This document shows, piece after piece, positions 1 through 52,664 of a stretch of 52,664 nt of DNA. The DNA lies in contig NZ_NVEC01000027.1 of assembly GCF_002571225.1 (NCBI RefSeq), forward strand, positions 45,260 through 97,923. Direction: 5' to 3'. A model generated the notes under the pieces. That model had not been told where the DNA came from. It was given only the letters and a program-made list of their open reading frames with translations, and did not search any database. This stretch comes from Bacillus sp. AFS059628. Its GTDB lineage: Bacteria > Bacillota > Bacilli > Bacillales > Bacillaceae_G. Position 1 is the first letter of the stretch, and each line of letters opens with the position of its first letter. A program made the position numbers and the translations under genes.

Positions 1-159
1 ATGTGGCGTTTTTCTTATTACTTGATTGGAATCGTATATGTTATAAAAATATTATGGGATAAAATGTAAGTTTCTGTGTTCGCATATTAAACATAGGATA
101 AGAAATATGTGATATACTTTGAGAAGTTTATAATGAATGAAATATGGAGGACTATAATT

Positions 160-1176
160 ATGGCAATACTTGTAACAGGTGGAGCAGGGTATATTGGTAG
201 TCATACATGTGTAGAATTACTAAATAGCGGTTACGAAATTATAGTAGTGGATAATCTTTCGAATAGCTCGGTAGAATCTATAAATCGAGTGAAAGAAATA
301 ACAGGAAAACAATTTAAGTTTTATAAAGAAGATGTTTTAAATCAAGAAGCACTTGACGCAATTTTTGAAGAAAATGCAATCGAAGCAGTTATTCACTTTG
401 CAGGGTTTAAAGCTGTAGGGGAATCAGTAGCAATTCCATTAACATATTATCATAACAACATTACGAGCACGTTAGTGCTATGTGAAGTAATGCAGAAACA
501 TAATGTAAAGAAGATGATTTTTAGTTCATCTGCAACTGTATATGGTATCCCGGAAACGTCACCGATTACAGAGGAGTTTCCATTAAGTGCAACAAATCCA
601 TATGGTCAAACGAAATTAATGATTGAGCAAATTATGCGTGATGTAGCATTTGCGGATACAGAATGGAGTATCGCGTTACTTCGCTATTTCAACCCATTTG
701 GTGCACATGAAAGTGGACGTATTGGAGAGGATCCAAATGGAATTCCAAATAACTTAATGCCATATGTCACACAAGTGGCAGTAGGTAAGCTAAAAGAATT
801 AAGTGTATTTGGAAATGACTACCCAACGAAAGATGGAACAGGCATCCGTGACTACATACATGTTGTAGACTTAGCAAAAGGTCACGTAAAAGCGCTAGAG
901 AAAGTACTGAATACAACAGGAGTAGATGCTTATAATCTGGGCACAGGTACAGGGTATAGTGTACTTGAGATGGTTGAAGCATTTGAAAGGGTTTCAGGAA
1001 AAAAAGTTCCTTATAAAATTACAGAGCGTCGTCCTGGTGATGTCGCAATATGTTTTGCAGATGCATCAAAGGCAAAACGTGAACTAGGATGGGAAGCAAA
1101 ACGTGGATTAGAAGAAATGTGTGCAGATTCTTGGAGATGGCAATTAAATAATAAAAATGGCTATTTGGAAGTTTAA
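160..1176 (+). CDS. galE: UDP-glucose 4-epimerase, probably also UDP-GlcNAc 4-epimerase
   Basis: Short-chain dehydrogenase-type epimerase of 338 residues, the usual GalE length. It interconverts UDP-glucose/UDP-galactose with bound NAD in the cytoplasm. The N-terminal GGAGYIG nucleotide-binding loop, the SSSATVYG segment and the catalytic YGQTK motif are visible. I chose the ATG at 160, behind TGGAGG at 145-150, over an upstream in-frame ATG that would add 17 residues before the Rossmann fold. The residue matching E. coli Tyr299 is Cys298 (ICFAD against AYWAD). In characterised GalE enzymes a small residue here admits N-acetylated sugars, and B. subtilis GalE has Cys there as I recall it. The gene converges on the pel operon, so supply of UDP-GalNAc for Pel is a reasonable inference. 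Confidence 0.95.
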
Positions 1177-1185
1177 TATGTAGAT

Positions 1186-1224
1186 ACAAAAAATGACCTT
1201 TGCATGAGCAAAGGTCATTTTTGT
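1186..1224. terminator. Bidirectional terminator between galE and pelG
   Basis: A perfect stem (AATGACCTTTGC pairing with GCAAAGGTCATT, loop ATGA) has A-rich and T-rich flanks. It can therefore stop transcripts from galE on the plus strand and from the pel operon on the minus strand. Confidence 0.85.
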
Positions 1225-1226
1225 AT

Positions 1227-2681
1227 TTATTTCCCGTTAAGTTTATTAGCTAATTTGGTAAAAAAGGTCCGCTGTTTTATAGGAATATTTGACTGGCAAA
1301 ATGTATAATAATCAATATCTTTAATGTAAGTAAAGAGCCTAGAAATAGCATATAGGAATGTAATAGAAGATCCAACTGCGAAACTAATGCCGTAACCATT
1401 GAATCCAAATGGAAGCAGGATAAGGCTTAATAACAAGTTTGCAAAAAAGAAAATAGCTGATGTTCGAAATGCCCCTTTACGATCCTCAAAGTATAGGAGT
1501 AGTAATGTAATAACGAGCACCATTCCATTTGCATAAGCACCAACTATAGTTAGTTGCAGAATAGAATAATTAAGTGTTGTGTTTCCAGATTGCGAACTAA
1601 ACATCCATATTATAAAAATAATAAGTAAGGAAAAAATACCTTGATTACGAAGTATACGTTCCATTTCCTGCTTTAAGACAAAGTTCATGGAATCTTTCAA
1701 TTGTAAAAGCGTATGTAATGTTCCGCCATTGTTTACCGAACCGAAGAACTTTTTATATCTTTCATAAAACCTGGTTTCAATAGATACTACAAAGAAAATA
1801 TAGGTTGGGATAATACTTAAATACGCCCAGAAAACAGAAGTATCATAAATTTGATGATAAATAAATGTGTCTTCAATATTTCCCCGACCGTCTCCAAACC
1901 AAATAACAAAATTACATACCCAAATACCCACATTGTAAAATAGGCTTGACCAAAATAATTCTGGATATTTATCTAAATAAGACAGAAAGGTAAATTGTTC
2001 AGTAGCATCACTATTTGGAAACATTCGTACAATAACGATACTTAACCATACTAGTGTAATGAAAGTACCGAGTGTAAAAGAAATTAAAAGCAATAGGGCA
2101 GATCCATGTTCTAACCCAAGTGTAGGGTGCCAGTAAGCTACTAGGATAATTCCTAATAGGGAAAAAATGGATCCGATTAAAAATGCCAGTGCAATTGATT
2201 GATAATCTTTAGCTGCTGTTAAATAAATGGACTGAATCCAGATGATATTTAAAGCTAAAAATAAAAATAGCATCACGATTTTATAATATAAAGCTAATGG
2301 TGTGAAAAATGCAAACAAAAGCCATAACATAATAGCTAAAAAAAGTGTGATCTTCGTCATTCCTAAAAATGAAGAAAATACTTTATCAGCTTTTTGTTCG
2401 TATAAAAGGTCAGCTACATATCTAGTTACAATGAGCTGCAATGCTCCGTAAATAATTTGAGAAAAAATAAAGCAATATGAAATTGAAATAGTGAAAAGGC
2501 GCTGTTCTTCAATTGAAATAGAATGAAATAAACTCAAAATGAATCGAATAGTTGTTACTGCTAAAATAACGACTAACCAAGGACCGGCTGTAACAAATAA
2601 CGAAAATCCATAAGCTTTTACTCTTGAAGAATAGTAGTCTTCCTGAAATAATTTTTGTAATCTAAATCCTATACCTGCCAT
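1227..2681 (-). CDS. pelG: Pel exopolysaccharide membrane transporter PelG
   Basis: Polytopic membrane protein of 484 residues with about 12 hydrophobic segments. It starts MAGIGFRLQKLF, typical of PelG, a MATE/MOP-type flippase-like protein that exports Pel as it is made. The ATG at 2681 lies inside the end of pelF (13-base overlap) and has an AGGGG ribosome binding site, so translation is probably coupled to pelF. It is the last gene of the pelD-E-A-F-G operon and is followed by a bidirectional terminator. In Gram-negative bacteria PelG works with PelD, PelE and PelF in the inner-membrane synthase complex. Confidence 0.92.
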   Translation of the reverse strand: MAGIGFRLQKLFQEDYYSSRVKAYGFSLFVTAGPWLVVILAVTTIRFILSLFHSISIEEQRLFTISISYCFIFSQIIYGALQLIVTRYVADLLYEQKADKVFSSFLGMTKITLFLAIMLWLLFAFFTPLALYYKIVMLFLFLALNIIWIQSIYLTAAKDYQSIALAFLIGSIFSLLGIILVAYWHPTLGLEHGSALLLLISFTLGTFITLVWLSIVIVRMFPNSDATEQFTFLSYLDKYPELFWSSLFYNVGIWVCNFVIWFGDGRGNIEDTFIYHQIYDTSVFWAYLSIIPTYIFFVVSIETRFYERYKKFFGSVNNGGTLHTLLQLKDSMNFVLKQEMERILRNQGIFSLLIIFIIWMFSSQSGNTTLNYSILQLTIVGAYANGMVLVITLLLLYFEDRKGAFRTSAIFFFANLLLSLILLPFGFNGYGISFAVGSSITFLYAISRLFTYIKDIDYYTFCQSNIPIKQRTFFTKLANKLNGK

Positions 2682-4090
2682 GTTTTCGCACCCCTTTCTA
2701 AATAAAGCTTACGATAACTATCAACAACACCTGATAATTGATAATATGCTTCAATACGATTACGTCCATTGTTTCCGAATTGTTGAATGGATTCAGGGTG
2801 GCGATAATACCATTCTAAGTGGGTGGCAACTTGTTCAGGAGATACAGGTGGTACAACAAAGCCACATTGGCCGTAAGGATCTTCATCTTGTCCATAAATT
2901 AACTCCTTACAAGAACCAACGTCTGTAACAACCCATGGTAATCCCGATGCCATTCCTTCTAACATAGCTAGTGGTTGTCCTTCAGATATACTAGTTAATA
3001 CGAGAATATCCGTTTGTTTTAAGTAATCTTTAATGTTTACTCTGCCAGTCATTATTACATGTTCTTTTAATCCAAGTTGCTGAATTAAATCACGACATTC
3101 TTGGGCATACTCTGGTTCTTCTGTATCAGGACCTAATAAGTAGAAGATAAACGGAATACCTTTTTCTAATAATAATTTAGCTGCATAAATCATTGTTTTT
3201 ACGTCTTTAATTGGCACAACTCGTATAATAGCAGAAATAATGAGTTTATCTGAATTATGTTTTGGCTTACGTAGCCCTTTATAGTCAGATAAAGTAACAC
3301 CATTTGGAACAATTTTTAGTTTATGGGCCGGAGCTCCTAGTTCTTTTTGATATGTACTATTCCGTCCGAATAACGTAATCACATCAGCAGCTTGTTCATA
3401 TGCTTGGTGAGATAAATGATGGAAGAAAGAAACCCATCTTTTTTTGTATTCGATTGGTATCCAAGTTGATTGGAGTATTTCCTCTTCACGTTCCCGAGAA
3501 TAAATACCATGCTCTGTTAGAATAAATGGTATGTCAGATTTGGCACTAATTGCAGCTCCAAGAAGCCCACCATAGCCTGTAGATACAGAATGGATAAGAT
3601 CTAACTCAGGAAAATCAATTTGTAAAATTTGAATGATTGGTGTGAACATAGATCTCCACATCCAAAAGTAATTTAAGAAAGAACCACTACTTTCTTCATA
3701 CCAATAGCTTTCTTTCACTATTTCATAAAATTCACGACTTTCGAAGAAGGAATGTAGTGTTCCTAGCTTTTGCTTATTCCCTAATATTTGTAATGCTTCT
3801 GTGTCGTTAGCTTGGAATGTAAACCATTTTTGAAGTGTTTGTACTTCATCAGTCGTTAAATTGGTTTTTATATGTTTTGAGTCACTTTCTGATTGTAAGG
3901 GAATCATAATGATATCTTTTACATTGTTAGGAATTTCATATTGATATTCCTCTTCTGTTTTTATTTGCGGTACGATCGCAAAAATTGTGAATTCATGTTC
4001 TTTAAATTGCTGGATGATCATTTGTACCCAACTTGCTACTCCGCCACTGACAAAAGGATAACTTCCTTCAACGACTAAACCTATTCTCAT
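2669..4090 (-). CDS. pelF: Pel polysaccharide glycosyltransferase PelF (GT4)
   Basis: Cytoplasmic GT-B glycosyltransferase of 473 residues. The N-terminus MRIGLVVEGSYPF followed by SGGVASW is typical of PelF. The C-terminal domain carries the EGQPLAMLEGMASGLP nucleotide-sugar binding segment (the EX7E motif of family GT4). PelF polymerises UDP-linked N-acetylhexosamine, mainly GalNAc in characterised Pel. The ATG at 4090 has AAAGGGG upstream and lies 3 bases after the pelA stop. The gene overlaps pelG by 13 bases. Its length matches P. aeruginosa PelF of about 500 residues. Confidence 0.94.
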   Translation of the reverse strand: MRIGLVVEGSYPFVSGGVASWVQMIIQQFKEHEFTIFAIVPQIKTEEEYQYEIPNNVKDIIMIPLQSESDSKHIKTNLTTDEVQTLQKWFTFQANDTEALQILGNKQKLGTLHSFFESREFYEIVKESYWYEESSGSFLNYFWMWRSMFTPIIQILQIDFPELDLIHSVSTGYGGLLGAAISAKSDIPFILTEHGIYSREREEEILQSTWIPIEYKKRWVSFFHHLSHQAYEQAADVITLFGRNSTYQKELGAPAHKLKIVPNGVTLSDYKGLRKPKHNSDKLIISAIIRVVPIKDVKTMIYAAKLLLEKGIPFIFYLLGPDTEEPEYAQECRDLIQQLGLKEHVIMTGRVNIKDYLKQTDILVLTSISEGQPLAMLEGMASGLPWVVTDVGSCKELIYGQDEDPYGQCGFVVPPVSPEQVATHLEWYYRHPESIQQFGNNGRNRIEAYYQLSGVVDSYRKLYLERGAKTWQV

Positions 4091-4093
4091 CTG

Positions 4094-5926
4094 CTATACC
4101 CCTTTAATTGGAATTGTAGCGTTAGCTTGTTTTAATATAACGCTATAAATTTGTGAATCTAGCTTTGTAACTGTGCCGTATGGGAATGAACCGGTTTTCA
4201 GTTTTTTCCCTTCTTCCACACGTATAATCGTTGCAGTGTGGTTTGGTAATCCTTTATATGCAATGTGAACAGCATCATCTTCATAAGAAACAGCTAAATC
4301 ACCAGTTTGATAAATTTTCATGGAAGCAGTTGCTTCGCTTTGTGTCATACTTTTTATATAAGGATATCTTTCTCGTATTTCTTTAATTGTCGTTTTATAA
4401 GCCTTAAATAATTCTTCCCATGTTAAATTACCCGAACGTTTTTCATCAAGGATATCATCTGGATGGACGAAATGTGAGATAACCCCTAAATTTGCGGTAA
4501 CATCAGCTAAAATAAATTGTTCTTCATCTGGGATAGCGTAGCCACTCGTAATACGCGGGAAGTGATAAATATTTTTGTTGTGCTCGTCTGGTCCAAATTC
4601 TTGAATTAAACTGCCGTTACTTTTACTTCCCACATATAGAGAAGCAACTGTTTCCATAGTTGGAACCGCGTCGTTTAATGCACTTAATCCAGTTGTATTT
4701 ATAATATTGGATGGTGGTACATAGGTTTTTAGTTTTTCGTTTGGAAAGAAGTTATACACGAGTTTTTGTAAAGCATCTAAGGATCTCTCCATGTCCTCTT
4801 TTGAATTCCACGGAACATATTCAAGTGCTTTATCTACTTGGTCTGGTGGTAATAATAAAGGTTGATGGTTATAGCCATGAATACCGATTTCTCCACCGTG
4901 ACTTAATAATTCTCTCCCAAATAATAAATAGGTATTTCTATTTTTACCTGTGAAATCTTCAAAAGGTGGCGTTACTTTATTTTGGTATGTCCCAATTGCA
5001 ACCCCTGTATATTTAATGTCAAGCTCTTCAGAGATATCCTTCATATTTTTCCACCAATGTTTTTTATAAAATTCTTCAACAGAAATTTTTTCTGTTGTTA
5101 AGTTTTTTAGTTCTCCACTTGGAATTGGAGATGGGAAGTCATCGATATACATAATCTCCGCTCCAAGTTGTACTGTAGCGAAAGTCGGGAAAATAGTACC
5201 CAGTGATTGAACGAACATACCCCTACCTAATTTATCGTTCAATGCTGTTGTATTCCAATATAAGACTTTTCCTTCACCGTAGTCATTGGTCCAAAGGATG
5301 GGAGTATCTTCTGCAGTAATCCAAGTATTAGTTGTATTCTCATCTAGCGTAATATTCATTGAGCTATGAGTGAACAATGGAGAAGAACTTGAGAGATCAG
5401 GATAACCAGGGAATAAAACTTCTTCAAAGGTTAATCCTTTCACATCTTTAAAGCCTTCTTTTTTTGTAATACCAAATAATGTGTTCCAGGAGGGATCTGA
5501 ATCAAGTCGGTTTGCGATAATAACCCTTCCGCCCATTTGTACAAAATTTTGAATATCAGCTTGTGGAAGTTGCGCCATTATTTCACCTGTAATAATAATC
5601 CCTGTATAGGGGGAGGGAGTAAGTCCCTTAATTTCATTAGCTGTAATATCTTTATAGTGTAGGTGTGCGTAATCCATAGCCTTTTTCGTATTAAATTCGA
5701 CTTGTTGCCCTAATGTATTATCCGTTTTTAAAACGTATAATTGCATTTTTTGTCCATTTTGGGCTACATCTTTTGCTTTGAGTGTTTTAACAGTATCTGT
5801 TTCTTTAGTTTTAGGAACAGAAAACTTTTGATAGAAATTTTCTGTTCGATATATAAGGATAGATGTAATTAAGAGAAATAAAATGATACTAACAATTCCG
5901 ATATATATATTAATCCCCTTTTTCAA
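4094..5926 (-). CDS. pelA: Membrane-anchored Pel deacetylase PelA, without hydrolase domain
   Basis: Extracytoplasmic polysaccharide deacetylase of about 610 residues, held by one N-terminal membrane segment (residues 5-26). Residues 50-245 resemble the reductase-like/linker part of PelA. The deacetylase region starts at MYIDDFPSP (about 260-267) and has the metal-binding pair H350 and H354 in IGIHGYNHQP. The N-terminal glycoside hydrolase domain of P. aeruginosa PelA is absent; it is a separate gene at 8350. I place the start at the TTG at 5926, because GGAGG (5939-5935) stands 8 bases upstream. A start at 5941 would place that ribosome binding site inside the coding region. The gene overlaps pelE by 17 bases. 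Partial deacetylation of Pel is the expected role. Confidence 0.9.
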   Translation of the reverse strand: MKKGINIYIGIVSIILFLLITSILIYRTENFYQKFSVPKTKETDTVKTLKAKDVAQNGQKMQLYVLKTDNTLGQQVEFNTKKAMDYAHLHYKDITANEIKGLTPSPYTGIIITGEIMAQLPQADIQNFVQMGGRVIIANRLDSDPSWNTLFGITKKEGFKDVKGLTFEEVLFPGYPDLSSSSPLFTHSSMNITLDENTTNTWITAEDTPILWTNDYGEGKVLYWNTTALNDKLGRGMFVQSLGTIFPTFATVQLGAEIMYIDDFPSPIPSGELKNLTTEKISVEEFYKKHWWKNMKDISEELDIKYTGVAIGTYQNKVTPPFEDFTGKNRNTYLLFGRELLSHGGEIGIHGYNHQPLLLPPDQVDKALEYVPWNSKEDMERSLDALQKLVYNFFPNEKLKTYVPPSNIINTTGLSALNDAVPTMETVASLYVGSKSNGSLIQEFGPDEHNKNIYHFPRITSGYAIPDEEQFILADVTANLGVISHFVHPDDILDEKRSGNLTWEELFKAYKTTIKEIRERYPYIKSMTQSEATASMKIYQTGDLAVSYEDDAVHIAYKGLPNHTATIIRVEEGKKLKTGSFPYGTVTKLDSQIYSVILKQANATIPIKGV

Positions 5927-6830
5927 TGTGTACGCCTCCAAACTGCCTTACAAATAATTGATATTTACGCGGTAGTATATGAACTCTTTTTGCAACTGCT
6001 AGATTATTGATTAAGTTATAGAGCTCGTCCCATAACTTTTGCTCATAATATATTTCAAGTAACCCAACATAACCGTAATATGATTCAGGATAGAAATGAA
6101 TAAGATTTAAAAATTGTTCTTCAGACTTTGCATATTGTTTTGTATGTAGAAACAGATTTCCAAGGTGGAAAGGGTAAAGAGATTCGGTAGGGAATAGTTC
6201 TACACTTTGTGTAATAAAATTCATAAATTCAGCGATTATTTTTTCCTTTTTCTGATTAGAAAGAAGACCACTGTCTATATATCTTAAATAGTTAGAAACC
6301 AACTCTTTTGCAATTTCATTTTGTGGATTTTGTAGAAATTGCTTATTTAAGTATTCGATCTGTTTTTCGTACCGTTCATTTAGTAAATTAATAGTAGTTG
6401 CTGCGTAATGTACAGTTTCAGGATCTTTATGGTGAATGGCTTCTTTCAATAAGCCTCCTTCATTGGAAATAGAGGAGGAGCTTAACTGTACAATGAGTTG
6501 TTTATGTAATTCAGGCTTATCTAGTTCTAATCCAGAAGAAAATGAAATTAGGTCCATATCTTGTTTTGCAGCTGCCAAAATATCTTCATAATGATCAACT
6601 TGAAAGGAAACATACTCAGAGTATTGCTGTAACCACTCGGTTTTGGAGCGTCTTATATTCAGTAATAACATGATTGCTGATACAATAAGTCCGACAAGCG
6701 GGAAAAGGAGAGAGATAATCAAGCAAAATTCAATAATTCCTTTCTTATCTTCAGTAATCAAACCTTTCGTAAATCGAAATAAAAGAAAAACCAAAATAGC
6801 ATAAATAAAGTAAAGAAGGAGTAAAATCAT
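5910..6830 (-). CDS. pelE: Pel inner-membrane component PelE
   Basis: Protein of 306 residues with two N-terminal membrane segments (about 2-20 and 32-60) and a soluble helical C-terminal half. That half ends in tetratricopeptide-like repeats (LYPFHLGNLFLHTKQYAKSE and YGYVGLLEIYYEQKLW). This matches PelE, which links PelD and PelF at the membrane. The ATG at 6828-6830 overlaps the pelD stop by one base (TAATG), indicating translational coupling. Identification rests on architecture plus position in the operon; PelE sequences are poorly conserved. Confidence 0.85.
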   Translation of the reverse strand: MILLLLYFIYAILVFLLFRFTKGLITEDKKGIIEFCLIISLLFPLVGLIVSAIMLLLNIRRSKTEWLQQYSEYVSFQVDHYEDILAAAKQDMDLISFSSGLELDKPELHKQLIVQLSSSSISNEGGLLKEAIHHKDPETVHYAATTINLLNERYEKQIEYLNKQFLQNPQNEIAKELVSNYLRYIDSGLLSNQKKEKIIAEFMNFITQSVELFPTESLYPFHLGNLFLHTKQYAKSEEQFLNLIHFYPESYYGYVGLLEIYYEQKLWDELYNLINNLAVAKRVHILPRKYQLFVRQFGGVHIEKGD

Positions 6831-8053
6831 TAGAATATCACTCCTTTAGAAGAAAGAGCGTTTTGTATACGAGTTTGGACTGGTAATAAAAACTTTTCTT
6901 CAGTGCCAGGTAATAGAATCATAACTTTTTGTTTGGTCGTGCTATAACCGAATATATCAATATTCCGCAAATGATCTTTTAAAATAGAATTTATCATTTC
7001 TAAGGAATCTTGTGGAACAGTAAATTCAAAATAGGAATATGGATAAGATAATGTTTCGTAACGTTTCTTTTCTATTTTTAGTAAATGTTCAAATTCATCT
7101 TCATAATAAATGCTCGTTTTAGGGAATGTACGATCCTTTTGACTTGATAGCCAAAGATTAGAAGCGTTTTGTAAACGATCGCCCATCCAGCGTAAATACC
7201 ATGTGAAAAGTTCGAATTGCTCAGAAGTTACTTTTGAAAATTCAATTTCGTCTAATATAATGACGTATTGTACATCATCTTGGAATAGGACGGGACCAAC
7301 TAAAAGTGGAGCGTCTTGAAAATCCTCTTCTGTACGGAAGAAAGGTCGATTATGCGCTACAGCATTTTTGATGACTAGCGAAGCATTTTTAACAAAAATG
7401 GATTGAGGTAATGTATGTTTACCAGTTTCTGCTCTTAATTTAATACGAAGTGATTGTTTATTGTTATCGACGTGATAGATACCAATTTTTTTTGCTCCGA
7501 AATACATTTTTAATACATTTATTCCTTCATCGAGTACAATTTCAGGATGTGTATGATTTAAAGCTTTAAACATATGATACATTTTAGATAAGTGATTATT
7601 TGATTCAAGTACACGAGAACGTAGTGTAATACGTGTTTCATCCAATTGTTTCACAACATACTTTAATTCTTTATTTTCGGCTTTTAGCTCATTATTTATC
7701 ATATGTACATCTTCATACCGTTCTTTTTGTGCAGTACTCATTAGTCCACAACATAAACTAATAACAAGTAAGAAAATCCAATTAATCCAGTAATCTAATG
7801 AATAAAAGTACAGTAATATATCATCTTCTTTATATATACCGCTTACAAAAATATAAATCATTGCTTCTAGAAAGGTGAAAAGGGCGATAGATATGCCATA
7901 CCGGCTCGAAATAATTAATGTAATAAATAAGAGTAAGAAGTATTCATACGTTGGTGTTAGAAAATCAGTTAGTATTGAGAGAAAAAATAGAGCAATAAAG
8001 AGAATCGTAGGTTCAATCATTTTTTGTAATAAATTAGATTGTCTATAGTGCAT
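6830..8053 (-). CDS. pelD: c-di-GMP receptor PelD
   Basis: Protein of 407 residues: four N-terminal membrane segments (about 12-105), a short coiled coil (about 120-145), a GAF domain (about 150-300) and a C-terminal degenerate GGDEF domain. The segment RNID at 363-366 matches the RxxD inhibitory-site motif that binds c-di-GMP in P. aeruginosa PelD. Five residues later, the place of GGDEF is occupied by TTKQK, so no cyclase activity is expected. PelD would switch on Pel synthesis after c-di-GMP binding. First gene of the operon, with an AAGGG ribosome binding site 8 bases before the ATG. The divergent gene at 8350 shares a 296-base AT-rich promoter region in which I could not pick a convincing promoter. 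Confidence 0.92.
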   Translation of the reverse strand: MHYRQSNLLQKMIEPTILFIALFFLSILTDFLTPTYEYFLLLFITLIISSRYGISIALFTFLEAMIYIFVSGIYKEDDILLYFYSLDYWINWIFLLVISLCCGLMSTAQKERYEDVHMINNELKAENKELKYVVKQLDETRITLRSRVLESNNHLSKMYHMFKALNHTHPEIVLDEGINVLKMYFGAKKIGIYHVDNNKQSLRIKLRAETGKHTLPQSIFVKNASLVIKNAVAHNRPFFRTEEDFQDAPLLVGPVLFQDDVQYVIILDEIEFSKVTSEQFELFTWYLRWMGDRLQNASNLWLSSQKDRTFPKTSIYYEDEFEHLLKIEKKRYETLSYPYSYFEFTVPQDSLEMINSILKDHLRNIDIFGYSTTKQKVMILLPGTEEKFLLPVQTRIQNALSSKGVIF

Positions 8054-8349
8054 AAAAAATCCCTTCTTTCGTTTGCAAATTTAATTTTGAGGAATAGTAC
8101 ACTGAAATAAAATACATAATTTAAAAGAATTATTTTAAAATATATAATATATGAAGCCCAAATCATTTTATCAACAGAGATGTAGTAAATTCAAGTGAAA
8201 AAAATTCTAATTTTTGTTAATGTATTGTATTTATTGGAATTTTTATTAAATGTCGAGTTTGAAAAAATGTAAAATGTTATTGTATTACTATACTTGTATT
8301 AATATTTAAAATGATAAAAAATTACAGTTTTATAGGGGGGGATATTATT

Positions 8350-9168
8350 ATGGAGTGGAAACGTTCCATATGCTTTTTAGCTATATTTTCTTTTATTTTT
8401 TCCTCAAGTACATCCGCACAAGCAAATGTCGTGGAACCAGTTTTAAAAAATGTACGAAGTTATAAAATTTATTATGGTGAAGCAAATGAGCAAGTAATTG
8501 AGAGACTTTCAAAGTATGACATGGTCATTATAGAGCCATATGCATTTACGAAAGGGCAAGTTCAGCAATTAAAAAAATCAGGAACAGTAGTCCTTGGGTA
8601 TGTTAGTGTTTTAGAATTAGAATCGTGGCATAAATCGCAAGTAGTTGAATCAGACTATTATTATCGAGACGGTAAGAAAATGAAGATTGAGCAGTGGGAT
8701 ACATATATTATGAATTTAGCTGATGAACATTACCGTCGGATTGTTGTAAATAAGGTGAAACAGCAAGTTATTGGAAAAGGAATAGACGGTGTGTTTTTAG
8801 ATACCGCTGGTGATATTGATGACTATTTTTATGATCAGCCAGTTACACAAGGGAAATTTCGCGAAGCATATGTAAATTTATTAAAAGAAATAAAAGGTGC
8901 TGATTCTGATTTGCTTCTTATACAGAATTGGGGATTTGACACAATCAAAAATACATCCTTGAATTTTATACATGGTGTATTGTGGGAAGACTTCAATAAA
9001 CAAGTTATTACGAAAGATGAATGGAGTCAAAATTGGATGCGCTATTTTAAACAACAAAGTAATAAGATTGTAACGTTTACCGTTACTCCAAATACCGTAT
9101 CTAAAAAATATAGTTCTATAAATGGATTTATTCCCACAATTAATCCGAATGATATTTATGATAAATAG
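8350..9168 (+). CDS. Secreted Pel hydrolase (PelA hydrolase domain, GH166-like)
   Basis: Secreted protein of 272 residues with a signal peptide (basic MEWKR, hydrophobic 7-19, likely cleavage near TSAQA at 21-25) and an endo-alpha-1,4-galactosaminidase-like TIM barrel. Candidate catalytic acids are D151 in GVFLDTAGD and E213 in GVLWEDF, matching the Asp/Glu pair of the PelA hydrolase family. The ATG at 8350 has a GGGGGGG ribosome binding site 8 bases upstream, better placed than the ATG at 8311. It is divergent from pelD, whose operon encodes a PelA lacking exactly this domain, so the two together rebuild a two-domain PelA. The expected job is cleaving or releasing Pel from the cell surface. 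Confidence 0.85.
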   Translation: MEWKRSICFLAIFSFIFSSSTSAQANVVEPVLKNVRSYKIYYGEANEQVIERLSKYDMVIIEPYAFTKGQVQQLKKSGTVVLGYVSVLELESWHKSQVVESDYYYRDGKKMKIEQWDTYIMNLADEHYRRIVVNKVKQQVIGKGIDGVFLDTAGDIDDYFYDQPVTQGKFREAYVNLLKEIKGADSDLLLIQNWGFDTIKNTSLNFIHGVLWEDFNKQVITKDEWSQNWMRYFKQQSNKIVTFTVTPNTVSKKYSSINGFIPTINPNDIYDK

Positions 9169-9215
9169 CAATTATTAGGGATGAGAAACTATCAATATTA
9201 ACTATGAAAGTTTAG

Positions 9216-9258
9216 GTCAGTAATACGACTATCTTATAAAGATGAATGTATTACTGAC
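9216..9258. other. Long nested inverted repeat after the hydrolase gene
   Basis: An 11-base perfect outer stem (GTCAGTAATAC with GTATTACTGAC) encloses a second stem (ATCTT with AAGAT). No T-run follows on either strand, so it is not a classic terminator. It begins about 48 bases after the hydrolase stop and may stabilise the mRNA 3' end. Confidence 0.55.
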
Positions 9259-9442
9259 TAGCTCATTCTATAATATTCCATGTTAGAAATTAGTAGAGTG
9301 AGATAGAAAAAATGCATTATCCTATTAATTTTTATAGAAATGAAAAACGTAATATTTAAAATAACATCAATACTTGTGTCATGGTTAGAGTACGTTTATA
9401 ATCAAGGAATCCTATTAATGTTCTGATAGGGTTATTTATAAT

Positions 9443-9456
9443 TGAAAGCGTTTTAA
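9443..9456 (+). promoter_or_regulatory. cre-like CcpA site upstream of the AmiS/UreI gene
   Basis: TGAAAGCGTTTTAA differs from the TGWAANCGNTNWCA consensus at one position. It lies in the 435-base gap 9169-9604, about 150 bases before the AmiS/UreI start, so carbon control of that gene is possible. The rest of the gap holds the inverted repeat at 9216-9258, a weak hairpin near 9405-9432 and no gene that I can see. Confidence 0.4.
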
Positions 9457-9571
9457 ATCTGGCGTTCTTTAAGGTAGGAAGTCTGACCTATTTAGATTAA
9501 AAATTATGTATGTAGTTTTAAATGGGAAGAAAAATAATAAAGAATCACTTTATATTGTGGGGAGGTTAAAA

Positions 9572-9596
9572 GTGTGAAAGGGAAAGACTTTCACAC
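9572..9596 (+). promoter_or_regulatory. Hairpin between ribosome binding site and start codon
   Basis: GTGTGAAAG and CTTTCACAC form a perfect 9-base-pair stem with a 7-base loop. GGGGAGG at 9559-9565 lies before it and the ATG at 9605 after it. Folding would bring the distant ribosome binding site near the start codon. Confidence 0.65.
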
Positions 9597-9604
9597 GAAT
9601 ATAT

Positions 9605-10195
9605 ATGGGTTACGTAGGATTATTACTTTCGGGTGCAGCTTTATTTTTAAATAGTCTTGTTATATTAGGAAAAGCAGAGATGAAAAGTGCGGGTGTTTTT
9701 AATTTATTTGTAGGTGCACTACAAATTATTATTCCGTTCTATTTGATCATGATTTCTGACCAAAGCAATTGGACAGTATATTCATATGCAGCTACTTTCT
9801 TATTTGGATTAACCTATTTATATGTAGGTGTTACTTTTATAAAAGGAATGGACAGTAGCGGTTTAGGGTGGTTCTGCATTTGGGTAGCAATTATTGCTTT
9901 ATTCTATATGGTTGTTTCATTTGTTCAATTCCACGATGTTGTGAATGCGTTAACGTGGTTTATGTGGGCATTACTTTGGTATTTATTCTTTGTATTAAAT
10001 ACACAAAAAAAGAACATCAATCAATATCTTGGAAGGATTGCCTTCGTACAATCATGGGTAACATTGACGTTACCTTCACTCTTTTATTTTATGGGAGTAT
10101 GGGGAGAGGGATTCGTATATGAATTATGGGTTTATGTATCTGTAATTTCTATTTTATACTTCTGTTATTGTATTTATAAATATCGAGTACGTTAA
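9605..10195 (+). CDS. AmiS/UreI family urea or amide channel
   Basis: Integral membrane protein of 196 residues with six hydrophobic segments. The opening MGYVGLLLSGAALFLNS and the AGVFNLFVGALQI and FLFGLTYLYVG segments match the AmiS/UreI family, whose members include the H. pylori proton-gated urea channel. It moves urea or short amides across the membrane by facilitated diffusion. No urease or amidase gene is present in the window, so the substrate is open. The ATG at 9605 starts where family members start but has no ribosome binding site in the usual place: GGGGAGG lies about 39 bases upstream, beyond a hairpin. That site is correctly spaced for a GTG at 9574 in another frame, which stops after about 26 codons. 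Confidence 0.87.
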   Translation: MGYVGLLLSGAALFLNSLVILGKAEMKSAGVFNLFVGALQIIIPFYLIMISDQSNWTVYSYAATFLFGLTYLYVGVTFIKGMDSSGLGWFCIWVAIIALFYMVVSFVQFHDVVNALTWFMWALLWYLFFVLNTQKKNINQYLGRIAFVQSWVTLTLPSLFYFMGVWGEGFVYELWVYVSVISILYFCYCIYKYRVR

Positions 10196-10209
10196 TATAT
10201 GTTCTGTAG

Positions 10210-10246
10210 AAAAGCGTGGAATCGTTAAACGAATTCCATGCTTTTT
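10210..10246 (+). terminator. Terminator after the AmiS/UreI gene
   Basis: The stem AAAAGCGTGGAAT pairs with ATTCCATGCTTTTT (one G-T pair) and is followed by TATA. It begins 14 bases after the stop codon. Confidence 0.75.
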
Positions 10247-10309
10247 ATATGTTAACACTTATAATAGAGAGGTAGTATTTTACAATTTATTAAAATGGGG
10301 ATGATGAAG

Positions 10310-11182
10310 TTGAAAAAAGTATTGGTGCTAGGGGGAACAAGATTTTTTGGTAAACATTTAGTAGAAGCGCTTTTGCAAGATGGGCACGATGTAACGATTG
10401 CGACGAGAGGAATTACGGAAGATTCTTTTGGCAGTAGAGTAAAAAGACTTATTGTAGATAGAGAAGATGAAAAACAACTAACAGAGCGTCTAGAAGATAA
10501 AAGTTATGATATTGTATACGATAATTTATGCTATAGCTCGAATGCAGCGAAGATAATATGTGAAGTGTTACGAGGGAAAACGAAGAAATACGTTATGACA
10601 TCTTCAATGGCTGTTTACGAGCCAGCAATAGGCTTGTTAGAAGAAAACTTTAATCCGTATGAGTATGCCATTACGTATGGGGATAGGAAGGATTTTACTT
10701 ATGGTGAAGGCAAGCGATTAGCTGAAGCTGCTGTATTTCAACAAGCAACATTTCCAGTTGTTGCAGTGCGTTTTCCAGTTGTTATTGGAGAAAACGATTA
10801 TACGAAAAGATTACATTTTTACGTTGAACATATTGTGAAACAAGAGCCTGTCGCCGTGAAGCATTTAGATGGAGAGTTGTCATTTATACATGAGAAAGAA
10901 GCAGGAGAATTTTTAGCTTGGTGCGGGATGAAGGACATAGAAGGGCCAATTAATGCTTGTAGCAATGGGGTAGTTTCTACTAGCGAAGTTATTCATTTCA
11001 TAGAAGAAAATACGGGATTAAAAGCACTCGTTCAAGAGGTAGGAGATCATGTAGCGCCTTATAATGAAGTGATTAATTGTACATTACATAATGGAAAAGC
11101 TAGTAAACTAGGATTCCCGTTCCGAGAGTTGAAAATAGAAATAGAACAAGTATTACGTTATTACATACATGCAATGAAATAA
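10310..11182 (+). CDS. NAD-dependent epimerase/dehydratase family protein
   Basis: Extended short-chain dehydrogenase of about 290 residues. The N-terminal VLVLGGTRFFGKHL motif is a Rossmann nucleotide-binding loop, and the middle carries SSMAVYEP followed by a lysine (GEGKRLAE) in place of the classic YxxxK, as in the atypical isoflavone-reductase-like branch. The substrate cannot be told from sequence. I prefer the TTG at 10310 (protein start MKKVLVLGG), because GGGG at 10297-10300 is then 9 bases upstream. ATG codons at 10295, 10301 and 10304 are in frame and would add 2 to 5 residues. It stands alone between two hairpins, so it is probably monocistronic. Confidence 0.85.
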   Translation: MKKVLVLGGTRFFGKHLVEALLQDGHDVTIATRGITEDSFGSRVKRLIVDREDEKQLTERLEDKSYDIVYDNLCYSSNAAKIICEVLRGKTKKYVMTSSMAVYEPAIGLLEENFNPYEYAITYGDRKDFTYGEGKRLAEAAVFQQATFPVVAVRFPVVIGENDYTKRLHFYVEHIVKQEPVAVKHLDGELSFIHEKEAGEFLAWCGMKDIEGPINACSNGVVSTSEVIHFIEENTGLKALVQEVGDHVAPYNEVINCTLHNGKASKLGFPFRELKIEIEQVLRYYIHAMK

Positions 11183-11187
11183 TCATA

Positions 11188-11214
11188 AATCCCCCGGTGG
11201 CAATCCGGGGGATT
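11188..11214 (+). terminator. GC-rich hairpin after the epimerase gene
   Basis: A perfect 10-base-pair stem (AATCCCCCGG with CCGGGGGATT, loop TGGCAAT) starts 5 bases after the stop codon. No T-run follows, so termination may be weak or the stem may protect the 3' end. Confidence 0.6.
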
Positions 11215-11270
11215 CTGGAGGATTTCGACAATACTAATTTTACATTACCAAACTTACCTTATACGCACGA

Positions 11271-11897
11271 CTAATGTGTTTGTGACTGAATTGCTTGTAA
11301 ATACTTTTCATTTACCTGGTCCCAGTTCACTGTATGCCACCAATTGGTAACAAATTCTGGACGCCGATTTTGATACTTTAAATAATAGGCGTGTTCCCAT
11401 ACATCGATGACGAGTAATGGAGTCTTCCCTTCTTGCAGAGGTGTATCTTGATTAGGTGTACTCATAACAGTAAGTTCTTGACCATCAAGGACAAGCCACC
11501 CATAGCCACTTCCAAAACGGCTAATTGCTGCTTTAGACAGTTGATCTTTTAAGTTGTCAAAGGTATTGAAATAATAATCAATTACTTTTGCAACGTCTCC
11601 ATTAGGCTCGCCGCCACCTTGTGGGCTCATTACTTCCCAAAACAGACTATGACAATAATGTCCACCACCGTTATTTCTGACAGCTGTAACAATTTCCTTT
11701 GGTAAAGTTTCTAAATTACATAGTAACTCTTCTAAAGATTTATTATGTAATTCCGTATAGTTTTTTAAAGCAGCATTCAAGTTATTTACGTATGTCGCAT
11801 GGTGTTTTCCATGATGAATAGAAAGTGTGTCGCCATCGATATATGGCTCTAGTTCATCATAGTCATATGAAAGCTTTGGCAATTGAAATGAAGACAT
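11271..11897 (-). CDS. sodA2: Superoxide dismutase, Fe/Mn family (SodA2-like)
   Basis: Cytoplasmic superoxide dismutase of 208 residues that converts superoxide to oxygen and peroxide. Metal ligands are visible: H28 in SIHHGKHH, H83 in CHSLFW, and Asp and His in DVWEHAYYLKY. Y36 matches the conserved gateway tyrosine. The start is the ATG at 11897, behind AAGGAGG; the longer reading would add an implausible 29-residue extension. Where most family members read GGHANHSLFW, this reads GGHYCHSLFW, placing Cys82 next to a metal ligand. From memory this variant and the location beside nos match the second Mn-type SOD of the B. cereus group. It is divergent from nos. Confidence 0.92.
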   Translation of the reverse strand: MSSFQLPKLSYDYDELEPYIDGDTLSIHHGKHHATYVNNLNAALKNYTELHNKSLEELLCNLETLPKEIVTAVRNNGGGHYCHSLFWEVMSPQGGGEPNGDVAKVIDYYFNTFDNLKDQLSKAAISRFGSGYGWLVLDGQELTVMSTPNQDTPLQEGKTPLLVIDVWEHAYYLKYQNRRPEFVTNWWHTVNWDQVNEKYLQAIQSQTH

Positions 11898-12043
11898 AAC
11901 ATTACCTCCTTTCTCTTTAAAAGTTGGTCTTGGTAAAAATAATTTACCTGAGTCAAAAATACACCTATTTTTTATGTAAGTCAATAGTAATCTCTTTAAT
12001 TTTCTGAAAAATATTACAATAAAAGTAACAATTCGACTTTCGT

Positions 12044-12072
12044 TTGTGACTCTTATTCTTTTTGCTTATACT
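12044..12072 (+). promoter_or_regulatory. Sigma-A type promoter of nos
   Basis: TTGTGA at 12044-12049 and TATACT at 12067-12072 are separated by 17 bases, about 40 bases before the nos start. Confidence 0.6.
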
Positions 12073-12112
12073 GTAAAGTAGAACGTTTTGTTGGAATAGA
12101 AGGAGATCGTTT

Positions 12113-13183
12113 ATGAGTAAAACGAAACAATTAATAGAGGAAGCGAGTCAATTTATTACGATTTGCTATAAAGAACTTAATAAAGAACAATTCATAGAAG
12201 AACGTATGAAAGAAATTCAAGTTGAAATAGAAAAGACGGGGACGTATGAACATACATTTGAAGAACTTGTCCATGGATCGCGAATGGCATGGCGCAATAG
12301 TAATCGATGTATCGGAAGACTATTTTGGAGTAAGATGCACATATTAGATGCACGTGAAGTAGATAATGAGGAAGGTGTATATAATGCGTTGATTCATCAT
12401 ATTAAATATGCAACGAACGATGGAAAAGTGAAACCGACAATTACGATTTTTAAGCAATATCAAGGTGAAGAGAATAATATACGAATTTATAATCATCAAT
12501 TAATTCGATATGCAGGATATAAAACAGAAATGGGAGTGATTGGTGACTCTCATTCCGCTGCATTTACGGATTTTTGTCAGGAACTTGGCTGGCAAGGAGA
12601 AGGCACGAATTTCGATGTATTGCCACTGGTGTTTTCTATCGATGGAAAGGAACCTGTATATAAAGAAATTCCTAAAAACGAAGTGAAAGAAGTACCAATT
12701 GAACATCCAGAGTACCCAATTTCATCTTTAGGAGTCAAGTGGTATGGAGTACCGATGATTTCAGATATGCGCTTAGAAATTGGGGGCATTTCTTATACTG
12801 CCGCTCCGTTTAATGGATGGTACATGGGTACGGAAATTGGGGCCCGTAATTTAGCGGATCATGATCGTTATAATTTACTTCCGGCAGTTGCGGAGATGAT
12901 GAAGCTAGATACATCGAGAAACGGTACGTTATGGAAAGACAAGGCATTAATTGAATTAAACGTGGCTGTTTTACATTCCTTTAAAAAACAAGGAGTTAGT
13001 ATTGTTGATCATCATACTGCTGCACAACAATTTCAGCAATTTGAGAAGCAAGAAGCTGCTTGTGGTCGTGTTGTAACCGGCAATTGGGTATGGCTCATTC
13101 CACCATTATCTCCAGCTACCACTCATATTTATCATAAACCGTATCCAAATGAAATTTTGAAGCCGAATTTCTTTCATAAATAG
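12113..13183 (+). CDS. nos: Bacterial nitric oxide synthase, oxygenase domain
   Basis: Heme enzyme of 356 residues making nitric oxide from L-arginine using tetrahydrobiopterin or a similar pterin. It has only the oxygenase domain; the reductase is supplied by other flavoproteins, as in other Bacillus. The heme ligand is Cys66 in WRNSNRCIGR. The substrate region is visible around GWYMGTEIGARNL, and the C-terminal pterin/heme segment around GNWVWLIPPLSPATT. A strong AGAAGGAGA site precedes the ATG at 12113. In B. anthracis and B. subtilis, NOS protects against oxidative damage and antibiotics, which fits the divergent superoxide dismutase gene. Confidence 0.97.
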   Translation: MSKTKQLIEEASQFITICYKELNKEQFIEERMKEIQVEIEKTGTYEHTFEELVHGSRMAWRNSNRCIGRLFWSKMHILDAREVDNEEGVYNALIHHIKYATNDGKVKPTITIFKQYQGEENNIRIYNHQLIRYAGYKTEMGVIGDSHSAAFTDFCQELGWQGEGTNFDVLPLVFSIDGKEPVYKEIPKNEVKEVPIEHPEYPISSLGVKWYGVPMISDMRLEIGGISYTAAPFNGWYMGTEIGARNLADHDRYNLLPAVAEMMKLDTSRNGTLWKDKALIELNVAVLHSFKKQGVSIVDHHTAAQQFQQFEKQEAACGRVVTGNWVWLIPPLSPATTHIYHKPYPNEILKPNFFHK

Positions 13184-13283
13184 TTTGTAGTATAGGGCGT
13201 TTTCTATAAAAATATAATTTTTTTCATTACTGTTACGTAGCAAATGGAAGCCTTTACTCTCGGTTATTTTTGGAAGGAGCTTT

Positions 13284-13312
13284 TTGAACCAAAGAGTTCC
13301 TTATGTTATAAT
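13284..13312 (+). promoter_or_regulatory. Consensus-like sigma-A promoter just upstream of a terminator
   Basis: TTGAAC at 13284-13289 and a perfect TATAAT at 13307-13312 are spaced by exactly 17 bases. Transcription would begin near 13319, only about 10 bases before the hairpin at 13328. It lies in the 362-base gap between nos and the BCCT gene, in which I see no coding region. Confidence 0.65.
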
Positions 13313-13327
13313 CAAATTTCTGTTTCG

Positions 13328-13368
13328 AAGACCTTATAGAAATATAAGGTCTTTTGTTTTGCTTTTTT
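13328..13368 (+). terminator. Strong terminator between nos and the BCCT gene
   Basis: A perfect 11-base-pair stem (AAGACCTTATA with TATAAGGTCTT, tetraloop GAAA) is followed by TTGTTTTGCTTTTTT. It could end nos transcripts, and it would also end transcripts from the promoter at 13284 after roughly 50 bases. Confidence 0.88.
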
Positions 13369-13545
13369 ATGTAAGAGGAATAGAAATTTTCTTTTAAATA
13401 AGGGATTTAGCATATTTTTAGGGACAACATAAGTGTGTAGAAAATTGATGAATTATTATGCTTATATAATCATTATGTTTTGGGTGTAAACAATAAAACA
13501 TAATAAAGTTGTTTTTTTAGATTGCTGAGGAAGGAGGAAGTGTAA

Positions 13546-15114
13546 ATGAGGATGAAGAGTCGAAAAACGGATTGGCCTGTATTTCTTATTAGTGGTGGCT
13601 CGCTTTTATTATTTGTAATTGCGGTTTTCTTAAATAAAAGTTACGTAGAGAGAGTCATTAATAGCAGTTTTACAGCTTCAATTAAATACTTTGGTGCTTT
13701 TTGGCAGATTCTATTAATTGGTACATTTGTTGTTGCAATGTGTATGGCGTTCTCGAAGTATGGGAGAGTTAAACTTGGGGGATTAGAAAAACCTGAGATT
13801 AGTACGACAAAATGGCTTGCTATTATAATGTCTACATTACTGGCCGGAGGTGGTGTTTTCTGGGCAGCGGCAGAGCCGATGTACCATTTAATGACGGTGC
13901 CACCAATACATGAAGGTATAACTGCTGGAACGAAAGAAGCAGTTATGCCTGCTTTAGCACAAAGTTATATGCACTGGGGGTTCCTGGCTTGGACGATTTT
14001 AGGGACAATTAGTGCGGTAGTTATGATGTATGGTCATTATCATAAAGGTATGCCATTAAAACCTCGAACGCTTTTATATCCTATTTTTGGAGAGAAATTG
14101 CGAAAGAGTTGGCTTGGAACAATGATCGATGTATTTGCCATTATTGCGGTAGCGGCAGGGACGATTGGTCCAATTGGATTTTTAGGTCTACAAGCAAGTT
14201 ATGGCCTACAAGCATTGTTTAACATCCCGGATGTGTTTACGACTCAATTAGCCATTATTGTTTGTGTAGTAGCTGTTTCTACTATATCTGCGGTAACAGG
14301 AATTGATAAAGGGATTCAAATTATAAGTAATTTAAATGTTAGGTTAGCAGTTTTATTAATGCTATTCGTATTACTGTTTGGACCAGGTGGATTTATTATT
14401 GATTCATTTGTTTCTTCGTTTGGATTTTATATAAATGAATTTATTCCAATGAGCACATATCGTGGTGATACAACTTGGTTAGGATCCTGGACAATCTTTT
14501 TCTGGGGATGGTTTATTGGGTATGGACCGATGATGGCAATTTTAGTGAGCCGTATTTCAAGAGGAAGAACAATCCGAGAAATAATCGTTGCAATTGGAAT
14601 TATTGCACCGATTATTACAACGTTTTGGTTTACTATTTTGGGAGGATCAGGTGTGTTTTATGAGTTAATGAATCCTGGTTCTATATCGGCAGCATTAAGT
14701 GAATCTGGCATGCCAGCGGCTATGATTGCAATTACAGAGCAACTGCCACTCTCTCACATTATTGGACCGGCATTTCTTTTATTAACAATTTTATTTGTAG
14801 TAACAACAGGGGATTCAATGGCGTATTCGATTTCAATGGCAGTGACTGGAGATGGAGACCCTAGAATTAGCTTACGAGTGTTTTGGTCGCTTATTATGGG
14901 AACAGTTGCAGCGATTCTTTTATACATGGGTGAGGGAAGTATTAATGCGCTGCAATCATTCATCGTAGTAACAGCTGTCCCGGTATCCATTCTGTTATTC
15001 CCAATGCTATGGCTAGCGCCAAAAGTTGCGGGGGAATTAGCTTTAAAGCAAGGTATTGTAAAAGAAGAAGAGAAAACCTCCTTCTTGTTCCAAAAAGCTA
15101 GTAAATCAAAGTAA
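13546..15114 (+). CDS. BCCT family betaine/choline/carnitine transporter
   Basis: Membrane transporter of 522 residues with about 12 segments. The FFWGWFIGYGPMMAILVSR segment followed by SRGRTIREI is the BCCT signature; AGGGVFWAAAEPMYHL near residue 100 is also family-typical. Members import quaternary ammonium compounds with sodium or protons, often for osmoprotection. Which substrate is used here (betaine, choline, carnitine) cannot be decided. GGAAGGAGG precedes the ATG at 13546. The gene follows a promoter-terminator pair at 13284-13368, which suggests either an attenuated leader or a separate promoter in 13370-13530. A terminator follows at 15133. Confidence 0.93.
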   Translation: MRMKSRKTDWPVFLISGGSLLLFVIAVFLNKSYVERVINSSFTASIKYFGAFWQILLIGTFVVAMCMAFSKYGRVKLGGLEKPEISTTKWLAIIMSTLLAGGGVFWAAAEPMYHLMTVPPIHEGITAGTKEAVMPALAQSYMHWGFLAWTILGTISAVVMMYGHYHKGMPLKPRTLLYPIFGEKLRKSWLGTMIDVFAIIAVAAGTIGPIGFLGLQASYGLQALFNIPDVFTTQLAIIVCVVAVSTISAVTGIDKGIQIISNLNVRLAVLLMLFVLLFGPGGFIIDSFVSSFGFYINEFIPMSTYRGDTTWLGSWTIFFWGWFIGYGPMMAILVSRISRGRTIREIIVAIGIIAPIITTFWFTILGGSGVFYELMNPGSISAALSESGMPAAMIAITEQLPLSHIIGPAFLLLTILFVVTTGDSMAYSISMAVTGDGDPRISLRVFWSLIMGTVAAILLYMGEGSINALQSFIVVTAVPVSILLFPMLWLAPKVAGELALKQGIVKEEEKTSFLFQKASKSK

Positions 15115-15132
15115 ATAATTGTATTTATATAA

Positions 15133-15168
15133 AAAGAGGAAGCATCTCATTTGAGATACTTCCTCTTT
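15133..15168. terminator. Bidirectional terminator between BCCT and MFS genes
   Basis: The stem AAAGAGGAAG-C-ATCTC pairs with GAGAT-A-CTTCCTCTTT around an ATTT loop, with one internal mismatch. The A and T flanks fit both converging genes. Confidence 0.82.
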
Positions 15169-15209
15169 CCTATTTATCCAACTATTTTTTTGAAGGATAC
15201 AGTTTCAAT

Positions 15210-16511
15210 CTATTCTAATACTTTATCTTTCGTCTCTGGAACACATAATAACATCGTAACTAAACCAATTGGATAGATAATGAAGATGAGAGATAATGCT
15301 CCCATTAAATTACCACCTGCAGCAAGTAAGCCGATAATAACAGGCCCAAATCCAGCTAAACCACGTCCTGTACCGAAAATAAAGTTTTCTGCTGTAGAGC
15401 GAGCTTCAGCAGGATAGTTTTCGGCTAAAACTGCCCCGAATCCTCCCATCATGCCATTGGCAAAGAATCCAAGCAATGCACTTCCCCATAACAATAATGT
15501 TGAGTCTGTGAATAAGAAGAAGTAAATGAGACAGTATATAGTACCACCGACATAATAGATTGTAAAAGTTTTACGGCGACCAATTTTATCAGCTAGAATA
15601 CCAAAAGTTGCAATACCAATTAGCATACCGATCGTAGAGATGAACATCCAGCCGCTCGCCTTTGCTAATGTGTAGTTATATTTATTCGCTAAAATAGTTG
15701 GCATCCATGTGAAAATTCCATAATATCCGAAGTTTTGGATGAATGACATAATAATAAGACCAATTGTTGTTATCGTTACTTTTTTATTTGCAAATAACTT
15801 TCGGAGTGGGAACTTTTTCATTTGCTTTAGTTGCTCTGCCTCAGTAGTTGTTAAACTACCTTCAGCTTCTTTTTGTAACAATTCTTTTTTGTATCGTTGT
15901 TTTTGTTCCCATATTTTCGGTTCACTTAAACTTTTTCGGACATAGACAGCTAGTAGTGCGGGAATGAGTCCAAATAAGAAAACGGCTCTCCATCCAAAGT
16001 GTGGAACGATAAATGCTGGTAGGAGTGAAGCGACTAGTACGCCGAATTGCCATCCAAGTGCCACAACGGATGTTGCCTTTGCGCGCATTTCTTTCGACCA
16101 TGTTTCAGTTACGATGGCCATTCCAATCCCGAATTCACCACCAACTCCCATTCCAACTAAAAAGCGAAGAATTAATAATTGCCAATAATCTGTTGCGAAA
16201 TAAATGAGTGCTGTTGCGAGTGAAAATAGTAAGATTGTGAAGGCCATCGTACGGATACGACCAAATAAATCAGCAATAAATCCAAATAAATAAGACCCGA
16301 TTAGCATTCCTACTGTGGTGGCTAATGTTAAGTTTCCACCTTCAACAGGGCTTAAATGAAATTCCTTTAAAATGTAGACGAGTACGAAAGATAAGAGCAA
16401 CATATCTAAACCTTCTGCTGCATACCCTAGCGCAGAACCAAATAATGTTTTATATCTTTTCTCTTTCGTCTCCTCTGTTGTTGATTGTACATCAGTAGTG
16501 ACGTTCATCAT
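15210..16511 (-). CDS. MFS transporter under a PyrR-type attenuator
   Basis: Major facilitator of 433 residues with 12 membrane segments and a central cytoplasmic loop rich in charged residues (about 205-245). It resembles the aromatic-acid/proton and sialic-acid-like symporters (GYAAEGLDMLLLSFVLV in segment 1, FGFIADLFGRIRTM after segment 2). The start ATG at 16511 (a second ATG follows directly) has GAGGAGGAG upstream. The leader reads as a PyrR-controlled attenuator, so I infer that expression falls when uridine nucleotides are plentiful. Uptake of a pyrimidine or precursor such as orotate or dihydroorotate is a plausible but unproven role. The family call is firm; the substrate is inference. 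Confidence 0.9.
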   Translation of the reverse strand: MMNVTTDVQSTTEETKEKRYKTLFGSALGYAAEGLDMLLLSFVLVYILKEFHLSPVEGGNLTLATTVGMLIGSYLFGFIADLFGRIRTMAFTILLFSLATALIYFATDYWQLLILRFLVGMGVGGEFGIGMAIVTETWSKEMRAKATSVVALGWQFGVLVASLLPAFIVPHFGWRAVFLFGLIPALLAVYVRKSLSEPKIWEQKQRYKKELLQKEAEGSLTTTEAEQLKQMKKFPLRKLFANKKVTITTIGLIIMSFIQNFGYYGIFTWMPTILANKYNYTLAKASGWMFISTIGMLIGIATFGILADKIGRRKTFTIYYVGGTIYCLIYFFLFTDSTLLLWGSALLGFFANGMMGGFGAVLAENYPAEARSTAENFIFGTGRGLAGFGPVIIGLLAAGGNLMGALSLIFIIYPIGLVTMLLCVPETKDKVLE

Positions 16512-16559
16512 TACTCCTCCTCATTTTCTTTCTACAGTCGCTATGGAAGAATAACAAAA

Positions 16560-16677
16560 GGCCTTCTCACCTGATATGATGAGAAGGCCAAAAATTCATA
16601 CGTATCCCTAAAAAAGGGCATACGTATAGAGTATATTCCGACTTCCTTCTCAACCTCACGGGGTTGGGTTAAAGGAC
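16560..16677 (-). promoter_or_regulatory. PyrR-binding attenuator leader of the MFS gene
   Basis: Read on the minus strand, 16677-16640 holds CCTTTAACCCAACC, the hexaloop CCGTGA, then GGTTGAGAAGG. That gives an upper stem CAACC/GGTTG and a lower stem CCTT/AAGG, matching the PyrR binding loop of Bacillus pyr leaders. A terminator follows (GGCCTTCTCA with TGAGAAGGCC, then TTTTGTT). TGAGAAGG of the PyrR element is exactly complementary to CCTTCTCA in the terminator's 5' arm. This provides the mutually exclusive antiterminator that the PyrR mechanism needs. A third hairpin built on two ATACGTAT copies lies between them (about 16598-16627). Confidence 0.85.
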
Positions 16678-16694
16678 TGTATTATATTACTTTA

Positions 16695-16723
16695 TTTTTA
16701 GCACTCTTCTATTACATTGTCAA
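16695..16723 (-). promoter_or_regulatory. Promoter of the MFS leader
   Basis: On the minus strand, TTGACA at 16723-16718 and TAAAAA at 16700-16695 are 17 bases apart. This places the transcript start just ahead of the PyrR element. The 328-base gap 16512-16839 is filled by this leader and the divergent lytS promoter. Confidence 0.65.
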
Positions 16724-16775
16724 ATAATGAGGGAATTGTTATGTGTAAAATATTTCAAAAGATATTTCATTCTTC

Positions 16776-16805
16776 TTGACGCACACTTCATTATTTTCCC
16801 ATAAT
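16776..16805 (+). promoter_or_regulatory. Probable sigma-A promoter of lytS
   Basis: TTGACG at 16776-16781 and CATAAT at 16800-16805 are spaced by 18 bases, 35 bases before the lytS start. Confidence 0.55.
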
Positions 16806-16839
16806 AAAACTAACTCATATAAAAAGGAATGAATCACGG

Positions 16840-18609
16840 ATGCTAAATTTAGTACTTATGATGATTGAACGTGTCGGACTTATTGTTATTTTAGGATTTT
16901 TACTTTCTCATATTAAAACGTTCAGGCGCCTTCTTCATAAGCAAGATGGATATGTAGATAAGCTTAAGCTTATTTGTATTTTTTCAGTGTTTACAATTGT
17001 AAGCAATTACACAGGAATTGAAATTGCCGGGAATACAATTATGAAAGAAAATTGGCTACAAGGTGTTTCGTCATCTAGTACAATTGCGAATACACGTATT
17101 ATGGGTGTTGGAATTAGTGGATTGCTTGGAGGTCCTATCGTCGGCATTGGAGTAGGATCAATTGCAGGTATTCACCGTTATATGCTTGGCGGGACGACAG
17201 CGCTAAGTTGTGCAATTTCGTCAATTTTAGCAGGTGTTATAACAGGGTACATTGGATACATTTTCAAAAAATATAATCGTGTAATTACGCCTAAATTTTC
17301 AGCGGTTTTAAGTGTGTTTATCGTTTCTTTAGAAATGATTATGATCCTATTAATCGTAGAGGATGGGAGTAGTATCGTGAAAACAATTGCGATACCAATG
17401 ATCCTTGTAAATAGTTTTGGGAGTTTTATTTTACTTTCTATGATACAAGCTATTTTGCGTCAGGAAGAAAATGCGAAAGCCCTGCAAACGCATAAAGTAT
17501 TACGAATTGCTGACAAAACATTACCATATTTTCGCCGCGGATTAACAGAGGATTCTTGTAAACATGTGGCACAAATTATTCACCGCTTTACGGGAACAGA
17601 TGCGGTATCCTTAACAGATACAGAGAAAATATTAGCTCATGTTGGATTAGCATCAGATCATCATATTCCTTCACATAGTTTAATAACGGGTTTATCGAAA
17701 GAAGTGTTGAATACGGGAAAAATAATGAAGGCAAAATCGCGTGAGGTTATTAATTGTCAACATGAAAGCTGCCCTTTGCAAGCGGCGATCGTTATTCCAC
17801 TAACTTCACATGGAAATACAATTGGGACATTAAAACTGTATTTTAAAAATTCTAATCAGTTAAGTCGCGTAGAAGAGGAATTAGCAGAAGGGTTAGCAAA
17901 AATATTCTCTACACAACTTGAATTAGGTGAAGCTGAGTTGCAAAGTAAATTATTGCAAGATGCAGAGATAAAAGCATTACAAGCACAAATTAACCCACAC
18001 TTTTTATTTAATGCGATTAATACAGTATCAGCTTTATGCCGAACAGATGTAGAGAAGGCAAGGAAGTTATTATTACAGCTTAGCGTGTATTTCCGTTGTA
18101 ATTTGCAAGGAGCACGCCAATTACTTATTCCATTAGAACAAGAGTTAAATCATGTACATGCATATTTATCTTTAGAACAAGCGAGGTTTCCAAATAAGTA
18201 TGAGGTGAAGATGTACATTGAGGAAGAGTTAAAGACGACCTTAGTTCCACCGTTTGTACTTCAGTTATTAGTTGAAAATGCATTACGTCATGCTTTTCCG
18301 AAAAAGCAGCCAGTTTGCCAAGTTGAGATACATGTGTTTGAAGAAGAGGAGATGGTTCATTTTGAAGTGCGAGATAATGGACAAGGGATTGAGAGTGAAC
18401 GTCTAGGGCAATTAGGAAAAATGGTAGTTCCATCAAAGAAAGGGACTGGAACGGCTTTATATAACATTAATGAACGACTTATCGGGTTATTTGGGAAAGA
18501 GACAATGCTTCAAATTGAAAGTGAATTAGAGCAAGGGACAAAAATCTCCTTCGTAATCCCGAAAAAAGTAGGGGAGGAAAAGCGGAGTGTTAAAAGTATT
18601 AGTAGTTGA
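16840..18609 (+). CDS. lytS: Sensor histidine kinase LytS
   Basis: Membrane kinase of 589 residues. The N-terminal half has the 5TMR-LYT sensor region (about 1-205), followed by a GAF domain (about 230-360). The LytS-type kinase core carries phospho-acceptor H387 in AQINPHFLFN, then an ATPase domain with the N-box LLVENALRHAF and a DNGQG motif. It phosphorylates LytR, whose GTG start lies inside the last 23 bases of lytS. In Bacillus this pair controls lrgAB and responds to pyruvate or to membrane state. The ATG at 16840 has AAAGGA 11 bases upstream; a five-codon reading frame (16829) overlaps the start. Confidence 0.95.
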   Translation: MLNLVLMMIERVGLIVILGFLLSHIKTFRRLLHKQDGYVDKLKLICIFSVFTIVSNYTGIEIAGNTIMKENWLQGVSSSSTIANTRIMGVGISGLLGGPIVGIGVGSIAGIHRYMLGGTTALSCAISSILAGVITGYIGYIFKKYNRVITPKFSAVLSVFIVSLEMIMILLIVEDGSSIVKTIAIPMILVNSFGSFILLSMIQAILRQEENAKALQTHKVLRIADKTLPYFRRGLTEDSCKHVAQIIHRFTGTDAVSLTDTEKILAHVGLASDHHIPSHSLITGLSKEVLNTGKIMKAKSREVINCQHESCPLQAAIVIPLTSHGNTIGTLKLYFKNSNQLSRVEEELAEGLAKIFSTQLELGEAELQSKLLQDAEIKALQAQINPHFLFNAINTVSALCRTDVEKARKLLLQLSVYFRCNLQGARQLLIPLEQELNHVHAYLSLEQARFPNKYEVKMYIEEELKTTLVPPFVLQLLVENALRHAFPKKQPVCQVEIHVFEEEEMVHFEVRDNGQGIESERLGQLGKMVVPSKKGTGTALYNINERLIGLFGKETMLQIESELEQGTKISFVIPKKVGEEKRSVKSISS

Positions 18610-19327
18610 CGATGAAATGTTAGCACGGGATGAGTTGAAATATTTATTAGAACAAACGAAAGAAGTAGAAATAGTTGGTGAGGCTGATTGTGTAGAAGAT
18701 GCATTAGAAGAGCTAATGCAAAACAAACCAGATATTGTTTTCCTAGACATTCAGTTATCGGATGATAACGGATTTGAGATCGCAAATATATTAAAGAAGA
18801 TGAAAAATCCACCTGCAATTGTGTTTGCGACTGCCTACGATCAATACGCACTGCAAGCATTTGAAGTAGATGCGTTAGACTACATTTTAAAGCCATTTGA
18901 TGAAGAACGTATCGTACAGACATTAAAGAAATATAAAAAGCAAAAACAAATAAAATTAGAAACAAAACAGGAAGTAAAGAGTGTAGATGTAACGACGGAG
19001 ATGCATAAATTAGCATTACCAATTGAGGAATCGATCGTACTTGTGAATATTGAAGATATTATATATGTAGGACTTGTGGACGGAAAAGTGACAGTAAAAA
19101 CGATGAAGGAAACATATGTAACACATGATACACTTGTCATTTTGGAAAAGAAGTTGCCGCAAGCAAGTTTTATGCGTGTTCATCGTAGTTTTATTGCAAA
19201 TATTAATCATATTACGGAAATACAACCGTGGTTTAACTCTACTTATAACTTAATTATGAAAGAAGGGTCAAAAGTACCTGTTAGCCGAACATATGCAAAA
19301 GAACTCAAAAAGCTACTTCGTATTTAA
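18587..19327 (+). CDS. lytR: Response regulator LytR (LytTR DNA-binding domain)
   Basis: Regulator of 246 residues. The receiver domain has acidic residues D8 and D9 (LVVDDE), phospho-acceptor D54 (VFLDIQLSD) and the conserved lysine in YILKPF. The C-terminal half is a LytTR domain (FMRVHRSFIANINHI). It starts at GTG 18587 with GGGGAGG upstream and overlaps lytS by 23 bases, so the two are co-translated. The expected target is lrgAB directly downstream. It is a useful comparison for the degenerate paralogue at 48226. Confidence 0.95.
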   Translation: MLKVLVVDDEMLARDELKYLLEQTKEVEIVGEADCVEDALEELMQNKPDIVFLDIQLSDDNGFEIANILKKMKNPPAIVFATAYDQYALQAFEVDALDYILKPFDEERIVQTLKKYKKQKQIKLETKQEVKSVDVTTEMHKLALPIEESIVLVNIEDIIYVGLVDGKVTVKTMKETYVTHDTLVILEKKLPQASFMRVHRSFIANINHITEIQPWFNSTYNLIMKEGSKVPVSRTYAKELKKLLRI

Positions 19328-19340
19328 GAAGTAGCTTTTT
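19307..19340 (+). terminator. Terminator overlapping the end of lytR
   Basis: AAAAAGCTACTTC and GAAGTAGCTTTTT pair perfectly. The 5' arm lies inside the last lytR codons, which separates lytSR from lrgAB transcription. Confidence 0.85.
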
Positions 19341-19393
19341 GCATTTCATCTGCCTATTTTTGTAACTAATTTTGTATATTTGACGTTCTAATG

Positions 19394-19430
19394 TGTAAAC
19401 GCTTACAGTTTCGTTTGTATTTTATACAAT
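19394..19430 (+). promoter_or_regulatory. lrgAB promoter with a perfect cre site
   Basis: TGTAAACGCTTACA at 19394-19407 is a perfectly palindromic CcpA site. Its last six bases (CTTACA) can serve as the -35 box for a TACAAT -10 at 19425-19430 with a 17-base spacer. CcpA binding there would block the promoter. ACAGTTTCG at 19405 resembles one LytTR half-site, weakly. Confidence 0.75.
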
Positions 19431-19460
19431 AAAGGTACCAAATCGAAAGAGGTGGCCGAA

Positions 19461-19892
19461 ATGAGTACGAAAAAAGTATATAGTTTCTTATCACAAGCAT
19501 TCATATTTTCAGCTATTATGTTAGTTTCTAATATTATTGCAACACATTTACCAATTCCGATGCCTTCATCGGTAATCGGGTTAGTCATTTTATTTAGTCT
19601 ATTATGTTTAAAAGTTATTAAATTGGAGCAAGTTGAATCACTTGGAACAGCTTTAACAGGTATTATCGGATTCCTTTTCGTCCCATCAGGTATTTCAGTT
19701 ATTAACTCTCTTGGTGTAATGGGACAATATTTTGTACAAATTTTAACTGTAATTGTTGTCGCAACAGTTATTTTACTCGCTGTAACAGGGTTATTTGCAC
19801 AATTCATTTTAGGCAAAGACGATAAAGAAACAAAAGATACGAAAGAATTGAAAGTAGTAAATAAAGGACGCAAGCACGGAAAAGTTGCGTAA
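19461..19892 (+). CDS. lrgA: LrgA, holin-like/pyruvate transport partner
   Basis: Small membrane protein of 143 residues with four hydrophobic segments (start [14 protein letters not shown], then [16 protein letters not shown]) and a charged C-terminal tail. LrgA was named as an antiholin-like regulator of murein hydrolases. The B. subtilis counterpart pair (PftAB) carries pyruvate. I chose the ATG at 19461, with AAAGAGGTGG as its ribosome binding site, over the GTG at 19452. It is followed by lrgB in one operon. LytSR directly upstream and the cre site set the likely control. Confidence 0.94.
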
Positions 19893-19926
19893 CCAATTTA
19901 GTATATATTGTTTGGAGGGAATGAAC

Positions 19927-20619
19927 ATGGCAAGCACAATGACTCCATATTTCGGAATTGTCGTTTCGTTGATCGCATACGGAATCGGAACATTATTATT
20001 TAAGCATTCAAAAGGATTCTTCTTATTCACACCATTATTCGTAGCGATGGTATTAGGGATTGTCTTTCTAAAAGTAGGTAATTTTACTTTCGAAGAATAT
20101 AATACTGGCGGAAAAATGATTAGTTTCTTCTTAGAGCCAGCAACAATTGCATTTGCAATTCCATTATATAAACAAGTGGATAAGTTAAAAAAATATTGGT
20201 GGCAAATTTTATCGGCTATCGTAGTTGGATCTATTTGTTCAGTAATTGTTGTATTTATTGTTGCAAAAGCAATTGGTTTAGATACAGCAGTAATGAATTC
20301 AATGTTACCACAAGCAGCAACAACAGCAATTGCATTACCAATCTCTGAAAGTATCGGTGGTATACCAGCAATTACATCATTTGCAGTTATTTTTAACGCA
20401 GTTATTGTATACGCATTGGGAGCATTATTCTTAAAAACATTTAGAGTAAAACATCCAATTGCAAAAGGTTTAGCACTTGGAACAGCAGGTCACGCATTAG
20501 GAGTAGCAGTAGGAATTGAAATGGGTGAAGTAGAGGCAGCTATGGCGAGTATTGCTGTAACAGTAGTTGGGGTTGTAACTGTAGTTGTCATACCGATGTT
20601 TATGCCATTCATTGGCTAG
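19927..20619 (+). CDS. lrgB: LrgB family membrane protein
   Basis: Membrane protein of 230 residues with about seven segments. [18 protein letters not shown] and the C-terminal [16 protein letters not shown] are LrgB/CidB family hallmarks. It acts with LrgA, either in controlling cell lysis or in facilitated pyruvate uptake. The ATG at 19927 has TTGGAGGGA 7 bases upstream; an ATG at 19921 is too close to it. The gap from lrgA is 34 bases, and a terminator follows at 20643. Confidence 0.94.
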
Positions 20620-20642
20620 TAAAACTTACTTGGAAAAATGAG

Positions 20643-20690
20643 AAAAGCAAGCTATTTGTAGGACAGATTTCTACTGATAGCTTGCTTTTT
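20643..20690 (+). terminator. Terminator of lrgAB
   Basis: AAAAGCAAGCTAT pairs with ATAGCTTGCTTTT, with a GTAG/CTAC inner stem, and a T-run follows. Confidence 0.85.
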
Positions 20691-20947
20691 ATGTTACAGT
20701 AGTGGTAAGACCTATTTTAACAAAATGTAAGTTTCCTTAAATCTTCATTAATACTGTGTAGAATACGTTTTGAATTAGGTCATTGTATTGTAAAATAAGA
20801 AGTAAGCTACTATAGGGTCTGCTAAGGGAGACATATAATAAGCTTATAAAAATCTTCATATGAATGAATAATTAAAGGTAGAGAATAGAGAAAAAATCTA
20901 CTTATTAACGTTTTACTTTATAGGACAGGAGAGAGTACTCGTCGATT
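20691..20947 (+). other. Non-coding stretch before the AI-2E family gene
   Basis: With the terminator, the gap 20620-20947 is 328 bases. I see no gene in it. There is only a weak nested inverted repeat (TAAGCT with AGCTTA near 20804-20846 enclosing GTCT/AGAC) and no convincing promoter. Confidence 0.35.
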
Positions 20948-21991
20948 ATGCAAATAAAAAACCTGTTTCAAAGCAAAGGATTTCAGAGGTTACTCATATT
21001 AGTAATACTTGCTCTCGTGTTATACGGGCTGCAAAGTATGTTGAATTTAATTTTAATTACGTTTATTCTTACGTATTTAATGGATCGATTCCAAAAGTTT
21101 ATTTCCCGCAAATTAGATCATTTCATGCCCATTAATCGAAAACTCATTATAGCATTTCTATATGTCATGTTAATTGGCGGAATTGCTATTACGCTATTTA
21201 AATATTTACCAGTATTAACGATACAAATTTCACAATTGATTTATCAATTTAACGTATTTTTAAGAAATCCACCAGATAGTGAATTAATTAAGTATGCAGT
21301 TAATGCTGTCAATCATATGGAACTGTCGAAGTATGTAGGACAAGGCGTAGACATTTTATATAAATCGATTACGAATGTTGGAAAATTTGGCCTTCAAGTG
21401 TTACTTTCTTTAATTTTAAGCCTATTTTTCTTATTGGAGAAAGCTCGTATCGTTGCCTTTACTGCAAAGTTTAAAGAAAGCCGACTTGCAATTTTCTATA
21501 CTGAAATTGAGTACTTCGGTAAGAAATTTGCACGTTCATTCGGAAAAGTAATCGAAGCACAATTTTTAATTGCAGTTGTTAACTGTGTTCTATCTGTTAT
21601 TGCACTATGGATATTAGGATTCCCGCAATTATTAGGTTTAGCGTTAATGATCTTCTTACTCGGCTTAATTCCAGTAGCTGGGGTTATCATTTCGTTATTC
21701 CCGCTTTGTATGATTGCTTACAATATCGGCGGTATTATGTACGTTGTTTATATTTTAGTTATCGTAACAGTCATTCATGCGCTTGAAAGTTACGTGTTAA
21801 ATCCGAAGTTTATGTCCCAAAAAACAAACTTACCGATTTTCTATACGTTTATGGTATTAATCTTCTCAGAACACTTCTTAGGTGTATGGGGATTAATTAT
21901 CGGTATTCCAATCTTCATTTTCTTATTAGACGTCTTAGATGTGACAAGTGATGAGATGGAGAAGGAAGTTGGAAAAAATAAAGTGAAGTAA
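20948..21991 (+). CDS. AI-2E family transporter (UPF0118 membrane protein)
   Basis: Polytopic membrane protein of 347 residues with about eight segments. The C-terminal SYVLNPKFMSQKTNLP segment and the GIPIFIFLLDVLD end are typical of the AI-2E/TqsA family. Members have been linked to autoinducer-2 export or to sodium/proton exchange, and the function of this one cannot be told from sequence. The ATG at 20948 has AGGAGAG about 14 bases upstream, further than usual. It is flanked by terminators and so is probably transcribed alone. Confidence 0.85.
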   Translation: MQIKNLFQSKGFQRLLILVILALVLYGLQSMLNLILITFILTYLMDRFQKFISRKLDHFMPINRKLIIAFLYVMLIGGIAITLFKYLPVLTIQISQLIYQFNVFLRNPPDSELIKYAVNAVNHMELSKYVGQGVDILYKSITNVGKFGLQVLLSLILSLFFLLEKARIVAFTAKFKESRLAIFYTEIEYFGKKFARSFGKVIEAQFLIAVVNCVLSVIALWILGFPQLLGLALMIFLLGLIPVAGVIISLFPLCMIAYNIGGIMYVVYILVIVTVIHALESYVLNPKFMSQKTNLPIFYTFMVLIFSEHFLGVWGLIIGIPIFIFLLDVLDVTSDEMEKEVGKNKVK

Positions 21992-21992
21992 G

Positions 21993-22025
21993 AAAAAGCA
22001 TCGATGTTCGATGCTTTTTCTTTTA
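21993..22025 (+). terminator. Terminator after the AI-2E family gene
   Basis: AAAAAGCATCGA and TCGATGCTTTTT pair around a three-base loop, followed by CTTTT. Confidence 0.88.
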
Positions 22026-22081
22026 TAACATGATGTTCCTTATGCCATACTGTAAGAAGAACATAGAATAGGGGTGAAAGA

Positions 22082-23047
22082 ATGGCTGTAAATGAAAAGG
22101 TAGAGTTAGCTACATTTGCTGGAGGATGTTTCTGGTGTATGGTTTTGCCATTTGAAGAGATGGAAGGGATTATAAAAGTTGTTTCGGGCTATACAGGTGG
22201 TCATAAAGAGAATCCAACATATAAAGAAGTATGTTCAGAAACGACGGGACATTATGAGGCAGTACAAATTACATTTGACGCAAATAAAATACCGTATGAG
22301 GAGTTATTAAATATATATTGGAGACAAATTGATCCGACCGATGTAGGTGGACAATTCCACGATCGCGGACAGTCTTACGAAACAGTGATTTTTTATCATA
22401 ATGAAGAGCAACATAAAAAAGCAGAGGCTTCAAAAGCGGATCTTGCAAAGAGTGGACGCTTTTCAAAGCCAATTGCGACAAAAATATTACCAGCTACTAC
22501 GTTTTATCCGGCTGAGGAATACCATCAAGGATATCATAAGAAAAATACATTTCGCTACGAGTTATACCGTAAAGGCTCGGGACGAGATGCTTTTATTAAG
22601 CAACATTGGCCAAAGGATAATGCTCATTTAAAAGAAAAACTAAATGAGATGCAGTTTTATGTAACGCAGGAAAATGGTACAGAACCACCATTTCGAAATG
22701 AGTATTGGAATCATAAAGAAGAAGGTCTTTATGTAGACATCGTTTCAGGAGAACCGTTATTTACTTCTTTAGATAAATTTGATAGTGGGTGTGGATGGCC
22801 TAGTTTTACGAAGCCAGTTATGTCAGCTAGTGTGAAAGAAAAAATGGATGTGAGTCATAATATGACGCGTACAGAAGTGAGAAGTAAAGAAGGAGATTCA
22901 CATCTTGGGCATGTATTTCCAGACGGTCCAGGACCAAATGGACTTCGTTACTGCATTAATTCTGCAGCCCTTCGATTTATTCCAAAAGAGGAATTAGAGA
23001 AAGAAGGCTATGGTGATTTTCTAGTCTTGTTTGGAAATAAAAAATAA
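22082..23047 (+). CDS. msrAB: Fused peptide methionine sulfoxide reductase MsrA-MsrB
   Basis: Bifunctional repair enzyme of 321 residues. The N-terminal MsrA domain (about 1-150) has catalytic C16 in GGCFWC and reduces the S-epimer of methionine sulfoxide. The C-terminal MsrB domain (about 170-315) has DSGCGWPSF and catalytic C291 in RYCINS, and reduces the R-epimer. There is no signal peptide, so it is cytoplasmic. AGGGGTGAAAG precedes the ATG at 22082. The stop codon lies inside the terminator shared with the convergent RND gene. It fits the oxidative-stress genes (sodA2, nos) elsewhere in the window. Confidence 0.96.
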
Positions 23048-23075
23048 CCTCGCTAACTGCGAGGTTATTTTTTAT
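23038..23075. terminator. Bidirectional terminator between msrAB and the RND gene
   Basis: AAATAACCTCGC and GCGAGGTTATTT pair perfectly around TAACT with A and T flanks. It overlaps the msrAB stop codon and abuts the RND stop. Confidence 0.88.
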
Positions 23076-26000
23076 TATTTTGCTTTTTTCTTTTTAAATT
23101 TGCTTAATACTTCATAAACGATTGGAACAATAAGAAGTGTTAATAACGTTGAACTTGTTAATCCACCAATTACGGTTACACCAAGTCCTTTAGAAATTAA
23201 GCCGCTACCTTCAAATCCTAATGCAAGCGGGATAAGGGCCCCAATCGTTGCAATTGCAGTCATTAAAATCGGACGAAGGCGTGTTGCACCAGCTTCTAAT
23301 AAAGCTTCACGTGTTGATAGACCTTCATTCTCTTTATGAATAACGCGGTCGATAAGTACGATTGCGTTTGTTACAACGATACCGATTAACATAAGCGCAC
23401 CAATCATTGCAGACACACTTAATGTTTCACCGGAGATTAATAAGGCAACAAGAGCTCCGATAATTGTAAATGGTAGCGAGAATAAAATTGCGAATGGTGC
23501 AAGGGCACCACCAAATGTAACGACAAGAACGAAGTATACAATGGCAATCGCAGCTAACATCGCTAAGCCAAGTTGCTTAAATGATTCTTCAATATCTTTT
23601 GTAACGCCGCCCATAGAAACATCTACGCCAGAAGGAAGATCCATTTTATCTACTTCTTTTTGAACAGCAGCAGATGCTTTTGAAACGTCATCAGATGTTA
23701 GTTTTGCACTTACTTCTGCATAAACACGGCCATCGCGGTGTTTCACTGTATTTGAAGTTTCCCCTTCTTTTACAGTCATCACATCTTTCACAGCCACTTC
23801 ATTACCGAGTGGTGTTGTAAGTTTTCGATTTGTTAAGTCATCGATTGTTTCATAATTTTGTTTTTCAGCTTCTACATATACATTGACGTCTTTACCGTCT
23901 TTTTTAATTGTTGTCAGAACAGGGCGATCATGTTGATTAGAAAGTCCCATTCCAATTTGCGCCGCCGTTAGACCCATTTTACTTAGCTTTTCCTGATCTG
24001 CGACTAAAGTGTACTCTGCGTATGTTTTTGCAATACTAGAGTCTATATCTTTTAAGTCTTTGTTTTTCTTCATTATGTTTTGAATATCTTTTACGACAGG
24101 CTTAATGTCTTCCGAGCTATCTCCGTACACGTATAGTTTAATGTCATTACTACCGCCACTTGCTCCGAAATCTTGGTTTTTCCATTCGCCTTTTCCAGAC
24201 ATCTTCTGTAAATCTTTAACGACCTGTTCCTTCTCTTTTTCGAAGTTTTTCGTGTCGTTATCATATTGCACAAAGAACATTGCCTGGTTCGATTGACCAG
24301 GACTCATTGGGTTTTCGCCACCTAATGAGAATTGAATTGTTTTGACGTCTTTATTATCTTGGAAGTGCTTTTCAGCTTTCGTTGCAATTTTTTCAACGTC
24401 TTCTAACGTTTGACCTGGTTCAGGATTGTACGTTGCAATGATCATTTTTTCTTCTTCAGATGGTAAGAAACTTACACCGATAACTGGAACAAGTGCAAGA
24501 CTACCAACTAATAGAAGGATAGCGATACTTGATGTAATAATTTTATGATTTAAAGCCCATGCAAGTATGCATTTATAAATGTTTGCTAATTTACTTGGTT
24601 TTTCTTCATGATGTACTTCTTTTTCCCTCATGCTCTCTTTTTTAAATAAAGAGTGAGCTAGCATTGGTACAATTGTAACTGCCACTAGTAACGATGCTAA
24701 TAAAGCGAAGACGATAGTTAAGGCGAATGGTAAGAACATTTCACCAATCATACCTTTTACTAGTCCAAGCGGTAAAAATACTGCAATTGTTACGATGGTA
24801 GAAGACATAATCGGGATAAACATTTCTTTCGTAGCTTCACGAATTAAATCTTTTCCGCGCAGCTTCTCTTCCGATAATGACATACGTCGGTAAATATTTT
24901 CAATAACAACAATGGAGTCATCCACAACGCGCCCGATAGCGACTGTCATTGCTCCGAGTGTCATAATGTTAAGCGTAATATCCATTTGCTTTATAACTAA
25001 TACAGCAATTAATAAAGAAAGTGGTATGGAAACGACAGAGATTAATGTTGTTCGGATATTTCGTAGGAACAGCATAATAATAACAATCGCAAAGATAGCG
25101 CCGAAAATAGCTTTGCTCAGCATTGTTTCTACTGATTTCTCAATAGGTGCACCTTGGTCAAATGTTGAAATAATCTCTAAGTCTTTATATTTTTTCTCAA
25201 GCTCTTTTACTTTATCTTTTACTGCATTTACAACATCAACTGTATTCGCATCAGCAGCTTTTACGATTTGAATTCCAATTGCTTCTTTTCCATTTGTTCG
25301 AGAAATAGATTCAGCTTTTCCGACTTCTTTAATGTCAGCAATTTCGTCTAACGTAACTGTTGGAATCCCGTTCATAGCGGCTGGATTCATTTGCGATGTT
25401 TGTGCACCGGCCCCAGGATTTTGACTACCTTGACCGCTCGGTGAGGTAGGAACAGCTGGGATTTTCAATTCTTTTAATGCTTTCATTGTTGTAATATTGC
25501 CATCTATAACAACTGATTTTTCTGTGTCTTTAAATGTATATAAACCAAGTGGTAAAGATACGTCCGATCCTTTAATTACATTTTTTACAGTATCTTCACT
25601 TAGACCCAACTCTTTCATCTTATCTTTCTTGAAGACAAGTTGTACTTCATCTACTTGTTGACCTGAAATTTGAACAGATGCAACACCATCAAGTCCTTTT
25701 AATCCTGGAACAACATTTTTTTCTACATTTTCAGTTAAGGTAGCTAAAGATTCATTTTTACTTGCTACGCTTAATGAAATAACAGGAAAGGCATTGAAGT
25801 TTACACGTGAAACTTTCGGATCATTTACGCCTTCTGGCAGTTTCACATTTGCGAGTGCGTCTTTTATTTCTGTTTCAGCCTTTTCCATATTTTTATCAAA
25901 ATCATATTCTACCTGAATAGAAGATGCATTTTGAAAAGATGATGAACTAACAACGTTTACACCACTTAAATTTTGTAGTTGCTCTTCCATCGGTTTTGAA

Positions 26001-26191
26001 ACTTTATCAGCTACTTCTTCTGGTGTAGCACCAGGATAAACCGTGGTTACTGTTACAACAGGTGTTGTAATATCAGGAATTGTTTCTAGCTTCATATTTA
26101 GCCCAGAATAAATACCTGCAATGGTAACAATAATGGTTAGTAGCCAAACTGCGAACTTATTTTTTAACGAGAAATTAATAATTTTGTTCAT
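23075..26191 (-). CDS. swrC: RND family efflux pump (SwrC/YerP-like)
   Basis: Resistance-nodulation-division permease of 1038 residues with 12 membrane segments in two repeats and two large external loops. The proton-relay aspartates D424 and D425 sit in GRVVDDSIVVIEN in segment 4. A Gly/Ser/Gln/Pro-rich insert lies at about 247-275 in the first external loop. The ATG at 26191 has AAGGGAG upstream. It is divergent from a long TetR regulator, the same layout as yerP(swrC)-yerO of B. subtilis, where SwrC gives surfactin resistance; orthology is inferred. On the minus strand, TTGACG and TATATT form its promoter, with an operator in the spacer. Confidence 0.93.
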   Translation of the reverse strand: MNKIINFSLKNKFAVWLLTIIVTIAGIYSGLNMKLETIPDITTPVVTVTTVYPGATPEEVADKVSKPMEEQLQNLSGVNVVSSSSFQNASSIQVEYDFDKNMEKAETEIKDALANVKLPEGVNDPKVSRVNFNAFPVISLSVASKNESLATLTENVEKNVVPGLKGLDGVASVQISGQQVDEVQLVFKKDKMKELGLSEDTVKNVIKGSDVSLPLGLYTFKDTEKSVVIDGNITTMKALKELKIPAVPTSPSGQGSQNPGAGAQTSQMNPAAMNGIPTVTLDEIADIKEVGKAESISRTNGKEAIGIQIVKAADANTVDVVNAVKDKVKELEKKYKDLEIISTFDQGAPIEKSVETMLSKAIFGAIFAIVIIMLFLRNIRTTLISVVSIPLSLLIAVLVIKQMDITLNIMTLGAMTVAIGRVVDDSIVVIENIYRRMSLSEEKLRGKDLIREATKEMFIPIMSSTIVTIAVFLPLGLVKGMIGEMFLPFALTIVFALLASLLVAVTIVPMLAHSLFKKESMREKEVHHEEKPSKLANIYKCILAWALNHKIITSSIAILLLVGSLALVPVIGVSFLPSEEEKMIIATYNPEPGQTLEDVEKIATKAEKHFQDNKDVKTIQFSLGGENPMSPGQSNQAMFFVQYDNDTKNFEKEKEQVVKDLQKMSGKGEWKNQDFGASGGSNDIKLYVYGDSSEDIKPVVKDIQNIMKKNKDLKDIDSSIAKTYAEYTLVADQEKLSKMGLTAAQIGMGLSNQHDRPVLTTIKKDGKDVNVYVEAEKQNYETIDDLTNRKLTTPLGNEVAVKDVMTVKEGETSNTVKHRDGRVYAEVSAKLTSDDVSKASAAVQKEVDKMDLPSGVDVSMGGVTKDIEESFKQLGLAMLAAIAIVYFVLVVTFGGALAPFAILFSLPFTIIGALVALLISGETLSVSAMIGALMLIGIVVTNAIVLIDRVIHKENEGLSTREALLEAGATRLRPILMTAIATIGALIPLALGFEGSGLISKGLGVTVIGGLTSSTLLTLLIVPIVYEVLSKFKKKKAK

Positions 26192-26215
26192 GTTTGCGCT
26201 CCCTTTGTATTGTAT

Positions 26216-26289
26216 TGACCAACTGGTCAGTCTAATACATAATATAACTGACTGATTGGTCAGTCGTCAATGAAAAGAGATGGTATAAT
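26216..26289. promoter_or_regulatory. Divergent promoter region with two TetR operators
   Basis: Operator 1 is the perfect palindrome TGACCAACTGGTCA at 26216-26229. Operator 2 at 26247-26264 has the arms ACTGAC and GTCAGT. GGTCAGTC recurs 33 bases apart. Operator 2 lies between the -35 (TTGACG) and -10 (TATATT) of the pump gene on the minus strand. It also lies just upstream of the extended -10 TGGTATAAT (26281-26289) of the regulator gene, so both promoters should be repressed. Confidence 0.78.
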
Positions 26290-26333
26290 ACATTCATAAT
26301 AAGATGCGAGATTAAATTTAGGAGAGACATGAT

Positions 26334-27209
26334 ATGAAAGAAAAAGAGCGTTTAATTATAGAGATGGCTATGAAGTTGTTTGCGACTAAGGGTGTAAATG
26401 CGACATCAGTGCAGGAAATTGTGACCGCTTGTGGTATATCTAAGGGAGCTTTCTATTTATACTTTAAATCGAAAGAAGAGCTTTTATTAGCAACACTTCG
26501 ATATTACTATGACAAGATTCAAAATAAAATGATGGATATTGAAAAAGAATCGTTATTGCCGCGTGAAAAATTTGCGAAACAATTGCATTGCCAGTTTAAT
26601 GATATACAAAAGCATAAAGAATTTATTATTATGCATGCGAGGGAAAATGCGATTCCTTTTAATAAAGAAGTGGAAGAGTTTATGATGCGGATGAAGTTAG
26701 AGTCCCATGCATTTTATCGGAATAGTTTATTGTCCATTTATGGTGAAAAGGTTATACCCTATTTATTGGATTTAGTAATTATGGTAGAAGGTATATGCCG
26801 CGGATACTTGGAATTAATTATTTTACAGGCGCCAGAAATTGACTTATCGTATGTCTCAACTTTTATTTTAAAAAGAGTAGATCATTTAGTAGGAGGGCTT
26901 GTAGAATCTGCAGAGAAACCTGTTTTGCATGAAGAAAGGCTTGGGGAGTTTCTTTGTAAATCAGAACTTATTAAGGAACAGGTTAAAGAACATTTTTTAA
27001 AAGAAATTATTACATTTAAACGTACATTAGCAGATCAATTAGAAAATGATGAATTACTTGTTACATTAGATGTTTTAGAGGCGGAGATGAGATTGTCTAA
27101 TCCAAGAATTCCGGTCATTAGAGGAATGTTAGCAAATTTAGAGACATATCCGGAATTAAAAGAATTTCAATTACGACTTATGGGATATTACAATATAAAA
27201 AATTCTTAA
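26334..27209 (+). CDS. TetR family regulator of the RND pump (YerO-like)
   Basis: Repressor of 291 residues, longer than the usual 190-210. The N-terminal helix-turn-helix (TSVQEIVTACGISKGAFYLYFKSKEELL, about 24-52) is standard TetR. The extra C-terminal 90 residues are largely helical. The same length is recalled for B. subtilis YerO, encoded beside yerP. Its own promoter is an extended -10 with an operator upstream, so it probably represses itself and the pump. GGAGAG precedes the ATG at 26334. The ligand is unknown; amphipathic toxins or lipopeptides are likely from family precedent. Confidence 0.9.
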   Translation: MKEKERLIIEMAMKLFATKGVNATSVQEIVTACGISKGAFYLYFKSKEELLLATLRYYYDKIQNKMMDIEKESLLPREKFAKQLHCQFNDIQKHKEFIIMHARENAIPFNKEVEEFMMRMKLESHAFYRNSLLSIYGEKVIPYLLDLVIMVEGICRGYLELIILQAPEIDLSYVSTFILKRVDHLVGGLVESAEKPVLHEERLGEFLCKSELIKEQVKEHFLKEIITFKRTLADQLENDELLVTLDVLEAEMRLSNPRIPVIRGMLANLETYPELKEFQLRLMGYYNIKNS

Positions 27210-27220
27210 TAAAAACAAGC

Positions 27221-27252
27221 AAAAAACTCCTTGTCCATACAAGGAGTTTTTT
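27221..27252. terminator. Bidirectional terminator between tetR and ABC-F genes
   Basis: AAAAAACTCCTTG and CAAGGAGTTTTTT pair perfectly around TCCATA. Confidence 0.9.
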
Positions 27253-27256
27253 AAGA

Positions 27257-28810
27257 CTACTTACTATTTTGAGACCACTCTTCAACATCCCAAACTTTTG
27301 TGATCCAATCTTCATAGAAGTCTGGTTCGTGACATACAAGGAGGATTGTTCCTTTATATGCTTTCATAGCCTTCTTAAGTTCCGCTTTTGCTGTAACATC
27401 AAGATGGTTTGTCGGCTCGTCAAATAGTAGCCAGTTACTTTCTTCACCCATTAGTTTACATAAACGAACTTTTGCTTGTTCTCCACCACTTAATTGACTT
27501 AATGGGCGAGAAATATGTTCATTTTTTAATCCGCATTTTGCTAACATCGCACGAATTTGATGCTGGTCTAGACCAGGGAATGTATTCCATACGTCATCAA
27601 TTGGTGTTATATTGTCAGCCTTAACTTCTTGCTCAAAGTATGCAGGCTCTAAGAAGTCACCAAGGCTTGTTTTACCGCTTAAAGGTTTAATTTTACCTAA
27701 GATTGTTTTTAGTAATGTTGATTTACCAACACCGTTACATCCAACAATAGCAATTTTTTCACCACGTTCGATTGTCATTGATAACTTTGGTAGTAGCGGA
27801 TGTGTATATCCGATTTCTACATTTTCACCTTCAAAGACGAAGCGACTACTTGCACGACTTTCTTTAAATGAGAATTCCGGTTTAATTGCTGTTTCCGGGC
27901 GATCAATAAGCTCCATACGATCAAGTTGTTTTTGACGACTCTTTGCACGACCTGTCGTTGAATAACGAGCTTTGTTCTTTGCAATGAAGTCCTCTTGCTT
28001 TTTGATAAACTCGCGTTGTTTTTCATAAGCGTTTATATGTTGATTTTTATTGATTTCTGCTAGCTCTAGGAATTTTTCATATGTTGCTGTATAACGCGTC
28101 ATTTTTGTAAATTCTAGATGGAAAATAACATCAACACATTTATTCATAAATTCCGTATCATGGGAAATCAACAGGAACGCATGTGGGTATTCTTTTAAAT
28201 AATTTGTTAACCAATGAATATGTTCAACGTCTAAATAGTTGGTAGGTTCATCAAGTAATAATACTTCTGGTTGTTCAAGTAATAGCTTTGCAAGCAATAC
28301 CTTTGTACGTTGTCCACCACTTAGTGCTGAAACATCACGATCTAAACCAATTGCATCAATTCCAAGACCACGTGCAGCCTCTTCAATTTTCATATCTAGT
28401 AAATAGAAACCGCCCGCCTCAAGTGCATCTTGTATTTCTGCCATTTGCTCAAGAAGTTCTTCTAGTTCTTCTGGTGTAGCAGTTCCCATTTTTTCTGTAA
28501 CTTCATTTAAAGCTTTTTCCTTTTCAAATAGCGGTAAAAATGCATCCGCTAGTACGTCACGAATTGTACGTCCAGGCGTTAAAACCGTATGCTGATCTAA
28601 GTAACCGTAATGTGTGCCCGGTGTCCATTCTACACGACCTTGGTCATGAATAAGCTGACCAGTAATGATATTCATGAATGTTGATTTACCAACACCGTTT
28701 GCACCAACTAATCCAACGTGCTCACCTGCTAGTAATCGCATAGATACATCTTTAAATAATGTACGATCGCCAAATGTATGTCCTAATTTTTCAACTGTTA
28801 ATAAGCTCAT
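27257..28810 (-). CDS. ABC-F type ATPase (YfmM-like)
   Basis: Soluble protein of 517 residues with two ABC ATPase domains and no membrane segments. Walker A motifs are GANGVGKST and GCNGVGKST; signature motifs are LSGGQRTKV and LSGGEQAKV. The charged linker between the domains (about 230-310) is the ABC-F arm that reaches into the ribosome. Members act in translation (EttA type) or protect ribosomes from antibiotics. Length and sequence recall B. subtilis YfmM. The ATG at 28810 has CGGAGGA upstream; the extra 19 residues of the longer frame do not belong. Confidence 0.92.
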   Translation of the reverse strand: MSLLTVEKLGHTFGDRTLFKDVSMRLLAGEHVGLVGANGVGKSTFMNIITGQLIHDQGRVEWTPGTHYGYLDQHTVLTPGRTIRDVLADAFLPLFEKEKALNEVTEKMGTATPEELEELLEQMAEIQDALEAGGFYLLDMKIEEAARGLGIDAIGLDRDVSALSGGQRTKVLLAKLLLEQPEVLLLDEPTNYLDVEHIHWLTNYLKEYPHAFLLISHDTEFMNKCVDVIFHLEFTKMTRYTATYEKFLELAEINKNQHINAYEKQREFIKKQEDFIAKNKARYSTTGRAKSRQKQLDRMELIDRPETAIKPEFSFKESRASSRFVFEGENVEIGYTHPLLPKLSMTIERGEKIAIVGCNGVGKSTLLKTILGKIKPLSGKTSLGDFLEPAYFEQEVKADNITPIDDVWNTFPGLDQHQIRAMLAKCGLKNEHISRPLSQLSGGEQAKVRLCKLMGEESNWLLFDEPTNHLDVTAKAELKKAMKAYKGTILLVCHEPDFYEDWITKVWDVEEWSQNSK

Positions 28811-28929
28811 AGTATCCTCCGTCCAACTTGAAATAGTACCTTGAATCATGATACTAAATTCTTTCATATAATGCCATCATTTCAAAATGTATATTTTTTC
28901 AAAAGAAGTGTTTGTAAATGTTAATATAT

Positions 28930-28965
28930 AAAAAAGTTACTTCTACCTACAGAAGTAACTTTTTT
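28930..28965 (-). terminator. Terminator of the yfhO-GT2 operon
   Basis: AAAAAAGTTACTTCT and AGAAGTAACTTTTTT pair perfectly around ACCTAC. It lies immediately beyond the GT2 stop codon at 28967. Confidence 0.9.
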
Positions 28966-28966
28966 A

Positions 28967-29905
28967 TTATGCTTTTTGTTTCACTTCACTAACTTTCTTT
29001 TCAGCTACAATAAAATGCGGTCTACGTTTTGTTTCATAATAAATACGACCGATATATTCACCAATAACACCTAGGAATATGAGTTGAATACCGCCAATAA
29101 ATAGTATAGCGGAAATGAGAGTAAAGTAACCGGGAACTTCTACACCACCAAGTATGATTTGAACGAATGTAGTGATTACGTATAAAAGTCCCAAAATAGT
29201 TGTTAATAATCCAAGGTATATAGATAGGCGTAACGGCTTATTATTGAATGAAATTACACCGTCGATTCCGTAGTTTAATAACTTTGAAAACGTCCATTTA
29301 CTTTCCCCGTCTGAACGTAATACATTTTCATATTCAATGATTAATTCGTTATAACCGATCCAAGAAAACAAGCCTTTTGAAAATCGATTGTATTCACTTA
29401 AAGATAATAAAGAATCAACTGCTCTTCGGCTTAAAAGTCTAAAGTCACCAATGCCGTCTACTAGTTCAATATCTACAAATTTATTCATCACTTTATAGTA
29501 AAGACGAGAGACGAAAGAGCGAACAGGTGAATCACCAGTTCTTGTTCTCTTTGCAATTACTTGGTCGTAGCCTTCGTTATATCCTTCTAATAGTTCTTTT
29601 ATTAACGTAGGAGGATGTTGTAAGTCAGCATCCATAATAACAATTGCATCACCTGTAGCATATTTTAAACCGGCTAACATTGCAGCCTCTTTTCCGAAGT
29701 TTCGGCTAAATGATATATAATGTACCGATGAATCTGCACTAGCTAAATCACGTAAAATATTTAATGTATCATCTTTACTACCATCATTAACAAAAACAAA
29801 TTCATAATCGGTAGTTAATTTATGAATTTCAAGAGAAGTCTCTGAATAAAAGGCACGAAGCACCTTTTCTTCATTGTAGCATGGTACAACGATTGAAAGA
29901 GTCAT
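28967..29905 (-). CDS. Undecaprenyl-phosphate glycosyltransferase, GT2 (CsbB-like)
   Basis: Glycosyltransferase of 312 residues. The N-terminal GT2 domain starts LSIVVPCYNEE and has the DADLQHPP metal/nucleotide motif. Two C-terminal membrane segments (about 230-255 and 265-290) follow, as in GtrB, CsbB and DPM1-type enzymes. These load a sugar (GlcNAc in CsbB) onto undecaprenyl phosphate. It follows yfhO in one operon. In B. subtilis and Listeria such pairs work with a GT-C protein to glycosylate teichoic acids outside the membrane. I chose the ATG at 29905 with AAGGAGTG upstream. Confidence 0.9.
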   Translation of the reverse strand: MTLSIVVPCYNEEKVLRAFYSETSLEIHKLTTDYEFVFVNDGSKDDTLNILRDLASADSSVHYISFSRNFGKEAAMLAGLKYATGDAIVIMDADLQHPPTLIKELLEGYNEGYDQVIAKRTRTGDSPVRSFVSRLYYKVMNKFVDIELVDGIGDFRLLSRRAVDSLLSLSEYNRFSKGLFSWIGYNELIIEYENVLRSDGESKWTFSKLLNYGIDGVISFNNKPLRLSIYLGLLTTILGLLYVITTFVQIILGGVEVPGYFTLISAILFIGGIQLIFLGVIGEYIGRIYYETKRRPHFIVAEKKVSEVKQKA

Positions 29906-29956
29906 TTTTGACACTCCTTGTTTGAAATGGGTTAAAACAATATTACGCATTTTTAT

Positions 29957-29982
29957 ATGAAGCTATCCAATTGGATAGCTTC
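29957..29982. terminator. Perfect 26-base palindrome between yfhO and GT2
   Basis: The half TGAAGCTATCCAA is followed directly by its reverse complement. On the minus strand it follows the yfhO stop by about 20 bases with only a weak T-rich tail, so it may partly terminate or act as a processing site. Confidence 0.5.
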
Positions 29983-30001
29983 ATGATTAATTAGGTGCTT
30001 A

Positions 30002-32668
30002 CTATTGCTTTTTAAAAGAGAATTTTCGTCGTGCGTTTGGATTTGTGAAAATTAATAAAGCTACACAAATAATTAGTGAAATGATCGATATAATCATACC
30101 TAATTTGAAGTAAGGTGTAACGTAAGTCATTTCGATTACATGTGAACCTTTTGTAATTGGAACACCGATAAAGGCAGAGTTTGCCTTTGTAAATTCTGTT
30201 TCTTTTCCATCAACTTTTATAGTCCAGCCCTTACTATATGGAACCGATAAATATAGTAGACCATCTTTATTTGAATTGATGTCCCCTTTTAAATAATTGT
30301 TTTTATAATAAATATTTTCAAGCTTATTTTCAGTTAATTTTTTTGTTTCTTTTTGTACACTTTCATAGTTTACGATATTTGCTTGTAAGTCCCCTAATTC
30401 ATACTCACCTGCGTTATCAATAGAAATAGTTAGGTTGTCTGGACGATTAGTGCCTAAATTATAAACGAACCTTTCTAATGGATATGAGTATGCACCAGCA
30501 TCGTCACCTTTTCCTAGCGTTTTTCCATTAACAGTTGTATTGAATGTACCTGTATTTTTCAGTTTTAATTCTATCAGTAGGTCACCAGACGTATTAGGAT
30601 AATTGATAGGTACGATCATATTTCCAAAACCATGAACAATTAATTTATTTCCCTCTTTTTCCATGTTTTCGAATTTTGCCTTTTCTGGTTTAATAGATAT
30701 TGCCTTTGATTTAAGGTCTTGTTTATTAAAATGGTTTAATGAAAATTCTTTTGTATTATTAACGACAACAGCGTGTAATAATAATTGATCACGCTGAGCG
30801 AAGTTTAATTTAGAAAACTCCTCTTCACTTATAGCCGAATCATATACATATCCTAACGGTAAAGCATAATCATTTTTGTAAATATTATATGGTCCCACTT
30901 GCTTTAATAGTTTATATCCATAAGGTATATTCTTTGGATCTGTATTAGCGCTTAATACGCGATATTTTACACCTAGCATATTTTCAAGTAGTAGTCGACT
31001 ATCAGCTTGATAAAACATTGAAGGTGTATCGTAGTTTTGGTATACGCCGTATTTATTTTTCATAAAGTCATGGACATAATAATTAACTAAACTTTGATAC
31101 GTACTTACGCCATGATATCCTTGTAGCATTGGTGCGTTATATTCGCTACCTGGATTAAGAATACGATAAAAGCCTTTATCATGTTCTTGGATGTAGCGGA
31201 TTGCGTCAATTTCTTCTTTATTATCGTAGCCTGGTTCGTGTAACTTTTCAGTTGAAATCTGGCTCTGTCCATAAACTGTACTAAGTATATTATTCGCATA
31301 CATATAATTCATAGAAATTGTGCTAACGAGTATGTTTAATATAACTAAAAATTGTATGAAAGATCTAGAAATATAGCGCCATAAACATACTGTAATAACA
31401 GAAAAAATGACAGTTCCGAGTAAAATGTTATCAACGTCTTGTAAAGGTTTATCAGTTACATTTATATTTGCTTTTCTATAAAATGCATAAATGAATAATC
31501 CAATAGACACTAATAAACTTATTAAATAAGGTAATTTGTAGTCTTTCTTATGAATAATCATCCAATCTAGAATGTATGCAATTGTTTGGGCAATTACAAA
31601 TACAAACAAATAAAACCATCTAGATTGCATTGCTGAAAAACCATTAAACACAGAATATGTATATGGAAGCATAAACAGAATAAACATGAAAAACGTAAAG
31701 AATACTTTGTTTTTAACAAGTTTATCACGTATAAACATTCCAAATACGATTAAGAATAAAATTAAAGCTGGTAAAGCTAATTGATGATTTTCAGCACTAT
31801 ACATGAAGAAAATATTTTCCATTAAATCTTTATAAAATGTATCTTCAAATAATAATGGTATTTCAAACTTTTTTGATAGTCTATCAGCGCTAAATACGGC
31901 ATTAACTGATGGGAGGAAGCAAACGGCGGCTAAACCGAGTGATAGTCCGTACAGTAAGCCGATTCTAATGTAATAGGTTAGAAAAGAGATAATCGTTTTA
32001 TTTTGCTGTGTTGCAAAGTATTGGAACAATGCATAAATGAACAGGAAAATACTTGTGATAAAAGCAAAATAAAAGTTTGATGCTAACATTAAAGTAGAAG
32101 CAATTAAGAAAAGTCCTCGCTTCTTTTCAATAATATATTTATCAAGCCCCCACATTACTAATGGTAAAAATACAATGGCATCAGCCATGAAATCCCATAG
32201 TAAAGAATGACGCATGAAAGTAATGCAGCCACCATATATAATAGCAGCAACAAAAGATGAGAATACTGTTTTATTATGATAACGTAAAGAACCATACATG
32301 AATAACATAGCTAAAAAGTTTTTTAAAATACTCATGTATAATTTCATATCATATACTTGTTCAAGACTTAGTTTAGGTAGTAACAGTGTAATCCAGAAAA
32401 ACGGTGATGTGCTGTAATAATAACTAAACTCTCCAAATAAATCTCCACCTAAACCATAATCAAAAGACCAAAAAAGGTTGCCATCTTTAAAGGCATGTTG
32501 TAGAAGGAACGTAAAAAAGCCAAATTGACGTAACGCATCCCCTGTACCAGAAAAGGCTTGGTTAGATGTTAAAAAGAAATAATGAAAAGCAAAAGCGCAC
32601 AATAATAATATTGGCATAATTATCATTGTTTTCTTGGAAAAGAATGTATTATTCGGCTTTATGCTCAT
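30002..32668 (-). CDS. yfhO: YfhO family membrane glycosyltransferase (GT-C fold)
   Basis: Large membrane protein of 888 residues: about 13 membrane segments in the first 500 residues, an extracytoplasmic domain (about 500-850), and one last segment near 855-875. Early loop motifs such as DALRQFGFF and FWSFDYGLGGD are characteristic of YfhO. It is thought to transfer lipid-linked sugars to cell-envelope polymers such as lipoteichoic acid. The partner GT2 follows in the operon, but no GtcA-type flippase gene is seen. The ATG at 32668 has AAAGGAGG rather far upstream (about 14 bases). A promoter and a terminator-like hairpin lie in its leader. Confidence 0.9.
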   Translation of the reverse strand: MSIKPNNTFFSKKTMIIMPILLLCAFAFHYFFLTSNQAFSGTGDALRQFGFFTFLLQHAFKDGNLFWSFDYGLGGDLFGEFSYYYSTSPFFWITLLLPKLSLEQVYDMKLYMSILKNFLAMLFMYGSLRYHNKTVFSSFVAAIIYGGCITFMRHSLLWDFMADAIVFLPLVMWGLDKYIIEKKRGLFLIASTLMLASNFYFAFITSIFLFIYALFQYFATQQNKTIISFLTYYIRIGLLYGLSLGLAAVCFLPSVNAVFSADRLSKKFEIPLLFEDTFYKDLMENIFFMYSAENHQLALPALILFLIVFGMFIRDKLVKNKVFFTFFMFILFMLPYTYSVFNGFSAMQSRWFYLFVFVIAQTIAYILDWMIIHKKDYKLPYLISLLVSIGLFIYAFYRKANINVTDKPLQDVDNILLGTVIFSVITVCLWRYISRSFIQFLVILNILVSTISMNYMYANNILSTVYGQSQISTEKLHEPGYDNKEEIDAIRYIQEHDKGFYRILNPGSEYNAPMLQGYHGVSTYQSLVNYYVHDFMKNKYGVYQNYDTPSMFYQADSRLLLENMLGVKYRVLSANTDPKNIPYGYKLLKQVGPYNIYKNDYALPLGYVYDSAISEEEFSKLNFAQRDQLLLHAVVVNNTKEFSLNHFNKQDLKSKAISIKPEKAKFENMEKEGNKLIVHGFGNMIVPINYPNTSGDLLIELKLKNTGTFNTTVNGKTLGKGDDAGAYSYPLERFVYNLGTNRPDNLTISIDNAGEYELGDLQANIVNYESVQKETKKLTENKLENIYYKNNYLKGDINSNKDGLLYLSVPYSKGWTIKVDGKETEFTKANSAFIGVPITKGSHVIEMTYVTPYFKLGMIISIISLIICVALLIFTNPNARRKFSFKKQ

Positions 32669-32730
32669 AAAAATTGATAATCCTCCTTTGAAAGTCGTTA
32701 CATGTAGCCACTAGTTTTTAGTTAGCATAT

Positions 32731-32763
32731 AAAAACACACCAATTTTTAAAGGTGTGTTTTTT
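32731..32763 (-). terminator. Terminator-like hairpin in the yfhO leader
   Basis: AAAAACACACC and GGTGTGTTTTT pair around AATTTTTAAA. On the minus strand it stands between the promoter at 32847-32876 and the yfhO start, so it could attenuate yfhO or end a small RNA of about 100 bases. Confidence 0.65.
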
Positions 32764-32846
32764 AGTTTTAACATGAGAAAATATATATTTTTGTTGAAGC
32801 ATATATATTTTTACAAGTGTTGAAGTTCATAGTTTACATGTAATTT

Positions 32847-32876
32847 AGTATAAGGCATTTTCAGAAAGTAAGTCAA
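32847..32876 (-). promoter_or_regulatory. Sigma-A type promoter upstream of yfhO
   Basis: On the minus strand, TTGACT at 32876-32871 and TATACT at 32852-32847 are 18 bases apart. Downstream the leader holds two imperfect copies of a CTTCAACA ... AAAAATATATAT unit (about 32770-32826). The 309-base gap contains no gene. Confidence 0.6.
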
Positions 32877-32930
32877 TTTGAGCTGGAATATATAGAATTT
32901 TTTTACTGAAGAAAAATGAGGGGATATAAA

Positions 32931-32979
32931 AAAAGCAAAAAGCTTTTCCATTTTTAAATAGGAAAAGCTTTTTGCTTTT
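32931..32979 (-). terminator. Strong terminator of the flippase operon
   Basis: A perfect 19-base-pair stem (arms 32931-32949 and 32961-32979, core AGCTTTTCC) is flanked by A and T runs. It covers the last bases of the flippase gene. Confidence 0.9.
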
Positions 32980-34399
32980 AAGTATGTTTGCGAATGAGCT
33001 TTTGTTTTATAAACCCTAAAACGAATCCACGTATTTGAGGATCAATTCCAATTCCAATCATACCGTATAGTATACCAGTAAGAGTTAAAGCAATTAGTGG
33101 CGGTAAGTTGATTAATGCAATTCGGTATATACCGTAACTAATAATAAAGGCTAAGGAATTAAATATAATTCCTTTAACTAATAATTGCATGCCTTTACGA
33201 ATAAAGAGGGTAAATCCAATTAATAGTGTAATTTCTGTAAGGATAGCTGCTGCAGCAGCCCCCATCATTCCATATTTACTACCTAATACAATATAACCTA
33301 TGATGGCAACAACTAATCCAATAGTCATTGTTGTTGCACGTTTCCATTGCTGGCCAATCGTTGTTAAATTGTCAGCTAGTGGATAGTTAATTGATTGTAA
33401 AATAACCATAAACGCTAGAATAGCAAGAGCGCCCCCGGCGGGAGCATATTTTTCCCCTAATAAACTAACAATCCAGAAACTTGGATCAGCAATAAAGGGG
33501 ATAGAAATTCCCATTCCTAAAAAAGACATAAGTTTTAGTTCAAAGCTTGATAATTTTCTATGTTCTTCAATATTTTGCTCATTACCAAAAGCAAAAAGCC
33601 TTGGATAAAAGGCAGCTGCAATTACTCCAGGTATTTGATATAGTACGGCAGGTATTTTATATGCAGCACCAAAGAATCCAACTTGCTTATATGTTGAAAC
33701 TTTTTCTAATATAATAGGCCCTAATTGTGGTAAGAGCATAATGATGATTCCATTGATTGTGAAAATAAGTAGTTGATCTAAAATACCTTTATCCCAACCT
33801 TTATGGACTTTCGTATAGCGTATTGTCATTATAAAGGCAATAACACCTGTTACAAGACTAGATACCCCGTACATGGCAGCAACCATCATAAGTGACCATT
33901 GAAAAGACATCCCTAATAATAGGGCAGCAGCAGCTGTTACACCTTGTAGTACAGAAATAATAGCTGTAAATTGCATGCGCTCTGTAACTTGGAAGTAAGC
34001 CATACCAACACCTTGTAAGGTTGCTCCGAACATCGTTGGTAGAACAACCCAATATACCATCGCACGTAAGTAAGCGTCAGGATAGAAGAACTGGGCAAAA
34101 ATAGCGAAAAGTACAGAAATTACGATAGCTAATATTAAACGAATGCGTAAATAACTACTTATTAGTACGCTAATATTAGCATCGCTTCTTGTTCCTTCAC
34201 GCATAAATGTATGTGTTAAACCTGCATCTGTAAAGTAACAAATAACAGCTGAAACAGCTAATGCAGTTGTAAACATACCGTAATCCTCTGGAGAAACATA
34301 TCGTGCAAAGAGAATTGTTGCAATAGCTAGTACAAAGCGAACAGTAATGTTTCCTACAAAGAGGTAGGATGCGTTTTTTAAAATTTTATTTGTTTTCAT
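32978..34399 (-). CDS. Flippase, polysaccharide biosynthesis (MOP/Wzx-type)
   Basis: Membrane protein of 473 residues with 12-14 segments. The N-terminal NASYLFVGNITVRFVLA and FARYVSPEDYGMFTTALAV are typical of Wzx-like oligosaccharide flippases. It would turn lipid-linked oligosaccharide across the membrane. The ATG at 34399 has AAAGGTC upstream. It probably forms an operon with the GT2 gene 97 bases upstream (34496), and the transcript ends at the 19-base-pair terminator. The polymer is unknown. Confidence 0.88.
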   Translation of the reverse strand: MKTNKILKNASYLFVGNITVRFVLAIATILFARYVSPEDYGMFTTALAVSAVICYFTDAGLTHTFMREGTRSDANISVLISSYLRIRLILAIVISVLFAIFAQFFYPDAYLRAMVYWVVLPTMFGATLQGVGMAYFQVTERMQFTAIISVLQGVTAAAALLLGMSFQWSLMMVAAMYGVSSLVTGVIAFIMTIRYTKVHKGWDKGILDQLLIFTINGIIIMLLPQLGPIILEKVSTYKQVGFFGAAYKIPAVLYQIPGVIAAAFYPRLFAFGNEQNIEEHRKLSSFELKLMSFLGMGISIPFIADPSFWIVSLLGEKYAPAGGALAILAFMVILQSINYPLADNLTTIGQQWKRATTMTIGLVVAIIGYIVLGSKYGMMGAAAAAILTEITLLIGFTLFIRKGMQLLVKGIIFNSLAFIISYGIYRIALINLPPLIALTLTGILYGMIGIGIDPQIRGFVLGFIKQKLIRKHT

Positions 34400-34495
34400 G
34401 AGAAAAGACCTTTCTATTCTTTAGGATCTCGTTAGTTTGTCCTATTTGTAATTTGATCTGTTTACAGAAAGAGAGAGTAGCATTAAATTTTTGGT

Positions 34496-35476
34496 TTAAG
34501 AAAACAAAAATTTAATTCGTACAAACCAAAGCATTGCATATAGCTTTTTACTACGCTTTCCGTTTTTTGAATAGATTTTACGGCAATATTTCTTTATATC
34601 TTTTTTAATTAATTTGACTTGTGATTTATCTAATTGAGAGTTTTCTTTAATGTATATACAAGCGTTATTGATGACTGTATAAGGAAATAAATAAGTCTCA
34701 AGGATTTCAACAAGTGACTGGGGGTCTTGTGTAATGAAATCTTGAGATTTATTATGTACCCAGTCTTTCATACGATTGAATACTTCCAGTTCTTTTGTTG
34801 TTTTTAATTCATAATCTTTATACTTAGAAGAAAGATTTCCTTCTGATAAGATTCGATAATATGTTAAATACTCATCTACATAGCATACATTTGTCACACT
34901 CATTAGTTTAAATAAAAACTCCAAATCTTCTCCCCAACTACATTCTGGCGTAAAACGAATGTTATGATCCATAACGATAGATCGTTTGAAAATCCAAGTA
35001 CTTGTTTGAGCGACAACTTGATGTGTTAAGAACGCTTTTGTCATATCGCCTTTAATGAAGTTTGTTGTATGCTCAACTTTCTCACCTGTTTCTTCGTAGA
35101 AATTCATATAACCACAATAGCACGCGTCCATTTCGTTTTTATGCATACTTTCGACTTGCTTCTCAATTTTAGTTGGATGCCATAAGTCATCACTATCAAG
35201 GAAAGCGATATATTCTCCGCTAGCATTTTCGATACCTGTATTACGGGCTACCGAAACACCTTGGTTTTTTTGATGAACGTATTTTACTTGCCCTGGGTAT
35301 TTTTCAGCAAGGTTTTTCACGATAGAAGGTGATTGATCTTTACTCCCATCATCTACAATTATAATTTCAATGTTTTTATATGTTTGATCTAGTATTGACT
35401 GCATCGTTTCTTCAATATATTTTTCCGTGTTATACAGGGGTATGACAACAGAAACAAGTTGCTTTTGTTCCATCAT
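34496..35476 (-). CDS. Family 2 glycosyltransferase
   Basis: Cytoplasmic GT2 enzyme of 326 residues with no membrane segment. SVVIPLYNTEKYIEETMQS, VDDGSKD, and the metal-binding FLDSDD near residue 95 are visible. A GED motif (CSWGEDLEF) near 190 is the likely catalytic region. The C-terminal third is basic, which suggests membrane-surface association. The acceptor is unknown; the neighbouring flippase suggests assembly of a lipid-linked saccharide. The ATG at 35476 has GAGGAG about 11 bases upstream; a second ATG follows immediately. Confidence 0.88.
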   Translation of the reverse strand: MMEQKQLVSVVIPLYNTEKYIEETMQSILDQTYKNIEIIIVDDGSKDQSPSIVKNLAEKYPGQVKYVHQKNQGVSVARNTGIENASGEYIAFLDSDDLWHPTKIEKQVESMHKNEMDACYCGYMNFYEETGEKVEHTTNFIKGDMTKAFLTHQVVAQTSTWIFKRSIVMDHNIRFTPECSWGEDLEFLFKLMSVTNVCYVDEYLTYYRILSEGNLSSKYKDYELKTTKELEVFNRMKDWVHNKSQDFITQDPQSLVEILETYLFPYTVINNACIYIKENSQLDKSQVKLIKKDIKKYCRKIYSKNGKRSKKLYAMLWFVRIKFLFS

Positions 35477-35701
35477 AGAATTTTTATCTCCTCAAGTTTT
35501 TTATGTCTTGCATCATATATACAAGCCTTTTGAAAGGAAGAAGATTACAAGAACATCTGTATAAGTTTAACGCATATAAACTTTGTAAATCAACTTTCTA
35601 TTGTTGTACTTTGTATAAAAAGTATTTATTATAGAACGTATTGTGTTGTAAAAATATAGAAATATATTTTGAAAATTATGTATCTGAAGGGAGAAGATGA
35701 G

Positions 35702-36979
35702 ATGTTAAGGCGATTTACTCGCAAATCTAATATAATCCTTTTAGGGATTATTATGATAGTCGGTTTTGCACTTCGTTTTGCAACTTTACAAACACATGGT
35801 GCAGATTTATCTATAGCTAGTGATGATATAGGTTATCAAAAAACGGCAAATATTTTATTGGAAACAGGGATGTTAACATATCATGAACCAGATAAACCAA
35901 CGATTCATATCATGCCGGGTTTTCCAGCCTTATTAGCTGCTGTATTTTATTTTTTTGGAAATGGCAGTGAAGGTCTTTTTGTAGCAAAATTAATTATTAT
36001 CCTCTTAGGGGTACTTAGTATTTTGCTAACTTATAAGATTGGTACTTATTTATTGAATCCTGCTGCAGGATTAATAGGTGCTTTCTTATTAGCTGTGTAT
36101 CCTCCAGAGATTGTTATGGAAAATTTAACTTTAACAGAAGGGCCATTTCTATTCCTTTCATTAGGATTAGTATATTGGAGTTTAAAATTAGCTGATACTC
36201 ATAAAACGAAACATCTTCTGATCGTATTAATTTTCTACTTTTTAGCACTGTACCTCCGCGTACAAATTGCCTTATATCCAATCTTACTATTTGGGTACCT
36301 TTTAATGAAACGCTACCCATTCCGTATTATGATGAAGCAAGCGATTATAAGCATAGGAATAGGGCTTATCGTACTTGGACCATGGTGGGCTCGCAATTAC
36401 ATTCAATTTGATAAATTTATCCCACTAACTGCTGGGGCAGGGAATCCGTTATTACTTGGAACGTATCAAGGGAAAGGCTACCCAGAAGGTAAGGATATGG
36501 GGGAACTTGAAATAGAGTTACATGCAAAGTACCCTAATCTTGAAGCACATGAATTTATGGAATTAGAAGAAAAAATAGCGATTGATAAAATGAAAGAATG
36601 GTGGAAAACTGATAAGGAATCTATGATAGAGAGTTATATAGTCTTGAAGCCAGAAATTCTTTGGAAAAAACCGTATTATTCTATAGAGCATAATATTGAA
36701 GTGTTCAATGTTTCTGCAAAAGATATGAATGAAATATATAATTTTATTAAGACGACGTTTTTAATATGTACAGTACTTTCGTTTATCTGCCTTTTAAAAA
36801 GGTGGAGAGAGACTACATTTTTATGGTCAATCCTTGTATTACAAACAGCTTTAACATGTTTTTATGTTGCATATGAACGTTATGCATTACCGTTAATACC
36901 ATTCTTATTTATTATAATTGGAGTAGGGACCGTGGCAACGGTTATGAAAATTAGTAAATTATTAATTAGAAAAAAATAG
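35702..36979 (+). CDS. GT-C type membrane glycosyltransferase (GT39/ArnT-like)
   Basis: Membrane protein of 425 residues with about 10 segments. The first external loop carries SDDIGYQKTANILLETG and then MPGFPALLAAVFY, matching the dolichyl-phosphate-mannose/ArnT (PMT) superfamily, where an acidic residue in this loop is catalytic. It would transfer a sugar from a polyprenyl-phosphate donor. I chose the ATG at 35702 because AAGGGAG lies 8 bases upstream. It stands convergent with a DUF2304-GT2 pair whose GT2 could supply the lipid-linked donor. Confidence 0.82.
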   Translation: MLRRFTRKSNIILLGIIMIVGFALRFATLQTHGADLSIASDDIGYQKTANILLETGMLTYHEPDKPTIHIMPGFPALLAAVFYFFGNGSEGLFVAKLIIILLGVLSILLTYKIGTYLLNPAAGLIGAFLLAVYPPEIVMENLTLTEGPFLFLSLGLVYWSLKLADTHKTKHLLIVLIFYFLALYLRVQIALYPILLFGYLLMKRYPFRIMMKQAIISIGIGLIVLGPWWARNYIQFDKFIPLTAGAGNPLLLGTYQGKGYPEGKDMGELEIELHAKYPNLEAHEFMELEEKIAIDKMKEWWKTDKESMIESYIVLKPEILWKKPYYSIEHNIEVFNVSAKDMNEIYNFIKTTFLICTVLSFICLLKRWRETTFLWSILVLQTALTCFYVAYERYALPLIPFLFIIIGVGTVATVMKISKLLIRKK

Positions 36980-36986
36980 TTTGTAA

Positions 36987-37028
36987 TAAAAAACATCTTA
37001 ATTTTTTAAAAAAATTAAGATGTTTTTT
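36987..37028. terminator. Bidirectional terminator
   Basis: AAAACATCTTAATTTTTT pairs with the complementary arm ending AATTAAGATGTTTT, with A and T flanks. It serves the GT39-like gene and probably the convergent DUF2304 gene. Confidence 0.85.
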
Positions 37029-37054
37029 GTATATATTCATATTTAAATAGAAAA

Positions 37055-37411
37055 CTATTCGTTATCGGTTTCAGGTTGCGTTACTTTTAATTTTTGCTTT
37101 AATAACGCATAATCTTGCGTTAACGTTACAAGTTGATGATGTAATTTAGAAATTTTTCTTGTTAAGTCAAAAATTAAGATGAAACAGAATAATAGTCCAA
37201 ATAAGAATAAAACAGATGGAGGATATTCTACGTGTAATAGTTGTCCAATCCAATTTATAATTTTTTCAGTAGAACTTAAAATTGCCATTGAAACACAAAC
37301 GAAAATCCACAAAATGGCATATTTAGTTTCTAAAGCTCCACGACGAATGGAATTAATAATTAATAAAAATAATAATAGAATGAAGATAAATGAAAAGGTA
37401 ATTATAGGCAT
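37055..37411 (-). CDS. DUF2304 family small membrane protein
   Basis: Membrane protein of 118 residues with three hydrophobic segments (about 2-18, 30-50, 66-85) followed by a charged helix with coiled-coil character (KISKLHHQLVTLTQDYALLKQ). This is the DUF2304 pattern. Such genes often sit next to DPM1-like GT2 genes and may act as membrane partners. Here the ATG at 37411 comes six bases after the GT2 stop (37418), and its ribosome binding site AAAGGT lies within the last GT2 codons. The pair is therefore translationally coupled. Confidence 0.85.
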   Translation of the reverse strand: MPIITFSFIFILLLFLLIINSIRRGALETKYAILWIFVCVSMAILSSTEKIINWIGQLLHVEYPPSVLFLFGLLFCFILIFDLTRKISKLHHQLVTLTQDYALLKQKLKVTQPETDNE

Positions 37412-37417
37412 TTATTA

Positions 37418-38146
37418 TCAACCTTTCACAATTTTTTGCATCAATATAGCGAGACTTACTTTAATCATGTAATATGCAGATTTAAGGGGTGTAATAGAAG
37501 ATTGTCCCCCTTGGCGCTCTTGCATATTTACGGAGATTTCATTAATGCGTAATTTTTTCTTTTTTAAATGAATAAGGACCTCTGGTTCTGGATAATCTTT
37601 TGGATAATTATGTGCAAAAATCTTAATTACTTCTCGATTGATAGCACGATACCCAGAAGTTGGATCCATAAAGGTTTGTTTTGTTAGGACTTTCAGTAGA
37701 GCAGTAAAATAAAAAATACCAATTCTTCTGGAAATACTACCTTTATAGGCTGTTTTCTCTGTAAAACGTGAACCTAGCACCATATCGCATTGGTCTTCAG
37801 CAATAGGTTTTATAATTTTGTACAAGTCATCAGGATTATGTTGCCCATCAGCATCGAACTGAATCGCAATATCATATCCATTCTCATAAGCGTATTTATA
37901 ACCAGTTTGTACAGCTGATCCAATACCTAGGTTATATGGTAAGTTCACAAGATGAACAGGAAAATCATTTACGATTTGAGCTGTTTTATCATGTGATCCA
38001 TCATTAATAACGCAAATGCTTAATCCTGTAAAATGCTGTTTTAGTTTTAATAATCTTGTTAATGTATCTGCAATTGCTTCTTCCTCGTTATACGCAGGAA
38101 TAATAATTAACGTTTTTGGTATTGAAATTGGTACCTCAATAGACAT
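37418..38146 (-). CDS. Family 2 glycosyltransferase (polyprenyl-phosphate type)
   Basis: GT2 enzyme of 242 residues. TLIIIPAYNEEEAIADTL, INDGSHDKT and the FDADGQHNP metal site are visible. The sequence resembles dolichyl-phosphate mannose synthase without its own C-terminal membrane segments; the following DUF2304 protein may supply the anchor. It probably makes a polyprenyl-phosphate sugar used by one of the GT-C proteins nearby (35702 or 39174). The ATG at 38146 has only a modest ribosome binding site (GGGATGG). Confidence 0.9.
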   Translation of the reverse strand: MSIEVPISIPKTLIIIPAYNEEEAIADTLTRLLKLKQHFTGLSICVINDGSHDKTAQIVNDFPVHLVNLPYNLGIGSAVQTGYKYAYENGYDIAIQFDADGQHNPDDLYKIIKPIAEDQCDMVLGSRFTEKTAYKGSISRRIGIFYFTALLKVLTKQTFMDPTSGYRAINREVIKIFAHNYPKDYPEPEVLIHLKKKKLRINEISVNMQERQGGQSSITPLKSAYYMIKVSLAILMQKIVKG

Positions 38147-38303
38147 TATCGCACCATCCCTTATATACTTAATTATATTATAGTTATTTTTAAACGAACC
38201 TTATCTAATATACCATTAATAGTATAGCAAAATAAAGGAAAAACTGGTGGGTTGTTTAGGAGGCAAACAGTAAATAAAAGATAAGAGATAGAATTTTTTA
38301 CGA

Positions 38304-38345
38304 TAAAAAAATACATGCAAGGATGAAATAAACCTGTGCATGTAT
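38304..38345 (-). terminator. Terminator of the thioesterase gene
   Basis: ATACATGCA and TGCATGTAT pair, with an AGG/CCT inner stem. On the minus strand a run of seven Ts follows. Confidence 0.75.
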
Positions 38346-38362
38346 GAAGTGAGAGTATCTTA

Positions 38363-38875
38363 TTATATATTCCATGGCTTACTTAAAGTTAAAACTTCAG
38401 CCATCTCTTTACTTTTTAAACGTCCTTTTTTTCTATTTTCCGCGCGTTCTAAACCGGTTGTGTGTAACCAATGTTCTTCCTGAGTTTCAGGAAGTACTTG
38501 TGGTACGGACGAAGGTTTTCCATCTTTTATTGCCACAAATGTAATAAAGCAAGTAGCAGCAATTCTACGCTCGCCTGCTAATAAATTTTCTGCGATTACT
38601 TTTACGAAAACTTCCATTGAAGATTTCCCTGTATAACATACAAATGCTTCATAACAAACAGAATCAGCTTGGTGAATTGGAGTTAAAAAATCAACTGAAT
38701 CAATAGATGCTGTTACGCAATGTTTACGACTATGTCTTGCAGCCGCAATTGAAGCAATACTATCAATTTCTGCTAATAATTTCCCTCCAAAAAGTGTTTG
38801 GTGATTATTTAAATCGTTAGGAAAAACACGTGTTGTTTTAATTGCTTTAGATTCTCGCATGAATTTCTTTTCCAT
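38363..38875 (-). CDS. Acyl-CoA thioesterase, hotdog fold (YkhA-like)
   Basis: Cytoplasmic protein of 170 residues with a single hotdog domain. FPNDLNNHQTLFGGKLLAEID carries the conserved Asn/Asp and GG features of the acyl-CoA hydrolase (BFIT/YciA) family. It hydrolyses acyl-CoA to free acid and CoA. Length and sequence recall B. subtilis YkhA. The ATG at 38875 has AGGGGCTG upstream; Met6 is an alternative. It is not obviously related to the sugar genes around it and has its own terminator. Confidence 0.9.
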   Translation of the reverse strand: MEKKFMRESKAIKTTRVFPNDLNNHQTLFGGKLLAEIDSIASIAAARHSRKHCVTASIDSVDFLTPIHQADSVCYEAFVCYTGKSSMEVFVKVIAENLLAGERRIAATCFITFVAIKDGKPSSVPQVLPETQEEHWLHTTGLERAENRKKGRLKSKEMAEVLTLSKPWNI

Positions 38876-39173
38876 ATATTCAGCCCCTATAGTCTGTTTT
38901 CAATCAGAATAATATGTGTAAGTGGATTACTCATATTAGATATTTAATAAAGTAAAGCGTATTCCAAAAGAGGATTATTTAAACTTCTGTATTTGTATTC
39001 ATGTAACTGAAAGAAAATTTATTTTATCTAAAATGTAGTGTAAAAGAGGATTCGCTTACATTGCAAGCAAAAAGTAATGACTATGTATTTGTCATAGAAA
39101 TTCCCTATCAGCCGTGTACCCATTCATGATAGAATCGTTTTGTTATGAATGGAAATAGAGGTGCAATGGACAT

Positions 39174-40487
39174 ATGAATCATATACAAACAAATTTTTCA
39201 TCTTTCTTCAATAAAATTACGATTGGTGCGATGCTTGCATTTTTTGTTTATAGTTGTTGGACAGCATTTGAGACAAGTAAGCAATTTTTTGGGGGAAGTA
39301 CAACAAGTGTAACAATCATATTGGCAATTTTCGTCATACTCATTTTGTTAGTGGCATCAATTCTACAATATCGTTTTACAGACAAACAATTTCTTATTTT
39401 TCTTATAAGTATATCTATAGTTGTGAGGCTTAGTATGCTGTTATTTGTAGACGCTCCAATAATTGGTGATCTGAAAGTGATGTATGAGTCTGCAAAGGAG
39501 ATTGCAATTGGTAATAATATAGGGACTGTAACTCATTTGCCGTTTATTATATATGAGTCAGTAATTATTCGTATATTTGGTGATACATTATTCGCTTTAC
39601 AACTATTTAATGTGTTATTTTGCGCAGGAACTGCATTTTTTATTTATCGTATTGCGGCAATAGTTTTTGGAGAAGAATGCGGTCGTATTGCTTCCACATT
39701 TTATGCTCTGTATATTCCAAATATATTCATGAGTTCCGTATTAACTCCTGAGTCACTTGCAATATTTTTATTTTATTTTGCTTGCTACATACTTTTATAT
39801 AAAGGATTAGATCATCCTTATATGTGGGTGTTTTCAGCGATTTTATTTGCATTTAGTAATATGATTTTCCCAATGGGATTATTTCTTCCTATTTTTATCA
39901 CGATATATGTATTATTAATTGAAGTGTTTCAATCAGCAACGAAACAAAAAGTGTTACTAAAGACGATAGGGGTACTTATTCTATTTTATAGTGCTCATTT
40001 TAGTGTGAATTATGGAATTAAGACAATGGGACTGTCACAATATACGATTACGAATGAGACGTATGTTCAATCTGTCTTAATTGGAAAAACGCAACATGAG
40101 GAAAGAGTATCGAAAAATCAAAGTGTAACAGAGCATATTGATCAAAAGTTAAAAGAGATTGAGGGAGAAAGATTTAAACTTTTAGAACCGATGATAAATC
40201 AGTTTTCAGATGAGGGAATAAATTCTATTCTTTTTAAATGTGAAAAACTGATATATATAGCCGTAACATTGTTTATGACTATAGCTCTATTACACTTCCT
40301 TATTAAGAAACAACAAAATGAGGGATATATGTTGTTCTTATTTTTAACTAGTGGCTACGTATTGTTAAAGCTCTTCCAAGTAGATATGGCATATTACAAT
40401 GTAATTATGCCAGCATTGTTTATTTTGCAGAGCTTTGGTGTTTATATGAGTTATGTGTATTGTCAAAAAATATTTTTCAGAAAATAA
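39174..40487 (+). CDS. GT-C like polytopic membrane protein, probable glycosyltransferase
   Basis: Membrane protein of 437 residues with about 11 segments. DAPIIGDLKVMYESAKEIAIGN in the first large loop (about 100-125), followed by a THLPFIIYESVIIRIFGD helix, resembles the PMT/GT39 superfamily, with D in GDLKVMY as candidate catalytic acid. Similarity is weaker than for the gene at 35702. A soluble stretch at about 305-350 is highly charged. The ATG at 39174 has AATAGAGGTG about 12 bases upstream. The donor and acceptor are unknown. A terminator starts at the stop codon. Confidence 0.7.
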   Translation: MNHIQTNFSSFFNKITIGAMLAFFVYSCWTAFETSKQFFGGSTTSVTIILAIFVILILLVASILQYRFTDKQFLIFLISISIVVRLSMLLFVDAPIIGDLKVMYESAKEIAIGNNIGTVTHLPFIIYESVIIRIFGDTLFALQLFNVLFCAGTAFFIYRIAAIVFGEECGRIASTFYALYIPNIFMSSVLTPESLAIFLFYFACYILLYKGLDHPYMWVFSAILFAFSNMIFPMGLFLPIFITIYVLLIEVFQSATKQKVLLKTIGVLILFYSAHFSVNYGIKTMGLSQYTITNETYVQSVLIGKTQHEERVSKNQSVTEHIDQKLKEIEGERFKLLEPMINQFSDEGINSILFKCEKLIYIAVTLFMTIALLHFLIKKQQNEGYMLFLFLTSGYVLLKLFQVDMAYYNVIMPALFILQSFGVYMSYVYCQKIFFRK

Positions 40488-40514
40488 AAAGAATCCAGTT
40501 TGGATTCTTTTTTT
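40486..40514 (+). terminator. Terminator after the GT-C like gene
   Basis: AAAAAGAATCCA and TGGATTCTTTTT pair around GTT and are followed by TT. Confidence 0.88.
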
Positions 40515-40538
40515 ATGGATAGAAGATGAAAGCTAAGA

Positions 40539-40567
40539 GTCAGCAGGGATAAAATATCTCTACTGAC
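40539..40567 (-). terminator. Hairpin after hemAT
   Basis: GTCAG-C-AGGGATA pairs with TATCTCT-A-CTGAC with one mismatch and one G-T pair. No strong T-run follows on the minus strand. Confidence 0.5.
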
Positions 40568-40579
40568 ATAAACTTCACT

Positions 40580-41881
40580 CTATCGATTTAATTCCAGTTG
40601 TAAACTATCGGCTGTTAGAGCCATTTTTGAGGAATCGTCTTGAATTCCTTTCATTACTTGTGAAATGGTTTCTAACTCATTTTCAATTTTTTTATTCTGT
40701 TCTTTCGAGTTAGACATGTCTTTTACGATTTCTTGGAAGTATTGATCCGTTGCAGACATACTATCAGTTCCTTCAGATACGAGAGAGCTAATTTGTTTCA
40801 CGGAAGAAGAGACACGAACAATCTGTTCATTTGTTTTTTCAACGAGCTTTGTAACGTTAAATATAGATTCTTTCGTTTGCTCTGATAACTTTCTAATTTC
40901 TCCAGCTACAACAGAAAAGCCTTTGCCAAATTCCCCAGCACGCGCAGATTCAATTGCAGCATTTAGTGCGAGTAAATTTGTTTGCTCTGCAATTGATTTT
41001 ACAATATCTATAATTTCGTTAATTTTGTTAGAAATATCGAGAAGTTCATGCGTATCTGTAATAATCGTTTCCATGTTCGTTTGAATGTATTCCATTCGTT
41101 TATTTTGCTCATTTAATTGTTCTTTACCTTTATTTGCTTTTTCTTCTGATGTTGTAGCTAATGACGTACCTGTTTTAGCAATCTCTACAATCGTTTCAGA
41201 TTTAGCGGTTAACTGCTGAATAGAAGCGCTTGTTTTTTCAGATACAGATGCTAGTTCTGTTGCAATATGCGTAATGGTCATAGCTGTTATTTCTTTTTCT
41301 TTTTCAAGTTCTTTTTGCATTCTTTCATATTCAGATTCATAAGCCGCAATAACGAGTTCTTGTTCAAGAGTAAATAATTTATTTATTACGTTTATGGAAT
41401 AAGAAAAATCGTCAATTGTTGTAATTTTCGTTTTTAAAATCTTCATGATAGAGCGGAATAATTCTTGATAAGCGGCAGTATACCATTTTCTATGTAACCC
41501 AATTTGTACATGTCTTTTGGCAATTCTAACACGTTGTTCAATAAAGTCTTCATGCATATCTCCGCTAAATAATTCTTTTATATGTGTTTTTAAAGTTTGC
41601 TTTAGTTTTGGAATAGAGCTATAACGTTCGATAATCGTAATTAAATTAGGCTGTTTTGTAATATTGGAATAGAATTTTTCAGTAATCCAATCAATTTCTT
41701 CATAAATAAAGGGCTGTAGTACCTTTACGATTTGTAAATCTTCTTTTGAAATATGTAGCATATCCATTTGAATTTTCAGTTCAGAATTAGTAGGAACGTT
41801 AAAAGTGATTTGTTGATTCTTACTTAATTCAAGTATACTGACGTTTGTTTTATTGTTATGTTTTTTAAAAACCCCAAGCAT
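40580..41881 (-). CDS. hemAT: Heme-based aerotaxis transducer HemAT
   Basis: Soluble chemoreceptor of 433 residues. The N-terminal globin-coupled sensor (about 15-180) has proximal heme ligand H124 in [11 protein letters not shown]. The C-terminal half is a methyl-accepting signalling domain with the conserved tip [19 protein letters not shown]. There are no membrane segments, as in B. subtilis HemAT (432 residues), which binds oxygen and steers swimming through CheA/CheW. The ATG at 41881 has AGGGGGAAG upstream. A weak cre-like sequence (two mismatches) lies around 41900. It is transcribed alone. Confidence 0.95.
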
Positions 41882-41985
41882 CGTTCTTCCCCCTGTTTGT
41901 AAAGCGTTTTCATTTTTTAGTTCTAATATAATTATATATTTTTATATACAATTACTCTATATTGGTGTGTAGAATAGTATATAAA

Positions 41986-42015
41986 TTAAGAGAATTCCAT
42001 ATAGAATTCTCTTAA
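41986..42015 (-). terminator. Terminator overlapping the TRIC gene stop
   Basis: TTAAGAGAATTC and GAATTCTCTTAA pair perfectly around CATATA. On the minus strand it is followed by a moderately T-rich tail. Confidence 0.7.
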
Positions 42016-42644
42016 TGACCTTTATTAATTTTAGCATGTGTTTTAAAGAAAACTGGGAAATGTACATTATATATGACAGTGACAACACGAATAATGAATG
42101 TTACTAGTAAACAAACATAGAAAGCCAATACGTGTGCCCCCATTGCATATGTGATTAGGAAACTAATTGCTCCTAAAATAGAAGCGATGGCGTAAATTTC
42201 TTTTCGGAATACGTAGGGGATATCTTGAGCGCAAATGTCACGCAAAATACCGCCTCCAATACCTGTAATGACTCCCATTGAAACAACTAAAAATGAGGCG
42301 TCAACATGATGTGACATTGCCGCATTTGCACCAATAGCTGTAAAAACACCTAAGCCAACAGCATCAGAAAGCATAATAACAACTTGAAGTTTATTGATAC
42401 GCTCAAAAAACATACAAGTAAATAATGCTGATAATACGCTTACGAAAAAGTAAATGGGTTTAACAAATGCGACGGGAGGCAGGTTACCGATCATAATATC
42501 ACGAATAATACCGCCGCCGAGCGCAGTAGCTACAGCTAAACAAAGGACACCAAATAAATCTAAATCTTTTTTTAAACCAACTAATGTACCAGAAATGGCA
42601 GCGGCGATAATGCCAAGAAACGTAAATATATCGATTAATAACAT
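42012..42644 (-). CDS. TRIC family cation channel (UPF0126)
   Basis: Membrane protein of 210 residues with seven segments in two repeats. The repeats GTLVGLKKDLDLFGVLCLAVATALGGGIIRDI and GVITGIGGGILRDICAQ each carry the GGGxxRD motif of bacterial TRIC channels. These form trimers that conduct monovalent cations. GGAAGGG precedes the ATG at 42644. A 494-base gap follows upstream before the next gene. The physiological role in Bacillus is unknown. Confidence 0.9.
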   Translation of the reverse strand: MLLIDIFTFLGIIAAAISGTLVGLKKDLDLFGVLCLAVATALGGGIIRDIMIGNLPPVAFVKPIYFFVSVLSALFTCMFFERINKLQVVIMLSDAVGLGVFTAIGANAAMSHHVDASFLVVSMGVITGIGGGILRDICAQDIPYVFRKEIYAIASILGAISFLITYAMGAHVLAFYVCLLVTFIIRVVTVIYNVHFPVFFKTHAKINKGH

Positions 42645-42968
42645 GGCCTTAATCCCTTCCTCTTAAAGATGTTCCAGAGAAAAAATATACACTAAAGTAT
42701 TGGAAATAACAATTACTTTTCGCTACATGTAGAAAAACGGATAAAATACATAAAGAAAGCGTTTGAAAATGTTTGGAAAATAGCTATAAAGTAATTTGAA
42801 AAAGATATGAAAAGATTAATTTTACATTTTTTTGATGTTACCTAGTTGGTAAAATGTTACAATGTTAGATATGTTATTTACATCTGTATAAAATGATAAA
42901 AAAATATGTATATACTGACAAAAATAAGGGGATGGTTGTTAGATAGCTTTTGTAAAAATAGGGAGTAT

Positions 42969-43025
42969 AGCTAAAGGACAGTAATTTCTATTACTGATTA
43001 ATACTTGTCCTGGCTAGTTTTAGCT
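42969..43025 (+). other. Nested inverted-repeat structure in a long intergenic gap
   Basis: Three concentric stems can form: AGCTAAA/TTTAGCT, GGACA/TGTCC and CAGTAAT/ATTACTG. The gap 42645-43138 has no gene. This structure sits 114 bases before the polymerase-like gene, upstream of its probable promoter, and matches no riboswitch I know. Confidence 0.5.
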
Positions 43026-43057
43026 GGAAAAATAGTTCTCGATTTGAATATGAGTTA

Positions 43058-43066
43058 TGTTATAAT
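43058..43066 (+). promoter_or_regulatory. Extended -10 promoter
   Basis: TGTTATAAT is a perfect -10 box with the TGn extension, about 70 bases before the start at 43139. No good -35 box is seen. Confidence 0.55.
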
Positions 43067-43138
43067 TGCTAGGTGTGTTTGAATGATAAAAAATTATGAT
43101 TAAAAGATAATGTTAAGATTTTGTATGGAGGTCTTGGA

Positions 43139-44611
43139 ATGTTAGCAAATCAAGCTAGGGTTAGATTTGAGCGTTTTTTGCTCTTTTTTATTATTTTACA
43201 GCCTGTTTTAGATTTATTAACGTCTCTTAGCATCACTTTATTAAAGTCAAGTGCTACCGTTGGAATTTTAGTAAGATTCCTTATTATGGCTGTTGGTGGT
43301 ATTTACATTTTAATTCAGGCAAAAGAGAAGGAAAATAGAAAGTTTTTAATTTATCTTATATTATTAGCCGGAGTTTTAGGGGTAGGATTTATTAATAATA
43401 AACTAGTTAAGGATCCTATTGTACTTAGTGAAGAAGTTAAATTCGTTGCGAAAGCATTATATATATATATCATGCTGGGATCATACATTTTAGCTTTAAA
43501 ATCATTGAAAAAGAAAGTTAATATTAGTGATAAGGTTCGAAATAGTATTGTATATGCTACATTAATCATTAACGCAATTATGGTTATTTCTATTTCAACA
43601 TCTACTGACTTTGGTAGTTATGAATGGATGAAGGTAGGTTCTCGAGGTTGGTTCTATGCAGGGAATGAACTAGGTTCAATCTTAGCTATTATTTTCCCTA
43701 TTGTGGTACTATATTCTATTCAAAAAACAAAGAGCTGGAAACACGTTTTATATTGGATTCCATCGCTTTTAATGATTTACTCATTAATTCAGGTCGGTAC
43801 GAAAGTAGGAATGGGCTCAATTGGTGCTACGTTAGCGGCAGCAATCGGAATCATTGTACTACAATTATTATTTGATAGAAAAAATCCAAACAAAAGATCT
43901 CTTGTGTTTAATGCATTCATTGCTATTGTCCTATTAGCTGGTGTAGTTGGAACGTTTAAACAAACGCCATTAGCACAAAATATGGGTATTCACAATAACT
44001 ATTTATCAGAGCAAAATGTGGCACAGCAAGGTCAAAAGGAAAAAGAAATTAAAGAAAAGCTGAAAAAAGAGCAAGAACTTAAAGCAAAAGAAGAAAATCA
44101 TCATAAAGTTGAAAAGCCAGAAGAAAAGGCGAAGATAGAAGAGGAAGTTAAGAAAGAGCTTGAGAAAGAGCAAAAGAAAGAAAATCAAGAAAATCTTATT
44201 TTCAGCGGACGTCAAGTATATGAAGAAAGACATAAGCAGTTCTTTAAAGAAGCGCCAATGTCACAAAAGTTATTAGGAATGGGTTATGCAGGTAATTTTA
44301 AATATAATGAACAAAAGCAGCCAGATCCAAAGCTAATTGAAATGGACTTCCACGATTGGTTTTATGACTTTGGGATTATTGGTTTTGCATTACTAATGAT
44401 TCCATTTATTTATTACGGCTTAAGAATCCTACTAGTATTTATTACAAGGTTTAAAGAGATATTTAATATAAAATATGGAATGATTGCAGCAAGCTTATTG
44501 TTAGCATTAGGTATTGCTTATATTGCAGGACATATTTTAACAGCACCAGGAGTTGGGATTTACTTTGTAGTGGTGTTAGCTTATCTAATTGTAGACTTAG
44601 AAATTGAATGA
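43139..44611 (+). CDS. O-antigen ligase/TuaE-like polysaccharide polymerase
   Basis: Membrane protein of 490 residues with about 11 segments and a large external loop (about 285-410). The late-loop motifs GRQVYEERHKQF, LLGMGYAGN and FHDWFYDFGIIGF match the Wzy/WaaL/TuaE family, which polymerise or ligate lipid-linked saccharides. Inside the loop, about 55 residues (296-350) are almost pure Lys/Glu/Gln and predict a long charged helix. This is unusual for the family. I chose the ATG at 43139, with GGAGG 7 bases upstream. It leads a GT4-TagA group, so a teichuronic- or teichoic-type polymer is plausible. Confidence 0.82.
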   Translation: MLANQARVRFERFLLFFIILQPVLDLLTSLSITLLKSSATVGILVRFLIMAVGGIYILIQAKEKENRKFLIYLILLAGVLGVGFINNKLVKDPIVLSEEVKFVAKALYIYIMLGSYILALKSLKKKVNISDKVRNSIVYATLIINAIMVISISTSTDFGSYEWMKVGSRGWFYAGNELGSILAIIFPIVVLYSIQKTKSWKHVLYWIPSLLMIYSLIQVGTKVGMGSIGATLAAAIGIIVLQLLFDRKNPNKRSLVFNAFIAIVLLAGVVGTFKQTPLAQNMGIHNNYLSEQNVAQQGQKEKEIKEKLKKEQELKAKEENHHKVEKPEEKAKIEEEVKKELEKEQKKENQENLIFSGRQVYEERHKQFFKEAPMSQKLLGMGYAGNFKYNEQKQPDPKLIEMDFHDWFYDFGIIGFALLMIPFIYYGLRILLVFITRFKEIFNIKYGMIAASLLLALGIAYIAGHILTAPGVGIYFVVVLAYLIVDLEIE

Positions 44612-44614
44612 TCA

Positions 44615-44649
44615 AAATAAAAGCTAACTTTTGTTAGCTTTTATTTTTT
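44615..44649 (+). terminator. Terminator after the polymerase gene
   Basis: AAATAAAAGCTAAC and GTTAGCTTTTATTT pair perfectly around TTTT and are followed by TTT. Confidence 0.88.
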
Positions 44650-44706
44650 AGTACAGTAAAATAAAGATAGATGGAAATGTAGCGAGGATTTAAAGGAGGA
44701 AAAAAT

Positions 44707-45816
44707 ATGAGGATATTGCATATGAATGCAGGAGCAGAAGATGGGGGAGGGAAAACACATATTATTTCACTTCTTGATCAGTTTCCAACTGGTGAAGTAG
44801 AATTAGCGGTATTTGAAGATGGAATTGTTGCGAAAGAAGCAAGAGAGTTAGGGATAAAAGTCCATGTGTTTTCACAAAAATCTCGCTATGATTTATCCAT
44901 TTTAAAGAATATAGGTGAATTCATTAATAATGAAAAATTTGATATAGTTCATACGCATGGTCCTAGGGCGAATTTCTATGTTTCTTTAATGAAAAAGAGA
45001 ATAACGGCAAAATGGGTAACGACTATTCATAGTGATCCATTTGAAGACTTTACTAAACAAGGCTTAAAAGGTTGGATTTTTACTAAGTTAAATTTGAAAG
45101 CCTTAAAAAATATAGATTTATTTTTTGTTGTAACAAATAGATTAAAGAAAAGTTTAGCTGCTTTAGGTATTTCTAATGAAAAGATGCATGTTATTTATAA
45201 TGGAATTGAATATGATAAGGAAAAAGCAGAAGGTTATAATAAAAAAGAAATGTTCAATATTGATGAAGATGTATTTACGGCAATCCAAGTAGCACGATTG
45301 CATCCTGTGAAAGGACATGAAGTTCTATTTGATGCGTTACAACAAACAAAATTAGAGAAAATTAAAGTATTGTTAGTTGGCGATGGCCCGTTAGAAGAAA
45401 ATCTAAAGTCATTGGCTACTGAAAAAGGGATTAATAATAAAGTTGAGTTTTTAGGGCATCGTCAAGATGTAAAACAATTATTTGCGTCGTCACATGTAAA
45501 TTTATTAACCTCCCATAGTGAAGGGTTCCCACTAGTTTTATTAGAAGCAGCAAATCAACGCGTACCATCAATTGTGACTAGGGCGGGAGAAATTGAACCA
45601 TTAATTGTAGATGAAACGTACGGATGGATTGTGCCAACAGGTGATGGAAAGGCATTAGCATTAGCTTTAGAAGAAGCGTATGATAAGTGGAAAACTGGAG
45701 AATTAGCAGCAATGGGGAAACATATTTATGAGCATGCTACTATGAACTTCTCACTTCAAAAACTATATGAAGATACAAAGGAAACATATAAGCAATTAAT
45801 AGCGAAAAACTTGTAA
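44707..45816 (+). CDS. Family 4 glycosyltransferase
   Basis: GT-B enzyme of 369 residues. The N-terminal GGGKTHIISLLDQF loop and the C-terminal SEGFPLVLLEAANQRVPSI (EX7E) motif are typical of GT4. VHTHGPRANFY and GDGPLEENLKSLA are further family marks. It is cytoplasmic and uses a nucleotide sugar. AAAGGAGGA precedes the ATG at 44707. It forms an operon with the TagA-like gene 21 bases downstream. It probably extends the lipid-linked saccharide; the exact sugar is unknown. Confidence 0.92.
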   Translation: MRILHMNAGAEDGGGKTHIISLLDQFPTGEVELAVFEDGIVAKEARELGIKVHVFSQKSRYDLSILKNIGEFINNEKFDIVHTHGPRANFYVSLMKKRITAKWVTTIHSDPFEDFTKQGLKGWIFTKLNLKALKNIDLFFVVTNRLKKSLAALGISNEKMHVIYNGIEYDKEKAEGYNKKEMFNIDEDVFTAIQVARLHPVKGHEVLFDALQQTKLEKIKVLLVGDGPLEENLKSLATEKGINNKVEFLGHRQDVKQLFASSHVNLLTSHSEGFPLVLLEAANQRVPSIVTRAGEIEPLIVDETYGWIVPTGDGKALALALEEAYDKWKTGELAAMGKHIYEHATMNFSLQKLYEDTKETYKQLIAKNL

Positions 45817-45837
45817 TGATAGAGAGGATAGTTAACT

Positions 45838-46578
45838 ATGGCAGTACAAACAGTTGATATTCTGGGCGTTCCTTTTTCTACAATGACAATGGATGAAACG
45901 GTCCAATATTTAAAAGAACAACTAGAAGTGGAGCGAACACATACCTTTCAGGTAGTAACAGCAAATCCTGAAATTGTTATGTGTGCAAAAAAGGATGAAG
46001 CGTTCCATCAAACATTATTAAATGCAGATTTAATTACACCTGATGGTATTGGAGTCGTAAAAGCAAGTGGTATGTTAGGTACACCTGTAAAGGAACGTGT
46101 AGCAGGGTTTGATTTAATGTGTAATTTACTTGCATCGTTATCAGAAGATAGTAAACCAGTATCAGTTTTCTTATTAGGTGCAAAACCGCATGTTGTACAA
46201 GCTGCAGCAGATCATCTAACGAAGACATATCCAGCTGTATCTATTGTTGGTATACAAGATGGGTATTTTAAAAAAGAAGAAGAAGAGAATATCGTTTCTC
46301 GTATTCAAGAAGCAAAGCCGGATTTATTACTTGTCGCACTTGGTTTCCCAAGACAAGAGAACTTTATCCAAACGAATAAGCATCGTTTAGAAACGAAAAT
46401 GGCTGTTGGAGTGGGCGGAAGTTTAGACGTATGGGCTGGAGAAGTAAAACGCGCACCAAAATGGATTCAAGCAATCCATTTAGAGTGGTTTTATAGATTG
46501 TGTAGTAATCCAACGCGCTGGCGTCGTCAGTTAGTATTAGCGGAATTTTTAAAAGAAGTCATGCGTTCAAAAAAGTAG
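45838..46578 (+). CDS. WecG/TagA/CpsF family glycosyltransferase (GT26)
   Basis: GT26 enzyme of 246 residues. VVTANPEIVMCAKKD carries the conserved T41 and N43, and LITPDGIGVV carries D69, the catalytic aspartate of the TagA family. The C-terminal LEWFYRLCSNPTRWRRQ segment mediates membrane contact. TagA adds ManNAc to undecaprenyl-PP-GlcNAc, the committed step of wall teichoic acid linkage; WecG adds ManNAcA. Which donor is used here is not decided. AGAGAGGA precedes the ATG at 45838. It is the last gene of its operon. Confidence 0.92.
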   Translation: MAVQTVDILGVPFSTMTMDETVQYLKEQLEVERTHTFQVVTANPEIVMCAKKDEAFHQTLLNADLITPDGIGVVKASGMLGTPVKERVAGFDLMCNLLASLSEDSKPVSVFLLGAKPHVVQAAADHLTKTYPAVSIVGIQDGYFKKEEEENIVSRIQEAKPDLLLVALGFPRQENFIQTNKHRLETKMAVGVGGSLDVWAGEVKRAPKWIQAIHLEWFYRLCSNPTRWRRQLVLAEFLKEVMRSKK

Positions 46579-46600
46579 CGTCCTATCGCTACTTTTTTAT
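46569..46600 (+). terminator. Terminator overlapping the TagA-like gene stop
   Basis: AAAAAAGTAGCG and CGCTACTTTTTT pair perfectly around TCCTAT. Confidence 0.9.
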
Positions 46601-46768
46601 TTGGCCATTTTTGATCAAGTAAGGTTTTTATCATCTATTACTCATTGCTCCAGCTGAATTTTGAGGCAAGGGTCTTACTGGGCGCTCAAATAGTGGGATA
46701 AGTATTTTATTTTTTGGGAATGATGAAGGAGAATTTTTTTACACGAAAGTATTTTACTTATACAATTC

Positions 46769-46802
46769 ACACATGTAAAATGATGTGTAAAGACAGCTGT
46801 GT
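46769..46802 (+). promoter_or_regulatory. Candidate NiaR operator upstream of niaP
   Basis: ACACAT and ATGTGT form an inverted repeat at 46769-46788. Overlapping it, 46783-46802 read on the minus strand contains TGTCTTTACAC, close to the TGTCTTGACAC core that I recall for the niacin-responsive repressor NiaR. It abuts the ribosome binding site. The motif is from memory, so the match is tentative. Confidence 0.5.
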
Positions 46803-46816
46803 AAGGAGGACTTCTT

Positions 46817-48016
46817 GTGGGTAAGGTGAAAGAAATTTCGAAGCGAAAGCTACTTGGTATAGCAGGGCTTGGATGGTTATTTGACGCAATGGATGTTGGA
46901 ATGCTTTCATTCGTAATGGTAGCGCTGCAAAAAGATTGGGGATTAAGTACGCAAGAAATGGGCTGGATAGGCAGCATTAATTCAATTGGTATGGCAGTTG
47001 GAGCGCTCATTTTTGGAATACTATCAGATAAAATAGGACGGAAATCAGTCTTTATTATTACATTATTACTATTTTCTATCGGTAGTGGTTTAACTGCTTT
47101 AACGACAACACTTGCGATGTTCCTTGTTTTACGATTTTTAATTGGTATGGGGCTTGGCGGAGAACTTCCAGTTGCTTCTACATTAGTATCGGAGAGCGTT
47201 GAAGCACATGAACGTGGCAAAATAGTTGTGCTATTAGAAAGTTTTTGGGCAGGTGGATGGCTAATTGCAGCTCTTATCTCTTATTTTGTTATTCCGAAAT
47301 ATGGTTGGGAAGTTGCAATGGTATTGAGTGCGGTTCCAGCACTATATGCTTTATACTTAAGATGGAATTTACCGGATTCTCCGAGATTCCAAAAGGTTGA
47401 AAAAAGACCGTCCGTTATTGAAAATATAAAATCAGTTTGGTCTGGGGAATACCGTAAGGCAACAATTATGTTATGGGTTCTATGGTTTTCTGTTGTCTTT
47501 TCCTATTATGGGATGTTCCTTTGGTTACCTAGTGTTATGGTATTAAAAGGATTTAGCTTAATAAAAAGTTTCCAATACGTACTGATTATGACGTTAGCTC
47601 AATTGCCAGGGTATTTCACAGCTGCTTGGTTTATTGAACGTCTTGGTCGTAAATTTGTTTTAGTTACGTATTTAATCGGTACAGCGTGCAGTGCTTACTT
47701 GTTTGGAGTGGCAGAGTCATTAACGGTATTAATCGTAGCAGGCATGTTATTATCCTTCTTTAATTTAGGTGCTTGGGGTGCATTGTACGCTTATACACCT
47801 GAACAGTATCCGACAGTTATTCGTGGTACAGGTGCAGGGATGGCTGCAGCATTTGGTCGTATTGGCGGTATTCTTGGGCCGTTATTAGTAGGGTATTTGG
47901 TTGCTTCACAGGCTTCACTATCACTAATATTTACGATTTTCTGTGGATCGATTTTAATTGGCGTACTTGCTGTAATTGTACTCGGACAAGAAACGAAACA
48001 ACGAGAATTAGTATAA
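46817..48016 (+). CDS. niaP: MFS niacin transporter (NiaP/YceI-like)
   Basis: Major facilitator of 399 residues with 12 segments. GLGWLFDAMDVGMLSF, SINSIGMAVGALIFG and YYGMFLWLPSVMVLKGFS closely resemble B. subtilis YceI (NiaP), which imports nicotinate for NAD salvage. The start is GTG at 46817 with AAGGAGGA upstream. A candidate NiaR operator overlaps the region before the ribosome binding site, which fits control by niacin. A terminator follows at 48091. It is not closely related to the MFS protein at 15210. Confidence 0.87.
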   Translation: MGKVKEISKRKLLGIAGLGWLFDAMDVGMLSFVMVALQKDWGLSTQEMGWIGSINSIGMAVGALIFGILSDKIGRKSVFIITLLLFSIGSGLTALTTTLAMFLVLRFLIGMGLGGELPVASTLVSESVEAHERGKIVVLLESFWAGGWLIAALISYFVIPKYGWEVAMVLSAVPALYALYLRWNLPDSPRFQKVEKRPSVIENIKSVWSGEYRKATIMLWVLWFSVVFSYYGMFLWLPSVMVLKGFSLIKSFQYVLIMTLAQLPGYFTAAWFIERLGRKFVLVTYLIGTACSAYLFGVAESLTVLIVAGMLLSFFNLGAWGALYAYTPEQYPTVIRGTGAGMAAAFGRIGGILGPLLVGYLVASQASLSLIFTIFCGSILIGVLAVIVLGQETKQRELV

Positions 48017-48027
48017 GATGAGGCTTT

Positions 48028-48058
48028 AATCAGTGAGGGGTTATTCCCACGCTGATTA
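48028..48058. repeat. Hairpin that may be a dispersed B. cereus-group repeat
   Basis: AATCAGTGAGGG and CCCACGCTGATT pair around GTTATT with one mismatch. I believe similar AATCAG...CTGATT hairpins recur between B. cereus genes, but I cannot confirm copy number from this window. Confidence 0.45.
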
Positions 48059-48090
48059 TTGGTCCTTACCGATAGCGGAATAAAAAGGCA

Positions 48091-48128
48091 GGGGGGAACC
48101 GTGAAGGTTTCCTTTTTTCTGTTTTTTT
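48091..48128 (+). terminator. Terminator after niaP
   Basis: GGGAACC and GGTTTCC (one G-T pair) pair around GTGAA and are followed by TTTTTTCTGTTTTTTT. Confidence 0.82.
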
Positions 48129-48225
48129 AGATAAATAATGGTATAGTAAGAAAAAGGGAATGTTCCTTATAAAAGCGAATGTATACAACAGGACATACGG
48201 ACAAAGGAATTAGGTGGTTGAAGGA

Positions 48226-48942
48226 ATGAAAATTTTACTGATCATGGAAGAAGCAGAAGAGCGAAGAAGTTTAGCTGAAAAATTCACTGAAAATATAAGG
48301 AATGTAGAATGTTTTGAAGCAAACACAGGAACAGAATCATTATTTATCATGAAAAAGCATACACCAGATTTTGTTTTTTTGAACTCTAAATTACTAGATG
48401 GAACAGGTTTTGAATATGCAAGTTTATTACGTGAAGTAAATTGTTATACGAAATTTATTTTTATGGGTGAAGATATAGAAGAGTCGATTACGGCATTTCG
48501 TTTTCAAGCATTTTATTATTTACTACGCCCATTTCGCGAAGAAGATTTGCAATTCCTTTTATATAGAATGGGGAAAGAGCAAGGCGAGAAAGCAAAGAGT
48601 TATTTACGAAAACTGCCGATAGAAGGTCAAGAGGGGATTCGGTATATTTTCCCTGAAGATATTGTATATGTAAGCAAAAATAAGGAAAACAAAACGGTTT
48701 CAATTTATACAACAAATAATCAGTATATTTCAACATATACACTTCAGGAGCTGGAAAATAAGCTAAATGTATATGATTTTTTACGTGTGCATAAAAGTTA
48801 TTTAATTAACATGTCATATGTACAAGAGTTAAAACCTTACTATAATGGCACATATAATTTGTATTTAGATAAATATGATGAGCAACCGATTCCAGTTAGT
48901 CGTAATTATGTGAAAAAACTCCGAAATAAAATTGAATTATAG
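48226..48942 (+). CDS. Orphan LytTR regulator with degenerate receiver domain
   Basis: DNA-binding protein of 238 residues. The receiver fold is present but its key residues are lost: the acidic pair reads MEE, the phospho-acceptor is N53 (VFLNSKLLDGTG) and the conserved lysine is R101 (YLLRPF). The LytTR domain is intact (FLRVHKSYLINMSYVQELKPY) and resembles the LytR at 18587. No kinase gene is adjacent. Phosphorylation is unlikely, so the receiver may sense a partner or ligand. The start is the ATG at 48226 (AGGTGG, 8 bases upstream) or the GTG at 48214. It precedes cstA by 121 bases, suggesting that cstA is its target; LytTR regulators control CstA-family pyruvate carriers in E. coli. Confidence 0.88.
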   Translation: MKILLIMEEAEERRSLAEKFTENIRNVECFEANTGTESLFIMKKHTPDFVFLNSKLLDGTGFEYASLLREVNCYTKFIFMGEDIEESITAFRFQAFYYLLRPFREEDLQFLLYRMGKEQGEKAKSYLRKLPIEGQEGIRYIFPEDIVYVSKNKENKTVSIYTTNNQYISTYTLQELENKLNVYDFLRVHKSYLINMSYVQELKPYYNGTYNLYLDKYDEQPIPVSRNYVKKLRNKIEL

Positions 48943-49063
48943 TAGATAATGCGAACTTTTTAACATGATAAACTAAAAATCCTTCATGATAAGGAGGATT
49001 TAAGTTAAATATTCAGAAAATTTAGTACAATCCCACTAAGAAATAGTATTGGGGGAATTGTAT

Positions 49064-51139
49064 GTGAGAACATTGAAGTCGATTTTGCTTTGGGGAGTTA
49101 TTGCAGCAGTAGGAGCGGGTGCTTTTGGTGTAATAGCTTTATCGCAAGGTGAAACTATTAATGCCGTGTGGCTCTTAGTAGCTGCGGTATGTGTATATGC
49201 AGTTGCTTATCGATTTTATAGTAGATTTATAGCGAGAAAGGTATTCGGTTTAGATAATAATCGGCAAACACCAGCCCATACATTAAACGATGGAAAGGAC
49301 TATGTTCCGACAAATAAATGGGTATTATTTGGGCATCATTTTGCAGCGATTGCTGGGGCAGGACCGTTAGTAGGACCGATTTTGGCAGCGCAAATGGGTT
49401 ATTTACCAGGGACAATATGGATTATTGTTGGGGTAGTTGTCGCTGGAGCTGTGCAAGATTTTGTAATTTTATTTGCTTCGATGAGACGTAATGGTAAATC
49501 TTTAGGAGAAATGATTAAAGATGAAATCGGTCCTGTTACAGGGCTCATTGCAATGATTGGCATTTTAGGCATTATGATTATTTTATTAGCGGTATTAGCA
49601 TTAGTAGTAGTAAAGGCGCTTGTCGGAAGTCCTTGGGGAATGTTTACAATAGCAGCGACGATTCCTATCGCTATTTTAATGGGAGTATACATGCGCTACA
49701 TTAGGCCTGGACGGGTTGGCGAAGGGTCAGCAATCGGAATTATCCTACTTATATTGTCTCTTATTGGAGGGCAGTATGTAGCCGAAAATCCAACCCTTGC
49801 AAGTATGTTCACGTTTAGTGGTGAAACGATTGCTATTATGCTTATTATATATGGATTTATCGCATCGGCCTTACCAGTTTGGATGCTTTTAGCACCGCGT
49901 GACTATTTAAGCACATTTTTAAAAGTTGGAACAATTGTAGGGTTAGCAATCGGTATTTTAATTGTAGCACCAGATTTACAAATGCCGGCAGTTTCAAAAT
50001 TTATTGATGGAACTGGTCCCGTGTTCTCCGGAAACTTATTCCCATTCTTATTTATTACAATTGCTTGTGGTGCAGTGTCTGGATTCCATGCTCTCGTTTC
50101 ATCAGGTACGACGCCGAAGATGATTGAGCAAGAGGGACACGCACAGCCAATCGGTTACGGAGCGATGTTAATGGAGTCGTTTGTAGCCGCGATGGCGATG
50201 ATTGCAGCTTGTGTATTAACACCAGGAACTTACTTTGCAATCAATAGCCCAGCAGCACTTATCGGTACGGATGTCTCTCAAGCAGCTCAAGTTATTTCTT
50301 CATGGGGATTTGCTATTACACCAAATGAATTAAAAGATCTCGCTGTGAACGTTGGAGAGCAAACGATTTTATCACGTACAGGTGGTGCGCCAACGTTAGC
50401 GATAGGTATGGCATATATTTTCTCGCAAGTAATAGGTGGAACGGCCATGATGGCATTTTGGTATCATTTTGCAATCCTCTTTGAAGCTTTATTCATTTTA
50501 ACAACAATTGATGCTGGAACGCGTGTAGGCCGATTTATGATTCAAGATATTTTAGGGCATGTATATAAGCCATTTGGGAAAACGGATTCTACATTAGCAA
50601 ATGTAATAGCTACAACGTTATGTGTATTAGGATGGGGCTATTTCTTATATCAAGGGGTAGTTGATCCGCTTGGTGGGATTAATACATTATGGCCACTTTT
50701 CGGCATTGCAAACCAAATGTTAGCAGGTATTGCATTATTACTTGGAACGACAATTTTGTTCAAAATGGGGAAAAAGGCATATGTTTGGGTGACGCTTATT
50801 CCAACTGTTGGATTGCTTATTGTAACAATGACGGCGGGTTATCAAAAGCTATTTCATGAAAACCCTAAAATAGGATTTTTATCTCATGCAAAGGTGTTTC
50901 AGGGAGCATTAGATGAAGGGAAAGTGTTAGCACCAGCTAAAAATGTCGCTCAAATGAAGCAAATCATCTTCAACGATTATATCGATGCAGCACTTTGCGG
51001 AATTTTTATGATTGTTGTAATTGCTGTATTAATTTCTGCGATTAGAATTTGGATTCAAGTATTAAGAAATAAGCCAATGTCGCTAAAAGAGGCACCATAT
51101 ATACCTAGAGATGAAAGTGAGTCGAGAAACTATGCTTAA
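49064..51139 (+). CDS. cstA: CstA family carbon starvation transporter
   Basis: Membrane protein of about 691 residues with roughly 16-18 segments. FGHHFAAIAGAGPLVGPILAAQ, GAVQDFVILFASMRRNG and FHALVSSGTTPKMIEQE are CstA hallmarks. Family members import pyruvate or peptides in starved cells. I chose the GTG at 49064, with GGGGG 8 bases upstream. The gene overlaps the small ybdD-like gene by 8 bases. A weak hairpin (AAATCCT/AGGATTT, about 48978-49002) lies upstream. Control by the orphan LytTR regulator just upstream is likely but inferred. Confidence 0.94.
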   Translation: MRTLKSILLWGVIAAVGAGAFGVIALSQGETINAVWLLVAAVCVYAVAYRFYSRFIARKVFGLDNNRQTPAHTLNDGKDYVPTNKWVLFGHHFAAIAGAGPLVGPILAAQMGYLPGTIWIIVGVVVAGAVQDFVILFASMRRNGKSLGEMIKDEIGPVTGLIAMIGILGIMIILLAVLALVVVKALVGSPWGMFTIAATIPIAILMGVYMRYIRPGRVGEGSAIGIILLILSLIGGQYVAENPTLASMFTFSGETIAIMLIIYGFIASALPVWMLLAPRDYLSTFLKVGTIVGLAIGILIVAPDLQMPAVSKFIDGTGPVFSGNLFPFLFITIACGAVSGFHALVSSGTTPKMIEQEGHAQPIGYGAMLMESFVAAMAMIAACVLTPGTYFAINSPAALIGTDVSQAAQVISSWGFAITPNELKDLAVNVGEQTILSRTGGAPTLAIGMAYIFSQVIGGTAMMAFWYHFAILFEALFILTTIDAGTRVGRFMIQDILGHVYKPFGKTDSTLANVIATTLCVLGWGYFLYQGVVDPLGGINTLWPLFGIANQMLAGIALLLGTTILFKMGKKAYVWVTLIPTVGLLIVTMTAGYQKLFHENPKIGFLSHAKVFQGALDEGKVLAPAKNVAQMKQIIFNDYIDAALCGIFMIVVIAVLISAIRIWIQVLRNKPMSLKEAPYIPRDESESRNYA

Positions 51140-51335
51140 AAGACTACGACAAGTATGGGGACAAAGAAAACACTTTATTAGTTTGCTCGTTGGGGTGCCA
51201 AGTTATGAAACATATGTAGAGCATATGAAAAAGCATCATCCAGAAGAAGAAGTTGTATGTCAAAAACAGTTTTTTGCAGAAGCGCAAGAAGCTAGATTTA
51301 ATGCGAAGGGTGGAAAGATATCACGTTGTTGTTAA
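51132..51335 (+). CDS. YbdD/YjiX family small protein
   Basis: Protein of 67 residues with the family pattern: a basic N-terminus, VGVPSYETYVEHMKKHHPEE in the middle, FFAEAQEARFN, then a glycine-rich end finishing in a CC pair. In E. coli, YbdD and YjiX are encoded next to cstA and btsT and assist pyruvate uptake. The ATG at 51132 overlaps the cstA end by 8 bases, so translation is coupled. An upstream in-frame ATG (51111) would add 7 residues. Confidence 0.88.
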   Translation: MLKRLRQVWGQRKHFISLLVGVPSYETYVEHMKKHHPEEEVVCQKQFFAEAQEARFNAKGGKISRCC

Positions 51336-51336
51336 T

Positions 51337-51360
51337 AAAGGGCGAATTTTCGCCCTTTTT
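51337..51360 (+). terminator. Terminator of the cstA operon
   Basis: AAAGGGCG and CGCCCTTT pair around AATTTT and are followed by TTATTTTT. Confidence 0.88.
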
Positions 51361-51368
51361 ATTTTTGC

Positions 51369-51384
51369 TGTTTCACGTGGAACA
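51369..51384. promoter_or_regulatory. ParB (Spo0J) binding site parS
   Basis: The minus strand reads TGTTCCACGTGAAACA, a perfect match to the Bacillus parS consensus TGTTNCACGTGAAACA. It is the core of a longer palindrome (51361-51392) with perfect 12-base arms (ATTTTTGCTGTT with AACAGCAAAAAT). parS sites load ParB and condensin and cluster near oriC. Confidence 0.88.
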
Positions 51385-51476
51385 GCAAAAATAAATAAAA
51401 AGCTTTGGGAATTATAGGTATTTCGTATACAATAAAATAAGGAAAGGGATAGATAGAAAAGTAGGGAGATTATTTT

Positions 51477-52532
51477 ATGTTAAAGGACTTATTTGTAAAT
51501 ACAACAATTATTCTTTCCTTTATTTTTGTTGGAGGTCAGATTTTAAGAGATAGGCCGTTAAAAGAAGAGTTCTCTTTTTGGCAGAAATGTGTAGTAGGTA
51601 TTATTACTGGAATGTTAAGTGTATTGTTGATGTACTTTGGTGTACATATTGAAAATATTATGTTGGATCTACGCTATTTAGCGGTTATTTTGGCAATTAT
51701 AATCGGAGGTCCGATAGCTAGTAGTATAACAGTTACAATTATTTTGATTACCCGATTATTTTTAACTGAGTATTCTTTAGCCTCTGAATTGGCTTGTTAT
51801 ACGATTATATTGATAGGTGTTGGGATTACTTTCATTTGGCGGATGAAAGCCTCTATATTTACAAAGTGGGTCTGGTTTAATGTATACAGTTTATTTATTT
51901 TAGCAGTGCCGCTTTCTATTTTATTTGAGGATATGTCTATAGTAGCACTATATTTAGTTTGTAGTAGTGTTGCAGCATATATCACATTTATAAGTGCAAA
52001 TTATGTATTGCAATCCAATGAGTTATTTCAAACGATGAAGCAATATGCAACGATAGATGCATTGACAGGTTTAGGAAACGTAAGACAATTTGATTTAGAG
52101 ATGAATCGTCATATTGGTAATAAGCGTATGACGAATGATTCACTTTGTTTACTACTTATAGATATTGATCATTTTAAGTATGTAAATGATACGTATGGAC
52201 ATCCTGCAGGAGATGAAGTATTAAAACAAATAGGTTATATTTTAAGAGAAGTTTCATCGTTCCCAAATTTGGCCTTTCGAAAAGGTGGAGAGGAGTTCGC
52301 TCTTTTGATACCAAAAAAGGGAATAGCTTATGGAATGCGTACGGGAGAACAAGTTCGTACAGCTGTTGAAAACCATTCATTTCAGTTGTTAAATGGAACA
52401 AAAATAAATATTACAGTTTCAGTAGGCATTTCAGTGTATGAAGAATCTCCAGAGCAATTTATTCAAGCAGCTGATGATGCATTATATTATTCCAAAAGAA
52501 ATGGTAGAAATCAGGTTAGTTCTGCCTCTTAA
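51477..52532 (+). CDS. Membrane diguanylate cyclase (5TMR-LYT sensor plus GGDEF)
   Basis: Protein of 351 residues. The N-terminal half (about 1-180) has five or six membrane segments with LDLRYLAVILAIIIGGPIAS, the 5TMR-LYT pattern also found in LytS. The C-terminal GGDEF domain (about 190-350) has DALTGLGNVRQFD, DIDHFKYVNDTYGHPAGD and the intact active site RKGGEEF. It should make c-di-GMP from GTP. The usual RxxD inhibitory site five residues before GGEEF is absent (SSFP stands there), so product inhibition is unlikely. AGGGAGA precedes the ATG at 51477. It could feed PelD, although co-location does not prove this. Confidence 0.93.
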   Translation: MLKDLFVNTTIILSFIFVGGQILRDRPLKEEFSFWQKCVVGIITGMLSVLLMYFGVHIENIMLDLRYLAVILAIIIGGPIASSITVTIILITRLFLTEYSLASELACYTIILIGVGITFIWRMKASIFTKWVWFNVYSLFILAVPLSILFEDMSIVALYLVCSSVAAYITFISANYVLQSNELFQTMKQYATIDALTGLGNVRQFDLEMNRHIGNKRMTNDSLCLLLIDIDHFKYVNDTYGHPAGDEVLKQIGYILREVSSFPNLAFRKGGEEFALLIPKKGIAYGMRTGEQVRTAVENHSFQLLNGTKINITVSVGISVYEESPEQFIQAADDALYYSKRNGRNQVSSAS

Positions 52533-52580
52533 AGGTAAGATGACCCGAAGAGCTTATAAAAAACACCCACAGAGAGGAAA

Positions 52581-52664
52581 TGAACTGACCCACGAATTTG
52601 GTACATGAAAAAAACACCTATGCTACCTGTTTCTTATATTCTACAGGAGACAGGTAGTTTAACT
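52581..52664 (-). mobile_element. End of an IS3-family (IS150-like) insertion sequence, partial
   Basis: The element end appears to be TGAACTGACCCA at 52581, which resembles IS3/IS150-type terminal repeats beginning TG and containing GACCC. The transposase 3' end lies just inside it. The element continues past the window. Confidence 0.75.
52618..52664 (-). CDS. IS3-family transposase OrfB, C-terminal fragment
   Basis: On the minus strand the last codons read LNYLSPVEYKKQVA followed by a TAG stop. This is the characteristic C-terminus of IS3-family (IS150 group) OrfB integrase-type transposases. Only about 14 codons are inside the window, so intactness cannot be judged. The stop lies 37 bases from the element end. 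Confidence 0.8.
   Translation of the reverse strand, partial: LNYLSPVEYKKQVA

Follow-up and report, generated by a model that had tools for sequence, protein, structure and literature searches.

The pyrR, pyrP and pyrB attenuators of Bacillus subtilis (RF00515) consist, in this order, of a binding loop, an antiterminator strand and a terminator, and the on/off logic exerted by PyrR-UMP has been established for the B. subtilis protein, as described in the available part of PMC4347634. A further mode of action, translational repression by PyrR in Mycobacterium smegmatis, is named in the title of a paper (Fields and Switzer 2007) cited in the available part of PMC13328217. As for the uptake of orotate, the accessible text of PMC12802215 describes OroP of Lactococcus, which imports orotate and makes B. 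subtilis sensitive to 5-fluoroorotate, and that of PMC13328217 describes DctA of Escherichia coli and Salmonella, which imports orotate for use as a pyrimidine source.

The window, i.e., the whole stretch of 52,664 nucleotides from Bacillus sp. AFS059628 that was analyzed here, contains a leader of the same order on its minus strand. Upstream (5') of a gene for a transporter of the major facilitator superfamily (MFS), a TTGACA promoter, a PyrR binding loop, an antiterminator strand and an intrinsic terminator follow one another. On the sequence evidence presented below, this gene is likely to encode an MFS importer of orotate (possibly also of dihydroorotate) that belongs to the PyrR regulon. 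The features of the locus are as follows.

16695..16723, minus strand: promoter-like site; TTGACA at 16723-16718, 17-nt spacer, TAAAAA at 16700-16695
16675..16680, minus strand: ACAGTC at the 5' base of the binding loop, complementary to GACTGT at 16539-16534 (comparison of MFS elements)
16642..16679, minus strand: predicted PyrR binding loop, or anti-antiterminator (RF00515 alignment; consensus fold of five leaders)
16645..16652, minus strand: TGAGAAGG, the 3' strand of the binding loop and 5' strand of the antiterminator, exact reverse complement of CCTTCTCA
16596..16631 (ends approximate), minus strand: variable middle hairpin of the antiterminator region (RNA folding)
16560..16589, minus strand: intrinsic terminator, 12-bp stem and T run (Rfam alignment; terminator scan)
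16534..16554, minus strand: conserved block TTATTCTTCCATAGCGACTGT, between terminator and start codon, inside the hairpin at 16508..16557
16508..16557, minus strand: hairpin pairing the Shine-Dalgarno sequence and start codon, arms 16557-16545 and 16520-16508 (folding)
15210..16511, minus strand: MFS transporter gene, 433 aa, predicted orotate importer (PF07690; TIGR00895; orthologue context)

All of the leader parts claimed in a sequence-only reading of this DNA were recovered: the TTGACA box, the CAACC, CCGTGA, GGTTG and AGAAGG segments (all within 16679-16642), the terminator stem (16589-16560) and the exact complementarity of CCTTCTCA (16587-16580) to TGAGAAGG (16652-16645). The binding loop is composed of a lower stem (UCCUUU/AGAAGGA), an upper stem (CAACC/GGUUG) and the loop CCGUGA. 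The promoter scan gave three promoter-like sites versus a shuffle mean of 1.5, including an alternative TTGACA/AAAAAT pair with an 18-nt spacer and a 10/12 match; the TTGACA box is retained at all seven leader-bearing loci, 45-56 nt 5' of the binding loop. The terminator is the only terminator-like site in 16450-16840 (shuffles, mean 0.3, sd 0.6), and its stem is kept across the leaders with some two-sided changes in the consensus fold of five of them. The eight antiterminator pairs of the TGAGAAGG type can form in 7 of 7 leaders if G-U is allowed, and, as far as complementarity goes, antiterminator and terminator exclude each other as in RF00515.

The Rfam PyrR model matched 16553-16679 (minus strand) over its full length (1-115; E 7.7e-05), nearly the same span as the 16560-16677 proposed in the sequence-only reading. 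This score of 54.7 bits is, by itself, only just above the gathering threshold of 54, by 0.7 bit; RF00515 was the only family to reach its gathering threshold in the entire window. The element also precedes 6 of the 18 orthologues, including ones from Rossellomorea, Bacillus and Aneurinibacillus, which is the upstream conservation on which the earlier proposal had been staked. Its scores were 57.5-64.8 bits before L001, L002, L003 and L008 (the four values, in descending order, being 64.8, 62.1, 60.9 and 57.5), 60.6 bits before L048 and, below threshold, 43.9 bits before L045, where the leader is split by an inserted repeat. This repeat (about 2907-3035 of L045, leader on the minus strand) interrupts the apical part of the antiterminator's middle hairpin, with the pairing arms unbroken; a 124-base query yielded 27 full and partial matches in the same genome, the query itself counted. 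Among the leaders the middle hairpin varies, while the loop, the terminator arms and the block after the terminator are nearly fixed: in the six leaders other than that of L048, the loop and the block have mean pairwise identities of 0.92 and 0.95, respectively, as against 0.56 in the 20 bases 5' of the loop. The element was absent upstream of L004-L007 and L049-L055 (cmscan) and before L059 (whole-genome element list of G693). The 36-base loop pattern occurred in one (G004) of 398 genomes sampled across the phylum, and the leader had no match in plasmid and phage records or viral contigs. The covariance-model match together with the element before six orthologues thus supports the predicted membership of the gene in the PyrR regulon, as had been suggested. 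In L003, a strong c-di-GMP-I riboswitch (2392-2481; 90.2 bits) lies upstream of the MFS leader, on the strand opposite to it.

The window protein matches Pfam PF07690 (MFS_1) with 184.4 bits, and the best among the NCBIfam matches listed is TIGR00895, aromatic acid/H+ symport (295.1 bits over residues 11-396), whose cut-off of 418.55 lies above that score. Families of uracil or nucleobase permeases were absent from its four Pfam families and from the 25 of 53 NCBIfam matches listed; the earlier statement that the gene is not a uracil permease agrees with this, no uracil-permease (NCS2) family having been matched. Residues such as Tyr30, Asn60, Tyr74, Arg143, Trp154, Asn260 and Tyr264 are invariant in 19 orthologues and different in all 13 paralogues, and are candidates for determinants of specificity. 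The structure model shows an MFS fold (pLDDT 73.4) and does not discriminate between substrates.

A scan of genome contigs yielded nine loci, of which eight (L001-L008) are close orthologues of 76-88% identity and the ninth (L009) shares 24%. Whole-genome searches added ten more (L045, L048-L055 and L059), giving the 18 orthologues that were placed in a tree of 32 proteins with the window protein and 13 paralogues. The orthologues form a group apart from these paralogues, which are 36-41% identical. The seven leader-bearing proteins (window included) and the 12 leaderless ones fall on opposite sides of one branch (support 95/100). Since the leaderless twelve make up a clade when the paralogues serve as root, either a single loss of an ancestral leader or a single gain would be compatible with the tree. 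In samples that partly overlap, 12 of 398 genomes from across the class carry the gene; the orders of G002, G001 and G330 had it in 3 of 15, 1 of 101 and 1 of 1 genomes, respectively, and the family of G005 in 5 of 197; 299 genomes from the order of G004 contained one close orthologue (that of G004 itself), the 13 other relatives being the paralogues of 36-41% identity. This patchy distribution suggests repeated gain or loss.

The leader-bearing and leaderless sets were examined further in the context of pyrimidine biosynthesis. Both G001 and G004 carry four RF00515 matches, the MFS leader being the fourth beside the pyrR, pyrP and pyrB elements (assigned by ORFs in G001 and by matching gene starts in G004). 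G001, which carries the MFS leader, encodes a PyrR protein confirmed by HMM (276 bits) and, by ORF reading, a complete pyr operon with pyrK and pyrD, so that the transporter is no substitute for a missing step in this genome. In six other genomes (G635, G643, G651, G659, G596 and G548) a leaderless orthologue is located directly 3' of pyrE and in the same orientation. At L090 (G635), L092 (G596) and L104 (G651), the complete order pyrR-pyrP-pyrB-pyrC-carA-carB-pyrF-pyrE could be read; at L091, L103 and L093, longer overlapping frames hide one or more genes at the start of the operon, and at L093 carB as well. Elements were counted in four of the six genomes: G635, G659, G596 and G548 have three or four each, three of them at the operon head. 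The gaps between pyrE and the MFS gene measure 112-291 nt where the frame start is clear, and the MFS gene may be transcribed apart from the pyr operon in these six genomes. No pyrK or pyrD was seen between carB and pyrF in the pyr operons of L090-L093, L095, L103 and L104. In the Paenibacillus branch (L004-L007, L059), neither the leader nor pyr genes were present in the flanks read; between the MFS gene and a gene that looks, by eye, like a YhhQ-type transporter, L006 (4388-4433) and L007 (4354-4399) show PreQ1-like riboswitch matches under threshold (34.5 and 33.9 versus 39 bits). In the window itself, the divergent neighbors at 16840-19327 encode a sensor kinase of the LytS type and a response regulator of the LytR type, which scores below its NCBIfam cut-off, and no pyrimidine gene was found among the four or five window proteins typed.

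The second context is that of breakdown. The classical orotate-fermentation pathway leads from orotate to dihydroorotate, carbamoyl-aspartate and aspartate. Genes for PyrK-type, PyrD-type, dihydroorotase/allantoinase-like and N-carbamoylase proteins lie 3' of the MFS gene in five of the six pyrE-linked genomes (not in G659) and in G351. In the latter the row comprises the MFS gene, an amidohydrolase, an IclR regulator, the PyrK-type and PyrD-type proteins and the N-carbamoylase, with the pyr operon elsewhere. A PucR-type regulator gene stands beside the MFS gene in G635, G651, G596 and G548; the corresponding stretch of G643 is hidden by another frame. The cluster enzymes were typed by HMM in G351 and G635; in the other genomes they were assigned from the positions of PF01180 matches and by reading ORFs. 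HMM typing extended to the PucR protein and carbamoylase in G596, and to PF01180 alone in G643, G651 and G548. In G351 and G635, respectively, the clustered PyrD scored 320.6 and 338.3 bits with TIGR01037 (cut-off 270), and the N-carbamoylase 431.5 and 408.9 with TIGR01879 (cut-off 204). The amidohydrolase scored 349.9 and 355.4 with the dihydroorotase model TIGR00857 (cut-off 279.05), and also passed the allantoinase model TIGR03178 with 383.1 and 382.4 (cut-off 357.85). The matches of the PyrK-type proteins to the PyrK model were below cut-off in both genomes, and that of G351 passes Pfam DHODB_Fe-S_bind (41.8 versus 23.9). The clustered PyrD looks like a second copy, because a distant PF01180 gene scores better in each of the six cluster genomes; three of these catabolic-type PyrDs share 42-45% identity with three from the pyr operons of other genomes. 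Judged by their gene content, the clusters at L138-L142 and L094 look like orotate breakdown loci, whose enzymes would carry out the three steps from orotate to aspartate. A nitroreductase-like gene (by HMM in L138 only) and another conserved frame come after the cluster genes in L138, L139 and L142. In two Paenibacillus genomes (G005 and G007), a PyrK/PyrD-like pair lies apart from the MFS gene, the other two enzymes being absent from the stretch read. A text search of the open literature for an orotate-breakdown pathway found nothing related.

The sequence-only reading had listed orotate, dihydroorotate, carbamoyl-aspartate and nucleosides as possible imports, or an overflow product as an export. 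Its option of a precursor importer is supported by the leaderless orthologues, which directly follow pyrE and/or lie beside genes for a predicted three-step breakdown of orotate. Orotate (or dihydroorotate) is the best reading because the salvage and breakdown settings share orotate, and the kinship with aromatic-acid/H+ symporters would suit an anionic ring carboxylate. Nucleosides, and uracil as well, fit less well since the protein is nearest to aromatic-acid symporters and no uracil-permease family appears among its Pfam matches. No catabolic genes were seen alongside the leader-bearing genes in the flanks read, and the substrate argument therefore crosses between the two orthologue sets, whose members are 71-89% identical to the window protein.

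From the element, its conservation and the pairing competition observed in the leader, we infer PyrR binding and a response to UMP. At high UMP, PyrR-UMP would keep the binding loop closed, so that TGAGAAGG would be unavailable, the terminator would form and the gene would be off. At low UMP, TGAGAAGG would pair with CCUUCUCA, blocking the terminator, and the transporter would be made. Imported orotate, the direction and substrate predicted with the help of the orthologues' genomic links, would then be converted to UMP by PyrE and PyrF, and the earlier steps bypassed.

Other substrates that share parts of this evidence were weighed against orotate. Dihydroorotate and N-carbamoyl-L-aspartate also occur in this pathway, as intermediates on which the predicted neighboring enzymes act, but the clusters include the PyrD/PyrK-type pair, needed only if orotate itself enters, and the nearest sequence family is that of the aromatic-acid symporters; transport of either compound instead of orotate is therefore unlikely. 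TIGR00895 covers aromatic acids, and the patchy occurrence of the gene (12 of 398 genomes across the class) implies that it has moved or been lost often, as might be expected of an importer of another ring acid (e.g., nicotinate or hydroxybenzoate) that had captured a PyrR leader without any function in pyrimidine metabolism. This is very unlikely in the face of two links to pyrimidines, the PyrR leader in one set and the pyr-operon and orotate-breakdown neighbors in another.

Export of a pyrimidine overflow product such as orotate would be in keeping with an MFS that includes exporters and with a sequence that does not give direction. It is disfavored, to the point of being highly improbable, because PyrR attenuation would express the gene when UMP is low, which is the wrong sign for overflow, and orthologues are clustered with predicted breakdown enzymes in six genomes. 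It is just as improbable that the window element is a decayed or inactive relic. Its score exceeds the threshold by so little, and its loop stem reads AACCC where the PyrR consensus (ARUCC...GAGGYU) has ARUCC; against this, AACCC occurs also in L002 and L045, and the promoter, the loop, the antiterminator strand and the terminator are all in place and conserved, in contrast to the variable middle hairpin.

The conserved block after the terminator and its pairing with the Shine-Dalgarno sequence are new relative to the sequence-only reading. In the window this hairpin has 13 bp and -14.3 kcal/mol, and 1 of 1000 shuffles was as stable. Its stability was significant in four of the seven leaders (1 per 1000 shuffles for the window, and 2, 4 and 7 per 1000 among L002, L003 and L045), and not in L001 (184), L008 (91) and L048 (275). 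In whole-leader minimum-energy folds, the Shine-Dalgarno sequence lies opposite the CUUCC of the block in 6 of 7 leaders, and in L001 this pairing appears only when the 3' part is folded alone. The consensus fold of five leaders draws the hairpin too, with no two-sided changes among the five, and covariation consequently does not support it. Eleven of 12 control PyrR leaders were no more stable than shuffles (z of -0.7 or higher), the other being L014 (z -2.8); the windows folded for the hairpin had been placed manually over the conserved block, those of the controls having a fixed length of 54 nt. In some control leaders, e.g., L026 and L027, part of the Shine-Dalgarno region was weakly paired.

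The combination of ACAGTCCTTT at the loop base (read off the comparison printout) and GACTGT after the element, which is present in the window too, was found in 6 of 6 MFS elements and in none of 43 other PyrR elements from 16 genomes. L048 retains both pieces despite a different sequence between CTTCC and GACTGT. Forcing the binding loop gave a Shine-Dalgarno/CUUCC pairing of 0.59-1.00 across the seven leaders, and forcing the antiterminator gave 0.23 in L001, 0.35 in L048 and 0.80-1.00 in the other five. Folding, which excludes pseudoknots, therefore showed no PyrR-dependent opening of the hairpin in most leaders. In the free fold, ACAGUC/GACUGU pairing was favored only in L001 (0.77; L008, 0.27; the other five, 0.00), where the long-range helix replaces the hairpin. 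Translation is probably held down by the hairpin as well. That the hairpin forms part of a translational switch is conjectural, because forcing the loop or the antiterminator does not flip the hairpin in most leaders. A leader acting at two levels, in which ACAGUC freed by opening of the loop would pair with GACUGU and UMP would tune both transcription and translation of the MFS orotate importer, is doubtful.

If the main proposal is right, an orphan MFS group gains a testable substrate, and its carriers could take up orotate under pyrimidine control and would be natively sensitive to 5-fluoroorotate, a trait that would supply a means of selection (a marker). The orthologue clusters delineate what looks like a locus of orotate breakdown, and the leader raises the question of whether one PyrR RNA also gates translation. 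The MFS family is not tied to orotate in the literature searched. The open literature covered by that search, of which the RegPrecise tables and most subscription papers are not part, held no report on this gene, and RegPrecise may already list it. The available part of PMC3766115 (a 2013 comparative study of RNA regulons), section 6 included and supplements aside, contains no list of PyrR members, and the accessible portions of PMC2965389, PMC2654142, PMC5210280 and PMC10942264 contain nothing on this gene.

Transporters of other families are likewise found behind PyrR elements, namely the PyrP/UraA uracil permease (by ORF reading) and the CodB cytosine permease (by HMM), while the window protein belongs to the MFS. 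In G308 (L098:2092-4626), a PyrR element of 52.9 bits, just under threshold, precedes a cytosine permease (NF008241, 597.6 bits) and a cytosine deaminase (NF006685, 780.3 bits); the same pair follows a PyrR element in L101, L102, L105 and L107, as judged from ORF starts only.

In contrast to the classical pyr attenuators, the window leader would control an MFS gene away from the pyr operon and has a stable hairpin over the Shine-Dalgarno sequence, and the conserved ACAGTC/GACTGT pair sets the MFS leaders apart from the 43 other PyrR elements. The PyrR of M. smegmatis, known here by title and citation, is a precedent for action on translation; unlike that case, the window leader also has a full transcription attenuator, and translational control is suggested by folding only. 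Among protein families, TIGR00895 is the nearest to the window protein, which stays below its cut-off. OroP and DctA belong to transporter families other than that of the window protein and are not known to be controlled by PyrR. They are comparable to it by substrate: both import orotate, the compound predicted for the window protein.
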